Assembly (NCBI RefSeq): GCF_014204715.1
Contig: NZ_JACHLY010000001.1
Span: 1,178,001-1,242,000, forward strand
Direction of reading: 5' to 3'
DNA: 64,000 bases
Origin: Streptomonospora salina
GTDB taxonomy: Bacteria > Actinomycetota > Actinomycetes > Streptosporangiales > Streptosporangiaceae
Positions 1-64,000 of the stretch are shown in pieces (the stretch's first letter is position 1; every line of letters begins with the position of its first letter). A program made the translations under genes and the position numbers. The notes beneath the pieces were generated by a model. That model searched no databases and was not told the origin of the DNA. It worked only from the letters and a program-made list of their open reading frames with translations.

Positions 1-1146
1 GTGGTTGGCGCCTTCGTGCTTGAAGCGGCCGAGCATGGTGCGCTTCTTGGGTGTGGAGTCGGGGTCGTAGGGGTCGACCTCGACGACGTAGCCGAAGCGG
101 TTGGCCTCGTTGGGGTGGCGGGAGAGGTCGAAGCGCTCCTCCACCCGGTCGAAGCGGCGGTTGCCCGAGCGGGTGTCGCCCTCGGTGGGGATGCCGTAGC
201 GGGCCATCGCCGGCTTGGCGCCGTCAGGGGCGCCCTCGCCGCCGACGAAGTACTGGTGGAAGTTCTCCTCGCAGGTGAGGATCGTGCCCCAGGGCGTCAT
301 GCCCCCGGCGCAGTTGTTGAGCATCCCCAGCACCCGCGTGCCGTCGGGGTCGGCCTCGGTGCGCAGCAGGTCGTGGCCCGCCGCGGGACCGGTGAGCTCC
401 ATGGGGGTGGAGGGGGTGATGCGGCGGTTGAAGCGGCGCCAGCCCTGGGACAGCCGCCAACCGCCGGTGCTCTTGCCGCGGCCGCGGCCCCGGCCGCGGT
501 CCTCGTACTCGCGGCGGATCTCCACGACCGATCCGCCGTGGGCGGCCATGGCGGTGGCGATCTGCTCCGGGTCGGCGTCGCCGCCGTCGGTGTAGCCCGC
601 GAACATCAGGGCTTCGTTGGTGTATTCGTGGTTGACCCACAGCAGGCCGCGGTCGCGGTCCAGCGGCTGGAAGGCCACGTAGTCGCAGTTGTAGCCGAAC
701 TGCTTGGCCTGGGCGTCGGCGGTCTGGGCGGTGAAGTCGAACTCGGGGGCGTCGGGCAGTACCGGGTCGCCCCAGCGGACCACGACGCGCTGCTCGTAGC
801 CGTCGGGGATCGCCACGTCGTCGCCGGTCCCGGGCCGGATCCCGGTGAACTTCAGGCCGGAGCGGCCGTGGCCGTGGCCGTGGCCGTTGCCCGGCCGGGC
901 GAGAGCCGGCGCCATGCCGCCCAGCCCGGCGGCGGTCGCGCCGGCACCCACGGCACCCGCCCGCAGGACGTTGCGACGCGAAAGCGCGGCGGTGGCGACC
1001 TCGCCGAAATAGGTGTTGTCGCTGGTGTTGGGTGCCTGGTGGAAGCAGGCGTCACCGCAGCGGAAGCGGCAAGTCTGGCGGGACCGTCCGCCGCCGACCG
1101 GGCCGATCAGCGGCAGCGAACGGCGTTGTGGCGCGGATTGCGGCAC
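1..1146 (-). CDS. PhoX family (DUF839) phosphatase, partial at left edge
   Basis: Secreted phosphatase of the PhoX/DUF839 family; family members release phosphate from organic esters outside the cell. The gene runs off the left edge, so the 382 residues seen are the N-terminal part. The GTG start at 1146 has AGGAGG just upstream. A cysteine-containing leader (CRFRCGDACFHQ, about residues 26-37) and the stretch NTSDNTYFGEV precede a twin-arginine signal (SRRNVLRAG, about 56-64) with a hydrophobic Ala/Gly stretch, so Tat export is expected. Downstream segments typical of the family include WVNHEYTNEALMF and GMTPWGTILTCEENF. The His/Gly stretch near residue 90 is low complexity. A gene-length open frame on the opposite strand is only the GC-rich mirror. 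Family call is firm; substrate is not known. Confidence 0.9.
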   Translation of the reverse strand, partial: MPQSAPQRRSLPLIGPVGGGRSRQTCRFRCGDACFHQAPNTSDNTYFGEVATAALSRRNVLRAGAVGAGATAAGLGGMAPALARPGNGHGHGHGRSGLKFTGIRPGTGDDVAIPDGYEQRVVVRWGDPVLPDAPEFDFTAQTADAQAKQFGYNCDYVAFQPLDRDRGLLWVNHEYTNEALMFAGYTDGGDADPEQIATAMAAHGGSVVEIRREYEDRGRGRGRGKSTGGWRLSQGWRRFNRRITPSTPMELTGPAAGHDLLRTEADPDGTRVLGMLNNCAGGMTPWGTILTCEENFHQYFVGGEGAPDGAKPAMARYGIPTEGDTRSGNRRFDRVEERFDLSRHPNEANRFGYVVEVDPYDPDSTPKKRTMLGRFKHEGANH

Positions 1147-1790
1147 TGGGTCCTCCTGTGGAGTGCGGGGATGACCGGCGGCCCGGTACGCGCGGCGATC
1201 GCGGAACGCACGCCGGACCGTGCGGGGCGGCCGGGCGGGCGGGGCGCGCCCGGCCTCGACGACCATGGCGAACGCGTCGATCAGCGGTGTGAATCCGTCG
1301 TGAACGACCCGCCAATTCCGCGGCACAGCTGCGGCACGCGGACCGCGGCGCCGCCGGGCGGCTCTCCGGCGGGCGGTGGCGGGTCCCGCTGGGACGTGCG
1401 GCGGGTTCCTGGTGTCGCATCGCGGGTTTTCTTACCCGCTCCCGACTAAGAGTGACCGTCCGAATCCAGAACCGTTCACCTCCAAAACCGACCGCAGGGA
1501 ACACACGGTGCGCGGCGGATTCCGGGGGACATACCACCCCCACCTGTGCCGCCCGAGGCCGGCCCGCGTATTCTGGCGAACGACGTGACCTCAGTGGCTG
1601 TGAGGTTTGACTCCACCGATCCCCGCACACCGCACGACAACGATCCGAAGAGCGATCCCTTCGCGCCCGTGTCCTGTGCGTCGTGACCCGTCGACGGGCA
1701 CGAACGCGTGCGGCAGCAGGCGCCGCTCGACGACAAAGCGGCACGTTCGCGGCGTGGCGCGCCCCAACGTCCCAGGGGAGTGAGACCCGC
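1147..1790. promoter_or_regulatory. Divergent intergenic region, phoX-like gene / ATPase gene
   Basis: No gene is supported here. It separates the PhoX-type gene (leftward) from the ATPase gene (rightward). It holds an inverted repeat ACCTCA-N7-TGAGGT at 1588-1606 that abuts a TTGACT hexamer at 1607-1612, a possible operator next to a -35 box reading towards the ATPase gene. A single GTTCACC heptamer near 1473 resembles one unit of a PHO box, but I see no second unit. Confidence 0.4.
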
Positions 1791-2366
1791 ATGCCCGAAA
1801 CGCCTACGGCGGGACCGCAAGGCCGAATCGGCCCGCGTACCCCGCACGTCGAAGCGGGCAGAGACCGTCCGTCCACCGTTACGGCCGAGACCATGGAAGA
1901 GCCTCAACCGCCGTCCGCGCCCGAGGCGCACGGCCCGCTCGCGCGGCGCCGGTTCCCCGGGCTCGCCAGTCAGATCCAGCACGCGCGGCGCTTCGTCGAG
2001 CGGGCGCTGGGAGCGTCCCCGGAACTGACCACCGCCACTCTGCTCACCAGCGAAGTCGCGACCAACGCCATCGCGCACAGCGCGTCGGGGATGCCCGGCG
2101 GAAAGTTCGAGGTGGCCGTGGACCTCGCGGCGGGCTGGGCGCGGGTGGAGATCCGCGACCTCGGCAGCCCCGAGCGTCCGCGGGCCCAGCACCGCGACCC
2201 CTACGACACCAGCGAGCACGGGCGCGGCCTCGACCTGGTCGACGCGCTCGCAGCCGCGTGGGGCGCCGAGCCCCGGCCCGACGGACTGGGCCGGCTGGTG
2301 TGGTTCGAGCTGGTGTGGCACACCGAAGAGGGATCCGAGGACGCGCCGGCGTCGCCCGCCGAGTGA
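1791..2366 (+). CDS. RsbW-like ATP-binding regulatory protein (HATPase_c_2)
   Basis: A 191-residue single-domain GHKL ATPase of the anti-sigma-factor/serine kinase type common in actinomycetes; such proteins bind anti-anti-sigma factors or sigma factors. The ATG at 1791 follows AGGGGAG at 1774-1780; in-frame codons upstream lack a ribosome site. Visible motifs: N box (LLTSEVATNAIAHS, about residues 82-95), G1 box (EIRDLGSPERP) and G2 box (GRGLDLVDALAAAWG). The first 45 residues look disordered. No partner gene is adjacent: it is followed by a terminator at 2407-2454 and preceded by a divergent phosphatase. The fold is clear; the partner is unknown. Confidence 0.88.
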   Translation: MPETPTAGPQGRIGPRTPHVEAGRDRPSTVTAETMEEPQPPSAPEAHGPLARRRFPGLASQIQHARRFVERALGASPELTTATLLTSEVATNAIAHSASGMPGGKFEVAVDLAAGWARVEIRDLGSPERPRAQHRDPYDTSEHGRGLDLVDALAAAWGAEPRPDGLGRLVWFELVWHTEEGSEDAPASPAE

Positions 2367-2406
2367 ACGCGCGTCCGGTCGCGGCGCCCCCGGGTACGGG
2401 ACTCAC

Positions 2407-2454
2407 CCGCCCCGGACGGACCCCCGAGGGCCGCTTTCGGGCGGTCCGGGGCGG
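2407..2454. terminator. Hairpin terminator after the ATPase gene
   Basis: Perfect 11-bp stem CCGCCCCGGAC / GTCCGGGGCGG with a 26-nt loop, 41 bp after the ATPase stop. It also lies downstream of the leftward small gene at 2590-2736, so it could serve both strands. Confidence 0.6.
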
Positions 2455-2589
2455 CCGTCCCGCGCGGGCGCGCCGGCCGCCGTCCCTGCGACCTCCCGAC
2501 ATGACGAAGGGCCTCCCGCTCGGGGAGACCCCGGATCGTCTGGCGCTCGGTCTGCAGGTCGGGCGGCTGACTGGGCGAACGCCCATGGA

Positions 2590-2736
2590 CTAGGCGTCCT
2601 CCTCGGGTTCAGTGGCGGTGCTGGGCAGGCGGTATTTCTCGTAGAGCTCGCGCGCGTAGTCCTTGGCTTCCTGGGACGGCTCATCGCCCAGTTCCTCGCG
2701 GACGAGCGCGTCGAGGTCGTTGTCCTTGCTTTCCAT
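2590..2736 (-). CDS. Small acidic protein (48 aa), unknown
   Basis: A short open frame starting ATG at 2736 and encoding 48 residues (begins MESKDNDLDALVREELGDEP, ends TATEPEEDA). AAAGG lies 10-15 nt upstream of the start. The product is highly charged and acidic, has no membrane segment and probably forms a helix. I do not recognise it. Acidic ends flanking a predicted amphipathic middle and good codon use in a GC-rich genome make it plausible, but no domain supports it. It lies downstream of the RND gene, separated from it by a terminator and a direct repeat. Confidence 0.5.
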   Translation of the reverse strand: MESKDNDLDALVREELGDEPSQEAKDYARELYEKYRLPSTATEPEEDA

Positions 2737-2801
2737 GCCTGCAGCTTGCCTTTCGTGGGGGCTCGATCACAAATCAGCGCTCCGGCTCGCCCCCAAGAAT
2801 A

Positions 2802-2879
2802 CGTTGCCCGGAGGGCACCGAGTGGGTGGCGGCGGGAGACGGGCGGGCGTTGCCCGGAGGGCACCGAGTGGGTGGCGGC
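2802..2879. repeat. Pair of 32-bp direct repeats
   Basis: The 32-bp unit beginning CGTTGCCCGGAGGGCACCG occurs at 2802-2833 and again at 2848-2879, a 46-bp period. It sits between the RND gene and the small gene. No coding frame explains it. Confidence 0.75.
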
Positions 2880-2889
2880 CCGACGTGCG

Positions 2890-2922
2890 GCGGCCGCCGC
2901 GGGTGGTTCCCGCGGCGGCCGC
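2890..2922. terminator. Terminator of the RND gene
   Basis: Perfect 14-bp stem GCGGCCGCCGCGGG / CCCGCGGCGGCCGC around the loop TGGTT, 27 bp past the RND stop codon. Confidence 0.75.
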
Positions 2923-2948
2923 ACTGCGTCGGGATGCGGGCCTGAGAC

Positions 2949-5900
2949 TCAGGCCGTGGAGTCGCCGCCCGCGTCGGCGCCGGCCTCGGCCGGCTCGTCG
3001 GCCTTCTTCTCTTCCTCGTTCGCGGCCTTCTCGCGGGCCTTCTCCATCGCCGCTTCGCGCTTGGCCCGGCGCTTGGCCTGGCGGCGCTCCTTGCGGCCCT
3101 CGGCCATGGTGTACAGGACCGGCACGAGCACGAGCGTGAGCAGCGTGGACGTGATCAGGCCGCCGATGACCACGATGGCCAGCGGCTGGGAGATGAACGC
3201 TCCGCCGCCGGTGATCCCCAGGGCCATCGGGGTGAGAGCGCCGACGGTGGCCAGGGCGGTCATCAGGATGGGGCGCAGCCGGTGCCGCGAACCCTCGACG
3301 ACCGCCTCGCGCAGGTCCATACCGTCGTCGCGGTACTGGTTGATCAAGTCGATCAGCACGATGGCGTTGGTGACGACGATGCCGATGAGCATCAGCATGC
3401 CGATCAGCGCCGCCAGGCCCATGGGCTGGCCGGTGAGCAGCAGCAGGCCGATGGATCCGGTGGCCGCGAACGGGATCGAGACCAGCAGGATCAGCGGCTG
3501 CATGAGGCTCTTGAAGGTCGCCACCATGATGAGGTACACGATGGCGATCGCGGCCAGCATGGCGATTCCCAGTTGGGCGAACGCCTCGGACTGGTCGGAA
3601 CTGACGCCGCCGATGTCGGCGGTGGCGCCCTGGGGCAGGTCAAGCCCGTCGAGCTTCTGGGTCAGCTCGGCGGTGACCGCACCCAGGTCGTCGGCGGTCG
3701 GCGAGGCCGAGACGGTCGCGCTGCGGACGCCGTCGGAGCGGCTCAGCTCCGGCGCCTGCATGACCTCGGTGACCTCGGCGACCTCGCCCAGCTCGATCTC
3801 GCCGTCGGCGCCGGGAAGCGTCAGCTCCTCAAGGTCGGAGACGCTGGCGGGCTTGGGAATGTCGCGCACCACGATGTCGTGGCGGGTGTCGTCGATGGTG
3901 GCGGATCCGACGTCGGAGCCGCGGAACGCCTGGGAGACGGCCTGGCCGATCGCGCCTTCGGTGAGACCTTCCTCGGCGGCCTTCTCGCCGTCGACGTCGA
4001 CGTCCAGGGCGGGCTTGGACGCGGTGATGCTGTTCTCGACGTCGGCGGCGCCGGGGATATCGCTGACCGCGTCCTCGACCGTGTTCGCGGCCTCGTCCAG
4101 CGTTTCGCGGTCGTCGGCACGGACCTCGACCTCCAGCCCGGTGCCGCCGGTCCCGCCGGCCGCGGCCACGGTCAGCTCGGTGTCGGTGTCGACGTCCTCC
4201 ATGGCCTGGCGCAGGCGCTCTTCCAGCACCTCCTGGTCCTGGTCGGGGTCGGCGGTGACGGTGTAGCTGGTGCTCGTGCCGGCGCCGCCGCCCATCATCG
4301 CGGCCATGCCGCCGCCTCCGCCGCTGCCGACGGAGGCCTGGTAGGACTCCACCCACGACAGGCCGTCGAGGGCCTCCTCGACCTTCTCCGCCTCCTCGTC
4401 GGCGGCCTCCAGGGAGGTGCCCTGCGGAAGCTCCTGGGTGACGGAGTAGGTGTTCTGCCCCTGGTTGCCCAGGAAGTTGGTCTGCAGGCCGCCGGCGGCG
4501 ACGACGGTCGCCGCCAGGATGAGCAGCGAGGCCGCCAGCGTGATGATGCGGTGGCGGGTCGACCAGCGGATCACGGGCAGGTACATGCGCTGCAGCGGAG
4601 TGCGCAGTTCGCGCCGGTGCTCCTCGGCCTTGATCCGCTCCAGCTCCTCGGGCGGGACCACGCGCGGGCTCATGAACCAGTAGGCCAGCACCGGGATGAT
4701 CGTCAGCGACACCAGCAGCGAGGCGCCGAGGGCGAGGCTGACGGTCATGGCGAAGGGCCGGAACAGCTCACCGGTCTGGCCGCCGACGAAGCCGATCGGC
4801 AGGAACACCGCCATGGTGGTCAGCGTGGCCGCGGTGATGGCCGTGGCCACTTCCTTGACACCGGTGTAGACGGCGGTGAACTTCTCCTCGCCGTAGGCCA
4901 TGTGCCGCTTGACGTTCTCCAGCACGACGATGGAGTCGTCGACCACGCGTCCGACCGCGACCGTGAGCGCGCCCAGGGTCAGCAGGTTGAGCGAGTAGCC
5001 GAACGCCTGCACGCCCAGCATCGCCACCAGCAGCGAGACCGGGATCGACACGGCGGTGACCAGGGTCGAGCGGATCGACAGCAGGAACACCAGGATCACG
5101 ACGACGGCGAAGAGCAGCCCCAGGCCGCCTTCCTCCGCCATCGCGACGATGGAGTCGTTGATGAAGGGCGCCTGGTCGAAGACCACGGTGATCTCGGCGT
5201 CCTCGCCGAGCATCGGCTCGATCTCGTCGATCGAGTCCTGCACGGTCTCGGAGATCTCGACGGTGTTGCCGTCGGGGGTCTTGGTGATCATCACGCCGAG
5301 GCTGGGGACGCCGTTGGTGCGGGTGATGCTGGAGGCCTCGTCGGTACGCAGCTCGACGTCGGCCACCTCGCCCAGGCGCACCGGCTCGGGCTCGGATTCG
5401 GCACCGGGCATTCCCGCTCCGGCACCCGCGCCCGCGCCGGCACCGGCTCCTGCGCCGCCTTGGGCGGCGCCGCCGGACGTGACCCAGACGTCCTCGACCT
5501 CCTCGACCGACTGCAGCTTGCCGCCGGTGGTGACGGTCAGCGACTCGCCGTCCTGGGTGATGTCGCCGCCGGGGGTGAGGTTGCCGCTGGCTTCGAGCGC
5601 GCCGGTGAGGTCGTCCGAGCTCAGCTCTTCGTCCTCCAGCGCGTCGTCGTCGGGCGTGATGACGACGGAGGAGTCGCGCACGCCGGTGACCTGGGCGGCG
5701 CGCACACCGTCGATGGACTCCAGTTCGGGCACGACCTGCTCTTCGAGCGGGTCGGCCAGTGTCTGGGAGTCGCCGTCGCCGGCTCCGGCGGCCAGCATCA
5801 CGACGGGGATGTCGTCGGTGCCGAAGGCCATCACGGCGGGGTCGACGTCGTCGGGCAGCAGGGCTTCGGACTGGTCGACGGCCTGCTGCACGTCACGGAC

Positions 5901-6215
5901 GACGGCGTCGCTGTCGTCGCCGTAGTCGAACTCGGCGGTGACCTGTACCGATCCGGTCTGGGAGGTGGAGGTGTAGCTGACGACGCCGGGGACGCCCTGC
6001 ACCGCCTGCTCCAGCGGTTCGGCGACCTCGCTCTCGACGACCTCGGGCGAGGCGCCCTGGTACTGGGCGTTGACCATCACCATGGGCACGTCGAGCGTGG
6101 GCATCAGCGCACGCTGGGTGTTGACGGTCGCGAGCGCACCGAAGACCAGGGCGGCCAGCGTAATGAGCAGGATCAGCGCCCGGTTGCCGAGGGAAAGCCG
6201 TGCTAGCCGGTTCAC
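2949..6215 (-). CDS. RND-family efflux permease (AcrB/HAE-1-like)
   Basis: A 1,088-residue inner-membrane, proton-driven pump of the AcrB/hydrophobe-amphiphile-efflux type. GTG start at 6215 behind AGGAGG. The N-terminal first membrane helix (about 11-32) is followed by a large periplasm-type loop, a block of helices containing VGRVVDDSIVVLENVKRH (about 421-438, with the paired aspartates of the proton relay), a second large loop and a second helix block, so both halves of the family's duplicated architecture are present. Oddities are a Gly-Ala repeat at about residues 253-268 in the first loop, a Met/Gly-rich patch (MAAMMGGGAG) in the second loop, and a long charged Glu/Ala/Lys-rich C-terminal tail. 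No membrane-fusion-protein gene lies beside it, as is usual for monoderm RND pumps. Substrate cannot be read from sequence. Confidence 0.92.
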   Translation of the reverse strand: MNRLARLSLGNRALILLITLAALVFGALATVNTQRALMPTLDVPMVMVNAQYQGASPEVVESEVAEPLEQAVQGVPGVVSYTSTSQTGSVQVTAEFDYGDDSDAVVRDVQQAVDQSEALLPDDVDPAVMAFGTDDIPVVMLAAGAGDGDSQTLADPLEEQVVPELESIDGVRAAQVTGVRDSSVVITPDDDALEDEELSSDDLTGALEASGNLTPGGDITQDGESLTVTTGGKLQSVEEVEDVWVTSGGAAQGGAGAGAGAGAGAGAGMPGAESEPEPVRLGEVADVELRTDEASSITRTNGVPSLGVMITKTPDGNTVEISETVQDSIDEIEPMLGEDAEITVVFDQAPFINDSIVAMAEEGGLGLLFAVVVILVFLLSIRSTLVTAVSIPVSLLVAMLGVQAFGYSLNLLTLGALTVAVGRVVDDSIVVLENVKRHMAYGEEKFTAVYTGVKEVATAITAATLTTMAVFLPIGFVGGQTGELFRPFAMTVSLALGASLLVSLTIIPVLAYWFMSPRVVPPEELERIKAEEHRRELRTPLQRMYLPVIRWSTRHRIITLAASLLILAATVVAAGGLQTNFLGNQGQNTYSVTQELPQGTSLEAADEEAEKVEEALDGLSWVESYQASVGSGGGGGMAAMMGGGAGTSTSYTVTADPDQDQEVLEERLRQAMEDVDTDTELTVAAAGGTGGTGLEVEVRADDRETLDEAANTVEDAVSDIPGAADVENSITASKPALDVDVDGEKAAEEGLTEGAIGQAVSQAFRGSDVGSATIDDTRHDIVVRDIPKPASVSDLEELTLPGADGEIELGEVAEVTEVMQAPELSRSDGVRSATVSASPTADDLGAVTAELTQKLDGLDLPQGATADIGGVSSDQSEAFAQLGIAMLAAIAIVYLIMVATFKSLMQPLILLVSIPFAATGSIGLLLLTGQPMGLAALIGMLMLIGIVVTNAIVLIDLINQYRDDGMDLREAVVEGSRHRLRPILMTALATVGALTPMALGITGGGAFISQPLAIVVIGGLITSTLLTLVLVPVLYTMAEGRKERRQAKRRAKREAAMEKAREKAANEEEKKADEPAEAGADAGGDSTA

Positions 6216-6707
6216 GCCGTCCTCCTAACCCGCTGCGCGCCAGCTCGGGGGAATGGGGCGGGTGGGACGCCAAGAGGGCTCTTGGCACGTTCGGACATGA
6301 GAGTCGTACTCCTCGGGAATGGCTATTCGCGCTGCAAACGGCACCGGTCGGCTGCGGCGAGCGGCGGACGGTGCGATGACTCGTGGGCACGGGAAGGGCC
6401 GGGTGCCGTGCGGTCTTCGGCACGGGGACCGCACGGGTCGCTGGGCACGCAGAATCCACGATACGTCGCGACTTGGCCCGAATTCACCGTGAGTGAGCCA
6501 ACATCAGGTTGTTGTCAGGGATCTGTCAGGGACCTGTCAGGGTCTCCCTGAGCCGCATGAGCGGGACCGATACCTGCACAGGAGGGGACCGGCGGGTGGC
6601 GCGGGAGCGGACGGGCCGCATTCGGCCAGCCGCGGGGGGAACCGCCCGGCCGTGTACGCAGTGCGACCGGGAGTGCGCCCGGGAAGCGGGCGGAGCCGTG
6701 GCGGTGA
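6216..6707. promoter_or_regulatory. Upstream region of the RND gene
   Basis: About 490 bp without a supported gene. It holds the three phased 11-bp repeats described separately, and otherwise only GC-rich sequence whose open frames lack ribosome sites and domains. Confidence 0.4.
6513..6542. promoter_or_regulatory. Three TGTCAGGG repeats at exact 11-bp spacing
   Basis: TGTCAGGG occurs at 6513-6520, 6524-6531 and 6535-6542. A period of one helical turn is typical of direct-repeat sites for OmpR/PhoB-type response regulators. The array lies about 300 bp upstream of the RND start and beyond the end of the leftward CmtR-like gene. Confidence 0.5.
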
Positions 6708-7046
6708 TCAGCCGGCGGGCACCGGGGTGCTCTCGCCCGGGGGGACGTGCTCGTCGGCGACGCCCCACACGACGCGGAGCAGGTCGTCGAGCGCGTGCAC
6801 GAGGGAGCGGTCGACCAGTTCGTAGCTGACCTGGCGGCCGCGCGCGGAGGTGGTCACCAGTCCGCATTCGCGCAGGCAGGCGAGGTGGTTGGACACGTTC
6901 TGCCGGGTGAGTCCCAGGTGGTCGGCCAGGTGGGCCGGGTAGTCGGGACCGTCGAGGAGGGCGAGCAGGAGGCGGCAGCGGGTGGGGTCGGCCAGCGCCC
7001 GGCCCAGGCGCTGGATCGCGGCGAGGCGCTGCTCGGAGGTCAACAT
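6708..7046 (-). CDS. cmtR: CmtR-like ArsR/SmtB metal-sensing repressor
   Basis: A winged-helix repressor of 112 residues, closely resembling mycobacterial CmtR (Cd/Pb sensor) by my recollection of that sequence: MLTSEQRLAAIQRLGRALAD, then DPTRCR and LGLTRQNVSNHLACLRECGLV. Cys57 and Cys61 of the recognition-helix metal site are present, as is Cys24. The third ligand known in CmtR, Cys102 in the C-terminal tail, is absent: the tail (DEHVPPGESTPVPAG) has no cysteine but has Asp/Glu/His. The ATG at 7046 matches the family N-terminus; ATG at 7055 adds three residues. No strong ribosome site, so the transcript may be leaderless. It is divergent from a CDF exporter across a repeated operator (7069-7098) and is expected to repress both genes until metal binds. 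Confidence 0.85.
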   Translation of the reverse strand: MLTSEQRLAAIQRLGRALADPTRCRLLLALLDGPDYPAHLADHLGLTRQNVSNHLACLRECGLVTTSARGRQVSYELVDRSLVHALDDLLRVVWGVADEHVPPGESTPVPAG

Positions 7047-7068
7047 GAAAACCATTTTACAGCAGTTG

Positions 7069-7098
7069 CTGTATCGACAGCCTAGGCTGTATAAACAG
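7069..7098. promoter_or_regulatory. Candidate CmtR operator in divergent promoter
   Basis: Two near-identical 12-mers, CTGTATCGACAG (7069-7080) and CTGTATAAACAG (7087-7098), flank the palindrome CCTAGG. Each 12-mer is itself a partial inverted repeat (CTGT...ACAG). The site lies just upstream of the regulator start and 110 bp before the transporter start. Confidence 0.65.
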
Positions 7099-7208
7099 TG
7101 CGGGCTGAACAGTCCGCGCTCCGGGCCGCGCCGGCCGGGATCGACCGGCGTTCGGCCGGCAGGGATCGAGACGCCGTGCGCAGCGGTCGCGCACGCAGGG
7201 GGAACGGC

Positions 7209-8126
7209 ATGGGCATCGGACACGGGCATGGGCACGGCGCCACTACCGCGGCCACGGCCAACCGCGGCCGCCTGACGATCGCGCTGGCGCTCATGCTGGC
7301 CGTGGCCGCGGTACAGATCGCGGGCGCCGCCGCATCGGGCAGCCTGGCGCTGCTCGCCGACGCCGGCCACACCGTCACCGACTCCTTCGGCGTCGTGCTG
7401 GCACTGTCGGCGATCTGGATCGCCAACCGCCCGGCCAGCGCCGAGCGCACGTTCGGGCTGCAGCGGGCCGAAATCCTGGCCGCCGCGGTCAACGCCCTGG
7501 CCCTGTTCGCGCTGTGCGGCTTCATCGCCTACGAGGCGGTGCAGCGCCTGTTCGACCCGCATCCGGTGGCCGGCCCCTGGGTGATGGCCGTAGCGGGCGC
7601 GGGCCTGGCCGCCAACGTCGCCGCCCTGCTGGTGCTGCGCGCCGGACAGGGCCAGAGCCTCAACGTGCGCGGCGCCTACCTGGAGGTGATGGGTGACGCC
7701 CTGGCCTCGGTCGGCGTACTCGTCGGCGGCACCCTGATCTGGCTGACCGGCTGGGAGCGCGTCGACTCCCTGATCTCACTGGGCATCGCGGCGGTGATCG
7801 TGCCGCGCGCCTGGGCGCTACTGCGCGAGGCGGTGCACGTGCTGCTGGAGTCCACCCCGCGCCACGTCGACCTGGAGGAGGTGCGCGACCACCTGATGCG
7901 CCAGCCCGGGGTCATCGACGTCCACGACCTGCACGCCTGGACGATCACCTCGGGGATCCCGGTGATGTCGGCGCACGTGGTGGTCGAGGAGCGGCTGCTC
8001 GCCGACGCCGGCCGCCTGCTCGACGACCTCCACGCGTGTCTGTCCGGACATTTCGACGTCGAGCACTCCACACTGCAACTGGAGCCCGACGGGCACGTCG
8101 ACCACGAAGGAGCGCGCCATGCGTGA
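7209..8126 (+). CDS. Cation diffusion facilitator (CzcD/ZitB-like metal exporter)
   Basis: A 305-residue CDF transporter that expels divalent metal (Zn, Cd or similar) in exchange for protons. ATG 7209 is chosen because it opens with the metal-binding MGIGHGHGHG stretch and the reading frame upstream runs into the operator. The six-helix membrane domain shows the HxxxD metal site in helix 2 (LADAGHTVTDSFG) and the second half-site in helix 5 (GDALASVGVLVGG). The cytoplasmic C-terminal domain carries ESTPRHVDLEEV and HDLHAWTI, as in ZitB/CzcD. Divergent to the CmtR-like repressor, so induction by its metal is the likely control. Which metal is open: a loss of one CmtR cysteine ligand may shift specificity. 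Confidence 0.92.
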   Translation: MGIGHGHGHGATTAATANRGRLTIALALMLAVAAVQIAGAAASGSLALLADAGHTVTDSFGVVLALSAIWIANRPASAERTFGLQRAEILAAAVNALALFALCGFIAYEAVQRLFDPHPVAGPWVMAVAGAGLAANVAALLVLRAGQGQSLNVRGAYLEVMGDALASVGVLVGGTLIWLTGWERVDSLISLGIAAVIVPRAWALLREAVHVLLESTPRHVDLEEVRDHLMRQPGVIDVHDLHAWTITSGIPVMSAHVVVEERLLADAGRLLDDLHACLSGHFDVEHSTLQLEPDGHVDHEGARHA

Positions 8127-8385
8127 CGCACGTCACTTCCGGCGCGGACCGGTGCTGGTGAGGGGCCGCGAAAGCGCGCGGAAAAACCACCCCTACGGCC
8201 CCTGACCTGGACAAAACGCCTGAATATCTGGCAAAGTCATCGCTCGGGCTCAGGCGATCTCGGCCATGCGCCCCAGGGCTTCACATCGCCGGCCGCGCGC
8301 GCCGCAGAGCGCGCCCAGGACCGCGACCGGCGACCGAGAGACGGCGACGAACGGTGCCAGCCAGCCTGTGGGGGAGAAACGAGAC

Positions 8386-9630
8386 ATGCCCGACCGCCTG
8401 CGGAGAATCGGCGACGTCCTGCGTGCAGACGTCGTCAGCGGATTCCTCCTCATCGCCGGCGCCGTGGTCGCCCTGATCTGGGTCAACTCCCCCTGGGGCC
8501 ACTCCTACGAAGCCATCCGCGCCTTCGCCTTCGGTCCCGAGAGCCTGCACCTGCACCTGTCGCTGGAGCAGTGGGCCGCCGACGGGATGCTCGCGATCTT
8601 CTTCTTCGTCGTCGGCAACGAGTTGAAACAGGAGTTCGTCCACGGCGAGCTGCGCAACCCCCGCCGGGCGATGCTGCCCATCGTCGCCGCGCTGTGCGGC
8701 ATGGTCGTGCCCGCCGCGATCTACGCCGCGATCAACATCGGCCAGGGCGACGCGCTGCGCGGCTGGGGCATCCCCATGGCCACCGACATCGCCTTCGCCG
8801 TGGCCATCCTGGCGGTGGTCGGGCGGTTCCTCCCGCCGGCCCTGCGCACCTTCCTGCTGACGCTGGCGATCGTCGACGACCTCGGCGCCATCGTCGTCAT
8901 CGCCGTCTTCTACACCGACCACCTCTCCTTCCTGCCGCTGCTGGCGGCGCTGGCGCTGCTGGCCGTGTTCGGCTACCTGCAGCGCGGCCGCGGCGCCGCG
9001 GCCGCGCTGAACCGCTCGTCCGTGCCCAACTGGGTGGTCTACATCCCGCTGGCGTTCGCCGTCTGGACCCTGATGCACGCCAGCGGCGTACACGCCACCA
9101 TCGCCGGTGTCGCCATGGGCATGCTCATGCGCACCACCGAAGACCCCGGCGAGCACCACTCCCCCAGCCACTCCACCGAGCACGTCATCCGCCCGTGGTC
9201 CAACAGCCTGGTGCTGCCGTTCTTCGCGCTGATGTCGGCCGGCGTCGCTTTCCCCGGACTGGGCACGATCTTCACCGACACCGCGGCCGTGGGCATCATG
9301 GCCGGCCTCGTCGGCGGCAAACTGCTGGGCATCCTCGGCGGCGCCTGGATCACCACCAAGGTCACCAGCGCCGAGCTCAACCCCTCGCTGAGCTGGATCG
9401 ACATCTGCGGCATGGCGCTGCTGGCCGGCATCGGCTTCACCGTTTCGCTGCTGATCACCGAACTGTCCTTCGCCGACCACCCGCACGTGCTGGAGGACGC
9501 CAAGGCCGGTGTGCTGCTGGCGTCGCTGATCTCGACCGTGCTGGCCGCCGGCGTCCTGGGGATGCGCAGCGCGCACTACCGCCGGCGCGGCGCGGGCGCC
9601 ACGAGCGCGACCGGCGCGGGCCTCAACTAG
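8386..9630 (+). CDS. nhaA: Na+/H+ antiporter NhaA
   Basis: A 414-residue sodium/proton antiporter that exchanges cytoplasmic Na+ for external protons. ATG 8386 with GGGGAG at 8371-8376; about 40 upstream codons in frame lack a start signal. Signature segments are present: FFFVVGNELKQEFVHGEL, MATDIAFAVAILAVVG and TLAIVDDLGAIVVIAVFYT, the last holding the adjacent aspartates that bind sodium in NhaA. Length matches the family. It forms an ion-homeostasis block with the following TrkH and TrkA genes, although a 166-bp gap separates it from them. Confidence 0.95.
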   Translation: MPDRLRRIGDVLRADVVSGFLLIAGAVVALIWVNSPWGHSYEAIRAFAFGPESLHLHLSLEQWAADGMLAIFFFVVGNELKQEFVHGELRNPRRAMLPIVAALCGMVVPAAIYAAINIGQGDALRGWGIPMATDIAFAVAILAVVGRFLPPALRTFLLTLAIVDDLGAIVVIAVFYTDHLSFLPLLAALALLAVFGYLQRGRGAAAALNRSSVPNWVVYIPLAFAVWTLMHASGVHATIAGVAMGMLMRTTEDPGEHHSPSHSTEHVIRPWSNSLVLPFFALMSAGVAFPGLGTIFTDTAAVGIMAGLVGGKLLGILGGAWITTKVTSAELNPSLSWIDICGMALLAGIGFTVSLLITELSFADHPHVLEDAKAGVLLASLISTVLAAGVLGMRSAHYRRRGAGATSATGAGLN

Positions 9631-9796
9631 GGTCGGTGCGACACGCCGCGCACGCTCGGCCTAGGCCGCCGCGCCGCCGAAGCGGTTACATGGGACGCGG
9701 TGCGCACCGCCGGACGGCGCGCACCCGTTCCGCACCGGCCGCGGTCGGCTTCCCCGATACCCGTCAGCGGCTCCGAGGCGCTACAACAGGACGACC

Positions 9797-11227
9797 ATGA
9801 ACGCGAACGCGACGCCCCCGCTCCGATCGCGCGTACGCAGCCTGCTTGCCCGCCGGCTGCGCCGCGTGTCCCGTCCGCGGATGCCCGGAGAGCTACGCAG
9901 GGTTATGGCGTCCAGTCCCGCGCGGATGTTCGTCGTCCTGTTCGTCGTGGTGGACCTGGTGGGCGCCGGTGTGCTGATGCTGCCCGCCGCCCACGCCGAC
10001 GGCGACGGGCTGACCGCCGTCGAGGCGCTGTTCACCGCGACCACCTCGCTGGCGGTGTGCGGGCTGAGCGTCATCGGGATCGGCTCCCAGCTGACGGTCT
10101 TCGGCGAGATCACCGTGGCCGTGCTCATCCAGGTCGGCGGCCTCGGCATCATGACCGCGGCCTCGGTCCTGGGCGCGGTGGTGATCCGCCGCTTCGGAAT
10201 GCGCATGCAGCTGGGGGTGCAGGCCGAGAACCGCAGCCTGCGCGTGGGCGAGGTCCGCGGGATCGTCGGCCGCGTCGTACGCGCCAGCCTGCTGTGCGAG
10301 GCCGTGCTCGCGCTGATCCTGGTGCCGCGGATGTGGCTGGGCCACGGCATCGGGCTCGGCGACGCCCTCTACAGCGGGCTCTTCCACGCGATCTCGGCGT
10401 TCAACAACGCCGGGCTCTCGCTCTACGACCAGTCCATGGCGCGCTTCTCCGGCGACGCCCTCATCCTGATGCCGATCGCGCTGGCTACGATCCTGGGCGG
10501 CCTCGGCTTCCCGGTGCTGCTGGAGCTGTCCCACCACCTGCCCCGTCCGCGCGGCTGGACCCTGCACACCAAGCTCACCGTGACCACCACCCTGCTGCTG
10601 TTCGCCGGCGGCATGGTTGCGGTCACGGCCCTGGAGTGGAGCAACCCCGCCACGCTGGGCCCGCTGTCGGTGTCCGACAAGTTCGTCGACGGCGCGTTCC
10701 ACGGCATCATGCCGCGCAGCGGCGGGTTCAACACCCTGGACGTGGGCGCGATGGACCAGTCGACGCTGCTGATCACCGTCATGCTGATGTTCGTCGGCAA
10801 CGGCAGCGCGGGCACGGCCGGCGGGATCAAAGTGGCCACCCTGGCCGTGATCTTCCTGGTCGTGTGGGCGGAGATCCGCGGCCACCCCAGCGTGCACGTG
10901 TACGGCTACAAGCTCTCGCGCGGCGTGGTCCGCCAATCGCTGAGCCTGCTGTTCCTGTCGATGACGGTCGTCGTGGCCACGACCGTCGCACTGCTGGTGG
11001 CTACGGAGTTCCAGCTCGACCGGGTGCTGTTCGAGGTAGTCTCGGCTTCCGGAGTCGTGGGCCTGTCGACGGGGATCACCGCCGATCTGCCGGCGGCGGC
11101 CCAGTCGTGGCTCGTGGTGCTCATGCTGGCCGGGCGCATCGGCCCCATCACGTTCGCCTCTGCGCTGGCGCTGCGTGAGCACACCCGGCGCTACGACCTC
11201 CCGGAGTCGCGGCCGATCATCGGTTAG
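9797..11227 (+). CDS. trkH: TrkH/KtrB-type potassium uptake channel subunit
   Basis: A 476-residue K+ translocating subunit. Four pore-loop repeats can be seen, each with the selectivity-filter glycine: TTSLAVCGLSVIG, AFNNAGLSLYD, PRSGGFNTLDV and SASGVVGLSTGI. A basic N-terminus of about 45 residues precedes the first helix. The ATG at 9797 follows an AGGA-containing stretch. The regulatory TrkA/KtrA subunit is encoded 45 bp downstream, so the two should form a gated uptake system in the cytoplasmic membrane. Confidence 0.94.
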   Translation: MNANATPPLRSRVRSLLARRLRRVSRPRMPGELRRVMASSPARMFVVLFVVVDLVGAGVLMLPAAHADGDGLTAVEALFTATTSLAVCGLSVIGIGSQLTVFGEITVAVLIQVGGLGIMTAASVLGAVVIRRFGMRMQLGVQAENRSLRVGEVRGIVGRVVRASLLCEAVLALILVPRMWLGHGIGLGDALYSGLFHAISAFNNAGLSLYDQSMARFSGDALILMPIALATILGGLGFPVLLELSHHLPRPRGWTLHTKLTVTTTLLLFAGGMVAVTALEWSNPATLGPLSVSDKFVDGAFHGIMPRSGGFNTLDVGAMDQSTLLITVMLMFVGNGSAGTAGGIKVATLAVIFLVVWAEIRGHPSVHVYGYKLSRGVVRQSLSLLFLSMTVVVATTVALLVATEFQLDRVLFEVVSASGVVGLSTGITADLPAAAQSWLVVLMLAGRIGPITFASALALREHTRRYDLPESRPIIG

Positions 11228-11272
11228 GGCGCTCTCGCACCACGAGGGCCGCAGATGAGGAGACGAAAGACG

Positions 11273-11944
11273 ATGGCGCAGCGCAGCAGGCCCCACGACA
11301 AGCGCGTCCTGGTCATCGGGTTGGGGCGGTTCGGCAGTTCCCTGTCGCTGGAGCTGGTCGCCCACGGTTGGGAGGTCCTGGGCATGGACTCCAACCCCCG
11401 CCTGGTGCAGGCCTATTCGGAGTCACTGACCCACACCATGGTCGCCGACGCCACCGACGACGAGGCGCTGCGCCAGATCGGCGCACACGAGTTCACCCGC
11501 GCGGTGGTGGGCATAGGGACCCACCTGGAGGAGAGCATCCTGGCGGCGTCGCTGCTGGTGGACATGGGCGTGCCGCACATCTGGGCCAAGGCCACCAGCC
11601 GCCGGCACGGACGCATCCTGCAGCAGATCGGGGCCCACCACGTGGTGCTGCCCGAGCACGACATGGGCGAGCGGGTGGCCCACCTGGTGTCGGGGCGGAT
11701 GCTGGACTACGTCGAACTCGAAGAGGACTTCGCCCTGGGCAAGACCCGCGCTCCGCGGGAGCTGATCGGGCGTCCCCTCGGCGAGACCAAGGTGCGTACC
11801 AAGCACGGCATAACCGTGGTGTGCATCAAGCGCCACGGGGAGCAGTTCACCTACGCCACCGCCGACACGGTCCCGCAGAAGGGCGACGTCATCGTGGTGG
11901 CGGGCAAGACCGACGACGTCGAGAAGTTCGCCGAGTTCGCCTGA
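11273..11944 (+). CDS. trkA: TrkA/KtrA-type potassium channel regulatory subunit
   Basis: A 223-residue peripheral RCK protein that gates the neighbouring TrkH channel by nucleotide binding. The Rossmann motif VLVIGLGRFGSSLSLEL and the acidic residue of GMDSN (NAD/ATP ribose contact) form the KTN domain; the last 80 residues, from about FALGKTRAPRELIGRPL, form the RCK_C domain. The ATG at 11273 is preferred to the one at 11255 because GAGGAG (within the longer version) is well placed before it. Same operon as trkH. Confidence 0.93.
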   Translation: MAQRSRPHDKRVLVIGLGRFGSSLSLELVAHGWEVLGMDSNPRLVQAYSESLTHTMVADATDDEALRQIGAHEFTRAVVGIGTHLEESILAASLLVDMGVPHIWAKATSRRHGRILQQIGAHHVVLPEHDMGERVAHLVSGRMLDYVELEEDFALGKTRAPRELIGRPLGETKVRTKHGITVVCIKRHGEQFTYATADTVPQKGDVIVVAGKTDDVEKFAEFA

Positions 11945-12073
11945 CGGGGCGCGGCGCCCGCGCCGCCCGACCGTCCGCGCCGCGCGGCGCCGCAGCCCGG
12001 CGGGGCGCGTGCGCGGCGCGTGCACGCCCCCTCGACCCGGACATGACGCCCCTACCCCCACATGCCCCCGAAT

Positions 12074-12088
12074 TGACAACCATTTTCA
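12074..12088. promoter_or_regulatory. Zur box (zinc uptake repressor site)
   Basis: TGACAACCATTTTCA matches the actinobacterial Zur palindrome TGAAAATCATTTTCA at 13 of 15 positions. It ends 19 bp before the start codon of the zinc-binding lipoprotein gene, where it would cover the promoter. The surrounding AT-rich patch stands out from the GC-rich background. Confidence 0.8.
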
Positions 12089-12107
12089 TTTTCTTCAAGA
12101 TGAGTCC

Positions 12108-13130
12108 ATGGGACGACGGAGCTACGCAAAAGCGGCCGCGCTGTGCGCGGCGGGGGTACTGGCGGTCTCGGGCTGCGCCGGCGACGGCCAGGAGGACGGG
12201 TCGGACGGGTCGGACGGGGTGAGCGTGGTTACCGGCGCCTACCCGCTGCAGTGGCTGGCCGGACAGGTGGGCGGCGACCGCGTCGAGGTCGAGACCCTGG
12301 CCGAGCCGGGCACCGACCCCCACGAACTGGAGCTCAGCCCGCGCCAGATCGGCAGCGTGGGCAGTGCCGACGTCGCCTTCTACATCGGCGGCCTGCAGCC
12401 CGCCGTGGACGACGCCGTTTCCTCCCAGGGCGGCGAGAACGCCCTCGACGTCGCCGAGCTGGTCGAACTGCGCACCCTCGAAGACAACGCCGGGTCCGAC
12501 GGCGGCGACCACGGCCACGAAGAAGGCGGGCACGAGAGCGGGCACGAGGACGACCACGGCGGGGACGAGGCAGCCGACGACGGCGACGGCCACAGCCACG
12601 ACGCCGGCGAGCCGGACCCGCACATGTGGCTCGACACCGAGCGCTTCGCCCGGGCCGCCGAAGGCCTGGCCGAGCGGCTCGGCGAAGCCGACCCCGACCA
12701 CGCCGCGGACTACGCGGACAACGCCGAGGCGGTCACCGGCCTGCTCGACGGGATCGACACCGAATACTCCCAGGGCCTCGCCGAATGCGAGAGCCGCGAC
12801 ATCGTGGTCAGCCACAGCGCCTTCGGCTACCTGGCCGCCCGCTACGACCTCCACCAGATCAGCCCCGCCGGTCTGGACTCCCACTCCGAGCCCTCTCCCG
12901 GGCGCCTGGCCGAGATCTCCGAGACCGTGCGCGAGTCCGACATCACCACCGTGTTCACCGAGCCGCTGACCGACTCCGGCGCCGCCGAGACCATCGCCGG
13001 GGAGGCCGGAGTCGACACCGCCGTGCTCGACCCCGTCGGGGGCGTCACCGACGCCTCGCCGGGCGAGGACTATCCCTCCATCATGCGCGCCAACCTCGAC
13101 ACCCTCGGCGAGGCGCTGCGCTGCTCCTGA
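12108..13130 (+). CDS. Zinc ABC-transporter substrate-binding lipoprotein (ZnuA/AztC type), orphan
   Basis: A 340-residue extracellular lipoprotein that captures zinc (cluster A-I family). Signal peptide with lipobox LAVSGC (Cys23). Metal ligands expected of the family are visible: His72 (TDPHELEL), His172 (DPHMWLD), the His of VVSHSAFGYLAARYDL, and the Asp of VLDPVGG. A His/Asp/Glu/Gly-rich loop at about residues 134-164 is the zinc-chaperone loop typical of ZnuA-type proteins. ATG 12108 lies 19 bp after a Zur box and lacks a clear ribosome site, so a leaderless transcript is possible. No permease or ATPase gene is adjacent, so it must share them with a distant locus or serve as a periplasm-type zinc store. 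Confidence 0.93.
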   Translation: MGRRSYAKAAALCAAGVLAVSGCAGDGQEDGSDGSDGVSVVTGAYPLQWLAGQVGGDRVEVETLAEPGTDPHELELSPRQIGSVGSADVAFYIGGLQPAVDDAVSSQGGENALDVAELVELRTLEDNAGSDGGDHGHEEGGHESGHEDDHGGDEAADDGDGHSHDAGEPDPHMWLDTERFARAAEGLAERLGEADPDHAADYADNAEAVTGLLDGIDTEYSQGLAECESRDIVVSHSAFGYLAARYDLHQISPAGLDSHSEPSPGRLAEISETVRESDITTVFTEPLTDSGAAETIAGEAGVDTAVLDPVGGVTDASPGEDYPSIMRANLDTLGEALRCS

Positions 13131-13153
13131 CGCCGCCCGGCGGCGCCGCGACC

Positions 13154-13196
13154 GCGGCCCGGATCTCCCGCACGCACGCGGGCGGATCCGGGCCGC
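13154..13196. terminator. Terminator of the zinc lipoprotein gene
   Basis: Perfect 12-bp stem GCGGCCCGGATC / GATCCGGGCCGC with an inner CCCGC/GCGGG stem, 24 bp past the stop codon. Confidence 0.75.
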
Positions 13197-13253
13197 AGCC
13201 GTTGCGACCTGCGGTGACCACGAGAAACCTGAGCCCAGGGGGCGGACAGGAAG

Positions 13254-13328
13254 ATGCACGTGCGCTATCCTGCTCAAAGTATGGTGCTAATGCACGTGCA
13301 TCGGACAGTGCATCGGCCTGTGCATCGA
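13254..13328. promoter_or_regulatory. Operator array before the DUF397 gene
   Basis: A perfect palindrome ATGCACGTGCAT (13290-13301) is preceded at 13254-13263 by ATGCACGTGC. It is followed by GTGCATCGG units at 13296-13304, 13308-13316 and 13320-13327, a 12-bp period. The same palindrome occurs at 15542-15553 before the ATPase gene, so both are probably bound by the XRE-DUF5753 regulator encoded between them. Confidence 0.65.
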
Positions 13329-13356
13329 ATCGCTCCCCAGAGAATCAGGAGTCTCC

Positions 13357-13590
13357 ATGAGCGCCTACAACGGCATCGCGGCCACCGAGCTCCACGAGGT
13401 CACCTGGCAGAAGAGCCGCCGCAGCAACTCACAAGGAGCCTGCGTCGAGATGGCCCGGCTGACCGACGGCTCGATCGCGATGCGTAACTCGCGCTTCCCG
13501 GACGGCCCCGCCCTCGTCTACACGCAGGCCGAGATCGACGCCCTCATCGGCGGCGCCAAGGACGGCGACTTCGACAACCTGATCGGCTGA
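13357..13590 (+). CDS. DUF397 domain protein
   Basis: A 77-residue protein that is a single DUF397 domain: VTWQKSRRSNSQGACVEMA, then DGSIAMRNSRFPDGPALVY and a C-terminal acidic helix. Such small proteins accompany XRE-DUF5753 regulators in streptomycetes and relatives (WhiJ-type clusters) and act in control of development and secondary metabolism; the molecular role is not settled. AGGAG precedes the ATG by 5-6 nt. The upstream region carries the palindromic array at 13254-13328. The partner regulator (13805-14689) is convergent, 214 bp away. Confidence 0.92.
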   Translation: MSAYNGIAATELHEVTWQKSRRSNSQGACVEMARLTDGSIAMRNSRFPDGPALVYTQAEIDALIGGAKDGDFDNLIG

Positions 13591-13804
13591 GACCCGCACA
13601 CCGATCCGGCGCGGTGCCTCCGGGACCCACCCGGCGGCACCGGCCCTCGACATTCCGGAGCCCCGCAGCCCGCCGCTCACCGCGGTCCGCGCGCTGCGGG
13701 GCTCCGCGCCGTCCGGCCCGTTCTCCCGCCGGCCGAGCAGGCACCCGCGCCGGTGGCACCGGACGGGTCCGGGAGGGACCGGGGCTCCGGCGCTCGCCGG
13801 TGCG

Positions 13805-14689
13805 CTACACCAGGTCGTCGATCATGCTTTTGAGGATCTCGGTGGTGTTGTTGGGCTGCTCGGCCATGACGCTCAGCCGCTCCATCGCCATGGTGTAGGC
13901 GTCGATCTCGGTGCGGCGGTCCAGGCACACCGAACCCGTGAGCTGCTCCAGGTAGATGATGTCGGACAGCCCGAAGTCGGGGTAGCGCAGGATCGTGAAC
14001 GACCCGGCCTCGGCGGCGTGGGCGCCGACGCTGAACGGCACGATCTGCACCGTGACGTTGCGGCGCTCGCTGAGCTCGATCAGCCGCTCCAGTTGGCCGC
14101 GCATGACCTCGGTGTTGTCGGGGCCGCCGACGGGGCGGCGCACCGCGGCCTCGTCGATGATGGCCCACAGTTTGCAGCCGGTCGCGTCGTCGTCGATGTG
14201 GCGCTGGCGCCGCATGCGCACCGCGACCCGGTCTTCCAACAGCTCTTCGGAGATGGGGCGCCCCGCCCTGATGACGGCGCGGGCGTAGTCCTCGGTCTGC
14301 AGCATGCCGGGGACGAATTGCGCCTCGTAGACGCGGATGCGGGTGGCGGCCTCCTCCAGGCCGACATAGACCTGGAACCAGTTGGGCAGGGCGTCGCCGT
14401 ACTCCTGCCACCAGCCGGGCTTCTTGGAGTCGCGTGCCAGCTTGACCATGGTCTGGACGCGGTCCTTGTCGGTGACTCCGTATAACTTCAGCAGATCCTC
14501 GACATCGCGGACCTTGAAGCCCACACGGCCCAGTTCCATCCGGCTGATCTTGGATTCGGACCCGCGGATGAAGTGGCCGGCCTCGCCTCGGGTGAGTCCG
14601 CGGGCCTCACGGTACTTACGCAATTCGGACCCGAGCAGCATACGGCGCACCGTGGGACCGCTCCCCCGCTTCAGACGAGCTATGTCCAC
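13805..14689 (-). CDS. XRE-family regulator with DUF5753 domain (WhiJ type)
   Basis: A 294-residue cytoplasmic DNA-binding protein. N-terminal helix-turn-helix at about residues 17-75 (LGSELRKYREARGLTRGEAGHFIRG, SESKISRMELGR). The DUF5753 domain fills the rest (GLEEAATRIRVYEAQFVPGMLQTEDYARAVI, then VTVQIVPFSVGAHAAEAGSFTILRYPD and ERLSVMAEQPNNT). Proteins of this type pair with a DUF397 partner, which here is the neighbouring gene; the RsbW-like ATPase gene upstream completes the usual set. Start ATG 14689; ATG at 14641 is an alternative that begins directly at the helix-turn-helix. It is the likely ligand of the ATGCACGTGCAT palindromes on both sides. Confidence 0.93.
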   Translation of the reverse strand: MDIARLKRGSGPTVRRMLLGSELRKYREARGLTRGEAGHFIRGSESKISRMELGRVGFKVRDVEDLLKLYGVTDKDRVQTMVKLARDSKKPGWWQEYGDALPNWFQVYVGLEEAATRIRVYEAQFVPGMLQTEDYARAVIRAGRPISEELLEDRVAVRMRRQRHIDDDATGCKLWAIIDEAAVRRPVGGPDNTEVMRGQLERLIELSERRNVTVQIVPFSVGAHAAEAGSFTILRYPDFGLSDIIYLEQLTGSVCLDRRTEIDAYTMAMERLSVMAEQPNNTTEILKSMIDDLV

Positions 14690-14897
14690 AGCCGCTGCCT
14701 CCCTACTCGTCGCTCCCCGCGGCCCAGACGGTGTCCGGGGGCCGCTGCACCGCGCGGAACGTCCGCGCTATCCCCCACGATATCGCCGATCCCGCCGCCA
14801 ACTCGATGGCCCGCAACGGGAATCCGCCGGGAATGCGCGCGAGTTCGCCCGCGCGGGGTCCGCATCGGCGGAGGAGGCACTCCGCAAAGAGGACACG

Positions 14898-15452
14898 TCA
14901 GGCGAGACGCGCCCATACGTGCTTTCCAGAGGGCAATACGGGCAGAACCCCCCATCCACTACAAAAGGATGCAACGAGGTGCAGACCCCGGCCGCTTTCG
15001 AAGCGGAAATCGGGATCGCGCCGCTGCGGCATGCGGTCGCTGCGGTCGCGCACCGCGCAGACCAGCTCCGTTCCGCGCCGGAGCATACTCACCTGTACCG
15101 GGTCGTGATCGCCGTCGACGACGTTCACCGGGCCCCTGCGGCGGCCGTGGCGCAACGCGTTGGTGACGAGTTCGGAGACGACCAGCTCGACGTCGCAGGC
15201 CCGGTCGGCCATCCCCCACCGGCGGAGGACCCCGCCGCAGAGCTCACGGGCGCGGGCCGCCGCCCCCGGGTCCGCTGCCAGGCTCCAGGCGAGCGTGTCG
15301 GTTCCGGCGGCGTACGGGTCCGCCGGCGCCTCCACCGCGCCGTTCAACAGAGCCGACGTCCACCACGCTCTGGGAGAAGGAGCCGCGACGGGCCCCGGAC
15401 ACTCCCCGTTTCCGAGTCTTGCCATTGATTCGCGGGCTGGCTGTCCGGTCAC
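14898..15452 (-). CDS. RsbW-like ATP-binding protein beside XRE/DUF397
   Basis: A 184-residue GHKL ATPase. Motifs: N box VELVVSELVTNALRHG, G1 region AVRDRSDRMPQRR and G2 box SGRGLHLVASFCSGWG. The G1 region has Ser-Asp where a Gly is common, so nucleotide handling may be weak. GTG 15452 is preferred (GAGGGG 6 nt upstream); ATG 15425 is the alternative. It completes the regulator set with the XRE-DUF5753 and DUF397 genes. An ATGCACGTGCAT palindrome lies 90 bp upstream of the GTG. Confidence 0.87.
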   Translation of the reverse strand: MTGQPARESMARLGNGECPGPVAAPSPRAWWTSALLNGAVEAPADPYAAGTDTLAWSLAADPGAAARARELCGGVLRRWGMADRACDVELVVSELVTNALRHGRRRGPVNVVDGDHDPVQVSMLRRGTELVCAVRDRSDRMPQRRDPDFRFESGRGLHLVASFCSGWGVLPVLPSGKHVWARLA

Positions 15453-15541
15453 CGCGATCCCCTCGCAGTCGTGTGATCGGGTCCCGCGAGCCGGGGCGCC
15501 GGCGTGCGGAACCTCCTTGCGCACGCACGCGCATGAGTCAT

Positions 15542-15553
15542 ATGCACGTGCAT
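15542..15553. promoter_or_regulatory. Second ATGCACGTGCAT palindrome
   Basis: Perfect 12-bp palindrome in the 357-bp region upstream of the leftward ATPase gene, identical to the one at 13290-13301. I see no gene in the rest of 15453-15809. Confidence 0.65.
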
Positions 15554-15809
15554 TCTCCGCTTGCAGGCATCCTAGGACACCGACCGGCGCCGTATCAGAG
15601 AAAGCGGGGAGTTCGGCACAGACATTTCTCAGGGAGACCGGCAACCCGCCGCATACCTGCGCGGACACCGGTGCACGGGACGCCGGCGGCGGTGCGCGCG
15701 CCGCGCCGGGCGGCACGGGCGCAGGGCCGGGGAGCGGATCGGGGATCGACGCGGCGAGCGCGGGGGCTCGCAGGCGCGGCAGCGGGGGTGCCGCCCGCGC
15801 CGCGACGGC

Positions 15810-16571
15810 TCACCGCCGGCCGGAGGCGGGCAGGCCGTAGAAGTCGCGGGCGTTGGCGGCGAAGGCGGCTTCGGCCTGCGCCGGGGTCAGGCTCTGCGCC
15901 ACCAGCTCCAGGTCCGCGGGGTCGAACGGGCGCGGCGCCCGGGTACAGGGCAGGTCGGTGCCCGCCATCAGCGCGGCGGGGTTCTTGTCAGCGACCGCGC
16001 GCAGGGCGGCGGGCACGTCCAGGTCCCCGCGGCCGAAACCGGTCGCCTTCACCCGCGCTCCCGATCCCACCAGCGCCAGCAGCGCCGACAGCCCCTCCTG
16101 CGACAGGCCGAGGTGGTCGATGCCGACCCGCGGCAGCGGGGCGATGCGCGGCGCCAGCGCGCGCAGCTCGCGGGAGTCGACGTAGAGCTCGGTGGGCCAG
16201 TTGAGCAGTTCCGCCGCGCGCCGCCCCAGCTGCACCAGGGAGTCGAAGTCGTCGACGGTCCCGCGGTACAGGTTGATCCGCAGACCGCGTACGCCGGCCG
16301 CGTGCAGGTCGCGCAGGTGGGAGTCGGAGGTGTCGGGGGGCAGCTGCGCCACTCCGACGAACGACGGCCCCAGCTCGCGCAGCGCTGCGACCAGGTGGTC
16401 CTGCCCCGCACCGGAATAGGATCCCGCCACGACGGCGCCGCCGGTGACACCGAGGTCGCGGGACCGTTCGCGGTAGTCGTCGACGGTGAAGGGGTCGGGC
16501 CGGTACCCCGCGTTACCGGGGTGGTCGAAGCGGGGATCGATGATGTGGAGGTGGGCGTCGAACAACGCCAT
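15810..16571 (-). CDS. Amidohydrolase-type TIM-barrel hydrolase
   Basis: A 253-residue metal-dependent hydrolase of the amidohydrolase-2 superfamily (LigI/PDC-lactonase-like). The metal-binding HLH follows the first strand (LFDAHLHIIDPRFDHP); a conserved His sits in VGIDHLGL and the C-terminal active-site Asp in LMAGTDLPCTRAP. The start at 16571 gives the usual N-terminus (MALFDAHLHI); a GTG at 16607 would add 12 residues; neither has an ideal ribosome site. Substrate unknown. It is divergent from the SDR/acyl-CoA dehydrogenase operon across 275 bp. Confidence 0.85.
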   Translation of the reverse strand: MALFDAHLHIIDPRFDHPGNAGYRPDPFTVDDYRERSRDLGVTGGAVVAGSYSGAGQDHLVAALRELGPSFVGVAQLPPDTSDSHLRDLHAAGVRGLRINLYRGTVDDFDSLVQLGRRAAELLNWPTELYVDSRELRALAPRIAPLPRVGIDHLGLSQEGLSALLALVGSGARVKATGFGRGDLDVPAALRAVADKNPAALMAGTDLPCTRAPRPFDPADLELVAQSLTPAQAEAAFAANARDFYGLPASGRR

Positions 16572-16774
16572 TGCCCTCGTTTCGGCCGGGAGCAGGGTCT
16601 TCCGCACAGGTGGGATTCGGGCCGGAGCACGCTGTGCGGTCCGCTCGGCCCGGCGACCACGCTAGTACCTCCCGCGCGCGACCGGGTCAGAGGCGCCGCC
16701 CCCGGGCGGCCGCCCCCGGGCGGTGCAGGGCTGCGCTGGGCCGCGCCGCGCCGTCTCACCTGCACGCCGCCCCA

Positions 16775-16794
16775 CATACCACCCAGTCGGTATG
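16775..16794. promoter_or_regulatory. Candidate TetR-type operator before the SDR/ACAD operon
   Basis: Inverted repeat CATACC-N8-GGTATG, 52 bp upstream of the SDR start. Sites of this shape are typical of TetR repressors of fatty-acid and related catabolism. No tetR gene lies adjacent in the window. Confidence 0.55.
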
Positions 16795-16846
16795 AAGCGG
16801 ATAGGATCGACTCGATGTGTTCCGGACCACCGACTCGGAGGTAGCC

Positions 16847-17605
16847 ATGTCCCAGAACCAGCGTGTCGCGATCGTCACCGGCGCCGCTCGCGGCATCGGT
16901 GCGGCGACCGCGCGCAGGCAGGCCGCAGACGGCCGCGCCGTGGCCGTCGTCGACCTCAAGGAGAGCGACGCTCAGGCCACCGTCGACCAGATCACCGCCG
17001 ACGGCGGCACGGCCCTCGCCGTCGGCGCCGACGTGAGCGACGCCGACCAGGTCTCGGCCGCCGTCGCCCGCGTGGCCGAGCGGCTCGGGCCGCCGCAGGT
17101 CCTGGTGAACAACGCCGGCGTCATCCGCGACAACATGCTGTACAAGATGTCCGAGGACGACTGGGACACGGTCATGAACGTGCACCTGCGCGGCAGCTTC
17201 CTGATGTCGCGCGCGGCCCAGGAGCACATGACCTCCCAGGGGTGGGGCCGCATCGTGTCCCTGTCGAGCACCTCGGCGCTGGGCAACCGCGGCCAGGCCA
17301 ACTACTCCACCGCCAAGGCCGGCCTGCAGGGCCTGACCAAGACGCTGGCGGTGGAACTCGGCAAGTACGGCGTCACCGCCAACGCCGTGGCCCCCGGCTT
17401 CATCGAGACCGACATGACCAAGGCCACCGCCGAGCGCGTCGGCATGGACTTCGAGGAGTTCAAGGCCGCCGCCGCAGCGCAGATCCCGGTCCGCCGCCCC
17501 GGGCGGCCCGAGGACATCGCCGCCACCGTCTCCTTCCTCTCCGGCGACGACGCCGGATTCGTCTCCGGCCAGGTCATCTACGTCGCCGGCGGCCCGCGCG
17601 ACTGA
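16847..17605 (+). CDS. Short-chain dehydrogenase/reductase (FabG-like 3-oxoacyl reductase)
   Basis: A 252-residue NAD(P)-dependent Rossmann oxidoreductase. Cofactor motif TGAARGIG (residues 11-18), structural NNAG, active-site Ser in SLSSTSALGN and the catalytic YSTAKAG. C-terminal DAGFVSGQVIYVAGGPRD is typical of FabG-like reductases. ATG 16847 follows GGAGG. It begins an operon with two acyl-CoA dehydrogenases, so it probably oxidises or reduces a beta-hydroxy/oxoacyl-CoA in a catabolic pathway rather than acting in fatty-acid synthesis. A TetR-type operator lies upstream. Confidence 0.92.
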   Translation: MSQNQRVAIVTGAARGIGAATARRQAADGRAVAVVDLKESDAQATVDQITADGGTALAVGADVSDADQVSAAVARVAERLGPPQVLVNNAGVIRDNMLYKMSEDDWDTVMNVHLRGSFLMSRAAQEHMTSQGWGRIVSLSSTSALGNRGQANYSTAKAGLQGLTKTLAVELGKYGVTANAVAPGFIETDMTKATAERVGMDFEEFKAAAAAQIPVRRPGRPEDIAATVSFLSGDDAGFVSGQVIYVAGGPRD

Positions 17606-17649
17606 CGAACCGCCCACTACCGGCTCCACCTGCTTCAATCGGAGGTTCC

Positions 17650-18855
17650 ATGACAACGGATCCGGCGGGGGCGTCGCTCGACGCGTCCGCACTGCGCCGG
17701 CGGGTCGCCGACTTCGTCGCCGAGCACGACCCCGCGACCACCGACCAGCACACGTTCCTGGCGGCGCGCTTCGACGCCGGCCTGGCGTGGGTGCACTTCC
17801 CCGAAGGCGAAGGCGGCCTGGGCGCGCCCCGCGCCCTGCAGCCCGTCGTCGACGAGGAGTTCGAGCGCCTCGGCTTCACCCCCGTCGGCCGGGAAGGACT
17901 GGTCATCGGCCTGGGAATGGCCGCGCCCACCATCCTCGCGTTCGGCACCCCCGAGCAGCGCGCCCGCTACCTGAAGCCGCTCTACACCGGCGAAGAGATC
18001 TGGTGCCAGCTGTTCAGCGAGCCCGGCGCCGGCTCCGACCTCGCCGCGCTGGGCACCCGCGCGGTGCGCGAGGGCGACGTGTGGACGGTCAGCGGCCAGA
18101 AGGTGTGGACCTCACTGGCCCACCGCGCCCAGTTCGCCATCCTCGTCGCACGCACCGATCCCGACGTGCCCAAGCACAAGGGCATCACCTACTTCATCTG
18201 CGACATGAACGCCGAGGGCGTGGATGTGCGCGCCCTGCGCCAGATCACCGGCGAAGCGGAGTTCAACGAGGTCTACCTCGACGACGTCGCCATCCCCGAC
18301 TCCCAGCGCGTCGGCGGCGAAGGCGAGGGCTGGCGCGTCGCCCAGACCACGCTGATGAACGAGCGCGTGTCCATCGGCGGCCACCCCGAGCCGCGCGAGG
18401 GCGGGCTCATCAGCGTCGCCGCCCACCTGTGGCGCGAACGCCCCGACGTGCGCACCCCCGGCCTGCACGACCAGCTGATGCGGCTGTGGGTGGCCGCCGA
18501 GGCGGCGCGCCTGACCAAGGAGCGGCTGCGCCAGCAGCTGGCCATCGGCCAGCCGGGGCCCGAAGGGTCGGCGGCGAAGTACTCCTTCTCCCGGCTCAAC
18601 CAGGAGATCTCCGGCCTGGAGCTGGAGATGCTCGGCGGCGAGGGCCTGACCTACGACGACTGGACGTTCCGCCGCCCCGAGGGCGTCGAGTTCAGCAAGC
18701 GCGCGCCGGGCTTCCACTACCTGCGCAGCAAGGGCAACTCCATCGAAGGCGGCACCACCGAGATCCTGCGCAACATCATCGCCGAGCGGGTCCTGGGCCT
18801 TCCGCCCGAGCCCCGCACGGACAAGGACGTGGCATTCAAGGACCTGCCCAAGTGA
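17650..18855 (+). CDS. Acyl-CoA dehydrogenase, larger partner
   Basis: A 401-residue FAD-dependent acyl-CoA dehydrogenase that introduces an alpha-beta double bond. ATG 17650 behind GGAGG, 44 bp after the SDR gene. Typical segments: LFSEPGAGSDLAALGTRAVREG (FAD/substrate loop), WTVSGQKVWTSLAH, and the C-terminal SKGNSIEGGTTEILRNIIAERVLGLP. It is followed at 64 bp by a second, shorter acyl-CoA dehydrogenase. Side-by-side pairs of this kind in actinobacteria form alpha2-beta2 enzymes for bulky acyl-CoAs such as steroid side chains; that assembly is inferred here. Confidence 0.93.
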   Translation: MTTDPAGASLDASALRRRVADFVAEHDPATTDQHTFLAARFDAGLAWVHFPEGEGGLGAPRALQPVVDEEFERLGFTPVGREGLVIGLGMAAPTILAFGTPEQRARYLKPLYTGEEIWCQLFSEPGAGSDLAALGTRAVREGDVWTVSGQKVWTSLAHRAQFAILVARTDPDVPKHKGITYFICDMNAEGVDVRALRQITGEAEFNEVYLDDVAIPDSQRVGGEGEGWRVAQTTLMNERVSIGGHPEPREGGLISVAAHLWRERPDVRTPGLHDQLMRLWVAAEAARLTKERLRQQLAIGQPGPEGSAAKYSFSRLNQEISGLELEMLGGEGLTYDDWTFRRPEGVEFSKRAPGFHYLRSKGNSIEGGTTEILRNIIAERVLGLPPEPRTDKDVAFKDLPK

Positions 18856-18919
18856 GCGGCGGGGCCGACGGCAGGCACCAGACGGCGGCGCGCCGGGCGC
18901 GCGCGGATCGGGGAGCGCG

Positions 18920-20065
18920 ATGAGCGAGAATCGGCTCGACCTGCTCTACAGCGAGGTCGAAGAGGAACTGCGGGCGAGTGTGCGCTCGCTGCTGGAGGAC
19001 AAGAGCCCGCCCGAGTCGGTACTGGCACGGGTGGAGGACGACCGGGTCGCCGACACGGCGCTGTGGAAGGAACTGGCCGAGATCGGCGTCGCCGGCCTGC
19101 CCGTTCCCGAAGAGCGGGGCGGCGCCGGGGCGAGCCTGCGCGAGAGCGCGGTGGTCGCCGAGGAACTGGGGCGCAGCGTGGCGCCGGTGCCCTTCATGGG
19201 CAGCGCGGTGCTGGCCACCACGGCCCTGCTGGAGTGCGGCGACGCCGCCGCCCAGGACGTGGAGGCGCTCGCCGGCGGCGCGTCGACGGGCACCCTGGCC
19301 GTCGGATTCGCCCGCATGCCGGGATCGGGCTTTCCGGACACCGTCCGGGAGAGCGGCGGAACGCTGCACGGGTCGGTCGGCGGCGTCGTCGACGCGCTGA
19401 CCGCCGACCTGCTGATCGTGCCGGCCGTAGACGAGCAGGGGCCGGGGCTGTACGTGGTCGCGGCGTCCGACGCGGCCGTCACGCCCGTGGTCAGCCTGGA
19501 CCTGACGCGGCCCGTGGCCGACGTCGCGCTGGACGGCGCGGTCGGCCGGCGGATCGCCACGGGCGCCGACGCCGAGCGCGCGGTGCGCCGCGCGCTGGTG
19601 ACCGGCGCGGCGCTGCTCTCCGCCGAGCAGCTGGGCGTGGCCCAGTGGGCTCTGGACGCCACCGTGGACTACGCCAAGACCCGCACCCAGTTCGGCCGCC
19701 CGATCGGCTCGTTCCAGGCGGTCAAGCACCGGCTGGCCGACCTGTGGATCTCGGTGTCGCAGGCGCGGGCGGTGGTGCGCAGCGCGGCGAGCGCGGCAGC
19801 GGACCTGCGGGAGCCGGGGGCCGGCGCGGCCGAGGCCGAGGAGGCCGAGATCAACGCGTCGCTGGCCCAGGCGTTCGTGTCCGCCACGGCGGTCACGGCG
19901 GCCGAGGAGGCGCTGCAGCTGCACGGCGGCGTCGGCTTCACCTGGGAGCACCCGCTGCACCTGTTCCTCAAGCGCGCCAAGAGCGATGCGCTCGCGCTGG
20001 GCACCGCCGACCGGCACCGGCTGGCGCTGTCGGGCACGGTCGACCTGCCCGCACCGACCGGCTGA
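18920..20065 (+). CDS. Acyl-CoA dehydrogenase, smaller partner
   Basis: A 381-residue acyl-CoA dehydrogenase-fold protein. The C-terminal half is well conserved (AEQLGVAQWALDATVDYAKTR, QFGRPIGSFQAVKHRLADL, LQLHGGVGFTWEHPLHLFLKRAKS). The middle beta domain is short and divergent, with loss of the usual FAD-contact loop, as expected for the second subunit of a heteromeric enzyme. Start ATG behind GGGGAG. Last gene of the SDR-ACAD-ACAD operon; a strong terminator follows. Confidence 0.92.
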   Translation: MSENRLDLLYSEVEEELRASVRSLLEDKSPPESVLARVEDDRVADTALWKELAEIGVAGLPVPEERGGAGASLRESAVVAEELGRSVAPVPFMGSAVLATTALLECGDAAAQDVEALAGGASTGTLAVGFARMPGSGFPDTVRESGGTLHGSVGGVVDALTADLLIVPAVDEQGPGLYVVAASDAAVTPVVSLDLTRPVADVALDGAVGRRIATGADAERAVRRALVTGAALLSAEQLGVAQWALDATVDYAKTRTQFGRPIGSFQAVKHRLADLWISVSQARAVVRSAASAAADLREPGAGAAEAEEAEINASLAQAFVSATAVTAAEEALQLHGGVGFTWEHPLHLFLKRAKSDALALGTADRHRLALSGTVDLPAPTG

Positions 20066-20086
20066 GGAACCGGCCCCGAGGTGACG

Positions 20087-20137
20087 CGCGCGGGCCGCGC
20101 CGACCGCCCCCTGGAGGCGGCCGGCGCGGCCCGCGCG
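20087..20137. terminator. Bidirectional terminator
   Basis: Perfect 16-bp stem (CGCGCGGGCCGCGCCG and its complement) with an inner hairpin, between the converging acyl-CoA dehydrogenase and threonine aldolase genes. Confidence 0.8.
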
Positions 20138-20139
20138 GC

Positions 20140-21153
<1,014 letters not shown>

Positions 21154-21383
21154 CCGGGGCGCTCCGTTCTACCCGATGCCGGCAGGGACCGGTCCCCTAC
21201 TCTAGGATTCCCTCGCCGGCACCCCGGGGCGGGGCGCCACCCGACCGCCTCTGACCGGTACGGCGCGTTCCCGGGCTCCCGGCCCGGCCGCGGGGCATGA
21301 ACGGGCTCAGGCGGGTAAGTTCTCCACCACCCCCGGCGGCCGCCCGGCCGGCGCCACGCTCGACGACAGGGAGCGGCACAGCA

Positions 21384-22343
21384 ATGCACGAGGTCCCCAC
21401 CCTCCACGGCCCCGTCGCGTCCACCGACCTGGGCCGAACCTACATGCACGAGCACATCTTCACCCTCACGGCCGACGTGCAGCAGAACCACCCCGGCGAA
21501 TGGGGCGACGAGGAGGAACGCGTCGCCGACGCCGCGGAGCGGCTGGGCGCCCTGGCCGCACAGGGGGTGCGCACCGTCGTCGACCCCACCGTCATCGGTC
21601 TGGGCCGCTACATCCCGCGCATCCTGCGTGTGGCCGAACGGGTACCCGAGCTCAACATCGTGGTCGCCACCGGCGTCTACACCTACGACAGCGTCCCCGC
21701 GTTCTTCCGGCACCGCGGCCCGGCGATCGGCCGTCCCGACCCCATGGTGGACATGTTCACCGCCGACATCACCGACGGAATCGCCGGCACCGGGGTGCGC
21801 GCCGGCATGCTCAAGTGCGCCATCGACGGGCCGGGGGCCACACCCGACGTCGAGCGGATCATGCGTGCCGTGGCCGCCGCCCACCACCGCACGTCGGTCC
21901 CCATCACCGTGCACACCCACCCCGGTTCCGGCACCGGTCTTGAGGCCAAACGGGTGCTGTGCGACGAGGAGGGCGTCGACCCGCGCCGCGTCGTCCTGGG
22001 CCACAGCGGCGACACCACCGACACCGACCACCTCAGCGAACTGGCCGAGGCCGGGTTCGTGCTGGGCATGGACCGCTTCGGGCTCAACGTCGAGACCACG
22101 TTCGAAGCCCGCGCCGAAACGCTCGTCGAGATGTGCCGGCGCGGATTCGCCGACCGCATGGTGCTGTCGCACGACGCCGCGTGCTACATCGATTGGATCG
22201 ATCCGGAAGTGCTGCCGCTGCTGCCGCAGTGGCACTACCTGCACCTGGGCGAGGAGGTGCTGCCCTACGTGCGCGAGCGCGGGGTGACCGACACGCAGAT
22301 CGAGACGATGCTCGTCGACGTTCCCCGGCGGCTGTGGGAGTGA
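21384..22343 (+). CDS. Phosphotriesterase-family metal hydrolase (PTE-like lactonase)
   Basis: A 319-residue TIM-barrel enzyme of the phosphotriesterase/PHP family. Two-metal site ligands: HEH (TYMHEHIF), the lysine expected to be carboxylated (GMLKCAIDG), HTHP, GHSGD, and the C-terminal Asp in MVLSHDAACYIDW. ATG 21384 with a GGGA-type ribosome site; longer in-frame starts extend into non-conserved sequence. Family members hydrolyse lactones or organophosphates; this substrate is not evident from context. Confidence 0.9.
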   Translation: MHEVPTLHGPVASTDLGRTYMHEHIFTLTADVQQNHPGEWGDEEERVADAAERLGALAAQGVRTVVDPTVIGLGRYIPRILRVAERVPELNIVVATGVYTYDSVPAFFRHRGPAIGRPDPMVDMFTADITDGIAGTGVRAGMLKCAIDGPGATPDVERIMRAVAAAHHRTSVPITVHTHPGSGTGLEAKRVLCDEEGVDPRRVVLGHSGDTTDTDHLSELAEAGFVLGMDRFGLNVETTFEARAETLVEMCRRGFADRMVLSHDAACYIDWIDPEVLPLLPQWHYLHLGEEVLPYVRERGVTDTQIETMLVDVPRRLWE

Positions 22344-22386
22344 CGGGCGCCGGGTCCGGGAAGCCTGCCGCGCCCCGGGGACGCTC

Positions 22387-23475
22387 CTAGGGATGTCGGT
22401 CCAGGGCGGTCCCCAGCTCCTCGATCACCAGGCCGGCGGCGTCCTCCACGGTGGCGACCCCGGTACCGTAGTCGGGCGCCCCGTCGGTGAGGACCGCCGC
22501 CAGGTACCGGCGGCCGTCGCGCTCGACGCTGCCGGTGCTGTGCACGTTCCACGGTCCGCCGCCGGGGGCGGGCGCCCAGCCGTTCTTCAGCTCGGCGGTG
22601 CCGGGGCCGGCGGCCGCGCTGATCCCCCAGGCCTGCTCCGGCGCCACCGCGCCCATGAGCGAACGCAGGTAGGCGCGGCTGCGCTCGTCGAGCGGGCTGG
22701 CGTCGGTGAACACCGCACGCAGCAACCGGAGCCGGTCGGCGGCGGTAGTGCTGCTCATGCCCCAGGCGCCGTTTTCGTGCGGGCTGGTGTCCGCCAGGCC
22801 CAGGCGCGCGGTGGCGTCGGCGAAGCCGGAGGTGAAACCGTTGCGCCGGAAGGCGGTGTCGGCCGCGTCGTTGTCGCTGTGGCACAGCATCCGCTCGGCC
22901 AGCGCCTGTTCGCGGTCGGTGAGGAAGCGGTCCTCCCGCTGGGCGTCGAGCAGCATGTGCACGACCATGTCCAGCTTGACGACGCTGGCGACGCGGAACT
23001 CGGCGTCGGCGGCGTAGCCGAAGGCGGCTCCGGTCCGCAGGTCCTGCACCGAAACCGCCACGCGCCCGGGGCCGCCGGAGAAGCGGTCGTCGAGCAGGGC
23101 GCTGATGCGGGCGCGCTCCCGGGGGCCCAGCGCGGCGGCCGTCTCGATCGGGGGGACGGCGTCCTCGTCCGGGGCGGGCGGGACCGCGGTGCCGGCGGCG
23201 CGGGGGTGGTCCGGGGCGACGGCGGCCGGGACGGTTCCCAGCAGGACGAGGGCCGCTACGACAGCGGCGCCCAGGAGGGCCGCCCGCCGGGCGGGCAGGG
23301 CGGAGAGCGCGCGGGAGGTCAGCGCGCGGACCGGGGGGCCGTGCCGGGCAGCCGGTCGCGTCCGCGCCCGCTGAGTCCTCCGGAGACCGCCGCGCCCCGG
23401 CCGGGGGCGCCCGTCGCCGGCCGCGCCGTGCCGGGGCGGGGCCGTGGTCCGGGGTCCGGTGGGCCGCCGTCGCAC
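22387..23475 (-). CDS. Class A beta-lactamase-like serine hydrolase
   Basis: A 362-residue exported serine hydrolase of the penicillin-binding-protein-like fold. GTG 23475 behind GGAGG. A basic N-terminus precedes one membrane/signal helix (about 60-85) and a Pro/Ala linker. Active-site motifs in order: SxxK (ASVVKLDMVV), SDN (CHSDNDAAD), and a KTG-equivalent KNG (AELKNGWAP). The KNG and the lack of a clear Omega-loop ExxLN argue for a peptidase-like or non-classical enzyme rather than a proven resistance beta-lactamase. No regulator is adjacent. Confidence 0.85.
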   Translation of the reverse strand: MRRRPTGPRTTAPPRHGAAGDGRPRPGRGGLRRTQRARTRPAARHGPPVRALTSRALSALPARRAALLGAAVVAALVLLGTVPAAVAPDHPRAAGTAVPPAPDEDAVPPIETAAALGPRERARISALLDDRFSGGPGRVAVSVQDLRTGAAFGYAADAEFRVASVVKLDMVVHMLLDAQREDRFLTDREQALAERMLCHSDNDAADTAFRRNGFTSGFADATARLGLADTSPHENGAWGMSSTTAADRLRLLRAVFTDASPLDERSRAYLRSLMGAVAPEQAWGISAAAGPGTAELKNGWAPAPGGGPWNVHSTGSVERDGRRYLAAVLTDGAPDYGTGVATVEDAAGLVIEELGTALDRHP

Positions 23476-23644
23476 CGCTCGTCCTCCACCGTCGCAGAGC
23501 GCCGAGCACCCCGGAACGTCCGCGGTGGGGAGCGTGCCGCCGGGAGGGCCGCCCCGGGTGCCTGGGATGCCCCGAATATGCCATTAGTGGGGGCGTGACG
23601 CTATACCGGTTCGGTTGCGGTTATCTGACCCGGTACGGGGGAGT

Positions 23645-24253
23645 TCAGTCGATACCGCGCGCGGTCAAGGCCTCGCCCAAGGAGTCGGCGGAGCGCAGCA
23701 GCCCCACGATCACCGGCACCACCATCGCGTCGGGGCGGCCGCGCAGGCCGCGGGCGAGGTAGGCCTCGCGCGAGGTCCGCCACGCGGAGGCGACCATCGG
23801 GATGCAGCGGATCGTCAGAGCCAGCACCAGCGCCACGCGCCGCGGGTTCGCACCCACCCGCGCGAGCGGGCGCGCCAGGCGCTCGAACAGCTCCAGCATC
23901 TCGGTGACGCGGGTGGAGGCGGTGACCGCGGCCGCCAGCAGCGCCGCGGCCAACAGTTGCCCGCACACCCGAACCGCCGTCGCCCCGTCCCCGACCAGCC
24001 ACTGGAACAGCACGATCGCGGCCACGAACGGCGCCAGCGCCCGCAGCGTGCGCAGCGCCGGCCCCACCCCCAGCCCGCACAGCGGGTGCACCAGCGCGGC
24101 GGCGGCCGCCGCAGCCACGGCGACACGGGCGTCGGCGGCGGCCACGACGGCGACCACCGCCGCAACGAGGGCGGCGATCTTGGCGCCGGCGGGCAACCGG
24201 TGCAGCACCGCGCGGCGCCTTCGCGGCGGGACGTAGATCCCGGCCATGCTCAC
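23645..24253 (-). CDS. bioN: ECF transporter transmembrane subunit (EcfT/BioN)
   Basis: A 202-residue membrane protein of the CbiQ/EcfT family, the energy-coupling scaffold linking the ATPase to the biotin-binding BioY subunit. Several hydrophobic helices rich in Ala/Val/Leu are seen, then the coupling-helix signatures of EcfT, here RTSREAYLARGLRGRP, which contains the Ala-Arg-Gly motif, and a second ALTARGID at the C-terminus. The GTG at 24253 overlaps the bioM stop (GTGA) and AAGGCGG is 9 nt upstream; an ATG at 24247 is possible. Last gene of bioY-bioM-bioN. Confidence 0.9.
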   Translation of the reverse strand: MSMAGIYVPPRRRRAVLHRLPAGAKIAALVAAVVAVVAAADARVAVAAAAAAALVHPLCGLGVGPALRTLRALAPFVAAIVLFQWLVGDGATAVRVCGQLLAAALLAAAVTASTRVTEMLELFERLARPLARVGANPRRVALVLALTIRCIPMVASAWRTSREAYLARGLRGRPDAMVVPVIVGLLRSADSLGEALTARGID

Positions 24254-24981
24254 GGCCGCGATCCGCCTTCCGGTGCGCGCGGGCCGGACCCGGCGCCGGT
24301 GTCCGGGCGCATGAGCGCGGTGTAGTGGGCGACCGCCTCGTCGGGGAGGCCGTCGAAGACCACGCGCCCTTCGTCCATCACCAGCACCCGGTCGAACCCG
24401 GACAGCGCCTCCAGGTGGTGGGTGAGCAGCACAAGCTGCTGCGGCAGGGCGCGCAGCGTCTCCTCGATGACGGCGGTGTTGCGCAGATCCAGCAGTGTGG
24501 TGGGCTCGTCGCACACCAGCACGTCGGGTTCGGTGACCAGGACCGAGGCCAGCGCGAGCATCTGGCGCTGGCCTCCGGAGAGCAGGTGGGCGGGATGGTC
24601 GCGGTGGCCGGCGAGGCCGTGGCGCTCCAGCACGGCGTCCACGCGCGCCCGCTGCTCGCCGGCGGTGAGCCCGCTGCGGCGCAGGCCGATGGCGACGTCC
24701 TCGGCCACCGTGGGCATGACGATCTGCGCCGAGGCGTCGGAGAAGACGAACCCCACCCGGCGCCGGATCTCGCGGGCGTGGCGGCGGGTGTCCCGGCCGT
24801 CCAGCAGGACGCGCCCGGAGTCGGGCAGCACCAGGCCGTTGAGGGTGCGGGCCAGCGTCGACTTGCCGGAGCCGTTGGCGCCGACGACACCGATGCGGTG
24901 TTCGCCGAGCTCCAGGTCGACGTCGCGCAGCACCGGGCGCCCGTCGTAGGCGTGGCTGACCCGCTCCAGGCGCAGCGTCAT
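24250..24981 (-). CDS. bioM: ECF transporter ATPase (EcfA/BioM)
   Basis: A 243-residue ABC ATPase that powers biotin uptake on the cytoplasmic face. Walker A GANGSGKST, Q loop, signature LLSGGQRQML, Walker B VLVCDEPTTLLD and switch His LLTHHLEAL. Short Gly/Pro-rich C-terminal tail. Starts within the bioY stop (ATGA overlap) and ends within the bioN start, so all three genes are translationally coupled. A single ATPase gene means the complex uses a homodimer, as known for BioMNY. Confidence 0.94.
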   Translation of the reverse strand: MTLRLERVSHAYDGRPVLRDVDLELGEHRIGVVGANGSGKSTLARTLNGLVLPDSGRVLLDGRDTRRHAREIRRRVGFVFSDASAQIVMPTVAEDVAIGLRRSGLTAGEQRARVDAVLERHGLAGHRDHPAHLLSGGQRQMLALASVLVTEPDVLVCDEPTTLLDLRNTAVIEETLRALPQQLVLLTHHLEALSGFDRVLVMDEGRVVFDGLPDEAVAHYTALMRPDTGAGSGPRAPEGGSRP

Positions 24982-25703
24982 TCCGCGCGGTCCCCGGTCC
25001 CGCCGGCGTCGGGGCTGCCGGTGTCGGCGGCGGTAGCGGCGTCGGTGGAGGCACCGGTGTCCGTGTCGGCGGTTCCGGCGGTGTCGGTGAAGACGTCGGC
25101 GTCGGCGTCGGCCTCGGCGACCGGGCGTCCGGCGGGCGGCACGGGGTAGGCCCGGTGCACGGCCGCGGCGATGCCGGCCGCCAGCGCGGCCTTGGCGAGG
25201 TCGCCCGGCAGGAACACGCCCACGGCGGTGATCGTGGCCAGCAGGCCGTCGCCGAGGGCGACCGCGCTCCAGGGGACACCGACCAGGTAGACCACGCCGA
25301 TGCCACCGGCGATGTTGGCGCCCAGGCCGTACCAGAACCGGTAGCGCGGCAGCATGTAGTGCACCAGCAGCCCGATGGCCAGGGCGCCGACGACCCACCC
25401 GAGCATGTACCCGCCGGTGGGCCCCACGAAGGGAGCCGGCCCGCCGCGCCCGCCGGGCAGCAGCGGGAGCCCGGCCGCTACCAGGGCCAGGAAGGTCAGC
25501 ACGGACAGCGTCCCGCGCTTGGCGCCGAGCAGGCTGGGGGCGAGCATCACGCCGAGGGTCTGCAGGGTGATCGGCACCGGGCCGACCGGGATGGCGACGG
25601 GCATGCTGAGCGCGGCCAGCAGCGCTGCGAACACCGCGATGAGGGCGATGTCGCGGGCGGTGAGGCCGCGGCGGCGAACCCGGCTGTCAGGGGCCTGGGG
25701 CAT
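24978..25703 (-). CDS. bioY: Biotin transporter substrate-binding subunit BioY
   Basis: A 241-residue S-component that binds biotin within the membrane. ATG 25703 gives the usual N-terminus; six hydrophobic segments are seen, with IPVGPVPITLQTLGVMLAPSLLGAKRG and FVGPTGGYMLGWVVGA, the two best-known BioY signatures. Unusual is a long C-terminal cytoplasmic tail of about 55 residues rich in Asp, Ala and Thr (TADTDTGASTDAATAADTG-like) that is absent from typical BioY. First gene of the operon. Confidence 0.94.
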   Translation of the reverse strand: MPQAPDSRVRRRGLTARDIALIAVFAALLAALSMPVAIPVGPVPITLQTLGVMLAPSLLGAKRGTLSVLTFLALVAAGLPLLPGGRGGPAPFVGPTGGYMLGWVVGALAIGLLVHYMLPRYRFWYGLGANIAGGIGVVYLVGVPWSAVALGDGLLATITAVGVFLPGDLAKAALAAGIAAAVHRAYPVPPAGRPVAEADADADVFTDTAGTADTDTGASTDAATAADTGSPDAGGTGDRAE

Positions 25704-26065
25704 GGGGGAATCCCGTCCTCTCACACTGATCACTGCGGTGCCTACCACCCCCATTGTCCGTTATGCCGGACAGTGGTCCTGCGGCCGGTCGCCGACCACG
25801 CGGCCCCGCTCCCCCGTGTCGGGTCGGTGTCGGGACCGAGCGTCCGGTGCAGCGGTCGCGCACGGCGCTGCGGGAGCACGTGAAAGCCGCACTGTCGCCC
25901 GGCGAGCGGCGGAATCCGTCGCCGCCCCGCTCGCCGGGCCACGCGCCGCGGGTGCACGACCGGCTACGAAGCCGTCAGGCGTCCACCCGCGCACGGTGCG
26001 TTGCCGAGGTCCGGCGCGTGGGCCGCCCCGGCGGGTTCCTCGACCGCCACCGGGCGATCGACGCC
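25704..26065. promoter_or_regulatory. bioY upstream region with an inverted repeat
   Basis: About 360 bp without a gene. TGTCCG-N6-CGGACA at 25755-25772 lies 52 bp upstream of the bioY start and could be the operator of the biotin operon. It does not match the BirA or BioQ sites I know. Confidence 0.45.
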
Positions 26066-26096
26066 CCCGTCGCTGGATCAGTGGTCCAGCGACGGG
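26066..26096. terminator. Terminator overlapping the baeRF stop codon
   Basis: Perfect 12-bp stem CCCGTCGCTGGA / TCCAGCGACGGG with a 7-nt loop that contains the stop codon of the leftward baeRF gene. Confidence 0.65.
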
Positions 26097-27199
26097 TCGG
26101 AGAAGCGGAGGATCGCGCCGATGCCTTCCTCGGCCGTCGCGTCGCGCTGGGGAACCAGCACGAGGTCCGCGGAGGTCGCGGCGGCCGCGCGCAGCACGCC
26201 GGGACCGGCCAGATCGTCGACCGGCTCGTCTACGCCCATGTCGCGCAGCTCCTCCTTGTCGAGGGCGATCTGCTCGCCGGAAGGCCCCACCCAGACCCGC
26301 AGGTCGGTCTCGGCCAGTCCGGTCGACCACAGCAGGGTTTCCACCTGGCCGCGCTGGAGCGCCCGCACCACCGGCGCGAAGCCCTCCACCGCCCGGTCGC
26401 GGGTGGTGCGGCCCTGCTCGAACGACGCCTGCACCGCGGCGACCCGGGCCCGGTCGCGCTCCTCCAGGCGGCTGCGCAGCTCCGTCTCCAGCGGTGCGGC
26501 ATCCGATCCGGCCGCCCTCGACCCCGACTCCAGATCCAGCGCCCGCGGCTCCAGCCAATCGGGCAACCGGTCGCGCATCTCGCCGCGCACCTGGATCTCG
26601 CCGGCGATCGCGACGATTTCGGCGCCGCACCTCTCGGCCTCCTGGGCGACCGCTCCGGCCACCCGCCCGGCGTTCTCGGCGACCTGGTTGTCGACGGTCC
26701 GCTGCATCTGCTTATGGTGGTAGCCGCCCTCGCGGACCTTGTGCACGGGCCAGTCGTCGCCCTCCACGAGGTGGGTGACCGTGCGCCCGTCGCCGTAGAC
26801 CGTCCGGACGTCACCGCCCATGCTGTCGACGACGGCGAGCACATAGGGGATCCGCGTGCGCTGGCTGTAGATGTAGATCAGCGGATCGGGGAGCGGCCCG
26901 ACCCGGGCCACGTAGTCCTGCGGCGGTTCGGCCACGACCGTGGCCATCAGCACGCGGCCGTCGGCGGCGAAGACGACGTGGCCGTGGGGGCCGGACACGC
27001 TGCCGGTGCGCCCGACCACGCCGTCCATGGCGCTGAGCGTCGGCTCGTCGACGCCCCGGGCGAGCAGGTCCTCGCGCGCCTTCTGCCACCGGACGTGGAC
27101 TTCGTGGTCGGCGTCTTCGGCGTCGCGGGAGTTGTTGATGTTCAGCGAGGCCACCGGCCCCGTCGTGCCCTCGACAGAGGTGAGAAAGCTGAGATCCAT
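26078..27199 (-). CDS. baeRF-domain protein (Rv2629-like, archaeo-eukaryotic release-factor-1 fold)
   Basis: A 373-residue protein of the bacterial archaeo-eukaryotic release factor (baeRF) family, related to mycobacterial Rv2629. N-terminal domain (MDLSFLTSVEGTTGPVASLNINNSRD, YVLAVVDSMGGDVRTVYGDGR), central segment EGGYHHKQMQRTVDNQVAENA, and an L7Ae-like C-terminal part ending in a segment (ILRFSDPSLDH). The GGYHHKQMQ segment sits where eRF1 has its catalytic GGQ loop but lacks GGQ. Ribosome rescue or dormancy-related roles have been proposed for the family. Upstream is a DUF2267 gene, which often accompanies such stress loci. Confidence 0.8.
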   Translation of the reverse strand: MDLSFLTSVEGTTGPVASLNINNSRDAEDADHEVHVRWQKAREDLLARGVDEPTLSAMDGVVGRTGSVSGPHGHVVFAADGRVLMATVVAEPPQDYVARVGPLPDPLIYIYSQRTRIPYVLAVVDSMGGDVRTVYGDGRTVTHLVEGDDWPVHKVREGGYHHKQMQRTVDNQVAENAGRVAGAVAQEAERCGAEIVAIAGEIQVRGEMRDRLPDWLEPRALDLESGSRAAGSDAAPLETELRSRLEERDRARVAAVQASFEQGRTTRDRAVEGFAPVVRALQRGQVETLLWSTGLAETDLRVWVGPSGEQIALDKEELRDMGVDEPVDDLAGPGVLRAAAATSADLVLVPQRDATAEEGIGAILRFSDPSLDH

Positions 27200-27292
27200 G
27201 GTTTTCGGCTCCGCTCCAGGCGTGGTTGGCAGGATGCGCGGCCGCGTCCGCCCGGCCGGCGGCGGGGGAGATCGCGCTGCGGTCGTCCGGTG

Positions 27293-27700
27293 TCAGCTTC
27301 CGGGCGCACCGCCGAACAGCGCGGCCAATCCCCGAGGGAGCTGAGCGATGGTGTCTTCGGTCTCCTCACGGGGAAGCCGTTCGCGGAGGGTGGTGAGCAC
27401 CGCGCTCACCGACAGTTCGACCTCCGCGGGATCGACCGCCGACACTCCCCCGCTGGCCTTGTCCAGGAACGCGCCCTTGTCGAAGGCGACGGCCTGCCCG
27501 GACGCTTCGCTCTCGGGCTGCAGCGCGGGCGGCGGATTGCGCGCGAGATCGTTGAACTGCCCCCCGCTGAGGCTGCGCTGCAGCGCGGCCAGCGTCGCCT
27601 CGGTCAGGCGCAGTGCCTCGCCGCGCGAGGCGATCCCGGCGTGCTGCTGCACGCGGGCGAGGAACGCGTCACCGGCGTCGCCGGTCTCCGGCTGTACCAC
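27293..27700 (-). CDS. DUF2267 protein
   Basis: A 135-residue cytoplasmic protein with the helical DUF2267 pattern in two halves: GDAFLARVQQHAGIASRGEALRLTEATLAALQRSL and AVDPAEVELSVSAVLTTLRERLPREETEDTIAQLPRGLAALF. GTG 27700 is chosen for the GGAGG 6 nt upstream; a start at 27742 would be 14 residues longer without a ribosome site. Lies 93 bp upstream of the baeRF gene on the same strand, probably one transcript. Function of the domain is unknown. Confidence 0.85.
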   Translation of the reverse strand: MVQPETGDAGDAFLARVQQHAGIASRGEALRLTEATLAALQRSLSGGQFNDLARNPPPALQPESEASGQAVAFDKGAFLDKASGGVSAVDPAEVELSVSAVLTTLRERLPREETEDTIAQLPRGLAALFGGAPGS

Positions 27701-27904
27701 GAGGTGCCTCCGTGTGACGTCGAAAGGGCTGTGCGGCCCCACTAGTCACATACGGACACCGGTAAACGTCCGCCCCCGCCCCGATGCAGAGACCTGAGCA
27801 GGCGCGTCGACGCCGCCGGCCGCCGTCCGGTCCCCGTCGCGAGCGTGCGGGGCCCCGGAGGGGCCGCCGCCCTGCGACGGGCCCGCCCGCGGCGGCGCGT
27901 GCGG

Positions 27905-28978
27905 CTACACCGGCAGGACGCAGGCCGGATCGCCGACGGCCAAGCGGTGGCCGGTGTCCTCCGGGACGCCCCGGTCGTCCAGGCGCAGCGACGACAACTC
28001 GGCCGACTTCTGGTTGGCGACGACGATGTGGCCGTCGGTCAGGGCGAAGTGGCGCGGCCAGGCGCCCCCGCACGGGGTCTCGGCGATACGGCGCAGTCCG
28101 GTTCCCCCGCCGGTGATCTCGAAGGTGGCGATGGTGTCGGCGCCGCGGTTGGAGACGTAGAGGCGCTCACCGTCCGGCGACAGCGCGATCTCGCCGGGGT
28201 GGTTGGGGCCCTCGTGGCCGCTGGCGGCCGCGTCGGCGACGGGAGCGGCCCGGGCCCGTTCGGCGTCCCAGGACAGCACGTGCACGCGCGAATCCAGCTC
28301 ACCGGCGACGTAGACGCGGCCGTCGGGGTGCAGCGCCATGTGGCGCGGCCCGGTTCCCGGGGGGAGGTGGGCGGCGACCGCCAGCGGACCCACCGGGCCG
28401 ACCGGGCGGACCGCGGCGGGGTCGAAGGTGTGGCAGCGCAGCTCGTCGGTGCCGAGGTCGGCGACGAGGATGTGGCGCCCGCCGGGGGCGATCGCCGCGG
28501 AGTGGGCGTGGGGGCCCTCCTGGCGCTCGGGGTCGGGCCCCGCGCCGGTGTGCGCCAGCACCACGTCGGGTTCCCGGACGGCGCCCGTATCCGCCGCCAG
28601 AGGGTGGACGCTGACCCTGCCGTCGGCGTAGTTCGCGGTGACCACACGGTCGCCGCCCGGGTGGGCGAGCACGTGGCAGGGGGAAGCCCCGCCGGTGGGC
28701 ACGCCGCCCAGCGCGGTCAGCACGGGAGCGCCGCCGTCATCGGTTTCGACGGCGAAGGCCTCGACCGTACCCCGCCCGACCTCGTTGACCGCGTACAGCA
28801 CCCCGCCGCGCGGGTGCGCCGCCAGGAAGGACGGCCCGGCGGTGCGCGCCGCCGCCGCGCCGCCGTGCAGCCGCCCGGTCGCGGGATCCAGCCATGCGCG
28901 GTGGATGCCCTCCCCGGTGGCTTCGGGGTCGGAACCGGGGGTGTAGGTCCCGATCCACAGCAGGCGGGGTGCGCTCAT
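27905..28978 (-). CDS. Lactonase-family beta-propeller protein (Pgl/YbhE-like)
   Basis: A 357-residue seven-bladed propeller of the 6-phosphogluconolactonase (YbhE/Pgl) family. Repeating blade motifs are visible, such as LWIGTYTPGSDPEATGEGI (N-terminus), GPSFLAAHPRGGVLYAVNE, GTGPRHMALHPDGRVYVAGEL and PGEIALSPDGERLYVSNRG. AAAGGG precedes the ATG at 28978. Members hydrolyse 6-phosphogluconolactone or other sugar lactones; no pentose-phosphate gene is adjacent, so the substrate is not certain. Confidence 0.9.
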   Translation of the reverse strand: MSAPRLLWIGTYTPGSDPEATGEGIHRAWLDPATGRLHGGAAAARTAGPSFLAAHPRGGVLYAVNEVGRGTVEAFAVETDDGGAPVLTALGGVPTGGASPCHVLAHPGGDRVVTANYADGRVSVHPLAADTGAVREPDVVLAHTGAGPDPERQEGPHAHSAAIAPGGRHILVADLGTDELRCHTFDPAAVRPVGPVGPLAVAAHLPPGTGPRHMALHPDGRVYVAGELDSRVHVLSWDAERARAAPVADAAASGHEGPNHPGEIALSPDGERLYVSNRGADTIATFEITGGGTGLRRIAETPCGGAWPRHFALTDGHIVVANQKSAELSSLRLDDRGVPEDTGHRLAVGDPACVLPV

Positions 28979-29090
28979 CAGTGCCCTTTCGTCGGTTTCG
29001 GGTGCCGGTGCGGGTGCGGGTCCCGGCGCGGTGGACGTCGGCGCAGCGGGCCGCAGAACCCGGCCGCCGCCGCGCCGGCCGCCTGCGGCG

Positions 29091-32000
29091 TCAGCCCTTG
29101 GCCGCCTCGATCGCCTTCAGGATGCGCTTCTCCGAGACGGGGTAGGCCGTACCGATCTCCTGGGCGAAGAGGCTGACGCGGAACTCCTCCAGCATCCAGC
29201 CGATCTCGCGCACGTCGGCGTCCTGCGCGCGTACCGGCCCGAGTTCACCCAGGAGCTTGTCGCGGGCTCGGCGCATCTGCTCGACCTTGGACATGTCGAC
29301 CTGGTCGCGGCGGGCGTTGTCGGCCAGCTTCGTCAGCCGGTGCTCCGCGGCCTTCAGGTAGCGGTGCAGATCGGGCAGCCGCGCCAGCCCGGCGTCGGTG
29401 ACGAACCCCGGATGCACCAGGCCGGCGATCTGGCCCTGCACGTCGTTCAGCGACGGCAGCACCGCCAGGCTGGTGCTGCCCTTGAGCTTGCGGCCCAGCG
29501 CGTGGGCGGTCTGCAGGATGCGGGCCGCACCGGTGACCGCCTCCTCCATGGTGTCGGCGAGTTCGGCGCGCACGTGCTCGCGCAGCCGCTCGAACGCCGC
29601 CGGGTCCCACTGGTCGCCGCCGGAGGCGGTGACCGCGTCCAGCCCGCCGCGGGCGGCGATCAGCGCGTCGGCCGCGCAGTCCTGGCAGTCGGAGAACAGC
29701 GCCTGCACACTGCCGTGCGGGTTGTTGCTCAGCGCCAGCTTGGTGCCGTTGTCCAGGCCGCGCTGGATGACCGCGGCCGGCGAGGGCACCTGGAGCAGCA
29801 GCATCCGCCGCACGCCGCGCCACATGGCGTGGCGCTGCTCGGCCTCGGTGTCGAAGAGGCGCACCGCGGCGCTGTCGCCGTCGTCGACCAGCGCCGGGTA
29901 GCCCTTCACCGTCGGACCGGCCGACTTGCGCTCGAAGATCCGCGGGATCGGACCGAAGTCCCACTCCTGCACACCGGAGCGCTCGATGCCGCGGGCCTCG
30001 GCGGAGATGGCCTTCTGCAGCCGCGGTTTGAGCCGGGACCGCAGCGCCGCCAGGTCCTTCTCCTCCGCCAGCGTGTTGTGCCGGTCGTCGACGGCGCGGA
30101 AGGTGATGCGCAGGTGGTCGGGCACCCGCTGCCGGTCGAAGTCGCCGGGGGCGATGCGCTCGCCGCTCATCGCGGCCAGCGTGCGGGCCAGCTCCGCGGT
30201 CAGCGGCTCGGCGTAAGGGGTCATCCGGCCCAGCACCGTGCGGGCGGTGTCGGGAACCGGCACGAAGTTGCGCCGCAGCGGTTTGGGCAGCGACCGGATC
30301 AGCGCGGTGACCAGTTCCTCGCGCAGGCCCGGGATCTGCCAGTCGAAGCCGTCCTCCGACACCTGGTTGAGCACGGTCAGCGGAACGATCGCGGTGACGC
30401 CGTCGGCGTCGGTCCCGGGTTCGAACTGGTAACTCAGCGCGAAGGCGAGCTCGCCCTGGCGCCACTGGTCGGGGTAGTCCTGCTCACTGACGCCGGCCGT
30501 GCCCTCGTTGATGAGCATCGACTTCTCGAAGTTCAGCAGGTCGGGCTGCTTGCGCCGCACCCGCTTCCACCAGGTGTCGAAGTGGGCGGCCGAGACGGCT
30601 TCGGCCCCGACCCGCTCGTCGTAGAAGGCGAACAGGGTCTCGTCGTCGACCAGGATGTCGCGCCGGCGCGCGCGGTGCTCCAGGTCCTCGACCTCCTCCA
30701 GCAGCCGCCGGTTCTCGTGGAAGAAGCGGTGCCCGGTGTTCCAGTCGCCCTCGACCAGCGCGTGGCGGATGAACAGCTCGCGGGAAGTCTCGGGGTCGAC
30801 GGATCCGTAGGCGACCTTGCGCTGGGCGACCAGGGGAACCCCGTAGAGGGTGACGCGCTCGTAGGCCATCACCCCGCCCTGGTTCTTCTCCCAGTGGGGT
30901 TCACTGTAGAAGCGTTTGACCAGGTGGGAACCGAGCTTCTCGGCCCACTCGGGTTCGATGCGCGCGACCATGCGACCCCACAGCCGCGACGTCTCGACCA
31001 GCTCGGCCGCCATGACGTAGCGGGGCTGCTTCTTGAACAGCGACGAGCCCGGGAAGATCCCGAATCGGGCGCCGCGCCCGCCCAGGTACTCGTTCTTCTC
31101 GGGATCCTTGAGGCCGACGTGCGACAGCAGCCCCGCCAGCAGCGACATGTGGATCTCGCGCGGCTTGGGCTCGGCGGAGTTGAGCGTGGCGCCGTCGGCC
31201 TTGGCGACCTGCTTGAGCTGGCTGTAGATGTCCTGCCACTCGCGGACCCGCAGGTAGTTGAGGTACTCGTTGCGGCACATGCGGCGGAACCGGTTGCCCG
31301 ACAGCGCGTTCTGCTGCTCCTGCAGGTAGTTCCACAGGTTCACGAACGCCATGAAGTCCGACTCTTTGTCGGCGAAGCGGGCGTGCTGCTCGTCGGCGGC
31401 CTGCTGCTGGTCGGCAGGGCGCTCGCGCGGGTCCTGGATCGACAGGGCGGCCGCGATGATCATGACTTCGCGCAGGCAGCCGTTGTCCTCGGCCTCCAGC
31501 ACCATCCGGCCCATGCGCGGGTCCACGGGGAGCTGGGCGAGCCGGCGGCCGACGGCGGTGAGGCTCTGGCCGGCGTCGGGTTCGCCGGGGGCCAGCGCCC
31601 CCAGTTCCTGCAGCAGCTGCACGCCGTCCTTGATCTGGCGCCGGTCGGGGCCCTCCACGAACGGGAAGGCGGCGACGTCGCCCAGCCCCAGCGAGGCCAT
31701 CTGCAGGATCACCGAGGCGAGGTTGGTGCGCAGGATCTCGGGGTCGGTGAACTCCGGCCGGGAGAGGAAGTCCTCTTCGGAGTACAGGCGGATGCACACG
31801 CCCTCGGCGACGCGGCCGCAGCGGCCTTTGCGCTGGTTGGCCGACGCCTGGGAGACCCGCTCGATCGGCAGCCGCTGCACCTTGGTGCGGTGGCTGTAGC
31901 GGGAGATGCGGGCGGTGCCCGGGTCGATGACGTAGCGGATCCCCGGCACCGTCAGCGACGTTTCGGCGACGTTGGTGGCCAGCACGATGCGCCGCCCGCG

Positions 32001-33050
32001 GTGCGGCGCGAACACGCGCTGCTGCTCGGCTGCCGACAATCGCGCGAACAGCGGCACGACCTCGGTCTCGGGCAGCTTCTGCTTGTGCAGCGCGTCGGCG
32101 GTGTCGCGGATCTCGCGCTCGCCGCTGAGGAACACCAGGATGTCCCCGGGCGCCTCGGTGCGCAGCTCGTCCACGGCCGCGCAGATCGCCTGGGTCTGGT
32201 CCTCCTGCTCGCCCTCCTCGTCCTCGTCGGCGGGGCGGTAGCGGACTTCGACGGGGTAGGTGCGCCCGGACACCTCGACGATCGGGGCGTCGCCGAAGTG
32301 GCGGGAGAAGCGCTCGGGGTCGATGGTGGCCGAGGTGATGATGACCTTGAGGTCGGGCCGGCGCGGCAGCAGCTGCTTGATGTAGCCCAGGAGGAAGTCG
32401 ATGTTGAGGCTGCGCTCGTGGGCCTCGTCGATGATGAGCGTGTCGTAGCGGCGCAGCATCCGGTCCTGCTGGATCTCGGCCAGCAGGATGCCGTCGGTCA
32501 TCACCTTCGCGAGCGTGTCGTCGCCGGAGCGGTCGGTGAACCGGACCTTGTAGCCCACGGCCTCGCCCAGCGGGGTGTCCAGTTCCTCGGCGATGCGCTC
32601 GGACACGGTGCGCGCCGCCAACCGGCGCGGCTGGGTGTGGCCGATCGCGCCGTACACGCCGCGCCCCAGCTCCATGCAGATCTTGGGCAGCTGGGTGGTC
32701 TTGCCCGAACCGGTCTCCCCCGCCACGATGACGACCTGGTTGTCGCGCACGGCCGCGGCGATGTCGTCCTTGCGGGCGCTGACCGGCAGCGCTTCGGGGT
32801 AGTCGATGTCGGGTACGGCCGAGGCGCGGCGTTCGACGCGGGCATGGGCGGCGTCGATCTCCGCGGAGATCTCGGCGGCGATCCCGGCGCGCTTGTTCTC
32901 GGTGCGGACCTTCTGGAGCCCGTCGATACGGCGGCGCAGCCGGTGCCGGTCGGCCAGCATCAGCGGGGACAGGCGCCGACGGAGCTCACGGATGTCGGAG
33001 TGTTCGGAGCCGGAACGAGAGCCGGAGGGGGCCGCAGACGACGTTTTCAT
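29091..33050 (-). CDS. hrpA: ATP-dependent RNA helicase HrpA
   Basis: A 1,319-residue DEAH-box helicase, full length for HrpA; in enteric bacteria HrpA has been linked to mRNA processing and release of collided ribosomes. Motif I GETGSGKTT (about 111-119), motif II DEAH (about 208-211), motif III SAT, helicase C-terminal motifs (RIVLATNVAETSLTVPGI, QRKGRCGR), HA2 and OB-fold domains, and the C-terminal DUF3418 domain typical of bacterial HrpA. ATG 33050 (MKTSSAAPSG) preferred; a TTG at 33080 would add ten residues. Monocistronic, low regulatory information. Confidence 0.95.
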   Translation of the reverse strand: MKTSSAAPSGSRSGSEHSDIRELRRRLSPLMLADRHRLRRRIDGLQKVRTENKRAGIAAEISAEIDAAHARVERRASAVPDIDYPEALPVSARKDDIAAAVRDNQVVIVAGETGSGKTTQLPKICMELGRGVYGAIGHTQPRRLAARTVSERIAEELDTPLGEAVGYKVRFTDRSGDDTLAKVMTDGILLAEIQQDRMLRRYDTLIIDEAHERSLNIDFLLGYIKQLLPRRPDLKVIITSATIDPERFSRHFGDAPIVEVSGRTYPVEVRYRPADEDEEGEQEDQTQAICAAVDELRTEAPGDILVFLSGEREIRDTADALHKQKLPETEVVPLFARLSAAEQQRVFAPHRGRRIVLATNVAETSLTVPGIRYVIDPGTARISRYSHRTKVQRLPIERVSQASANQRKGRCGRVAEGVCIRLYSEEDFLSRPEFTDPEILRTNLASVILQMASLGLGDVAAFPFVEGPDRRQIKDGVQLLQELGALAPGEPDAGQSLTAVGRRLAQLPVDPRMGRMVLEAEDNGCLREVMIIAAALSIQDPRERPADQQQAADEQHARFADKESDFMAFVNLWNYLQEQQNALSGNRFRRMCRNEYLNYLRVREWQDIYSQLKQVAKADGATLNSAEPKPREIHMSLLAGLLSHVGLKDPEKNEYLGGRGARFGIFPGSSLFKKQPRYVMAAELVETSRLWGRMVARIEPEWAEKLGSHLVKRFYSEPHWEKNQGGVMAYERVTLYGVPLVAQRKVAYGSVDPETSRELFIRHALVEGDWNTGHRFFHENRRLLEEVEDLEHRARRRDILVDDETLFAFYDERVGAEAVSAAHFDTWWKRVRRKQPDLLNFEKSMLINEGTAGVSEQDYPDQWRQGELAFALSYQFEPGTDADGVTAIVPLTVLNQVSEDGFDWQIPGLREELVTALIRSLPKPLRRNFVPVPDTARTVLGRMTPYAEPLTAELARTLAAMSGERIAPGDFDRQRVPDHLRITFRAVDDRHNTLAEEKDLAALRSRLKPRLQKAISAEARGIERSGVQEWDFGPIPRIFERKSAGPTVKGYPALVDDGDSAAVRLFDTEAEQRHAMWRGVRRMLLLQVPSPAAVIQRGLDNGTKLALSNNPHGSVQALFSDCQDCAADALIAARGGLDAVTASGGDQWDPAAFERLREHVRAELADTMEEAVTGAARILQTAHALGRKLKGSTSLAVLPSLNDVQGQIAGLVHPGFVTDAGLARLPDLHRYLKAAEHRLTKLADNARRDQVDMSKVEQMRRARDKLLGELGPVRAQDADVREIGWMLEEFRVSLFAQEIGTAYPVSEKRILKAIEAAKG

Positions 33051-33179
33051 ACCGCCGTCCAGGATAAGCGGAGGCGCCAAGAGGTTTTCCCGCAGGATCC
33101 CGCCGGCGCCGGGACGGCCGCCGGTGCGGGCGCCTCAGATGCCCGGGGACGGCCCCCGGCCGCGCGGGTGCCGCGCGGG

Positions 33180-33587
33180 TCAGTCCGGGAACTTGGGCTG
33201 GCTGCGGGCGTCGCGGGCGGCCTCGGTGACGGCGGCGAGAGCGGCTCCGGTGGAGGCGGTGACGGCCGCCGCCACGGCGCCCTCGACGAACGGCGCGTCC
33301 ACCAGCACGAGGTCGTCGCGGGACTCGTCCTCCAGCACCGTCCGGGCGGTGAGCACCGCGCTGCCGATGTCGGCCAGCACGACCACGCCGGCGCCGGAGT
33401 CGGCCTCGGCGATCGCCGCACCGATCCGCTCATAGGAGGTGCCGATCCCGCCGTCGTCGGTCCCTCCGGCGCTGAAGACGCGCCCGCCCGCCGAGCCGAG
33501 CTGGGCGATCAGTTCGTGCAGCCCTTCGGCGAGTTTCCCGCTGTGCGACACGAGCACGATTCCGACAGTGGCGCCATCGTTTCCCAT
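33180..33587 (-). CDS. dhaM: PTS-dependent dihydroxyacetone kinase phosphotransferase subunit DhaM
   Basis: A 135-residue EIIA-Man-like protein carrying phosphate from the PTS to DhaL. The phospho-His lies in VGIVLVSHSGKLAEGL. It has only the EIIA domain; the HPr and EI-like domains fused in enterobacterial DhaM are absent, so it must take phosphate from the general HPr. Divergent from dhaK with 73 bp between the starts, the shared promoter region. Confidence 0.92.
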   Translation of the reverse strand: MGNDGATVGIVLVSHSGKLAEGLHELIAQLGSAGGRVFSAGGTDDGGIGTSYERIGAAIAEADSGAGVVVLADIGSAVLTARTVLEDESRDDLVLVDAPFVEGAVAAAVTASTGAALAAVTEAARDARSQPKFPD

Positions 33588-33660
33588 GGGGACCTAGGCT
33601 ACTGCCGGGAAGCGTCCCAGGGCGCACATCACCGCCGAGGCCACCGCGGGAGCGAGCCGT

Positions 33661-34659
33661 ATGAAGAAGTTCCTCAACACCGCCGACACCTACCTCACCG
33701 ACGCGCTGGCCGGTTTCGCGGCCGCCCACCCCGAACTGTCGGTCAACCTGGAATCCGGGGTGGTCACGCGCGCCCGCGGCGCCGTCGCCGGCAAGGTCGG
33801 TCTGGTCTCGGGCGGCGGATCGGGCCATGAACCGCTGCACACCGGGTTCGTCGGCGAAGGCATGCTCGACGCCGCCTGCCCCGGCGAGATCTTCACCTCG
33901 CCCGTGCCCGACCAGGCCACCGAGGCGGTGCGCGCTGCCGACAGCGGCGAGGGGACGGTGCTGGTGGTGAAGAACTACACCGGCGACGTGATGAACTTCG
34001 AGATGGCCGCCGAAACCCTCGGCGACGAGGGCTTGCAGGTCGAGACGGTGCTGGTCGACGACGACGTCGCGGTGGAGGACTCGACCTTCACGGCGGGACG
34101 GCGCGGCACCGGCGCCACGCTGCTGGTCGAGAAGATCGCCGGCGGGTCGGCCGCGCGCGGCGACGCGCTGGCGGAGGTCGCCGAGGCGGGCCGGCGGGTC
34201 AACGCGGCGTCGCGTTCGTTCGCGGTGGCGCTGACCGCCTGCACGACGCCTTCGGCCGGGCGCCCCGGATTCGACCTGCCCGAGGACGAGATCGAGGTGG
34301 GCGTGGGCATCCACGGCGAGCCGGGCCGGCGCCGGGAGAAGCTGCGTTCGGCGGGCGAGATCGTCTCCGACATGGTCGACGCGGTGCTCGACGACCGCCC
34401 GCTGGAGAGCGGCTCGGAGGCGATCGTGGTGGTCAACGGGCTGGGCGGCACTCCGCTCAGCGAGCTGTACCTGGTCTACGGCGAGGTCGCGGCTCTGCTG
34501 GAGGAGCGCGGGATCACCATCGTCCGCAACGCCGTCGGCGACTACGTCACCAGCCTGGACATGGCCGGCTGCTCCATCACGATCTGCGAGGCCCAGGAGG
34601 ACTTCCTCCCGCTGTGGGACGCGCCGGTGAACACTCCGGGGCTGCGGTGGGGGGTCTGA
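33661..34659 (+). CDS. dhaK: Dihydroxyacetone kinase subunit DhaK
   Basis: A 332-residue subunit that binds dihydroxyacetone covalently and passes phosphate from DhaL-ADP to it, giving DHAP. Segments: VGLVSGGGSGHEPLHTGFVG, NYTGDVMNFEMAAE, and the substrate-binding His218 in VGIHGEPG, the same number as in E. coli DhaK. Followed immediately by a strong terminator (34694-34727), so dhaL is not co-transcribed from this promoter, unlike the usual dhaKL arrangement. Confidence 0.95.
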   Translation: MKKFLNTADTYLTDALAGFAAAHPELSVNLESGVVTRARGAVAGKVGLVSGGGSGHEPLHTGFVGEGMLDAACPGEIFTSPVPDQATEAVRAADSGEGTVLVVKNYTGDVMNFEMAAETLGDEGLQVETVLVDDDVAVEDSTFTAGRRGTGATLLVEKIAGGSAARGDALAEVAEAGRRVNAASRSFAVALTACTTPSAGRPGFDLPEDEIEVGVGIHGEPGRRREKLRSAGEIVSDMVDAVLDDRPLESGSEAIVVVNGLGGTPLSELYLVYGEVAALLEERGITIVRNAVGDYVTSLDMAGCSITICEAQEDFLPLWDAPVNTPGLRWGV

Positions 34660-34693
34660 CCCGGCCCGCGGAGAGCGGCGCAGCGGGCGAACC

Positions 34694-34727
34694 GCTCCGG
34701 GCGGCGGAGGTGAGCGCCGCCCGGAGC
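34694..34727. terminator. Terminator directly after dhaK
   Basis: Perfect 13-bp stem GCTCCGGGCGGCG / CGCCGCCCGGAGC, 35 bp past the dhaK stop. Confidence 0.8.
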
Positions 34728-34789
34728 GCGTTTCGTCGACGAGGTCCGACCTCGTCACCGCTACGCGGCCGGGTCACATCCGAATACGG

Positions 34790-35266
34790 TCAACTACAGT
34801 ACTTCCATTCCAGCAATTCAGCGTAACCGACCTCGCCGGTACGCGGATTCCGCACGTATCCGCTATATTGGACGCAATTCCCACGCGCCCACTCCGAAGC
34901 CGCGGAGTAGTGGCTGTATCGACCGGGGGCCTGCGCTCCGGACCCGTTTTCAACGAAAAGCTGCGCATTGGTGAACGAAACGGCGCCGTGCGCCTCCCCG
35001 AGCTTCCTCGTGACGACACAATTATGCCCGCTTTTCGTTCCGGAGTCGTTCCAGAGCAGGTAGACCCGGCCGATGAGGTCGCCCGATTCCGTGATGTCTT
35101 TGTCTTCAAGTACCTCGTAGTCCCCGTCCCAACCGCAGCCCACGCCGGATGTGACGGCGGAATGCAGGGTATGCGCGGCCGCGGGAGGGGCCGTCAGGCC
35201 CAAGCCGAGGGCGACGACGGAGAGCGCGACCAGGATACGGCGCACGCGTTTACGGAGAACAGACAC
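34790..35266 (-). CDS. Secreted SapA-like protein, copy 1
   Basis: A 158-residue exported protein. GTG 35266 behind GGAAGGA; basic start (VSVLRKRVRRIL), hydrophobic core and an AAA cleavage region give a Sec signal peptide of about 30 residues. The mature part has four cysteines (GVGCGWDG, GHNCVV, RGNCVQY, KYCS), enough for two disulfides. GRVYLLWNDSGTKSGHNCVVTRK followed by YSHYSAASEWARGNCVQY resembles the layout of spore-associated protein A of streptomycetes by my recollection. It is a tandem paralogue of the next gene and sits between dhaK and dhaL on the opposite strand. Confidence 0.8.
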   Translation of the reverse strand: MSVLRKRVRRILVALSVVALGLGLTAPPAAAHTLHSAVTSGVGCGWDGDYEVLEDKDITESGDLIGRVYLLWNDSGTKSGHNCVVTRKLGEAHGAVSFTNAQLFVENGSGAQAPGRYSHYSAASEWARGNCVQYSGYVRNPRTGEVGYAELLEWKYCS

Positions 35267-35353
35267 GACGCGTTCCTTCCGGTGCCACCCGGTTCCGAGA
35301 GCCCGCAGAGAGCCGCGACCCGTGCCCGAGAACACCGGAACCGGCCTTGGCGG

Positions 35354-35839
35354 TCAACTGCAGTACTGCCACGATTGGTCGCCGCCGATCCCCATCGCGC
35401 CGGTCTCCGGGTGCTCCACCCAGCCCCGGTAGTTCACGCAGTGGCCGCGCGCCCAGTCCGTGACCGCCGAGTAGTGGCCGTAGTCGTCGTCGTGGTCGGC
35501 GGGCGGATTGTCGCGGCCCTGAACGCCCAGTGCCGCGGAGGCGTAGCTCGCGGTGCCGTGGGCGACGCCGAACTTGCGGGTGACCACGCAGTTGTGCCCG
35601 CTCCTCGTACCGGCGTCGTTCCAGAGCAGGTACACCCGGCCGAGCCGCTCCCCGAAGGCCGTGACGTCGCTGTGTTCCAGCACTTCGTAGTCGCCGTCCC
35701 AGCCGCAGCCCACACTGGACGTGACAGCCGAATGCAGCGTATGCGCGGCCGCGGGGACGGATGTCAGGCCCAATGCCAGAACGACGGCGGAGAGCGCTAT
35801 CACGCCGCGCCGGATATTCCGTTTCAGAAGACCAGTCAA
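35354..35839 (-). CDS. Secreted SapA-like protein, copy 2
   Basis: A 161-residue paralogue of copy 1: both share AAAHTLHSAVTS, VGCGWDGDYEVLE, GRVYLLWND, GHNCVVTRK and the WARG-C pattern. The likely start is TTG 35839 (AAAGGA upstream), which aligns exactly with the start of copy 1; other frames upstream extend without a start signal. Signal peptide with PAAAH cleavage region. It differs by an insertion NPPADHDDDYGHY and a Gly-rich C-terminus ending WQYCS. Same strand and 87 bp from copy 1, so a recent tandem duplication and probably one transcript. Confidence 0.78.
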   Translation of the reverse strand: MTGLLKRNIRRGVIALSAVVLALGLTSVPAAAHTLHSAVTSSVGCGWDGDYEVLEHSDVTAFGERLGRVYLLWNDAGTRSGHNCVVTRKFGVAHGTASYASAALGVQGRDNPPADHDDDYGHYSAVTDWARGHCVNYRGWVEHPETGAMGIGGDQSWQYCS

Positions 35840-36432
35840 CCCCTTTTCCTTTCGCTTTCCCACTGTTTCGACACATCGCCCTGCCGGCTTCTCTTTCCCG
35901 CACCGCCTCCTGCCGAACGGTTCGCGCCGGTGGACACCGCCCGGCTCCGCATTCGGAAAATCGCCGATACAGCCCCGGAGGGACGACGAATCGGGGAATC
36001 CGAGCACGGCAGACGCGCCATCCTCATTTCCGCGCACCGTGCCGGTTCGCACTCGCTCCAGAGAAACGGACATCGACCACAAGAATAGCGAAGCCGTAGC
36101 CGCCTAGAAACCCCAGAATGATCACTGCGCACTGAATGGGCTTGCCCCGGCCAGGCGTGACCAGTAGCAATGCATGTTATTTTCGCGATGTCCGGATGCG
36201 GCCGGAGGGAACATGCATGCACGCGAGCCCCACCCGACCCGCGGCTGTCGCGGCGCGGCCGGCCCACCGGCGGGTGCCGCATGGCGCCCGAGGTCGCGCC
36301 GTGCAGACCAACGGTGACCGCGGGACGTGCCTCCGCAGAATCGTTCCGGCGCCAATGGTGGCTCCCCGCCTCCGTGGGGCATGCTGTGCGAGGGACGCGC
36401 AGAGCGGATGCGACGAGGATTGGACGGCACCG
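35840..36432. promoter_or_regulatory. Divergent upstream region, SapA-like pair / dhaL
   Basis: About 590 bp with no supported gene. It is less GC-rich than average near 36060-36200. TGCATGTT at 36171-36178 and AACATGCA at 36210-36217 form an inverted repeat with a 31-nt spacer. This is where a separate dhaL promoter would have to lie. Confidence 0.4.
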
Positions 36433-37059
36433 GTGGACATCGAACTCGCCCGCACCTGGGTGCGGGGCATCGGCGCGGCCGTCGAACGCGAGCGGGAGCG
36501 GCTGGGCGAGCTGGACGCCGCCGTCGGCGACGGCGACCACGGCACCAACATGCACCGCGGCTTCGACGCGGCCGTGGCGGCGGTTGCGGCGATGGACCCG
36601 GACTCGGTCGGCGCGGTGCTGACCACGACCGGCACCACGCTGGTCTCCAAGGTCGGCGGCGCCTCCGGTCCGCTGTACGGCACGGCGTTGCGCGCCGCGG
36701 GCAAGAAGCTGGACGCGGAGCGCGCCGAACCGGCCGAGGTGGGCGCCGCGCTGACCGCGGCGCTGGAGGAGGTGCGCCGCCTCGGCGGCGCGCAGCCCGG
36801 CGACAAGACGATGGTCGACGCGTTGGCGCCCGCCGTGGACGCGTTCGTCCGGGCGGCCGACTCCGGCGGCCGGCTCGGCGCGGCGGCGCGCGCCGCCGCC
36901 GACGCGGCCGAGGAGGGCATGCGGGCCACCGAGCCGATGCAGGCGCGCAAAGGCCGGGCGTCCTATCTCGGCGAACGCAGCATCGGCCATGTGGATCCGG
37001 GCGCGGTGTCCACGGCCCTGATGATGCGGGCGCTGGCCGACGCGGCCGCCGAGTGCTGA
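36433..37059 (+). CDS. dhaL: Dihydroxyacetone kinase ADP-binding subunit DhaL
   Basis: A 208-residue subunit that holds ADP as a permanent cofactor, rephosphorylated by DhaM. Motifs: DAAVGDGDHGTNMHRGF (Mg-binding aspartates), TGTTLVSKVGGASGPLYGTAL, GDKTMVDALAPA and KGRASYLGERSIGHVDPGA. GTG 36433 fits the family N-terminus (VDIELARTWVRG); a GAGGA lies about 14 nt upstream, a little far. It is separated from dhaK by 1.77 kb, a terminator and two inverted genes. Confidence 0.94.
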   Translation: MDIELARTWVRGIGAAVERERERLGELDAAVGDGDHGTNMHRGFDAAVAAVAAMDPDSVGAVLTTTGTTLVSKVGGASGPLYGTALRAAGKKLDAERAEPAEVGAALTAALEEVRRLGGAQPGDKTMVDALAPAVDAFVRAADSGGRLGAAARAAADAAEEGMRATEPMQARKGRASYLGERSIGHVDPGAVSTALMMRALADAAAEC

Positions 37060-37069
37060 ATCGGCGGGC

Positions 37070-37105
37070 GCGGAGCCGGGGCGCGGTCCCCGGCGCCGGC
37101 TCCGC
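37070..37105. terminator. Bidirectional terminator, dhaL / LCP gene
   Basis: Perfect 10-bp stem GCGGAGCCGG / CCGGCTCCGC in the 52-bp gap between converging genes. Confidence 0.7.
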
Positions 37106-37111
37106 GGCGCA

Positions 37112-38125
37112 TCAGTTCAGGCTCCGGGCGTCGTTGGCGAGGTCGTGCTCGTCGACGTAGGCATGGAGGCGGCCCTGCTCCAGCGCCGCGAACAGGCCGT
37201 CGTTGACCGGGGTGTCCAGCCGCAGCACGTTCTTGCCGTCGATCCATGCCGGCTCGTCGACCGCCAGGGTGACGAAGACGGCGTTGTCCGGCCCGGCATC
37301 GAGCAGCCGCAGCGCGGCCGCCTGCAGCGTCGCGGCGGTGACCCGGTCGTCGACGGCCAGTGACTCGCCGGCGGCGGTGAGGAACGCGTCGAGCCGCCCC
37401 GGGTCGGAAGCCAGGTCCGAGGCCGCCTTCTCGGCGATCGCGTTGAGGAACACCTGCTGGCGCGCCACCCGGTCGATGTCGCTGCCGGAGAGGCCCTTGC
37501 GTTCGCGGACGAACCGCAGAGCCTCCTCGCCGTCCATGTCGTTCTCGCCCTGTTCCCAGTGCCAGCCGTTGGTGGGGTCGCGGATTTCGCGGGGCAGGTC
37601 GAGCGTGACGCCGCCGAGCGCGTCGACCATGCGCTCGAACCCCGCGAAGTCCACGGCGGCGAAGTGGTCGATCGCGACGCCGCTGAACCGTTCGACGGTG
37701 CGCACCAGCAGCCGGGAGCCGCCTTGGCGGTAGGCCTCGTTGATCTTGTCCGTGCCGTGGCCGGGGATCGGCACCCAGGAGTCGCGCGGGAACGAGACGG
37801 CGAACACGCGGTCGGCGTCGGCGGGCATGTGCACCAGGATGATCACGTCGGAGCCCGATTCGCCGCTGCGCCACTTGCCGGCCGTGGCTTCGCCGCGCAG
37901 ATCCGATCCCACGACCAGCCAGTTCTCTCCGGGGTCGGCGTCGGCGGAGGCGCGGTCCTCGGGCAGCGCGCCGGAGATGCGGTCGATGCCGGCGTCGTAG
38001 GCTCCGGTGCGCCACACCACGGCCCCGGCGGCGGCCGCGACCAGCACGAGCAGGACGATGCACACGGACGCGGCCACCCGCCGGGCCCGGCTGCGGGCCC
38101 GGTGCCTGGTGTGCGACGGTGCCAT
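37112..38125 (-). CDS. LytR-CpsA-Psr family cell-wall glycopolymer transferase
   Basis: A 337-residue membrane-anchored enzyme that attaches phosphate-linked glycopolymers to peptidoglycan. Short basic cytoplasmic start, one membrane helix (about 17-38), then the extracellular LCP domain with SDVIILVHMPADADRVFAVSFPRDSWVPIPGHGTDKINEAY (conserved Arg-Asp pair and DKIN), and the downstream arginines of ALRFVRERKGLSGSDIDRVARQQVF. Single gene, convergent with dhaL. Confidence 0.93.
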   Translation of the reverse strand: MAPSHTRHRARSRARRVAASVCIVLLVLVAAAAGAVVWRTGAYDAGIDRISGALPEDRASADADPGENWLVVGSDLRGEATAGKWRSGESGSDVIILVHMPADADRVFAVSFPRDSWVPIPGHGTDKINEAYRQGGSRLLVRTVERFSGVAIDHFAAVDFAGFERMVDALGGVTLDLPREIRDPTNGWHWEQGENDMDGEEALRFVRERKGLSGSDIDRVARQQVFLNAIAEKAASDLASDPGRLDAFLTAAGESLAVDDRVTAATLQAAALRLLDAGPDNAVFVTLAVDEPAWIDGKNVLRLDTPVNDGLFAALEQGRLHAYVDEHDLANDARSLN

Positions 38126-38233
38126 AGGGCGTCTTCGATCGGTTCGGTACGTATGTACTGCGCCTCGACGATCAGCTTTCCCGCACCGCTCGGCGTCCTC
38201 ACCCGCTGCGGCCGGTTTTCGGTGTCACCGCCC

Positions 38234-38268
38234 CGGCGCCTCCGGCCGGTGCGGCCGGTACGGCGCCG
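38234..38268. terminator. Bipartite hairpin after the 105-aa gene
   Basis: CGGCGCC / GGCGCCG outer and CCGGCCG / CGGCCGG inner stems, downstream of the leftward gene at 38375-38692. Confidence 0.5.
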
Positions 38269-38374
38269 CGCGCAGGGGTTCTCCGCCTCGGTGCCGCCGC
38301 GGCCGCGGCGGCGGGCTCCACGGGGCCGCGGCGGGTGCGTTCCCAGCGAGGCCGCACCGTATCGGTGCAGCCGC

Positions 38375-38692
38375 TCAGGCGCCGAGGAGCTCGGGCTCGC
38401 GTCCGTGCGCGTTCCACAGTGCGCCGGCCAGTTCCTCGTCGAGTTCGCTGACGGTCGCCGCGGGGGGCGCCGGGACCGGTCCCGCGCTCCGGGCGCCGCC
38501 GACCACCCGGGCGGTGGCGGTACGCAGCCGTTCCAGTCGCGTACCGACCTCGGCGGGGTCGGTGGCGACGGCCGTCTCGTAGGCCTTCAGCGCGTGCAGC
38601 AGGTCCAGCAGGCGCAGGTGGGCGGCGTCGGTCTTGGCGTCGCGCAAGGCGTGATCGACTGCGGCGCGGGTCTTGCGCAGGCTGATGTTCAT
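38375..38692 (-). CDS. Hypothetical 105-aa helical protein next to hsp20
   Basis: A 105-residue cytoplasmic protein that I do not recognise. Starts ATG 38692 with AAAGGA upstream. The N-terminal 60 residues are predicted helical and charged (MNISLRKTRAAVDHALRDAK, DAAHLRLLDLLHALKAYETAVA), then a Gly/Ala/Pro linker and an acidic C-terminal helix (SELDEELAGALWNAHGREPE). It follows hsp20 on the same strand after 160 bp, so it may be part of the same heat-shock transcript. Confidence 0.6.
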   Translation of the reverse strand: MNISLRKTRAAVDHALRDAKTDAAHLRLLDLLHALKAYETAVATDPAEVGTRLERLRTATARVVGGARSAGPVPAPPAATVSELDEELAGALWNAHGREPELLGA

Positions 38693-38852
38693 CGTGCTCG
38701 ATGTTCCTTTCCGTGACGGCGGGACCGTATCCGTGGCGGCGGGCTGCCGCCGGCGGGGCGGGCCCGGGACACCGGGGACGGGCGAACGCGTCGGGCAGGG
38801 CCGCGCGGCGGTGCGCCGGCCCTGCCCTCGCGGCTGCCGCGGGGGTATGCGC

Positions 38853-39281
38853 TCAGGCGTCGATCCGGCGCGCCTGGCTGCTCCCGCTGACGTTGATCTT
38901 GCGTGGCTTGGCCTGTTCGGCCACCGGCACGCGGAGCGTGAGGACGCCGTCGACGTACTCGGCCGAGATGTTGTCGGTGTCCAGCGTCTCGCCGAGGAAC
39001 AGCTGCCGGGAGAACGTGCCCGAAGGGCGCTCGGCCACGACCGTCTCTCGCCCTTCATACGCGGTGTCGGCCCGATCGGCCGTGACGGTCAGCACGTTGC
39101 GCTCGACTTCCAGGTCGATGGACTCGGGCCGGACGCCGGGCAGGTCGAAGTCGACCACGAACGAGTCGCCGTCCCGGTAGGCGTCCATCGGCATGCCGCC
39201 TGCGGGCTGGAGGCCGTCGTCGAGCAGGCGCTGGGTGATCCGGTCGAAACCGCGGAAGGGGTCTGTACGCATCAGCATCAT
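38853..39281 (-). CDS. Hsp20/alpha-crystallin small heat-shock protein
   Basis: A 142-residue holdase chaperone. Alpha-crystallin domain from about residue 36 (AYRDGDSFVVDFDLPGVRPESIDLEVERNVLTVTA) to the signature AEYVDGVLTLRVPVAEQ; N-terminal oligomerisation arm MMLMRTDPFRGFDRITQRLL and short basic C-terminal tail lacking a clear IxI motif. ATG 39281 behind GGAGG. Divergent from an HspR-like gene; an inverted repeat lies in between. Confidence 0.94.
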   Translation of the reverse strand: MMLMRTDPFRGFDRITQRLLDDGLQPAGGMPMDAYRDGDSFVVDFDLPGVRPESIDLEVERNVLTVTADRADTAYEGRETVVAERPSGTFSRQLFLGETLDTDNISAEYVDGVLTLRVPVAEQAKPRKINVSGSSQARRIDA

Positions 39282-39303
39282 GGTCACCTCCGTAGTCGCT
39301 TAC

Positions 39304-39328
39304 AACCTGATGCGAGGAGACGCAGGTT
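39304..39328. promoter_or_regulatory. Inverted repeat between hsp20 and the HspR-like gene
   Basis: AACCTG-N13-CAGGTT, 23 bp upstream of the hsp20 start. It differs from the HspR HAIR consensus (CTTGAGT-N7-ACTCAAG), so it would be a divergent site if bound by the neighbouring regulator. Confidence 0.4.
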
Positions 39329-39459
39329 TTATACCACAGGTGCGGGAGAATAAACATCGATGCACGCAGAAGAAGATTCGTACCTGGGGATGAGGAAACA
39401 TGGCCTCCCGCACCCTCCGGGGTGCCGGGGGCGCCCCCTGCCGCGGAAGGACCCCGCCG

Positions 39460-39750
39460 ATGACCGCAGACGGCCGCCCCGGACCGGACCGGGCCCTGTA
39501 CACCATCTCGGTGGCCGCCGGCCTCGCCGGGATCTCGCCGCAGTCGCTGCGCCTCTACGAGCAGCGCGGGCTGCTCCACCCCGCGCGCACGGGCGGCGGC
39601 ACACGTCTGTACAGCGACAACGACATCGACCGGCTGCGGCGCATCAACCGCTTGGCCGAGGAGGGCGTCAACCTCGCCGGGATCTCCCGCATCCTCGACC
39701 TGCAGGAGGAGAACACCCGGCTGCGCGGCTCCGGCGCCGAGGAGAGCTGA
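39460..39750 (+). CDS. HspR-like MerR-family repressor
   Basis: A 96-residue MerR-type DNA-binding protein close to HspR, the repressor of actinobacterial heat-shock genes: YTISVAAGLAGISPQSLRLYEQRGLLHPAR, TGGGTRLYSDNDIDRLRRI and EEGVNLAGISRILDLQEEN. ATG 39460 with GGAAGG 9 nt upstream; ATG 39400 is a longer alternative. The C-terminal coiled coil is very short. It is not in a dnaK operon here but divergent from hsp20, so its target is probably hsp20 and itself. Confidence 0.88.
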   Translation: MTADGRPGPDRALYTISVAAGLAGISPQSLRLYEQRGLLHPARTGGGTRLYSDNDIDRLRRINRLAEEGVNLAGISRILDLQEENTRLRGSGAEES

Positions 39751-39771
39751 GGCCGCAGACAGGGTGTGACC

Positions 39772-41130
39772 TCAGCCCTCCTCGGCGGCGGAGCCGCCCG
39801 GGTCGTCGGCCGACGCGCCCTGCCGGCGCCGCGGGCGCCGGGCGAAGGGCGCCGCGACGGCGATCAGCGCGGGCAGCACCGCCAGCGCGAGCACGGGCGG
39901 CAGGTAGGAGCCGGCCAGGTCGCGGCCCAGCGACAGCAGCAGCGGAGCCACCGCGGTGGAGGACACCGCCACCGACTGGGTAAGCCCGCGCAGCGTGCCC
40001 AGGCTCGCGGTGCCGTAGTAGTACGGGAACGCCGCGGCCTCCACCGAGCGGGCTCCCGCGGCCCCCGCGCCCAGGGCCATCCCGTAGGTGACGGCGGTCA
40101 GGCCCGGACCGACGACCGGCAGCATGCACAGCGCCGCCGTCTGCATCGCCATACACCCCATGATCAGCAGCTTCGGGGAGAAGCGGTCGGTGGCGGCGCT
40201 GAAGCCGAACGACGCCAGCAGCCCGGCCGCGGTCTGGGGCAGGAAGTTGGCCGCGGCCTGGGCGGGGGTCAGCCCTTGCTCGCCCAGGACCGATACCTGG
40301 TGGAAGAACACCGCCGTGGTCACCAGGCCGCTGCAGGCCACGGCGCCGGTGATGATCCAGAACATCGAGGTGCGCATGATCGCGCGCAGCGGCCAGGCGG
40401 TCTCGGCCGCCCCGCCGCCGTCGGCGTCCTGCGCCCCGGTGCCGCCGTCGCTCGCGCGCGCGCCGCGCAGCCCCCACACGGCGATGGGCAGCACGATCAC
40501 CCATACCGCCAGCGCCTCGCCGAAGACGGCCGCGCGCCAGCCGAGTTCGGCGATGATGCGCTCGGTGGCTACGGGCACCAGCGAGATCCCGGCCGTGCCG
40601 AGGGCCGTGGTGGCGCCGATGGCGGTCCCGCGCTTGCGGGTCACGGCGATGGCGACGGCGGTGGTGGCCACCAGCGTCATGCCGCCCTGGCCCAGCGCGC
40701 GGGCGCCCACGAAGGCCACGGTCAGTCCGACGATGCCTTCGACCAGCGACAGCAGCGTCAGAAAGCAGCCGAATACCAGCGCGACCGCCGCCAGGACGGG
40801 CCGCACGCCGAACCGGTCGACGGCGCGGCCGATCCAGGGCAGTGCGGCCGCACCGCACAGGGTGCCGATCATGTAGGCGGTGGACACGGCCGAGCGGCTG
40901 ACGTCCAGGTCGCGGATGAAATGGTCGATCAGCACCGACATCCCGGCGGTCTGACCGGGGCCGCTCATCGCGAGGACGAGCCCGCACAGCGCGACCGCCG
41001 CGATCGGGCGCCGCGCGCCGCTCGCGCCGGTGGCGGTGCCGGAACCGGCACCGGAGTCGGCGGGCGGATCGGCGCCGGGGCCGGTCGGGGAACCGGAGCC
41101 GGTCTCAGGGCGTGCGGACAGCGGGGTCAC
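39772..41130 (-). CDS. MFS transporter (oxalate/formate-antiporter-like)
   Basis: A 452-residue twelve-helix major facilitator carrier. Hydrophobic segments begin at about residue 42 (RRPIAAVALCGLVLAMSGPGQTAG); the loop 2-3 signature GRAVDRFGVRPVLA and its second-half equivalent SAATDRFSPKLLIM are visible. The start is uncertain: GTG 41130 is likely, but the frame stays open to ATG 41304, and that extension reads across a 14-G tract. The first 40 residues are Gly/Pro/Ser-rich. Substrate unknown. It is convergent with the HspR-like gene, with a 21-bp gap. Confidence 0.88.
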   Translation of the reverse strand: MTPLSARPETGSGSPTGPGADPPADSGAGSGTATGASGARRPIAAVALCGLVLAMSGPGQTAGMSVLIDHFIRDLDVSRSAVSTAYMIGTLCGAAALPWIGRAVDRFGVRPVLAAVALVFGCFLTLLSLVEGIVGLTVAFVGARALGQGGMTLVATTAVAIAVTRKRGTAIGATTALGTAGISLVPVATERIIAELGWRAAVFGEALAVWVIVLPIAVWGLRGARASDGGTGAQDADGGGAAETAWPLRAIMRTSMFWIITGAVACSGLVTTAVFFHQVSVLGEQGLTPAQAAANFLPQTAAGLLASFGFSAATDRFSPKLLIMGCMAMQTAALCMLPVVGPGLTAVTYGMALGAGAAGARSVEAAAFPYYYGTASLGTLRGLTQSVAVSSTAVAPLLLSLGRDLAGSYLPPVLALAVLPALIAVAAPFARRPRRRQGASADDPGGSAAEEG

Positions 41131-41274
41131 CTGCTTTCGGGATGCGGCGGGCGCCGGAGGGGTGCGGAGGCTCCGGACCGGCCCCGGGAACCGGGGCCGG
41201 GGGATCATCGGATGTCTGTGGCGGTTCGGTGCGTGCGCGCTCGCGGCGCCGCCCCCGAACGCGCCGCCGTCGTC

Positions 41275-41288
41275 GGGGGGGGGGGGGG
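41275..41288. repeat. Run of 14 G residues
   Basis: Homopolymer G14 upstream of the MFS gene and in frame with its longest possible N-terminus. Long G runs are prone to slippage in cells and to length errors in sequencing. Confidence 0.8.
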
Positions 41289-41394
41289 CGCCCCGGCCCG
41301 TCACACTCCGATCACAAAGGAATACGGTATCCCACCCCCGGTTCCGAGTCGCGCCCGCCCCGAGCGGAGCGGCCCGGGGCGGGCCGCGCGCCGG

Positions 41395-41931
41395 TCAGGG
41401 CACCAGGCCCACGTGGGCCAGCGCCTGGCGCAGCAGCACGCCCTGGCCCCCGGCCATCTCCTGCTGCACGTTCTCGCTCACGGCCTCCTCCGGGGAGAAC
41501 CACACCAGGTCCAGCGCGTCCCGGCGGGGTCGGCAGTCGCCGGTGACCGGCACCACGTAAGCCAGCGACACCGCGTGCTGGCGCGGATCGTGGAAGGGAG
41601 TGATACCGGGCGTGGGGAAGTACTCCGCAACGGTGAACGGCTGCGGCGAGGACGGCACGTGCGGCAGCGCGACCGGCCCCAAGTCCTTCTCCAGGTGGCG
41701 CAGCAGGGCGTCGCGGATGCGCTCGTGGAACAGCACACGCCCCGACACCAGGGAGCGGCTGAAGGTCTGGTCGGGCGCCACGCCCAGCAGCAGGCCGACG
41801 CCGGTCACCGTCCCCGATTCGTCCACGCGCACGGGCACGGCGTTGACGTAGACGATGGGCAGGCGTCCGCGCGCGTCCTCGATCTCGGTGTCGGAGAGCC
41901 AGCCGGGCGAGGTGTCCGTGGTATCTGTCAT
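41395..41931 (-). CDS. NUDIX hydrolase family protein (DUF4916)
   Basis: A 178-residue cytoplasmic protein. LPIVYVNAVPVRVDESGTVTGVGLLLG forms the first strands, followed by a degenerate Nudix box, GRVLFHERIRDALLRHLEKDLG, with the GX5E spacing and an R-x-L-E-K-D-L-G ending in place of REUXEEXGU. The later half (PFHDPRQHAVSLAYVVPVTGD, LDLVWFSPEEA) is typical of the DUF4916 group. One catalytic Glu of the box is Asp, so activity may be altered. Substrate unknown. Confidence 0.85.
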   Translation of the reverse strand: MTDTTDTSPGWLSDTEIEDARGRLPIVYVNAVPVRVDESGTVTGVGLLLGVAPDQTFSRSLVSGRVLFHERIRDALLRHLEKDLGPVALPHVPSSPQPFTVAEYFPTPGITPFHDPRQHAVSLAYVVPVTGDCRPRRDALDLVWFSPEEAVSENVQQEMAGGQGVLLRQALAHVGLVP

Positions 41932-41948
41932 GGCCCGAGTTCTACCGT

Positions 41949-43328
41949 TCAGGAAACGTGTAAAAACGTGCCCTGAGCCGTCGCCTCGCGGCGCGGCGTC
42001 GGCCCCGCCCCTTCGGGCGGGGCCTTCCCGTGGCGATACCCATAGCCGGCACGGCCGGTCTTACGCGGGTTTCCAGCGGGCTCGTTCATCCTCGCCCCGC
42101 AACTCGGGGAGGAGGCGGCCTCGGCGAGGCCGGCGAGATTGCGGGCGGCGTTGGCGTCGCGGTCGGCGACCACCCCGCACGCCTCGCAGGCGAACGTCCG
42201 CTCCGACAGGCGCAGCTTGGCTTTCACCGCACCGCAGTCGTTGCAGGTTTTGGAGCTGGGGAACCACCGGTCGGCCACCACCAGGCGGCGACCGTACCAG
42301 GCGGCCTTGTAGGTAAGTTGGCGCCGCACCTCGCCCATGCCGGTGTCGGAGACCGCGCGGGCCAGGCGCCGGTTGGCGACCATCCCGGACACGTTCAGGT
42401 CCTCGATCACGATGGTGTCGAACTCGTCCACCAGTCGGGTGGTGAGCCGGTGGAGCCCGTCGCGGCGGGCGGCGGCCGCCTTGGTGTGGAGGCGGTCGGC
42501 GGCGGCGCGGGCTTTGCGCCACCGGTTGGACGGTTGCTGCCCGGTGCGCCGGTCGGGGCCCCGGCGCCGGGAGGCCCGCCGCTGGGCGCGGCGGAGCCTA
42601 CGCTGGGTCTTGTCGAGGTGTTTGGGGTTGTCGACGGTCGCGCCGGTGGACAGCACCGCCAGGTGCTTGATTCCCAGGTCCACGCCCACGGTCCCGCCGT
42701 CTGTGGCCGGGACCGGTGCTGGAGCGGTCTTCTCCACGGTGAAGGACACGTGCCACCGCCCCCGCTGGAAGCTCACGGTGGCCGCCAGGATGCGAGCGCT
42801 GCCCCGGTACAGGTGGCGCGCGAGCTTGCGAGTGGACTCATGCGTGCGCACCGCCCCGATCCGGGGCAGCTTCACGTGCCGGTTGTCGGTCCCGTCCAGC
42901 CCGAAGGCGCCGGTGGTGATGCGGAAGGATTTACGGGAGCGTTTGGACTTGAACCGGGGGAAGGCGACCTTCCTCCCGGCGCGCGTCCCGGTGCGGGAGG
43001 CGTTCCAGTTCTTCAGCGCGGCCGCGAGATCGGCCACCCCGCAGGCGTAGGCCTCTTTGGAGTTCTCGCCCCACCAGGGGGCCACCGCGTGCTTGGCGGC
43101 GTTCCACTGTTTGCGCAGACCGTAGGCCGACCAATTCAGACTCGGGGTCAGCTCCGCCTCGGACACGCCGTAGGAGCGCTCCGCCTCGCGCTGGCCCAGG
43201 TTGGCCTTGACGCGGGCCAGGCCCCAGTTGAAAGCGAACCGGGCCGCCCCGCAATGCGAGGCCAGCGCCTGTTCCTGCTCAGCGGTAGGCTCCAGCGCGA
43301 ACAGATACGCCTGGTGGTGCGTGCTCAC
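41949..43328 (-). CDS. tnpB: TnpB, RNA-guided nuclease of IS607-type element
   Basis: A 459-residue OrfB/TnpB protein, ancestor-type of Cas12 nucleases. RuvC residues are intact: Asp217 (VGVDLG), Glu309 (VIEDLNVSG) and Asp391 (DRDANAARN). Zinc ribbon Cys362, Cys365, Cys381, Cys384 (CNDCG, CEACG). The helical REC-like N-terminus (ALEPTAEQEQALASHCGAARFAFNWGLA) is complete. GTG 43328 overlaps the tnpA stop (GTGA). The stop codon TGA at 41949-41951 lies right at the left boundary, so its last coding bases touch flanking DNA. No frameshift: the element may still be active. Confidence 0.95.
   Translation of the reverse strand: MSTHHQAYLFALEPTAEQEQALASHCGAARFAFNWGLARVKANLGQREAERSYGVSEAELTPSLNWSAYGLRKQWNAAKHAVAPWWGENSKEAYACGVADLAAALKNWNASRTGTRAGRKVAFPRFKSKRSRKSFRITTGAFGLDGTDNRHVKLPRIGAVRTHESTRKLARHLYRGSARILAATVSFQRGRWHVSFTVEKTAPAPVPATDGGTVGVDLGIKHLAVLSTGATVDNPKHLDKTQRRLRRAQRRASRRRGPDRRTGQQPSNRWRKARAAADRLHTKAAAARRDGLHRLTTRLVDEFDTIVIEDLNVSGMVANRRLARAVSDTGMGEVRRQLTYKAAWYGRRLVVADRWFPSSKTCNDCGAVKAKLRLSERTFACEACGVVADRDANAARNLAGLAEAASSPSCGARMNEPAGNPRKTGRAGYGYRHGKAPPEGAGPTPRREATAQGTFLHVS
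41958..41968. repeat. Left inverted end of the IS607 element
   Basis: GTGTAAAAACG, exact inverse of 43930-43940. Confidence 0.75.
41958..42030 (-). ncRNA. Candidate omega/reRNA 3' scaffold region of tnpB
   Basis: TnpB guide RNAs derive from the 3' end of the tnpB transcript and run into the element end. Here a strong hairpin (10-bp stem GGCCCCGCCC / GGGCGGGGCC, loop CTTC, 42001-42024) lies inside the last 25 codons, 33-43 bp from the inverted end. The codons there encode a Gly/Pro-rich tail with no conserved domain. Boundaries are a guess. Confidence 0.35.
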
Positions 43329-43903
43329 GCCGGAGACTCCGTCCCGGTGCGGGCGGCGTCCACGGCCGCCTGCGCGCGGCGCCGAGCCGACCGGCGCCCG
43401 TACAGCCGGGCGCACATCGACGTCAGCACCTGGGTCATGTCGCCCACCAGGTCGTCCTCGACCTCGGCGTCGTCGAGGACGACCAGCGACCGGCCCGAGG
43501 CGGCCAGGGCCGACTCCACGTGCTCGGTGCCGAAGCGGGCCAGCCGGTCGCGGTGCTCGACCACGATCGTGGCCACCGACGCATCACGCAGCAGCGCGTG
43601 CAGCTTGGGCCGGTTGCCGTCGAGGGCGGAACCGGTTTCGGTGACGGTGGCGTCCAGGGTGATGCCGCGGCGTCCGCATTCGGCGGCGACCCGGCCCGCC
43701 TGGCGTTCCAGGTCGGGTTTCCGGTCGGTGCTGGAGACGCGGCAGTAGGCGGCGGTGCGGCCGCCGGTGGCGACCGGCTCTTCGACGAGGATGGTGCCGG
43801 TGGCCAGTTGGCGGGCGGGCACGGGCAGGGTGCCCGCATGGAACCAGTTCAGCGCGCTCCGGTACGAAACCCCTTGCGTGCGCGCCCACTCCGTCAACTT
43901 CAC
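43325..43903 (-). CDS. tnpA: IS607-type serine recombinase (TnpA)
   Basis: A 192-residue small serine recombinase with the domain order peculiar to IS607: N-terminal MerR-like helix-turn-helix ([21 protein letters not shown], then [12 protein letters not shown]) followed by the catalytic domain. The nucleophile is Ser57 in [30 protein letters not shown] and [17 protein letters not shown] hold conserved Arg and acidic residues. Ends within the GTG of tnpB, so the two are translationally coupled. Confidence 0.94.
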
Positions 43904-43929
43904 AGGGGATACCCTACTATAGGGTTACT

Positions 43930-43940
43930 CGTTTTTACAC
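43930..43940. repeat. Right inverted end of the IS607 element
   Basis: CGTTTTTACAC, exact inverse of 41958-41968; overlaps the presumed tnpA promoter region. Confidence 0.75.
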
Positions 43941-44223
43941 ATTCAAGCGGACAGTTCCCAACCTCACCCGTCCCGCGGGCACCATCGGGTGGCACGGCTC
44001 ACATCGGATCCGGGGCGCTCCCCGCACCGCGAGCCCGACCGGGTCCGGTCGGCCCCGATCGACACCGCCGGAACCGATCGGCGCGACGCGGTTCTCATCG
44101 CGCGATAGAGGTGGTAGACGCAGCCGGAGCGACTGGCCACCATGGCCCCACGGAGCGGTGCGCTGCCGCAAGCGGCGGCCCACCGCTCCGCCGGCCAGAG
44201 GGCGGCAACGGAGAGAGGGCCAT

Positions 44224-45309
44224 ATGACGCAGGAAGTGCGCGGGGTCGTCGCGCGGACCGAGAACGCACCCGTCGAGACGGAGACCATCCTCATCCCCGA
44301 CCCCGGCCCCGGAGAAGCCGTGGTGCGCGTGCAGGCGTGCGGAGTGTGCCACACGGACCTGCACTACAAGCTGGGCGGTATCAGCGACGACTTCCCCTTC
44401 CTGCTCGGCCACGAGGCCGCGGGCGTGGTGGAGTCGGTCGGCGCGGGGGTTTCCGACGTCGCGCCGGGCGACTTCGTGGTCCTCAACTGGCGGGCCGTGT
44501 GCGGACAGTGCCGCGCCTGCAAACGCGGCCGCCCCTGGTACTGCTTCGACACCCACAACGCGCGGCAACCGATGACGCTGACCGACGGCACGCCCCTCTC
44601 CCCCGCCCTGGGCATCGGCGCCTTCAGCGACAAGACGCTGGTCGCGGCCGGCCAGTGCACCAAGGTCGACCCCGGAGCCGCACCGAGCGCCGTCGGGCTG
44701 CTGGGGTGCGGAGTGATGGCCGGGATGGGCGCCGCCATCAACACCGGCAACGTGGGGCGCGGCGACAGCGTCGCGGTCATCGGCTGCGGCGGGGTCGGCG
44801 GGGCCGCGATCGCGGGCGCCCGCCTGGCAGGGGCCGCCACGATCGTCGCCGTGGACCTCGACCGCCGCAAGCTCGACTCCGCACGCGGAATGGGCGCCAC
44901 CCACACCGTCGACGCCCACGACCGCGACCCCGTCGACGCGGTCCGGGAACTGACCGGCGGGTTCGGCGCCGACGTCGTCATCGAGGCCGTGGGCCGCCCC
45001 GAGACCTACCGGCAGGCGTTCTACGCCCGCGACCTGGCGGGCACCGTGGTGCTGGTGGGGGTGCCGACCCCGGGGATGACGCTGGAACTGCCGTTCCTGG
45101 ACGTCTTCGCGCGCGGCGGGGCGCTGAAGTCGTCGTGGTACGGCGACTGCCTGCCCAGCCGCGACTTCCCGATGCTCACCGACCTCTACCGGCAGGGGCG
45201 CCTGGACCTGGACGCGTTCGTGTCGGAGACGATTCCGCTGGACGGTATCGAGGGCGCGTTCGCCAAGATGGAGCACGGCGACGTGCTGCGCTCGGTCGTG
45301 CTGGTGTGA
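44224..45309 (+). CDS. mscR: S-(hydroxymethyl)mycothiol dehydrogenase (formaldehyde detoxification)
   Basis: A 361-residue zinc alcohol dehydrogenase that oxidises the mycothiol-formaldehyde adduct with NAD+. Catalytic zinc ligands in [11 protein letters not shown] and [11 protein letters not shown]; structural zinc cysteines in [15 protein letters not shown]; nucleotide motif [17 protein letters not shown] with following Asp ([10 protein letters not shown]). [17 protein letters not shown] is characteristic of the MscR group. ATG 44224 with GAGAGAGG upstream. The metallo-beta-lactamase gene that often follows mscR is absent. Confidence 0.94.
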
Positions 45310-45408
45310 GGCCCCGGCGGAGCCGCGCCACCGCTTCCGCGGGGCGCGGCGCCGCCGACTCGGACCGGGAGGGGACCAGGACGCGCACCGGCCCGGTGCA
45401 CCGAGCGT

Positions 45409-46590
45409 TCAGGCCGGGCGCCCGGCGGTGCGCACGCCCGCCGCCATCCGGGCCACCAGTTCGCGCAGGACCGGCCGCGGCGTGGCGAAGTTGAGGCGGG
45501 CGAACCCCCGCCCGGGTTCGCCGCAGTCGGGGCCGTCGACGAGGACGGTGCGGGCCTGCTCGTGCAGCACGCGGCCGGGGTGCTCGCCCAGCCCCAGCCC
45601 GCGGAAGTCCAGCCAGGCCAGGTAGGTGCCTTCGGGCGGGGTGAAGCCGACCCCGGGCAGGTGCTCGGCCAGCAGCGCGGCGAGCTCGTGCCGGTTGCCG
45701 TCGAGGTAGGCGACCACGTCGTCCAGCCAGTCGCCGCCGGAGGTGTAGGCGGCGGTGGCGGCGGTCATGCCGAAGTTGCCGGCGCCGTGGGCCAGTACCG
45801 GTCCGATGCGGGCCATGACCGCGGCGTCGGCGGCGTTGCTCGTGATGAGCTGCGCGCACTTGAGACCGGGGACGTTGAAGGCCTTGGACGCCGAGGTGGC
45901 GGTGAGCGTGTGGCCGGCGGCCTCGGGCGACACCGCGGCGTAGGGCACGTGCCGGTGTCCCGGGTAGGTCAGGGGCCCGTGGATCTCGTCGGCGAAGACG
46001 CGGCCGCCGTGGCGCTCGACGACCTCGCTCAGCGCTGCCAGCTCGTCGGCGGTGAACACCCGGCCCAGCGGGTTGTAGGGGTTGCACAGGGTGAGGAGAT
46101 GGCCGCCGGCGCGGAAGGCGGCGTCGATCGCGTCGAGGTCGAAGACGTGGCGGGTGCCGTCGAAGGCCATGGGGACCTCGACGATGTCGCGGCCCAGTCC
46201 CTGCGGAACCGTCAGGAACGGCATGTAGGCCGGGGTGGGCAGGATGACGGGGCTGCCGGGGCGGGAGAAGTGCTCGACGGCGGTTTCGAAGCCCTTGACC
46301 ACGTCGGCGACCGGGTGGACGTCGGCGGGATCGACGTGCCAGCCGTAGCGGTCGCGCTGCCAGTCGGCGCAGGCGCGGCGCATCGCCGCGGCGATGCGCG
46401 GCGGCGGGTATCCGAGGTCCCCGGCGTCCACGGCGGCGTGCAGGGCGCCGGTGACCGCCGGCGCGGTGCCGAAGTCCATCTCGGCGATGAACGCGCCGAG
46501 GGTGTCCTCGCCGTGGAGGGTCCACTTGATGCCGCCGCGGGAGCGGAGGTCCTCGATTGTCACCGCGTCCAACGCGCGCTCCAGGCTCAC
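45409..46590 (-). CDS. MalY/PatB-type PLP C-S lyase / aminotransferase
   Basis: A 393-residue fold-type I PLP enzyme of the MalY/PatB group (cystathionine beta-lyase-like). Start GTG 46590 behind AAAGGA. Landmarks: GIKWTLHGEDTLGAFIAEMDFGTAP, VADVVKGFETAVEHFSRPG, CNPYNPLGRVFT, VFADEIHGPLTYPG and the PLP lysine of TATSASKAFNVPGLKCAQ. Conserved C-terminal Arg in FARLNFATPR. Convergent with mscR. Likely acts on cystathionine or a related amino acid, but a biosynthetic aminotransferase role cannot be excluded. Confidence 0.92.
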   Translation of the reverse strand: MSLERALDAVTIEDLRSRGGIKWTLHGEDTLGAFIAEMDFGTAPAVTGALHAAVDAGDLGYPPPRIAAAMRRACADWQRDRYGWHVDPADVHPVADVVKGFETAVEHFSRPGSPVILPTPAYMPFLTVPQGLGRDIVEVPMAFDGTRHVFDLDAIDAAFRAGGHLLTLCNPYNPLGRVFTADELAALSEVVERHGGRVFADEIHGPLTYPGHRHVPYAAVSPEAAGHTLTATSASKAFNVPGLKCAQLITSNAADAAVMARIGPVLAHGAGNFGMTAATAAYTSGGDWLDDVVAYLDGNRHELAALLAEHLPGVGFTPPEGTYLAWLDFRGLGLGEHPGRVLHEQARTVLVDGPDCGEPGRGFARLNFATPRPVLRELVARMAAGVRTAGRPA

Positions 46591-46778
46591 GGGCCGTCCT
46601 TTCCGGGCAGGGGCCCGCGGCGGGTACCGCCCGGTCGGCGCGTGCGTGAGCGCCGGGCGGGGCCGCGGGCAGGCGGACACGGCTGCGGGCGGCACCGCGG
46701 GGATGCCGCCCGTCGTCTGCCGTCCACTGTAGGCCGACCGGCCGCGGCGGGTGCGGTCCGGTCCGGCGCACCGCGCGC

Positions 46779-47978
46779 TCAGCCGGCCGCGGCGGCCTTG
46801 CCGGAGGTGCGCACCAGGTCGCTGAAGAGCTCTTCCCACATCATGTGGACGTTCTCGGGAGCGTAGCCCTGCGAGGTCGTGAGCGCCTCGGCGCCCATGC
46901 TGTCGCGCAGCTCCCGGTCGTCCATCATCGTCGAGATGGCGTCGGCCAGCGCGTCGGTGTCCTTGGGCGGAACCAGGATCCCGTCCTTGCCGTCGGTGAT
47001 GACATCGGCCGGCCCGGTAGGGCAGTCGAAGGTCACGATCGGCAGGGCGTGGGTCATCGCCTCGATGACGACCATCGGCAGGCCTTCGAACCGGGAGCTG
47101 AGGATGTAGAAGGCCGACTTGGTGAGCTCGTCTTCCATGCGGTCGGTGTGGCCCATCAGGAAGACGTGGTTGTAGAGGTGGTGCTTGTCGATGAGCGCCC
47201 GCAGCTCGTTCTTCTTCTTGCCCGTCCCGTAGATCCGCAGCTGCCAGTCGGGGTGGCGCTCGGCGACCTTCTTGTAGGCCGGGATGAGCATGTCGAAGCC
47301 CTTCTGGGGGGCCAGCCGTCCCGCGGCGAGGGCGATCTTGTTGGTGTGGTCGGAGTGCTCCTGCTCCGTCGAGTGCACCGCGTTGGGGATCCGCACCAGG
47401 CGGGTGCCGGGCAGCAGCTTCTTGTAGTCGTCCAGGTCGCGGCTGGTGAGCACGGCGACCGCGTCGAAGCTCGGGTAGTACCGGGCGATCGCCTTCTGCA
47501 CGTCCGGGCGGTGGGTGCCCAGGTTCATGTGCTCCTGGGCGACGCGGATCAGCCGCGGGGAGGCGTAGCGCGCGGCGAGGATGTTCAGCGCGGGGCGGGT
47601 GGTCACCAGGATGCCGTCGCCGACGCTCTTGAGATAGCGGACGACCTCGCGCTCGACGTGGCGGTTGAACGCCTCGTAGCCGAACTCCCCCTCCGGGACG
47701 ATCCGGCCGCCCTGCTTGCGCAGGCGTTCGCGGCGGGCGGCGCGGTAGCGCCCCACCGGTCCGGGCGCGGGCTCGTCGCCCTTGGGCGCGCGCACGTCGA
47801 CGACGGTGGTCAGCCGCACCCGCTCGTCGAGGTCGAAGTTGGGCTCGTCCTTGTGCCGGACGGTGCTGACGATCTCGACGTCGTAGCCCAGCCCCGCCAT
47901 GGTGGCGGCCTGGGTGAACACGGTGCGGATGGTGCCGCCTGTGCCGTAGGCGTTCAGCAGCAGGTAGCGGATCCTCAT
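46779..47978 (-). CDS. Glycosyltransferase family 4
   Basis: A 399-residue GT-B glycosyltransferase. N-terminal domain begins MRIRYLLLNAYGTGGTIRTVFTQAATMAGLGYDVEIVS; C-terminal nucleotide-sugar domain shows KIALAAGRLAPQKGFDMLIPAYKKV, RIYGTGKKK and the EGLPMVVIEAMTHALPIVTFDCPTGPADVI donor loop. ATG 47978 overlaps the upstream stop (ATGA). Third gene of an operon with a sulfotransferase, so a sulfated surface glycan or a glycosylated metabolite is a reasonable product. TarM/teichoic-acid-type transferases look similar. Confidence 0.92.
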   Translation of the reverse strand: MRIRYLLLNAYGTGGTIRTVFTQAATMAGLGYDVEIVSTVRHKDEPNFDLDERVRLTTVVDVRAPKGDEPAPGPVGRYRAARRERLRKQGGRIVPEGEFGYEAFNRHVEREVVRYLKSVGDGILVTTRPALNILAARYASPRLIRVAQEHMNLGTHRPDVQKAIARYYPSFDAVAVLTSRDLDDYKKLLPGTRLVRIPNAVHSTEQEHSDHTNKIALAAGRLAPQKGFDMLIPAYKKVAERHPDWQLRIYGTGKKKNELRALIDKHHLYNHVFLMGHTDRMEDELTKSAFYILSSRFEGLPMVVIEAMTHALPIVTFDCPTGPADVITDGKDGILVPPKDTDALADAISTMMDDRELRDSMGAEALTTSQGYAPENVHMMWEELFSDLVRTSGKAAAAG

Positions 47979-48468
47979 GGCGATTCCTTGCCGGATGAGC
48001 CGGACGTGCCGGGCGTGCAGTCGATCGAAAGGTCTTCGCGGGCGGTGTAGACGGGCCGCACGCGCATCCGCACGCCGTCGTCCTCGACTTCCTGGGCGGG
48101 GAAGACCATGACCTTCTTCTTGTCGCGGATGTCGTCCAGCCGGCGCCCCAGCCGCATCCGGCCTTCGGCGTCCGAGTCCGGCCGGTCCTCGGGGACGGCG
48201 TAGAGGTCCCACTTCATCCCGTCGCCGGAAGGCGAGTGCCCGGGATCGACGGGGACGAAGTCCGCCAGCGGGACCGAGACTTCGAAGCGGCCGCCTTCGA
48301 CCTTGAGTTCGTGGTGGACCCGGATGTCGGTACCGCGCACCGCGGACAGCAGGTACCAGCGGCCGGATTCGGGGTCGGCGAGACCGTGGAAGTCGCCGAC
48401 GATGCGGATGCGGCCGTCGCGCGGCCAGACCTCGCCGACCTCCGCGCAGGGCTCGGGGGTGGGGGCGT

Positions 48469-48472
<4 letters not shown>
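47975..48472 (-). CDS. Unknown beta-rich protein between sulfotransferase and glycosyltransferase
   Basis: A 165-residue cytoplasmic protein. GTG 48472 overlaps the sulfotransferase stop (GTGA) and its own stop overlaps the glycosyltransferase start, so all three are translationally coupled. Segments such as GRIRIVGDFHGLADPESGRWYLLSAVRG, DIRVHHELKVEGGRFEVSVPLADF and GMKWDLYAVPED suggest an Ig-like or transthyretin-like beta sandwich. This resembles the small domain found in glycan-polymerising glycosyltransferase operons. No enzyme motif is visible. Confidence 0.75.
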
Positions 48473-49446
<974 letters not shown>

Positions 49447-50014
49447 GGAACTTATGGCTCTTTTCGACTGGAAACAAAGGGAACGGACTCTGTCGCTCGG
49501 CGCCGCACCCGGTCGGCCGCCGACGTCGTATCGGCCGGCCGGGCGGGTCCCGGCGAAGCGGTGCGGCACGGACGCGCGGACGTACCGCACGTGCGGAGGG
49601 CCCGAAGCCGCACCCGGGAGCGCCGGAAGCCGGAAGCGAAACAGCGGAGGCCGCGCACCGGCCGCCCGCCTCGGCCGCGGTGGTCGCCGACCGGATCCCG
49701 CCGGGCCGCGGAGCCGACGATGCGGACACTGCCACGATAACCGCCCCCGAGCGGCCGATCGAGCATCTCGGGTCGCCGACACCCCGGAGGGTCGGACCGC
49801 AGCCCCCTAAAGGGTGGGGCGTGGCATGTCAAGGCCGCATAAAGCCACAGGCATGCACGCGGCCGCACGTCGGTGCACACCCTGCGCCTTCGCTGCACAT
49901 CAGGCCGGATCCGGCCAGGACGCCGGCCGGAGGTGCGGGGTCCGGCCGCCGCGACCGCTCGGCCGCCGCGCAGGTGGTCCCGCCGCGCACGGAACCCGCG
50001 GCTCGGCGCCTAGC
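49447..50014. other. Divergent intergenic region, sulfotransferase operon / MpaB gene
   Basis: About 570 bp. No supported gene or clear repeat. Promoters for both neighbours must lie here. The MpaB start at 50015 has no ribosome site within 20 bp, so a leaderless start is possible. Confidence 0.4.
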
Positions 50015-50854
50015 ATGGGCGCTGTGGGAGGACAGCACGCGCGCGCAAGCGAGGACCCGGCCGCCGGCGTCTACCGCGAGGCCGCGGCTCTGGGGGCGGC
50101 CGCCTACGCCATCCTGCTGCAGATCGCCGAACCGGGCGTGGGGCGGGGCGTACGCGACCACAGCGACTTCGCGCAGCGCCCGGTCGACCGGCTGCGCGGC
50201 ACTCTGGTGTTCGTCTACGCGCTGATGTTCGGCACCGGTGCGGAGGCGGAGCGGGTCGCGGGCACCGTGCGCAGAGTCCACCGGCACGTCGTCGGCCCCG
50301 ACTACAGCGCGCAGGACCCCGAGCTGCAGGTATGGGTGGCGGCGACGCTCTACGCCTGCAACATGCACGTCCACGAACTGGTCTTCGGCCCGATGGCGCC
50401 CGCGGACAAGGACGCGGTCTACACGGCGTCGTCGGTGTTCGCCACCTCGCTGGGCTGCCCGCGCGAGCGCTGGCCCGCCACCCGCGCCGACTTCGAGCGC
50501 TACTGGACCGAAGCGGTCGCCTCCATCAGGGTCGACGACACCGCGCGCGCCGTCGCCGGCGACCTGTTCCACCCCGCCAACCCCGCCGTGCGGGCACTGG
50601 TGCGGGTGCAGCGCTTCCTGGCCTCGGGGCTGCTGCCCGCCCACGTCCGCGACGGGTTCGGCCTGGAGTGGGGCCCGCGGCACCAGCGCCGGTTCGACCG
50701 GCTGGTCACCGTGGTCCGGGCCGTCTACCCGCGCCTGCCGACGGCCGTGCGGACGCTGCCGCGCGACTTCTATCTGCGCGACATGCGCCGCCGGTTCGCC
50801 CGAGCCGACGCGGGCCGGCGCAGCGGCCCGCCCCCGCCCGCCTCCGGAACCTAG
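50015..50854 (+). CDS. MpaB/DUF2236-family oxygenase, copy A
   Basis: A 279-residue protein of the MpaB/latex-clearing (Lcp) superfamily (DUF2236), heme-dependent oxygenases. Visible signature: GVGRGVRDHSDFAQRPVDRLRGTLVFVYALMFG and VRRVHRHVVGPDYSAQDPELQVWVAATLYACNMHVHELVFG, with the His residues expected for heme coordination. C-terminal basic segment follows. The ATG at 50015 is the first good start after the upstream noncoding stretch. Converges with a second family member, with a terminator between them. Confidence 0.87.
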   Translation: MGAVGGQHARASEDPAAGVYREAAALGAAAYAILLQIAEPGVGRGVRDHSDFAQRPVDRLRGTLVFVYALMFGTGAEAERVAGTVRRVHRHVVGPDYSAQDPELQVWVAATLYACNMHVHELVFGPMAPADKDAVYTASSVFATSLGCPRERWPATRADFERYWTEAVASIRVDDTARAVAGDLFHPANPAVRALVRVQRFLASGLLPAHVRDGFGLEWGPRHQRRFDRLVTVVRAVYPRLPTAVRTLPRDFYLRDMRRRFARADAGRRSGPPPPASGT

Positions 50855-50873
50855 GCTCCGAGGACCGTCGGGA

Positions 50874-50899
50874 CCGGGCCGCTGGCGAACGCGGCCCGG
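50874..50899. terminator. Bidirectional terminator between the MpaB-type genes
   Basis: Perfect 9-bp stem CCGGGCCGC / GCGGCCCGG with an 8-nt loop in the 77-bp gap. Confidence 0.65.
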
Positions 50900-50931
50900 G
50901 GGTGGCACCGAATCTCCGGGGCGCGTGTCCG

Positions 50932-51852
50932 TCAGTCTGCGCGGGTGGGTTTGCGCAGCCACTTCTCGTCGATGCCGACGGGCTCCGGGGCTCCGACGCC
51001 GGCCAGGTCGCAGCCGTGCGGGAAGCCCGGGTAGGTCCGGTTGCCGGGGTCGGCGGCGAGCCTGGAGGTGCGGCGCGGCGGCAGCTGCGACACGACGCCG
51101 GCCCGCATGCGCAGCGCCGTCCGCACGACGGGGGGCAGCCACCGCGGCGGGTGGGAGAAGCCGAACGCCTCCAGCATGGGGTCGTCCAGCAGCGCCCGCA
51201 CGCCCGCGTCGGCGGCCGGGCGCAGCGGGGCCGGGAACCAGCTGCGGAAGACGTCGAGCGTCGCCTGGCCGACGCGGGCGTTGGTGTCGGCGTAGCGGAA
51301 GTGCTCGCGCTCGTAGGCGTTCTTGAATTCGCGGAAGGCGTCGAGGTCGGCGGGGATGTCGCGGATGTTCATCCGGGTGCCCACCTCCCGGTAGTAGAGG
51401 TAGCCGGCCCGGAGCTCGGCCTCGGTCAGGTCGCGCCAGCCGTACCGGGCGATCCAGTCGATGGGCTCGAAGACGAAGGTCGACAGCACGTAGAGCATGT
51501 CGCCGTTGGAGATGTCGTAGCGGTTGTGCATCCGGTTGATGTTGCGCAGACTCTGGCGGCCCCGCTCGGAGTCGACGCCGTGCTCGGTCATCTCGTTCAT
51601 CAGGATCGAGGTGTCGTCGTAGCGCTTCTGGCCGCAGCGGGAGAACTCGCCGGTGGCGTCCAGCAGGGCCGAGATGGAGGGGACGCAGTAGGTGCGGTAC
51701 AGCGCGAGTTCCAGGGCCCGGTTGTAGTCCCAGGGCAGCTCATAGCCCACGGAGATCCGGTAGATCTCGCGGAAGTCGGTCTCGGGGTCGAGCTCGTCGA
51801 TGCGGCGCATCCAGCGGAAGCGGTCGCGGCGGAGTGCCGAGGGCAGGGGCAT
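50932..51852 (-). CDS. MpaB/DUF2236-like oxygenase, copy B
   Basis: A 306-residue protein of the oxygenase MpaB family, more divergent than copy A. ATG 51852 with GAAGGA 6 nt upstream. Landmarks: RFRWMRRIDELDPETDFREIYRISVGYELPWDYNRALELALYRTYCVPSISALL, GQKRYDDTSILMNEM, and NRMHNRYDISNGDMLYVLSTFVFEPIDWIARYGWR, in which the His is a candidate heme ligand; C-terminal third has SHPPRWLPPVVRTALRMRAGV. Next to a P450 gene across a 586-bp divergent region. Confidence 0.8.
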   Translation of the reverse strand: MPLPSALRRDRFRWMRRIDELDPETDFREIYRISVGYELPWDYNRALELALYRTYCVPSISALLDATGEFSRCGQKRYDDTSILMNEMTEHGVDSERGRQSLRNINRMHNRYDISNGDMLYVLSTFVFEPIDWIARYGWRDLTEAELRAGYLYYREVGTRMNIRDIPADLDAFREFKNAYEREHFRYADTNARVGQATLDVFRSWFPAPLRPAADAGVRALLDDPMLEAFGFSHPPRWLPPVVRTALRMRAGVVSQLPPRRTSRLAADPGNRTYPGFPHGCDLAGVGAPEPVGIDEKWLRKPTRAD

Positions 51853-52438
51853 GGCGTGTTCCTTCACGGGGTGCGGGACGGGTGCGGCCGACTGCGGGCT
51901 GCCGGGCGGTTCGCCGGGACGGTACCCGGCCGAATCGGACGTCGGCTCACCGCCGACTGTAGAACGCGGACTTCCGGTCGATGTAACGGGCACCCGGAAA
52001 TGCGGTATCGGTGCACCCTGGCGTGCGGTCGGAATCGGCGGCACAACGGCGGATCACTCGTCGGCGCACCCGCCCACCGCACATTCCAGGACCCTGACCT
52101 GCTGATTCTCTAACCTGCCGCCCTCGCTTCGCCCTCGCTTCCGGCGACGGGGACCGGGCGGGTTCCCGCGGCCGGGGCGGTCGGCCGAATCGCCCGCAGG
52201 GCGCCGGATCGGGCGTTCCGTGCAATCAGAGCATGACCGAAACGAATTCTACCCGTCCCGGCCCACCCGAGACGGAAACCGATTCCCCCGATTCGGTGAG
52301 TGATAAACGAGTGAACTGCTGTGATGTAGCACTTTGGGCGGGACCTCACATTCTCCGCTCTTACGTCTGGATCATGGCGAATCACATCCCTACCCTGGGA
52401 CGAGCCGACCGCCGCCCCCTCATCAGTGAGGCGCATCT
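51853..52438. promoter_or_regulatory. Divergent region, MpaB copy B / P450
   Basis: About 590 bp with a clear GC drop at 52230-52400. It contains an ATG-initiated open frame of 69 codons (52233-52442) whose stop overlaps the P450 start codon as ATGA. No domain is recognised and its start has no good ribosome site; it is treated here as a possible leader peptide, not as a gene. Confidence 0.4.
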
Positions 52439-53683
52439 ATGACCACAGTTCCGGACACTCCGGGCATTCCTGACATCGTCTCTGCGGAGTTCAACGCCGA
52501 TCCGTATTCCGCCTACCGGATCATGCGCGACGAGGCCCCCCTGATCTGGCACGAGCCGATGCAGAGTTACATCGTTTCGCGCTATGAGGACGTCCAGCGG
52601 GCGTTCAAGGACGGAGTGTTCACCACCGCCAACTACGACTGGCAACTGGAACCGGTGCACGGCCGCACGATCCTCCAGCTCAGCGGCCGCGAGCACGCGA
52701 CACGGCGGGCCCTGGTGGCACCGGCCTTCCGCGGCGGCGAGCTGCGCGACAAGTTCCGCCCCGTCATCGAGCGCAACGCCCGCGAGCTGATCGACACCTT
52801 CCGCGAGGACGGCTCGGTCGACCTGGTGTCGCAGTTCGCCACGCACTTCCCGATCAACGTCATCGTCGACATGCTGGGTCTGGACAAATCCGACCACGAC
52901 CGGTTCCACAAGTGGTACACCAGCATCATCGCCTTCCTGGGCAACCTCACCCAGGACCCCGACGTCGCGGCGGACGGCTTGCGCACCCGCGAAGAGTTCG
53001 CCGCGTACATGATCCCGATCATCCGGGAACGCCGCGAGAACCCCGGCGACGACCTGCTGTCGACGCTGTGCCAGGCCGAGATCGACGGCACCTCGATGAG
53101 CGACGACGACATCAAGGCGTTCTGCAGCCTGCTGCTGGCCGCCGGAGGCGAGACCACCGACAAGGCGCTGGCCGCGATGTTCGCCAACCTGCTCAGCCAC
53201 CCCGACCAGCTGGAGGCGGTGCGCCAGGACCGCTCGCTGATCCCCAAGGCCTTCGCCGAGACGCTGCGCCACAGCCCGCCGGTGCACATGATCATGCGCC
53301 AGCCCGCCGAGGACGTGGTCTTCAGCGGCGGCGAGGTCCCCGCGGGCAGTACCGTGACGTGCCTGATCGGTGCGGCCAACCGCGACCCCGAGCACTACGC
53401 CGACCCCGACGCCTTCAACGTCTTCCGCGAGGAGATCGACGCCTCCACCGCCTTCACCGCAGCCGCCGGGCACCTGGCCTTCGCCTTGGGCCGGCACTTC
53501 TGCGTCGGCGCGCTGCTGGCCGAGACGGAGGTGGAGGTCGCGGCGAACATGCTGCTGGACGCGATGCCCGACGCCCGCCTGGCCGACCGCTACTCGGCCC
53601 AAGAGCAGGGCGTTTTCACCCGCGGCCCGGCCGACGTGCCGGTGGAGTTCACGCCGCGGAGCGCGGTCTCGGCCGGCGTCTGA
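52439..53683 (+). CDS. Cytochrome P450 with complete motifs
   Basis: A 414-residue soluble bacterial P450 monooxygenase. I-helix acid-alcohol region LLAAGGETTDKAL, ExxR as ETLR followed by HSPPVHMIMRQ, and heme loop FALGRHFCVGALLAETE with the thiolate Cys. N-terminal INTERVAL PDIVSAEFNADPYSAYRIMRDEAPL is typical. GAGG ribosome site. Start codon overlaps a short upstream frame. Converges with the ExxR-less P450 of the conservon. No ferredoxin gene is adjacent, so electrons come from elsewhere. Confidence 0.93.
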   Translation: MTTVPDTPGIPDIVSAEFNADPYSAYRIMRDEAPLIWHEPMQSYIVSRYEDVQRAFKDGVFTTANYDWQLEPVHGRTILQLSGREHATRRALVAPAFRGGELRDKFRPVIERNARELIDTFREDGSVDLVSQFATHFPINVIVDMLGLDKSDHDRFHKWYTSIIAFLGNLTQDPDVAADGLRTREEFAAYMIPIIRERRENPGDDLLSTLCQAEIDGTSMSDDDIKAFCSLLLAAGGETTDKALAAMFANLLSHPDQLEAVRQDRSLIPKAFAETLRHSPPVHMIMRQPAEDVVFSGGEVPAGSTVTCLIGAANRDPEHYADPDAFNVFREEIDASTAFTAAAGHLAFALGRHFCVGALLAETEVEVAANMLLDAMPDARLADRYSAQEQGVFTRGPADVPVEFTPRSAVSAGV

Positions 53684-53708
53684 CCTCGCGACCGCGCCGG
53701 AACGACTC

Positions 53709-53736
53709 CGGGGGCCGCTGCCCGCAGCGGCCCCCG
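53709..53736. terminator. Bidirectional terminator between two P450 genes
   Basis: Perfect 12-bp stem CGGGGGCCGCTG / CAGCGGCCCCCG, 4-nt loop, followed by AAA. Confidence 0.8.
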
Positions 53737-53770
53737 AAAGTCCGTGGTGCGGCGGTCCCCGCGCGGCCTC

Positions 53771-55063
53771 CTACGGCGTCCGCTCGTCCATCGGGATCGC
53801 CGGGGTGAAGTGCACCGGCAGCGTGTACAGTCCGCGCATCCACACCGACGGGCGCCACTCCAGCTTCTCCTCGGGCACGTCCAGTTCGATGTCGGGCAGC
53901 CGGTCCAACAGCACCTCGACCGCGTTGCGGGCGATGACCTCGGCCAGCTCCGGGGCCGGGAACGGGCACCCGTGCTCGCCGTGCCCGAAGGACATGTGCG
54001 CGCGGTTGGCGCCGGAGTCCAACTGCTCCTCGGGCTGCACCCGCGGGTCGGCGTTGGCCGCCGCCAGGCCCAGCACCAGCAAGTCGCCGCGGTTGATGCG
54101 GCGCCCGCCCAGTTCGCAGGCCTGCGCCGCCCAGCGCCCGATGAAGTTCTGGGTCGGGGTGTCGCGCCACAGCACCTCGTTGAGCGCCTGGACGGCACTG
54201 CTGCGCCCGCCCTGCAGGCTGACCGAGAAGCGGTCGTCGACGAACATGTGCCGCAGCGTGTTGGCGATCCAGTTTCCGGTGGGCGCCTGGGCGGCCGACA
54301 TCACGACCAGCAGGTCGATGACGATCTCGTCGTCGGTGAGCCCGGCGGAGTGCTCGATCAGCCGCGTGGGCACGTCCTGGCCGGGGCGGGCGTGGGAGTC
54401 GGCGACCAGCCGCTGCATGCGCTCCTGCACCCGCCCGTGCGCCTCGGCGGCGTTGCCCGTGACGTCCAGCGAGTCGAGGATATCGTTCACCAGGCCGGGG
54501 ACGTCGGCCAGCGGCAGCCCGAACAGCTCGGCGACGACGCGCGCGGGGATCTGGTGGGCGTATTGGGCCACCAGCTCGGCCTGGCCGTCGCCGCTGAACC
54601 CGTCGATCAGCTCGTCGGCCACCCGCTGGCAGATCAGCGCGAGCTCGGTGCGGTCGACCTCGTCCAGCGCGTCGCCGAGCGCGCCCGCGCGGCGCTGGTG
54701 CTCGTTGGCCTCGGCGAACATCACCGAGGGGGTCCAGCCGACGTAGGGCATCAGCGGCCAGTCGTCGGGGATGTGGTCCCACATGTTCCAGCGGCGGCAG
54801 TCGCGCGCGAACCACTGCGGGTTGCTGGTGACGTAGTGGACCTCGCGGTAGCCCATCACGAACCACGCCGGAATCTCGTGGTCGAGCAGGATCGGGGCGA
54901 CAGGGCCGTAGCGCCACCGCATGTCGTGGTAAAGGGTGGCGGGGTCCACGGCGATGTCGGGACCGAAGAACCGCACGGCCTGGTCGTGATCGGGGTATCC
55001 GGTCAAGGCGGGCGCGGGTGCCGGCTGCCGAGCGGGCTCGGACGAGGCGGGGTCGTTGGTCAC
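53771..55063 (-). CDS. cvnE: Conservon-linked CYP157-like P450 lacking ExxR
   Basis: A 430-residue P450 at the end of the conservon. Heme ligand Cys366 in FGHGEHGCPFPAPE is intact. The K-helix ExxR, invariant in almost all P450s, reads NEVLW (Glu296, Trp299): the Arg is replaced by Trp, exactly the type of change known for CYP157 enzymes of streptomycete conservons. The I-helix lacks the usual acid-Thr pair (VVMSAAQAPTGNW). GTG 55063 overlaps the cvnD stop (GTGA), so it is translated with the GTPase. Known streptomycete conservons also carry a P450 at this place. Substrate and even monooxygenase activity are open. Confidence 0.9.
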   Translation of the reverse strand: MTNDPASSEPARQPAPAPALTGYPDHDQAVRFFGPDIAVDPATLYHDMRWRYGPVAPILLDHEIPAWFVMGYREVHYVTSNPQWFARDCRRWNMWDHIPDDWPLMPYVGWTPSVMFAEANEHQRRAGALGDALDEVDRTELALICQRVADELIDGFSGDGQAELVAQYAHQIPARVVAELFGLPLADVPGLVNDILDSLDVTGNAAEAHGRVQERMQRLVADSHARPGQDVPTRLIEHSAGLTDDEIVIDLLVVMSAAQAPTGNWIANTLRHMFVDDRFSVSLQGGRSSAVQALNEVLWRDTPTQNFIGRWAAQACELGGRRINRGDLLVLGLAAANADPRVQPEEQLDSGANRAHMSFGHGEHGCPFPAPELAEVIARNAVEVLLDRLPDIELDVPEEKLEWRPSVWMRGLYTLPVHFTPAIPMDERTP

Positions 55064-55695
55064 GGCGTGCCCTCCCTGGCGGGCGACGGTGCGTACACGG
55101 TGTTGAGGTGGCGGACCAGGCTGATCAGCACGGCCTTGCAGTCCTCCCTGCTGCGGGCGTCGCACTCCACGAGCGGAACCTCGGCGGACAGGTCGAGCGC
55201 CTCGCGCAGCGCCTCCAGGGCGGGTCCCGGCTCGAAGCGGTTGATCGCCACGACGAACGGCGTCCCGTGGGCCTCCAGGCGGTCGATCGCATACCAGGAC
55301 TCCTCCACGCGCCGGGGGTCCACGAGCACCACGGCGCCCAGGCTTCCGGCGAACAGCTGGTCCCACAGGAACCAGAACCGCTCCTGCCCGGGCGCGCCGA
55401 ACAGGTAGAGGATCTTGTCATCGGTGATGGTGATGCGGCCGAAGTCGAAAGCCGCCGTGGTGGTGGTCTTGCTGCGCACGCGGGACGGGTCGTCGACGCC
55501 TACGCTCGCTTCGGTCATGACCTCTTCGGTGCTCAGCGGCCGGATCTCGCTGACCGCTCCCACCATGGTCGTCTTGCCTACGCCGAATCCGCCGACCACG
55601 ACGATCTTGAGGGCGTCCTGGGCGTCGGCCGACAGCGGGGCGGGTTCCTGGTAGCCGGAGGGCGGACGGGCGGTTTCAGAGGCGTTGGAGTGCAT
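55060..55695 (-). CDS. cvnD: Conservon GTPase CvnD
   Basis: A 211-residue small GTPase-like protein of the MglA/Rab-like type used in conservon signalling. P loop GGFGVGKTTMVGAVSE (about 35-50), switch region with Thr, G3 GAPGQERFWFLWDQLF, G4 INRFE in place of NKxD, which lowers certainty about nucleotide preference. Overlaps cvnC by 20 nt and cvnE by 4 nt. In S. coelicolor conservons this protein binds GTP/GDP and the membrane complex of CvnA-B-C. Confidence 0.93.
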   Translation of the reverse strand: MHSNASETARPPSGYQEPAPLSADAQDALKIVVVGGFGVGKTTMVGAVSEIRPLSTEEVMTEASVGVDDPSRVRSKTTTTAAFDFGRITITDDKILYLFGAPGQERFWFLWDQLFAGSLGAVVLVDPRRVEESWYAIDRLEAHGTPFVVAINRFEPGPALEALREALDLSAEVPLVECDARSREDCKAVLISLVRHLNTVYAPSPAREGTP

Positions 55696-56041
55696 CGAGC
55701 ACCTGCTTCAGGGTCTCGGGGGCGGGGGTGTGCGCCTGCGCGTCCGAGGAAGCCGACGTCGGGTGGCGGACGGTGATCCGCCCCATGTCCAGCAGGTCGC
55801 GCAGCAGGATGTTGACGACGCTCACCGGCATTCCGAGGGCGGCCGAGATCTCCACGACCGCGGTCGGCCGTTCGCACATCCGCAGGATCCGCATGTGCTC
55901 GGACTGCATGCCCGCCTTGGGGTCGCACTCGCTGACGATGAGCGTCACGCTGTCGAAGACGCCCTCGTCCGCGCGGCTGCGGCCCCCGGTGACGGTGTAG
56001 AGGCGATCGGGATCCTCGTGGTCGATCGGTCGGGGGTTCAT
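55676..56041 (-). CDS. cvnC: Conservon DUF742 protein CvnC
   Basis: A 121-residue winged-helix-like DUF742 protein: DRLYTVTGGRSR, CDPKAGMQSEHMRILRMCERPTAVVEISAALGMPVSVVNILLRDLLDMG. Starts with ATGA overlap at the cvnB stop. Part of the cytoplasmic complex with the roadblock and GTPase proteins. Confidence 0.93.
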   Translation of the reverse strand: MNPRPIDHEDPDRLYTVTGGRSRADEGVFDSVTLIVSECDPKAGMQSEHMRILRMCERPTAVVEISAALGMPVSVVNILLRDLLDMGRITVRHPTSASSDAQAHTPAPETLKQVLDALQRL

Positions 56042-56460
56042 GAGGCGGGACCACCGCTGTACTGCGGAGGCCGCGGATCGGCGGTGAGGTAAGAGCCGAT
56101 CTGCTCGACCAGCTCGTTCATGTTGTGGCCGACGACGCCGACGTCGGTGTCCTCCTCGGCCACGACGGCCAGGTGGGCGCCTGCGCCCGCGGGGACGATG
56201 AGCAGGACCCCGCCGGCGAACTCCACCATCGCCTGACCGGAGGTGATGCTGCCGTCGCCGAAGTCGGCGGAGGCGCTCAGCGACAGGCTCTGGATCCCGG
56301 CGGCGACGGCGGAGAGCTGGTCGGCGCGGTCGTCGTCGAGCTGGGAGGTGAAGACCATCTTCAGCCCGTCTCTGGACAGCACGAGAGCGTGCCGGGCGCC
56401 CGGTGTCTTCGTGAGCAGGTTCTCGAGCAGCCAGTCGAGGCCGCGGTCTGCTGTGCTCAT
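56038..56460 (-). CDS. cvnB: Conservon roadblock/LC7 protein CvnB
   Basis: A 140-residue roadblock/LC7-domain protein, the presumed GTPase-activating or adaptor subunit. LDWLLENLLTKTPGARHALVLSRDGLKMVFTSQLDDDRADQLSAVAAG and the hydrophobic strand AMVEFAGGVLLIVPAGAGAHLAVVAEED are typical. ATG 56460 has AAGGAG 14 nt upstream; a GTG five codons earlier is too close to that site. Confidence 0.93.
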   Translation of the reverse strand: MSTADRGLDWLLENLLTKTPGARHALVLSRDGLKMVFTSQLDDDRADQLSAVAAGIQSLSLSASADFGDGSITSGQAMVEFAGGVLLIVPAGAGAHLAVVAEEDTDVGVVGHNMNELVEQIGSYLTADPRPPQYSGGPAS

Positions 56461-56586
56461 GGGGATCTGTGCCACTCCTTGTTCAAGTCGAACGGGCGCT
56501 GCGCCGCCCGAGGGAAACGCTCCGCGGCCGCGGGCTCCGCACGGGCGCCGTCCCGGCGCCGTCGGGACCGCGATCGAGGCGGCCGA

Positions 56587-58086
56587 TCACGGGGTGGTGT
56601 CGTCCGGGTCGGTGTCGCGCCCGCGGGTGCCGGACCGGCGGAAGGCGGCGAAGCGGGTGCCGGGGTCGCGGCGCTCGCGCGTGGGCTCGGTGCGCTGCTG
56701 GTGCTGCTGGCGTTCGGCCTCGGCCAGGGTCTGTCCGCGGCGCCGTCGGGGCAGTTCGTAGCCGCCGGTGGGGTCGTCGCCGGTAGCACCGGGCGCGCCG
56801 GTGTCGGTTCCGATGCTGTGGGCTCCGGTGCTCTCGATCGAGGCGCCGTCGCCGGCCCCGGTCGCGACCGCCCGCCCGGCGGCCGTGACCGCCGGGCGGG
56901 CGGTCGCGGGAGCCGGGGGCGGCGGGGGCGCGGATACGTCCTGCTGTGTGCGGGTGATGAGGTGCTGGGGTACCAGCACGACCGCGCCGGTGCCGCCGCG
57001 CGAGGACGGGCGGAAGTTGACGGTCAGTCCGTATTTGGCGCCGACCCGGCCGACGACGGCCAGGCCCATGCGGCTTCCCGGCAGGTTGGTGAGGTCGTGG
57101 GGCTCGGAGACCAGCTGGTTGGCACGGCGGCGTTCACGGGGGCGCATGCCCAGGCCGCTGTCCTCGACCGTGATCATGACGCCGGTGTCCTCCTCCTCGA
57201 CATAGACGTGCACCTCGGTGTTGTGCGCGGAGAAGTTGGCGGCGTTGTCCATCAGTTCGGCCACGGCCTGCATCACGCCTTCTGCGGCGTAACCGACGAC
57301 GGCGGCGGTGCTGGTGGTGTGGATCCGCACGCGGCGGAAAGCGTAGATGCGGCCCATGGCGCCGCGCAGGATGCTTTCCATGACGATGGGCTTGGTCCAG
57401 CGGCGTCCGGAGCGGCCACCGCTGAGCAGGGCGAAGCTGTCGGCGAGCCGACCCATCTGGGAGACCTGGTGGTCGAGTTCCAGCAGGTCGCCGAAGATGC
57501 CCTCCTGGTCGCCGTAGCGGTTCTCGTATTCGCGCAGCTGCGCGAGCAGGTTGGTCACCTGCGCCTGGACGCGTGCGGCCGCGCCGGCGCAGGACGCCAT
57601 GGCGGCGGCGCCGCGCCGTTCGGCCTGGCCCAGGGTCTTGCCGAGCTGCACGACCAGGGAGCGCAGGGCTTCCTGGGAGGGCTGGGCGGTTTCGGCGATC
57701 GCGGCGTCGGTGGTCGTGCCCTGGCGGATGCGGCGACGCAGGTCGGAGAAGCCGTCGTGGGCGAACTGGCGCAGTTCGTGCTCCAGGCCGGCGGTCGTGT
57801 GCTCGGCCTGGGCCACGCGCTCCTCGGCGCGCTCCGCGCGTTCGCGGACGACGGCGGCGCGGCCCGCGTGGTAGGTGGCCACGGCGACCGCTCCCGCCAG
57901 CAGGGCGCCCATCACGGAGCCGACCGCGGCCAGCAGTACCTGCGCTTGGGCAGGCACCGAGGCGACGACCCAGTACCAGGCGACGGTCAGGACTACGGCC
58001 GCGCAGAAGAATGCGAGTACGGCTTGCAGAATCGGCGAGCTCGGCGAGCGCTGTGCAGGATTTCTTTCGGATACACGTGCTGACAT
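56587..58086 (-). CDS. cvnA: Conservon sensor histidine-kinase-like protein CvnA
   Basis: A 499-residue membrane sensor. Two membrane helices (about 18-39 and 47-72), a coiled coil with many Ala/Arg/Glu residues, an H-box-like segment LLELDHQVSQMGRLADS, then the GHKL ATPase domain with N box AVAELMDNAANFSAH, G1 VEDSGLGMRPRERRRANQ and G2 RMGLAVVGRVGAKYGL. A long Pro/Ala/Gly-rich tail (from about 385) follows, as usual for CvnA. ATG 58086 with GAGGA upstream. First gene of cvnABCD-cvnE; cvnB follows after 126 bp. Confidence 0.93.
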   Translation of the reverse strand: MSARVSERNPAQRSPSSPILQAVLAFFCAAVVLTVAWYWVVASVPAQAQVLLAAVGSVMGALLAGAVAVATYHAGRAAVVRERAERAEERVAQAEHTTAGLEHELRQFAHDGFSDLRRRIRQGTTTDAAIAETAQPSQEALRSLVVQLGKTLGQAERRGAAAMASCAGAAARVQAQVTNLLAQLREYENRYGDQEGIFGDLLELDHQVSQMGRLADSFALLSGGRSGRRWTKPIVMESILRGAMGRIYAFRRVRIHTTSTAAVVGYAAEGVMQAVAELMDNAANFSAHNTEVHVYVEEEDTGVMITVEDSGLGMRPRERRRANQLVSEPHDLTNLPGSRMGLAVVGRVGAKYGLTVNFRPSSRGGTGAVVLVPQHLITRTQQDVSAPPPPPAPATARPAVTAAGRAVATGAGDGASIESTGAHSIGTDTGAPGATGDDPTGGYELPRRRRGQTLAEAERQQHQQRTEPTRERRDPGTRFAAFRRSGTRGRDTDPDDTTP

Positions 58087-58870
58087 CGATCAGGTCCTCG
58101 TCGGCGGTGGGAAGCGGGACCCGTCCCGCATCGAACCCCTGATCCGTTGCACGGCAGGACGAGCAGGCCCGGGGAAGCCTGTGCGACGGCCAGTGGGGTG
58201 ATCCGGAACTTACCGTAGCCCACTCCGGACACGCAGGGTCAATCGAAGCCAACCCCTCATTCGGCACCGATTCCTACGTTCCAAACCAGACAACCTTCGC
58301 TTTAGCGACATTTGCTGCCGACAATTCGGGCGCGCGGTAGCCGGATAACGCGTGTCGTCGACGAATCGCGCACACGGAAGCCGAGCAAAAAAGGACAAAA
58401 CACTCATATCGCCCTCATTTCCCGATGTCCGCTGCGGGTCGCGGATCCGGCGGAACCAGTATGAGGTATCGCACCCTCCGCGGTTTTGACCGTATCGGCG
58501 GCGGGCTGGCCGTGAGCAGCGGTGCGGATCCGGCGGTGACCGGCGCCTCGCCGCCCCTTCGGCAGCCGCGTGGGACTCGCCGAGCGCACCGAGCCCCGCA
58601 CACGCCCCCGGACCCGCGTCCGTGGAGCATCCGCCTGCGCCGCTCCCCCGCGGCCGTCGGCGCCGCGGCTGCACCTGCATCGCCCTGCGCCGCCGACCGC
58701 CGATGCGCCCGCCCACCGGGGCCGCCGCGGACCGCACAGCCCGCGCCGCCCCGGCTCGGAACCGGCGCTGAGCGCTACGCCGCCTGTGCCGCCGCGGCGC
58801 GGTCGGCCGCCCACCGGCGGAACGTGCGCGCCGCCCTCCGCGCCCGGCGCCGGCCCCCGGAGGCGTCCCG
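58087..58870. other. Upstream region of cvnA and of the pseudogene
   Basis: About 780 bp. The part next to cvnA (58200-58440) is AT-richer and must hold the cvn promoter. The rest is GC-rich with open frames in all directions but none with a ribosome site plus domain. I see no remnant of an ABC ATPase that would match the permease fragment beyond it. Confidence 0.4.
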
Positions 58871-59200
58871 ATGACACTCGCCGTGCAGCACGCCCGCCTG
58901 CTCTTCCTGGAGCCCGCCCGCGCCCCATCGCCTTGGGCTTCGCGCCGCCTTCCCGACCGTGCCGATGCTGTTCTTCGTCGTTGCCGACGGAGCGATCGCC
59001 GGCGACCCGCAAGCGGCCACCCTGGCGACGGCGCAGATCACCGTCGTCGCCGTGATGAACGCCTGCCTGCTGAACTTCGGTGTCGGGGTGGCCGAGGAGC
59101 GCGCCCGCGCCTGGGACCCCTACCTGCGCACGCTGCCGGCAGGTCCGGTGCCGCGCATGGCCGACACCACGGCACTGGCGCTCTGGGCCTACCGCCGCCC
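58871..59200 (+). pseudogene. Frameshifted, truncated ABC-2 type transporter permease
   Basis: Pieces of one ABC-2 permease (DrrB-like) lie in different frames. MTLAVQHARLLFLEPARAP starts at 58871; RPIALGFA follows in a second frame; AFPTVPMLFFVVADGA, then FGVGVAEERARAWDPYLRTLPAGPVPRMADTTALAL, in a third. Two indels near 58918 and 58945 break it, and only about 110 of the usual 240-260 residues remain before sequence unlike the family begins at about 59190. The matching ATPase gene is missing. Confidence 0.72.
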
Positions 59201-59761
59201 GGAGTGGCCCTCGCCACGCTCACCCCTGTTTCCGACGGCCCCGCCGCCGTGTTATAAGCGCCCTTTACACCGCGTTTCATTCGACCGGTACCCATGAAGT
59301 CTCGGTCGAATGAGCGACTCCGGGATCAGTGCTCCAGCTGCGCACCACCGGCGTTTTCACCGGTGATTTCGCTCCGCCTGCGCCCCGGATGCGGCCCCCG
59401 CTGCGGGCGCCGCGGTGCCCGCCCGCATCCCCGGCACCGCGGGCGGAGCGCGCCGCTGCAGGCGACCCGCCCGCCGCCCTGTCCCGAAGAATGGGAAAAT
59501 ACCCGTGTCAACCCTATTACCCAGCGCATTCTCGCTGGTCGATAGCCGAGTATTCGATCTCCGGGGTTGCGCAAAAGCCGGAGAATTCGACAGACTTCGC
59601 CGCGGTGCCGGTGCCCGGGAGAACAGAAGCCGAAAACTCCTGCGCCGATACCGACCGTCGACGAACCGCTCAGAGCGGCGCCGTCCCCACCCCGCGGCGA
59701 CGCCGCCCGAGCTGCGGTTCAGGTCCCCTCCCCCTCCCCCTCCGCACGGAGCCGCAACGCG
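59201..59761. other. Region between permease remnant and P450
   Basis: About 560 bp with no gene. A strong hairpin at 59410-59442 (10-bp stem CCGCGGTGCC / GGCACCGCGG) could end readthrough before the P450 operon; an AT-richer stretch at 59500-59600 is the likely promoter of the P450 pair. Confidence 0.4.
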
Positions 59762-61093
59762 ATGACGCACCCGATCCAGCATCCGACCGACGCAGTCCGG
59801 CTCGACGATCCCGAAGCGTTCGCCGATCCACAGGCACTGTGGGACCGGCTCCTGGAGCGCTACCCCGACGGACTCGCGCCCGTCTTCCTGGCCGAGGGGG
59901 TTCCGGCCTGGCTCATGCTCACGCTCGACGTGCACCAGCAGGTCATGCAGGACCCGGAGACCTTCGCCCGCGACGTCGACCACTGGCGCGACTTCCACAA
60001 CGGCGTCATCCCGGAGAGGTCGCCGATGCGGGCCATCTACACCAAGCGGCGCAACGTGTGGAACGTCGACGGCTCCGACCACAAGTACTACCGCGACATC
60101 GTCGTGCGCGCCCTGTCCAACATCTCCCACAACCAGGTCATGGCCCACGTCGACGAGGTCGTCGACCGGGTCGTCGACACCTTCTGCACCGAAGGCCGCG
60201 CCGACCTGGTCACCCGCTACTCCAGCGTGGTCCCGCTGCTGGTGCTGTGCCGGCTGTACGGGATGGACGCCCAGGAGGGCGTGGCCGTGTGCTCGGCCCA
60301 GCGGCGCGTGTGGGACGGCGCCGACGACGCGCTGCACGTCCACGCCCAGATGCAGCGCCGCATGACCGCCCTGGCCCAGCGCCGCCGCGAAGAGCCCGGC
60401 AACGACCTGGTCTCCGAACTCGTCGCAGCCGGGCTCGACGACGAGGAGATCCGCGACCACCTCACCTTCATCACCGCGGCGGCCCACGAGCCAGCCGCGC
60501 ACACCGTCGCGCACGCGATGTGGCTGCTGCTGGGCCGCAAGAACGAACTGGTGCAGCTGAATTCCGGGCGCACCGTCCGCGAGGCGGTCAACACCAGCCT
60601 GTGGCACGCGCCGCCGATGCACACCCTCATCGGCCGCTTCGCCACCCGCGACACGTCGGTCGGCGGCTACCGGGTGGCCGCCGGCGACTGCCTGGTCATG
60701 GGTTTCGGCCCCGCCCAGCAGCTGCTGCGGCGCGACGAGCGCCTGGACACCGAGACCAACCGCTCCTACATGATCTTCGGCATGGGACCGCACTCCTGCC
60801 CCAGTGCCGGCCGCGACCTGGGTCTGGCCATCGCCGAGAAGGCCGTGCAGCGGATCGACCGCCGCCTGCCCGACATGGTCCTGGTCGACGAGCAGTGGCA
60901 GGGGGTGGCCGCAGGCCGGCTCAGCGGCGTGGAATCCCTGCGCGTCGCCTTCACCCCCACCGATCGCATCTACGAAGGAGCCCCGTGGCAACTGAGCGCA
61001 TCGCAATCGACCCCCGAGACCTCGACAGAGACGCGACCGCACACGCTCTCCATGCGGCTGGGCCAGTGGCTGCGGTGGATCTGGCCGGGGTGA
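59762..61093 (+). CDS. Cytochrome P450 lacking ExxR, CYP157-like
   Basis: A 443-residue P450. Heme loop FGMGPHSCPSAGRD with Cys346. In the K helix the conserved ExxR position reads NTSLW (Thr278, Trp281), so both the Glu and the Arg are lost; the I helix (ITAAAHEPAAHTVAHAM) lacks the usual AGxxT. The fold and N-terminus (ADPQALWDRLLERYPDGLAPVFLAEGVPAWLML) are otherwise complete. Its last 36 codons overlap the next P450 gene in another frame and encode a tail (MRLGQWLRWIWPG) unlike P450 C-termini. ATG 59762. Pairing of a CYP157-like and a normal P450 resembles CYP157/CYP154 pairs of streptomycete conservons. Confidence 0.88.
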   Translation: MTHPIQHPTDAVRLDDPEAFADPQALWDRLLERYPDGLAPVFLAEGVPAWLMLTLDVHQQVMQDPETFARDVDHWRDFHNGVIPERSPMRAIYTKRRNVWNVDGSDHKYYRDIVVRALSNISHNQVMAHVDEVVDRVVDTFCTEGRADLVTRYSSVVPLLVLCRLYGMDAQEGVAVCSAQRRVWDGADDALHVHAQMQRRMTALAQRRREEPGNDLVSELVAAGLDDEEIRDHLTFITAAAHEPAAHTVAHAMWLLLGRKNELVQLNSGRTVREAVNTSLWHAPPMHTLIGRFATRDTSVGGYRVAAGDCLVMGFGPAQQLLRRDERLDTETNRSYMIFGMGPHSCPSAGRDLGLAIAEKAVQRIDRRLPDMVLVDEQWQGVAAGRLSGVESLRVAFTPTDRIYEGAPWQLSASQSTPETSTETRPHTLSMRLGQWLRWIWPG

Positions 61094-62220
61094 ACGCCCT
61101 GGCCGTCACCCACCACGAGGCGCTGCGCACCGTGTTGGCCGACCGCACCGGGACGTTCGTGCGAGGCGGTGCCCAGCAGAACTGGCGGGCGGTGCGCGAA
61201 GGCGAGGTCGACCCCGGCAGCGCCCTGGTGCGCCTGGTCGGCGGCTCCATCGGCAGCCTGCTCACCGCCAACGGCGCCGCGCACGCCCGGCTGCGCAAGC
61301 CTATGCAGACGCACTTCACCCGGCGGCGGGTGGAGGCGCTGCGGCCGCGGGTGGAGAAGCTCGCCGACGACCTGCTTGCGGACATGGCCGCGGACGACAG
61401 CGTGGACGTCAAGGACCGGTTCGCCTGGCCGCTGACGGTCGGCGTGCTGGTGGGCCTGCTGGGCGTCGACGACGAGGACGCCCCCGTCCTCGGCGACATC
61501 GCCCGGCGCGTGTTCGAGCTGAGCGACCCCGGGGTCTACGCCGAAGCCAACGCCTTCCTCAAGGACCTGGTGGTCAAGCGGCGGGCCGACCCGGGCGAGG
61601 ACCTGGTCAGCGCGCTGGCCGCCGCCGACGACGCGGCCGAGGAAGCCGACCGGCTCGGCGACACCCAGATCGCCGCCAACCTCGTCCTGCTGGTCATCGC
61701 GGGCTTCGAGACCACGATGGGCACGCTGGCCAACGGTGTGCAGGCGCTGCTGGCCCACCCCGACCAGCTGAGGCGCGTCACCGGCGGCGACGTCGAGTGG
61801 GCGACGGCGGTCGAGGAGGTCCTGCGCCGCTACACGTCGGTGAGTCTGCTGCCGGCGGTGTTCTCCACCTGCGACACCGAGGTGGCGGGGGTGCCCGTGC
61901 CCGAGGGCGAGATGCTGCTGCTGGCCTACGGCGCCGCGGCGCTGGACCCGGAGCCCTGGGAGGAGCCCGCCGCCTTCGACGTGGGCCGCGACGCGCGCGG
62001 CCACCTGGCGTTCGGCCACGGTCCCCACCTGTGCCTGGGGGCGCCGCTGGCGCGGTTGGAGCTCAACGTGGCCCTGCCGCGGCTGTTCGCGCGCTTCCCC
62101 GACCTGGCCCTGGACACCGGGCGCGGGGCCGAAGAGGCCGCGGTGCCGGTGGAGAGCTGGATGATGCACCACCCCCAGCAGGTGTGGGTGCACCCGAAGG
62201 GCGCACCGGCCGCCGTCTGA
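60985..62220 (+). CDS. Cytochrome P450 with complete motifs, CYP154-like
   Basis: A 411-residue P450 starting GTG 60985 (GAAGGAG upstream) inside the preceding P450 gene, a 109-bp overlap in a different frame. Complete motifs: I helix LLVIAGFETTMGTLANG, ExxR EEVLRRYTS and heme loop LAFGHGPHLCLGAPLARLE. Translational coupling suggests the two P450s are made in equal amounts and may act together. Confidence 0.92.
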   Translation: MATERIAIDPRDLDRDATAHALHAAGPVAAVDLAGVNALAVTHHEALRTVLADRTGTFVRGGAQQNWRAVREGEVDPGSALVRLVGGSIGSLLTANGAAHARLRKPMQTHFTRRRVEALRPRVEKLADDLLADMAADDSVDVKDRFAWPLTVGVLVGLLGVDDEDAPVLGDIARRVFELSDPGVYAEANAFLKDLVVKRRADPGEDLVSALAAADDAAEEADRLGDTQIAANLVLLVIAGFETTMGTLANGVQALLAHPDQLRRVTGGDVEWATAVEEVLRRYTSVSLLPAVFSTCDTEVAGVPVPEGEMLLLAYGAAALDPEPWEEPAAFDVGRDARGHLAFGHGPHLCLGAPLARLELNVALPRLFARFPDLALDTGRGAEEAAVPVESWMMHHPQQVWVHPKGAPAAV

Positions 62221-62461
62221 CGGCGGCCCCCGCTCGGGCCGGCGCGTCCGGCCCGGGTGGGGACCTGTTCGCCCGTCGCCGGGATGCTCCCGCCGCCGGC
62301 GCCGGCCCCGCACGGAAACCGAGCGCGAGGTTATGCCCGATTTCCGGTTCTGTGTCGGTGAAACCCGCGCGCTCGTTGACACCGGTGAGGAAGACGTCCG
62401 GGTCAGGCGGCTTCGTAGCGGGTGAAGCGCCGGGCGCCCAGCGGGTGCCCAGTCGGCCACG

Positions 62462-62629
62462 CTACATCACGATTGTCGCGACAAGCGCTCCGAGCGCAGC
62501 CACGAAGAGCACCACGGTGATGGCGTTCTCAGCGGCCGACACCCGGATTGCCCGCTTGCCGACCACATACCTCCTTGTCACGATAACGGCACCGAAAACG
62601 AGAATCGGAACGGCAAGCAAAAAATTCAC
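62462..62629 (-). CDS. Small two-helix membrane protein (55 aa)
   Basis: GTG 62629 with AAGGAG 6 nt upstream; 55 residues. Hydrophobic segment 1 (NFLLAVPILVFGAVIV), a basic loop (TRRYVVGKRAIRVSAAEN), hydrophobic segment 2 (AITVVLFVAALGALVATIVM). The good ribosome site, two-helix pattern and lower GC content than the surroundings make it a likely gene although it is short. No family recognised. It resembles holin-like or small regulatory membrane proteins only in general shape. Confidence 0.65.
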   Translation of the reverse strand: MNFLLAVPILVFGAVIVTRRYVVGKRAIRVSAAENAITVVLFVAALGALVATIVM

Positions 62630-63145
62630 TGGCACTCCTTCCGTTGGACTGCTACCCGCACAGCCGGTCGCTCCTGCGGCGCTGCGGCCCAGATCGACTC
62701 CACCCCCGGTTCGGACACAATTAGTCAGAGCCGATCCAACAACGTCGAACAGAAGCGACTAAAAACCCACCGCCAACTTTCCGTGCCAAAGAAGCCGAAT
62801 TATCCAAAATTCAACCGCAAGAGATTTTAACAAGCACGAACGTAAACCACAATGACCGTTATGCCCGGATTTTAGTTCCCCGCGCCCCCGAAATCGTTCA
62901 GCCTCGCAGCGCAACGGCTGGTGACGAGGAGGAACCGGACCGTCACAACTGAGGCCGGCCGGGCATGGCCGAATCCGGTCATACCGGGTGGAAGCGGGAC
63001 TGATTCATCGTCGCCGGCGATGACGGTGGCGGCGGGTTCGCGACGCGACCCCGGCGGCCGGGCGGGCCTCAGGCGCCTGCAGCAGGAGCCCCCGGCCGCG
63101 GCGGGCGAGGCGGCGGCCGGAGGCGCGGGGCGCTCCCGCGGCCGG
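62630..63145. other. Low-GC intergenic stretch
   Basis: About 515 bp. 62700-62900 is much less GC-rich than the rest of the window, with runs of A and T and a GATAAT hexamer on the minus strand that could be a -10 box for the small membrane protein. No gene seen. The sharp composition change may mark acquired DNA. Confidence 0.45.
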
Positions 63146-63337
63146 TCAGCGGTGCTTCTTCGGGTCCATCCAGTCGCCGATCTTGCCCGGCGGGGTCCAG
63201 CAGCCCTCGGGCGGCTGCGGCGGTTTCGAGGACGTGACGCGAATGCGGAAGGAAGACGTTCGGGTCACCCGGCGGCGCCGCTTGGGCACCTCGGACAGCA
63301 GGCGCTTGGGATCGAGGTTCCACTCGCCTGGATTCAT
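63146..63337 (-). CDS. Small basic protein (63 aa), unknown
   Basis: ATG 63337 with GGAGG 6 nt upstream; 63 residues starting MNPGEWNLDPKRLLSEVPKR, then a basic stretch (RRRRVTRTSSFRIRVTSS) and a Pro/Trp-rich end (GCWTPPGKIGDWMDPKKHR). No membrane helix. I do not recognise a family. The ribosome site supports it; the composition is compatible with a small nucleic-acid- or ribosome-binding protein but that is a guess. Confidence 0.55.
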   Translation of the reverse strand: MNPGEWNLDPKRLLSEVPKRRRRVTRTSSFRIRVTSSKPPQPPEGCWTPPGKIGDWMDPKKHR

Positions 63338-63628
63338 CAGCTGCCTCCACACCGACCGACGCCAGCGAGCACGCGGCGCATAAAGGAACTATTCGGACTT
63401 CTCGAACTACAAGGTAGCACCGCGCTTCGGCGCACGACGGGATTCCCGCCCGCCCCCAACCGCATCCGCGCCGAACGTGCCGTCGGAGCCGCTTTCGCCA
63501 TCGGGACCGCCCCTGCAGACGCGCTCGCTACACGAGTCCGGACCACCGGGCTCGGAACTCGAAGCGGTATTCCCGCGTCTCAGTGGGAAGATAGCTGCGA
63601 GTACGGCTGAGTGCAGGAAGGAGCCGAT

Positions 63629-63823
63629 GTGATCAAACCGGTAAACGTGTGGGAGGCCGTCATGTGGGCCTCGGTGGCGGGGATGCTGGTATGTGCGCCG
63701 ATCACGGCGCTGGTGCAGCAGGATCCGACCGGCACCTGGGTCACGCTCATCGCCGCGATGACCGCCGCCATCGCCGCGGGCGGCGAGCGCCACCGCGTGC
63801 TCCAGGGGCGCGGCCGCGACTGA
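63629..63823 (+). CDS. Small membrane protein (64 aa), unknown
   Basis: GTG 63629 with GGAAGGAG 5 nt upstream. Two hydrophobic stretches (AVMWASVAGMLVCAPITALV and WVTLIAAMTAAIAAG) flank a short polar loop (QQDPTGT), and a basic tail (ERHRVLQGRGRD) follows. No family recognised. It is convergent with the uvrA-like gene end, 21 bp away. Confidence 0.6.
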   Translation: MIKPVNVWEAVMWASVAGMLVCAPITALVQQDPTGTWVTLIAAMTAAIAAGGERHRVLQGRGRD

Positions 63824-63844
63824 CCCCGCCTTTCCCCTCCCCCG

Positions 63845-64000
63845 TCAACCCCCCACGTAGGCCGCCAGGTGCTCGCCGGTGCGGGTGGAGCGGGCGGCGA
63901 CCAGGTCGGCGGGCGTGCCCTCGAACACGATCCGGCCGCCGTCGTGGCCGGCTCCGGGGCCGAGGTCGACGATCCAGTCGGCGTGGGCCATGACCGCCTC
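63845..64000 (-). CDS. UvrA-like excinuclease ABC subunit, C-terminal fragment
   Basis: The last 51 residues of a UvrA-family ABC ATPase; the rest lies beyond the right edge. [30 protein letters not shown] is the typical segment following the switch His of the second ATPase domain, then [17 protein letters not shown]. The short end after 'GEHL' fits the UvrA2/drug-resistance-type paralogue at least as well as canonical UvrA. Confidence 0.85.

Follow-up and report, generated by a model that had tools for sequence, protein, structure and literature searches.

Four P450 genes, P1–P4, flank the conservon genes cvnA-B-C-D between positions 52439 and 62220 of the window, the 64,000-nucleotide stretch of Streptomonospora salina DNA analysed here (Table 1), in agreement with a first-pass annotation that had placed four such genes within 10 kb around the conservon. 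P1, for which the nearest NCBIfam model is TIGR04538 (383 bits, under the cut-off of 500), is convergent with P2, an arrangement found again elsewhere, for example in a plasmid of Streptomyces sp. KN37, and P2 in turn overlaps cvnD by 4 nt (55060-55063). The probable start of P3 is at 59762, within a longest ORF running from 59567, and most of the coding sequence of its C-terminal tail lies within the overlap with P4. Solved relatives of P4 include 8rtv (302 bits), for which no paper was found, as well as CYP154C1 and CYP154A1. A Pfam search of the ORFs at 58871-59294 returned nothing informative.

Table 1. Genes and features of the P450-conservon region, in window coordinates
Feature	Position	Strand	Characteristics
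P1, ordinary P450	52439..53683	+	AGGETT, ETLR; tail-to-tail with P2; PF00067, E 9.6e-38
P2, P450 assigned to the W-type	53771..55063	-	NEVLW; putative CvnE-type conservon accessory; GTG start; without C-terminal tail
cvnD, small GTPase	55060..55695	-	PF03029, E 4.1e-29
cvnC, DUF742	55676..56041	-	PF05331, E 2.8e-31
cvnB, roadblock/LC7	56038..56475	-	PF03259, E 9.4e-21
cvnA, histidine-kinase-like	56587..58086	-	PF02518, E 6.6e-14
P3, P450 assigned to the W-type	59762..61093	+	NTSLW; no conservon of its own
P3 C-terminal tail, 46 residues	60953..61090	+	Ser/Thr-rich linker and Trp/Arg-rich end
P3/P4 overlap, 109 nt	60985..61093	+	different frames
P4, ordinary P450, CYP154-like	60985..62220	+	AGFETT, EEVLR; PF00067, E 4.8e-26, stretch beginning 15 nt downstream

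Motifs and predicted fold of P2 and P3

The I-helix of P2 reads SAAQAPT, its K-helix NEVLW and its heme loop GEHGC, with AAAHEPA, NTSLW and GPHSC at the corresponding sites of P3. Both proteins had been described in the first-pass annotation as lacking ExxR and the I-helix AGxxT motif while keeping the heme-ligand Cys, and this is borne out by alignment with 87 ordinary P450 ORFs. In that alignment P2 has E..W (EVLW) and P3 has T..W (TSLW) at the ExxR positions, so no ExxR is concealed by a shift, and a conventional motif hidden elsewhere in either protein is ruled out. The heme-thiolate Cys of the FGxGxHxC loop is present in both, and replacement of the K-helix Arg by Trp with the Cys retained, a CYP157 trait, is likewise common to P2 and P3.

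In the AF2 model of P2 (mean pLDDT 67, and ∼65 across residues 291-300), residues 289-300 are predicted to form a helix directly preceding a strand, as the K-helix should, with NEVLW at 295-299. The top-ranked Foldseek match to this model was CYP154C1 (E 4.8e-16). Folding was performed on single chains with alignments of five or ten rows, and the model of P3 (pLDDT 53) was too poor for use; P3 was recognized as a P450 by sequence only (7qan, E 1.2e-28).

A lineage of P450s lacking ExxR

On sequence grounds, P2 and P3 are members of one actinobacterial P450 lineage, referred to here as W-type, which is split from the ordinary P450s by a single branch of the tree. The heme Cys is kept in all 138 W-type ORFs aligned. 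The ExxR Arg is found in only 4 of these (Trp in 117), as compared with 87/87 ordinary P450s, and the acid and Thr of the I-helix are both present in 1/138 versus 84/87. At the Thr position of the acid-alcohol pair, 114 of the 138 W-types have Pro and 8 have Thr, and the Gly of CxG is mostly lost, with the C-helix His and the His of GPHxC retained in 134 and 133, respectively. As the loss of motifs in P2 and P3 is common to a wide lineage, it is not due to chance; chance or a sequencing artefact is also ruled out by the orthologues and paralogues described below. Four candidates per genome were scored in the draw from the phylum, and loci chosen by score are biased; all rates of gene context given here use solely a 68-gene family sample and six genomes.

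The P450s without ExxR thus constitute a large lineage that is easily overlooked, as none of the seven W-types of S. salina was recovered when its entire genome was searched with the P450 model of Pfam. P2 matched no Pfam family at E 0.001, and P3, when searched alone, scored 22.9 bits, the Pfam P450 cut-off being 22.8. Among the plasmid-record matches listed, the annotation was cytochrome P450, hypothetical protein, that of a neighbouring ATP/GTP-binding protein, or nothing. A published P450 survey excluded P450s without an EXXR or CXG motif, yet counted many CYP157s (PMC7369989).

Linkage to the conservon

P2 lies directly behind cvnA-D on the same strand. A hydropathy scan of the window CvnA revealed two transmembrane segments starting at residues 20 and 47, and the 27 residues between these starts are too few to accommodate a sensor domain outside the cytoplasm; the other CvnAs of the genome, by hydropathy, comprise four with transmembrane pairs ∼300 residues apart and two without transmembrane segments. 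Judged from hydropathy alone, the cognate CvnA of P2 therefore appears sensor-less, which is a CvnE trait. Motif and gene position support the assignment of P2 to the CYP157/CvnE-like P450s of conservons, a likeness to CYP157 having been pointed out at the first inspection of the locus.

The same inspection had placed P3–P4 under the conservon sensor and GTPase. The two P450 pairs would then make up a single oxidative island, either under the control of the membrane sensor and GTPase of the conservon or a physical component of them, a reading that draws on the position of P3–P4, 1.7 kb from cvnA and divergent from it in S. salina and about 1-3 kb away in two other genomes (G001 and G005). It also draws on a Streptomyces plasmid in which an overlapping W-type/ordinary pair is found immediately behind cvnA-D, indicating that the conservon and pair arrangements are related. 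However, among 150 family genomes, P3 orthologues of at least 82% identity occur in five including S. salina (82-93% full-length identity in G001, G002, G005, and G023), and the orthologue adjoins a conservon in just three of the five (S. salina, G001, and G005), so joint GTPase control of P3–P4 is not supported. In G002, ∼18 kb separate it from cvnA and ∼21 kb from the orthologue of P2, and in G023 the orthologue and the conservon are on separate contigs. Moreover, each of the seven DUF742 (cvnC) sites in S. salina is hundreds of kilobases away from the four paralogous pairs, and P2 and P3 share only 30% identity. The expectation that homologues of both proteins would be conserved near conservons consequently holds for P2 and fails for P3, most W-types in the 46-genome family sample (43/68) having no conservon upstream. 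A shared island is improbable on this evidence, and P3–P4 most probably constitutes an oxidative unit independent of the adjacent conservon rather than an output arm of it.

C-terminal extensions and the P3–P4 overlap

Extensions of at least 30 residues were found in 64/69 conservon-free and 23/66 conservon-linked W-types, counts that omit three of the 138 (L157, L158, and L161), for which the core end could not be parsed, and score two tails of at least 200 residues as read-through. An extension is thus ruled out as a mark of conservon-free W-types only, the conservon-linked carriers including the EQSLW group. The extensions mostly end in a Trp-rich and basic segment: in the 51 without an overlapping P450 partner, Trp makes up 9.4% of the last 18 residues and 0.8% elsewhere, and the last 18 residues are devoid of Trp in 14/87 extensions. 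Amphipathicity was moderately above that of shuffled sequences (median percentile 0.80, 27% above 0.9). Literature searches for CYP157 together with amphipathic, or with Nocardiopsis, found no paper. The C-terminal frame of one S. salina paralogue of P3, L034, continues for 426 residues.

Across the P3–P4 overlap of the five orthologues, 9 of 10 pairs showed more amino-acid-changing codons in the P3 frame than in the P4 frame and the tenth was a tie, which weakens the case for selection on the P3 tail in its own right. A comparison of frame openness between overlapped and non-overlapped partners was circular, W-type ORFs being open by definition, and was left unused. The length of the overlap, the readiness with which GC-rich frames stay open, and the long frame of L034 would all suit an explanation in which the motifs of P3 reflect decay, in a gene nearing loss and held open by P4. 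Such a gene would hardly be expected to have full-length orthologues in four further genomes and four paralogues in S. salina, or to belong to a lineage with an invariant Cys, and decay, already disfavoured, is very improbable.

Pairing with ordinary P450s

In six hand-picked genomes, three of them of the same genus and with non-independent paralogues, 19/24 W-types are found beside an ordinary P450 as compared with 3/60 other P450s (Fisher P 1.6e-11), after removal of second pieces of one gene (6/72 rows and 1/14 rows). Within the wider family sample, 36/68 W-types adjoin an ordinary P450, a count from which contig ends conceal some pairs and the rule missed the partner of L034, and 24/68 have neither a conservon nor an ordinary P450 as neighbour, some again hidden by contig ends. 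A partner in cis is therefore not obligatory. The S. salina genome contains five W-type/ordinary tandem pairs, with a PF04672 methyltransferase next in four, and the four paralogues of P3 are 45-47% identical to it. Distances between W-types correlate with those between their partners (r 0.80 for 57 pairs, and 0.93 for the 33 that are conservon-free, 3/60 tandem pairs having been removed as near-copies), although such a correlation is expected for linked genes and is weak alone. Collectively, these data support P3–P4 as a real conserved unit, which fits the partner-type P450s envisaged in the first-pass annotation.

It is also conceivable that W-types are genuine enzymes whose chemistry is unusual (that of an isomerase, a dehydratase, or a peroxide-driven enzyme), P3 and P4 acting sequentially in a small tailoring pathway without forming a complex. 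P450s without the I-helix Thr, such as CYP74 and CYP152, can still be enzymes, the Cys and heme-contacting His are kept in nearly all W-types, and the four S. salina pairs followed by a methyltransferase resemble a tailoring cassette. Yet the extensions and the combined loss of the Arg, the alcohol and, in most members, the Gly of CxG go beyond what a change of chemistry would need, and at six loci without partner or conservon no common neighbour was seen by eye among gene calls that were unannotated. Independent catalysis by W-types is accordingly a possibility to be taken seriously, albeit on the unlikely side.

Proposed role of the W-type P450s

The reading preferred here, for which the chances are judged about even, is that W-types are heme-keeping, probably non-monooxygenase partner or sensory subunits, with P2 serving CvnA and P3 serving P4. 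W-types would still build a heme-thiolate site, without the ExxR Arg, the alcohol of the I-helix and, in most cases, the Gly of CxG, and would skip the usual O2-activating monooxygenase cycle, acting instead as heme-holding partners or sensors. P2 would be a CvnE accessory feeding the sensor-less CvnA kinase, and P3 would partner its overlapping neighbour P4, the presumed catalyst. The flexible linker and Trp-rich basic C-terminal end may tether many W-types to the membrane or a docking protein.

A more far-reaching proposal, which is tentative and rather doubtful, is that W-type and ordinary P450s form heteromers, co-encoded or in trans, in which the W-type binds heme without activating oxygen and, via its tail, serves at the membrane as an anchor or allosteric switch for the catalytic P450, the conservon P450s being one branch of this system. 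If so, a P450-partner system would have expanded to five tandem pairs in the S. salina genome, and pairs of catalytic and non-catalytic members would be unexpected for P450s. The P3–P4 pair offers a direct test both of the purpose of a P450 without ExxR and the I-helix alcohol and of the way in which P450 accessories provide input to bacterial G-protein systems.

Comparison with known systems

The CYP154 P450s are ordinary, with ExxR and AGxxT, and the alignment of CYP154C1 agrees with these motifs. Although CYP154C1 is the top solved fold for P2, and CYP154C1 and CYP154A1 are among the closest to P4 by sequence, the CYP154s resemble the ordinary partners and not the W-types. P450 homologues acting as partner proteins are known in the P450-derived glycosyltransferase activators (TIGR04515), to which similarity is weak (73.0 bits for P2 and 52.9 for P3, well short of the NCBIfam cut-off of 343); in contrast to these activators, P2 and P3 keep the heme Cys and have no glycosyltransferase among their adjacent genes. 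The split P450 EutEFG is reported to be inactive, with a structural role in a tailoring complex suggested (PMC11574762). As presented there, it consists of three gene fragments of a single P450, unlike P2 and P3, and is likened to them by role and not by kinship.

The closest counterparts are the CYP157s of Streptomyces conservons, a known exception to ExxR with EVLW in CYP157A and EQSLW in CYP157C. P2 has the EVLW form behind cvnA-D with the Cys kept; EQSLW members, tailed like P3, are present among the sampled loci. P3 differs from CYP157 in the additional loss of the Glu, in having no conservon of its own, and in overlapping an ordinary P450. In a recent study (PMC13343842, mBio 2026), a CvnE P450 adjoins a sensor-less CvnA and is proposed as kinase input or modulator, which P2 resembles in adjoining a CvnA without room for a sensor domain. 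That study treats conservon-linked P450s, and its main text makes no mention of EXXR, C-terminal, amphipathic or tail. P3, in contrast to P2, is transcribed divergently from cvnA, with orthologues away from the conservon in 2/5 genomes. An ExxR-less conservon P450 is therefore already known as CYP157/CvnE, and P3 represents a little-noticed branch, often found beside a normal P450 whose partner it may be.

Gene layout around the conservon

Two ordinary P450 genes (P1 and P4) and two lacking ExxR (P2 and P3) lie around the conservon cvnA-B-C-D in the window. The first-pass annotation had read the K-helix motifs of P2 and P3 as NEVLW and NTSLW, with no I-helix Thr and the heme Cys kept, and this reading is correct. 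P2 begins with a GTG codon and overlaps the stop of cvnD by 4 nt, and P3 shares 109 nt with P4 in another reading frame. The MpaB/Lcp-type gene pair (PF09995) also adjoins P1 and a conservon in three related genomes, G001, G005, and G002 (L037, L038, and L040).

Genes in and around the P450-conservon region of the window
Feature	Position	Strand	Remarks
Group-1 glycosyltransferase and sulfotransferase-like gene	46782-49530	-	Farther upstream
MpaB/Lcp-type oxygenase (rubber-oxygenase-like)	49814-50854	+	PF09995; beside P1
MpaB/Lcp-type oxygenase (rubber-oxygenase-like)	50932-52044	-	PF09995; beside P1
P1	52439-53683	+	I-helix and K-helix motifs normal
P2	53771-55063	-	K-helix NEVLW; I-helix Thr absent; heme Cys present
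cvnD, cvnC, cvnB, cvnA	55060-58086	all -	In that order, between P2 and P3
Short ORFs	58871-59297		Between cvnA and P3; no Pfam match; by eye resemble ABC-2 permease pieces, perhaps a gene remnant
P3	59762-61093	+	K-helix NTSLW; I-helix Thr absent; heme Cys present
P4	60985-62220	+	I-helix and K-helix motifs normal

Conserved and lost residues in the W-type lineage

Loci around relatives were sampled within the genus, within the family, and across the phylum, and profile comparison sorted 225 P450 ORFs into 138 of the P2/P3 type (termed W-type) and 87 ordinary P450s. A single branch divides the two kinds in a FastTree tree, in which branches are long. The position of the ExxR Arg in the 138 W-types is occupied by Trp in 117, Phe in 7, Arg in 4, Tyr in 3, Val in 3, and other residues in 4, with the Glu retained in 50 (46/68 conservon-linked and 4/70 conservon-free). 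At the I-helix alcohol position, Pro is found in 114 and Thr in 8, and the combination of acid and Thr occurs in one W-type versus 84 of the 87 ordinary P450s. The heme Cys is present in all 138, followed by Pro in 136, and the Gly of CxG is found in 15, as compared with 87/87 ordinary P450s; the C-helix His (134), the GPHxC His (133), and the C-helix Arg (100) are also kept. Thus, the W-types preserve the heme Cys and its environment but have mostly lost ExxR and the features for oxygen activation. Most likely, P3 would be a heme-holding partner of P4, with P4 the catalyst; alternatively, the W-types may be enzymes with unusual chemistry. Two further loci (L109 and L110) carry a conservon followed by three W-type P450s, with LF replacing LW, and one ordinary P450.

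W-types are easily overlooked, as a PF00067 search of the S. salina genome recovered none of its seven copies, although P3 searched by itself just reaches the cut-off. On a Streptosporangium plasmid (L163), a W-type adjoining its P450 partner is annotated as a hypothetical protein. AF2 models were built from shallow alignments, and that of P3 (pLDDT 53) was too low for use. The P2 model (pLDDT 67) confirmed a P450 fold with CYP154C1 as its closest match. In two separate searches of solved structures, no chain named CYP157 was present among the best 60 of 213 and the best 60 of 384 matches.

P2 is a CvnE-type conservon P450

P2 is an ordinary member of its kind, the CvnE-type conservon P450s. 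Both CYP157 proteins without ExxR and CvnE accessories are already in print: PMC3599690, citing Rupasinghe 2006, reports CYP157 members with EVLW and EQSLW, and in PMC13343842 P450-type CvnE genes accompany CvnA proteins without a sensor domain. By hydropathy only, the window CvnA has two closely spaced TM segments, and among the other CvnAs of the genome four have TM pairs ∼300 residues apart and two have no TM segment. A plasmid of Streptomyces sp. KN37 has the identical layout of cvnA-B-C-D, a W-type P450 (56% identity), and a convergent ordinary P450. Following the published idea, the window P2 would act as an accessory input to a sensor-less kinase. At two other conservons of the genome (L169 and L170), where CvnA lacks TM segments by hydropathy, a styrene-monooxygenase-like flavin oxygenase (PF17885) directly follows, perhaps another kind of redox accessory.

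P3 belongs to a branch often found next to ordinary P450s

P3 belongs to a branch distinct from P2. The family sample comprised 68 W-type genes, found in 25 of 46 genomes. A conservon lies upstream of 25 (ordinary P450 in tandem in 10, convergent in 7, none in 8) and is absent upstream of 43 (tandem 18, convergent 1, none 24). An ordinary P450 therefore adjoins at least 36/68, a lower bound because of contig ends and one copy overlooked by the rule (L034). When both P450 kinds were searched in six hand-chosen genomes, an ordinary P450 was found within 2 kb of 19/24 W-types versus 3/60 other ordinary P450s.

The S. salina genome holds five W-type/ordinary tandem pairs, P3-P4 and four others (L031-L034) whose W-types are 45-47% identical to P3. 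Each of the four is followed by a PF04672 methyltransferase, giving four three-gene cassettes, and none lies close to a DUF742 site, of which the genome has seven. Distances among W-types and among their partners are correlated (r = 0.80 for 57 pairs and 0.93 for the conservon-free subset of 33, where the highest of 2000 permuted values was 0.18), as expected for linked genes; the pairs thus remain together, and interaction is not implied. That the GTPase system governs the four P450s together, as first proposed, is unlikely, since P3 orthologues lie near a conservon in only three of five genomes. On a Streptomyces plasmid, however, an overlapping W-type/ordinary pair sits immediately behind cvnA-D, showing that the conservon and pair settings have a common history. 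Library searches, with little coverage of subscription papers, turned up nothing on conservon-free W-type/ordinary pairs or on the extension described below, which does not prove them new.

A C-terminal extension of W-type P450s

The median length from the heme Cys to the stop is 56 residues in ordinary P450s, 102.5 in conservon-free W-types, and 66 in conservon-linked W-types, with extensions of ≥30 residues in 64/69 conservon-free and 23/66 conservon-linked copies. The NEVLW proteins, P2 among them, carry no extension, apart from L097 and L120, whose C termini are not normally readable. The extension is mostly rich in Pro, Ser, Thr, Ala, and Gly (60-66% of residues) and closes with a short basic, often Trp-rich end; 73 of the 87 extensions of ≥30 residues have a Trp among the last 18 residues. 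In the 51 extensions without an overlapping P450 partner, Trp accounts for 86/918 residues in the last 18 positions and 16/2121 elsewhere. Helical amphipathicity is higher than in shuffles, only moderately so. A GARYxAP-like motif is repeated in the C-terminal linker of DYVMW/DHxMW W-types at six loci (L139, L146, L149, L150, L152, and L161), which have neither conservon nor partner.

In overlapping pairs, the W-type tail is coded largely inside the 5' end of the partner. When the P3/P4 overlap was compared among five orthologues, amino acid-changing codons in the P3 frame outnumbered those in the P4 frame in 9 of 10 pairwise comparisons and equalled them in the tenth, and the window P3 tail may consequently be partly imposed by P4. 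The two proteins are perhaps co-produced via their overlapping frames. At L034 (7943-10690), the W-type frame passes the usual tail and continues across the partner gene, so the C terminus of this protein seems altered.

The extension could anchor the W-type protein in many relatives. The C-terminal helices of MinD and FtsA serve in membrane targeting, and by analogy the W-type extension may have a similar role.
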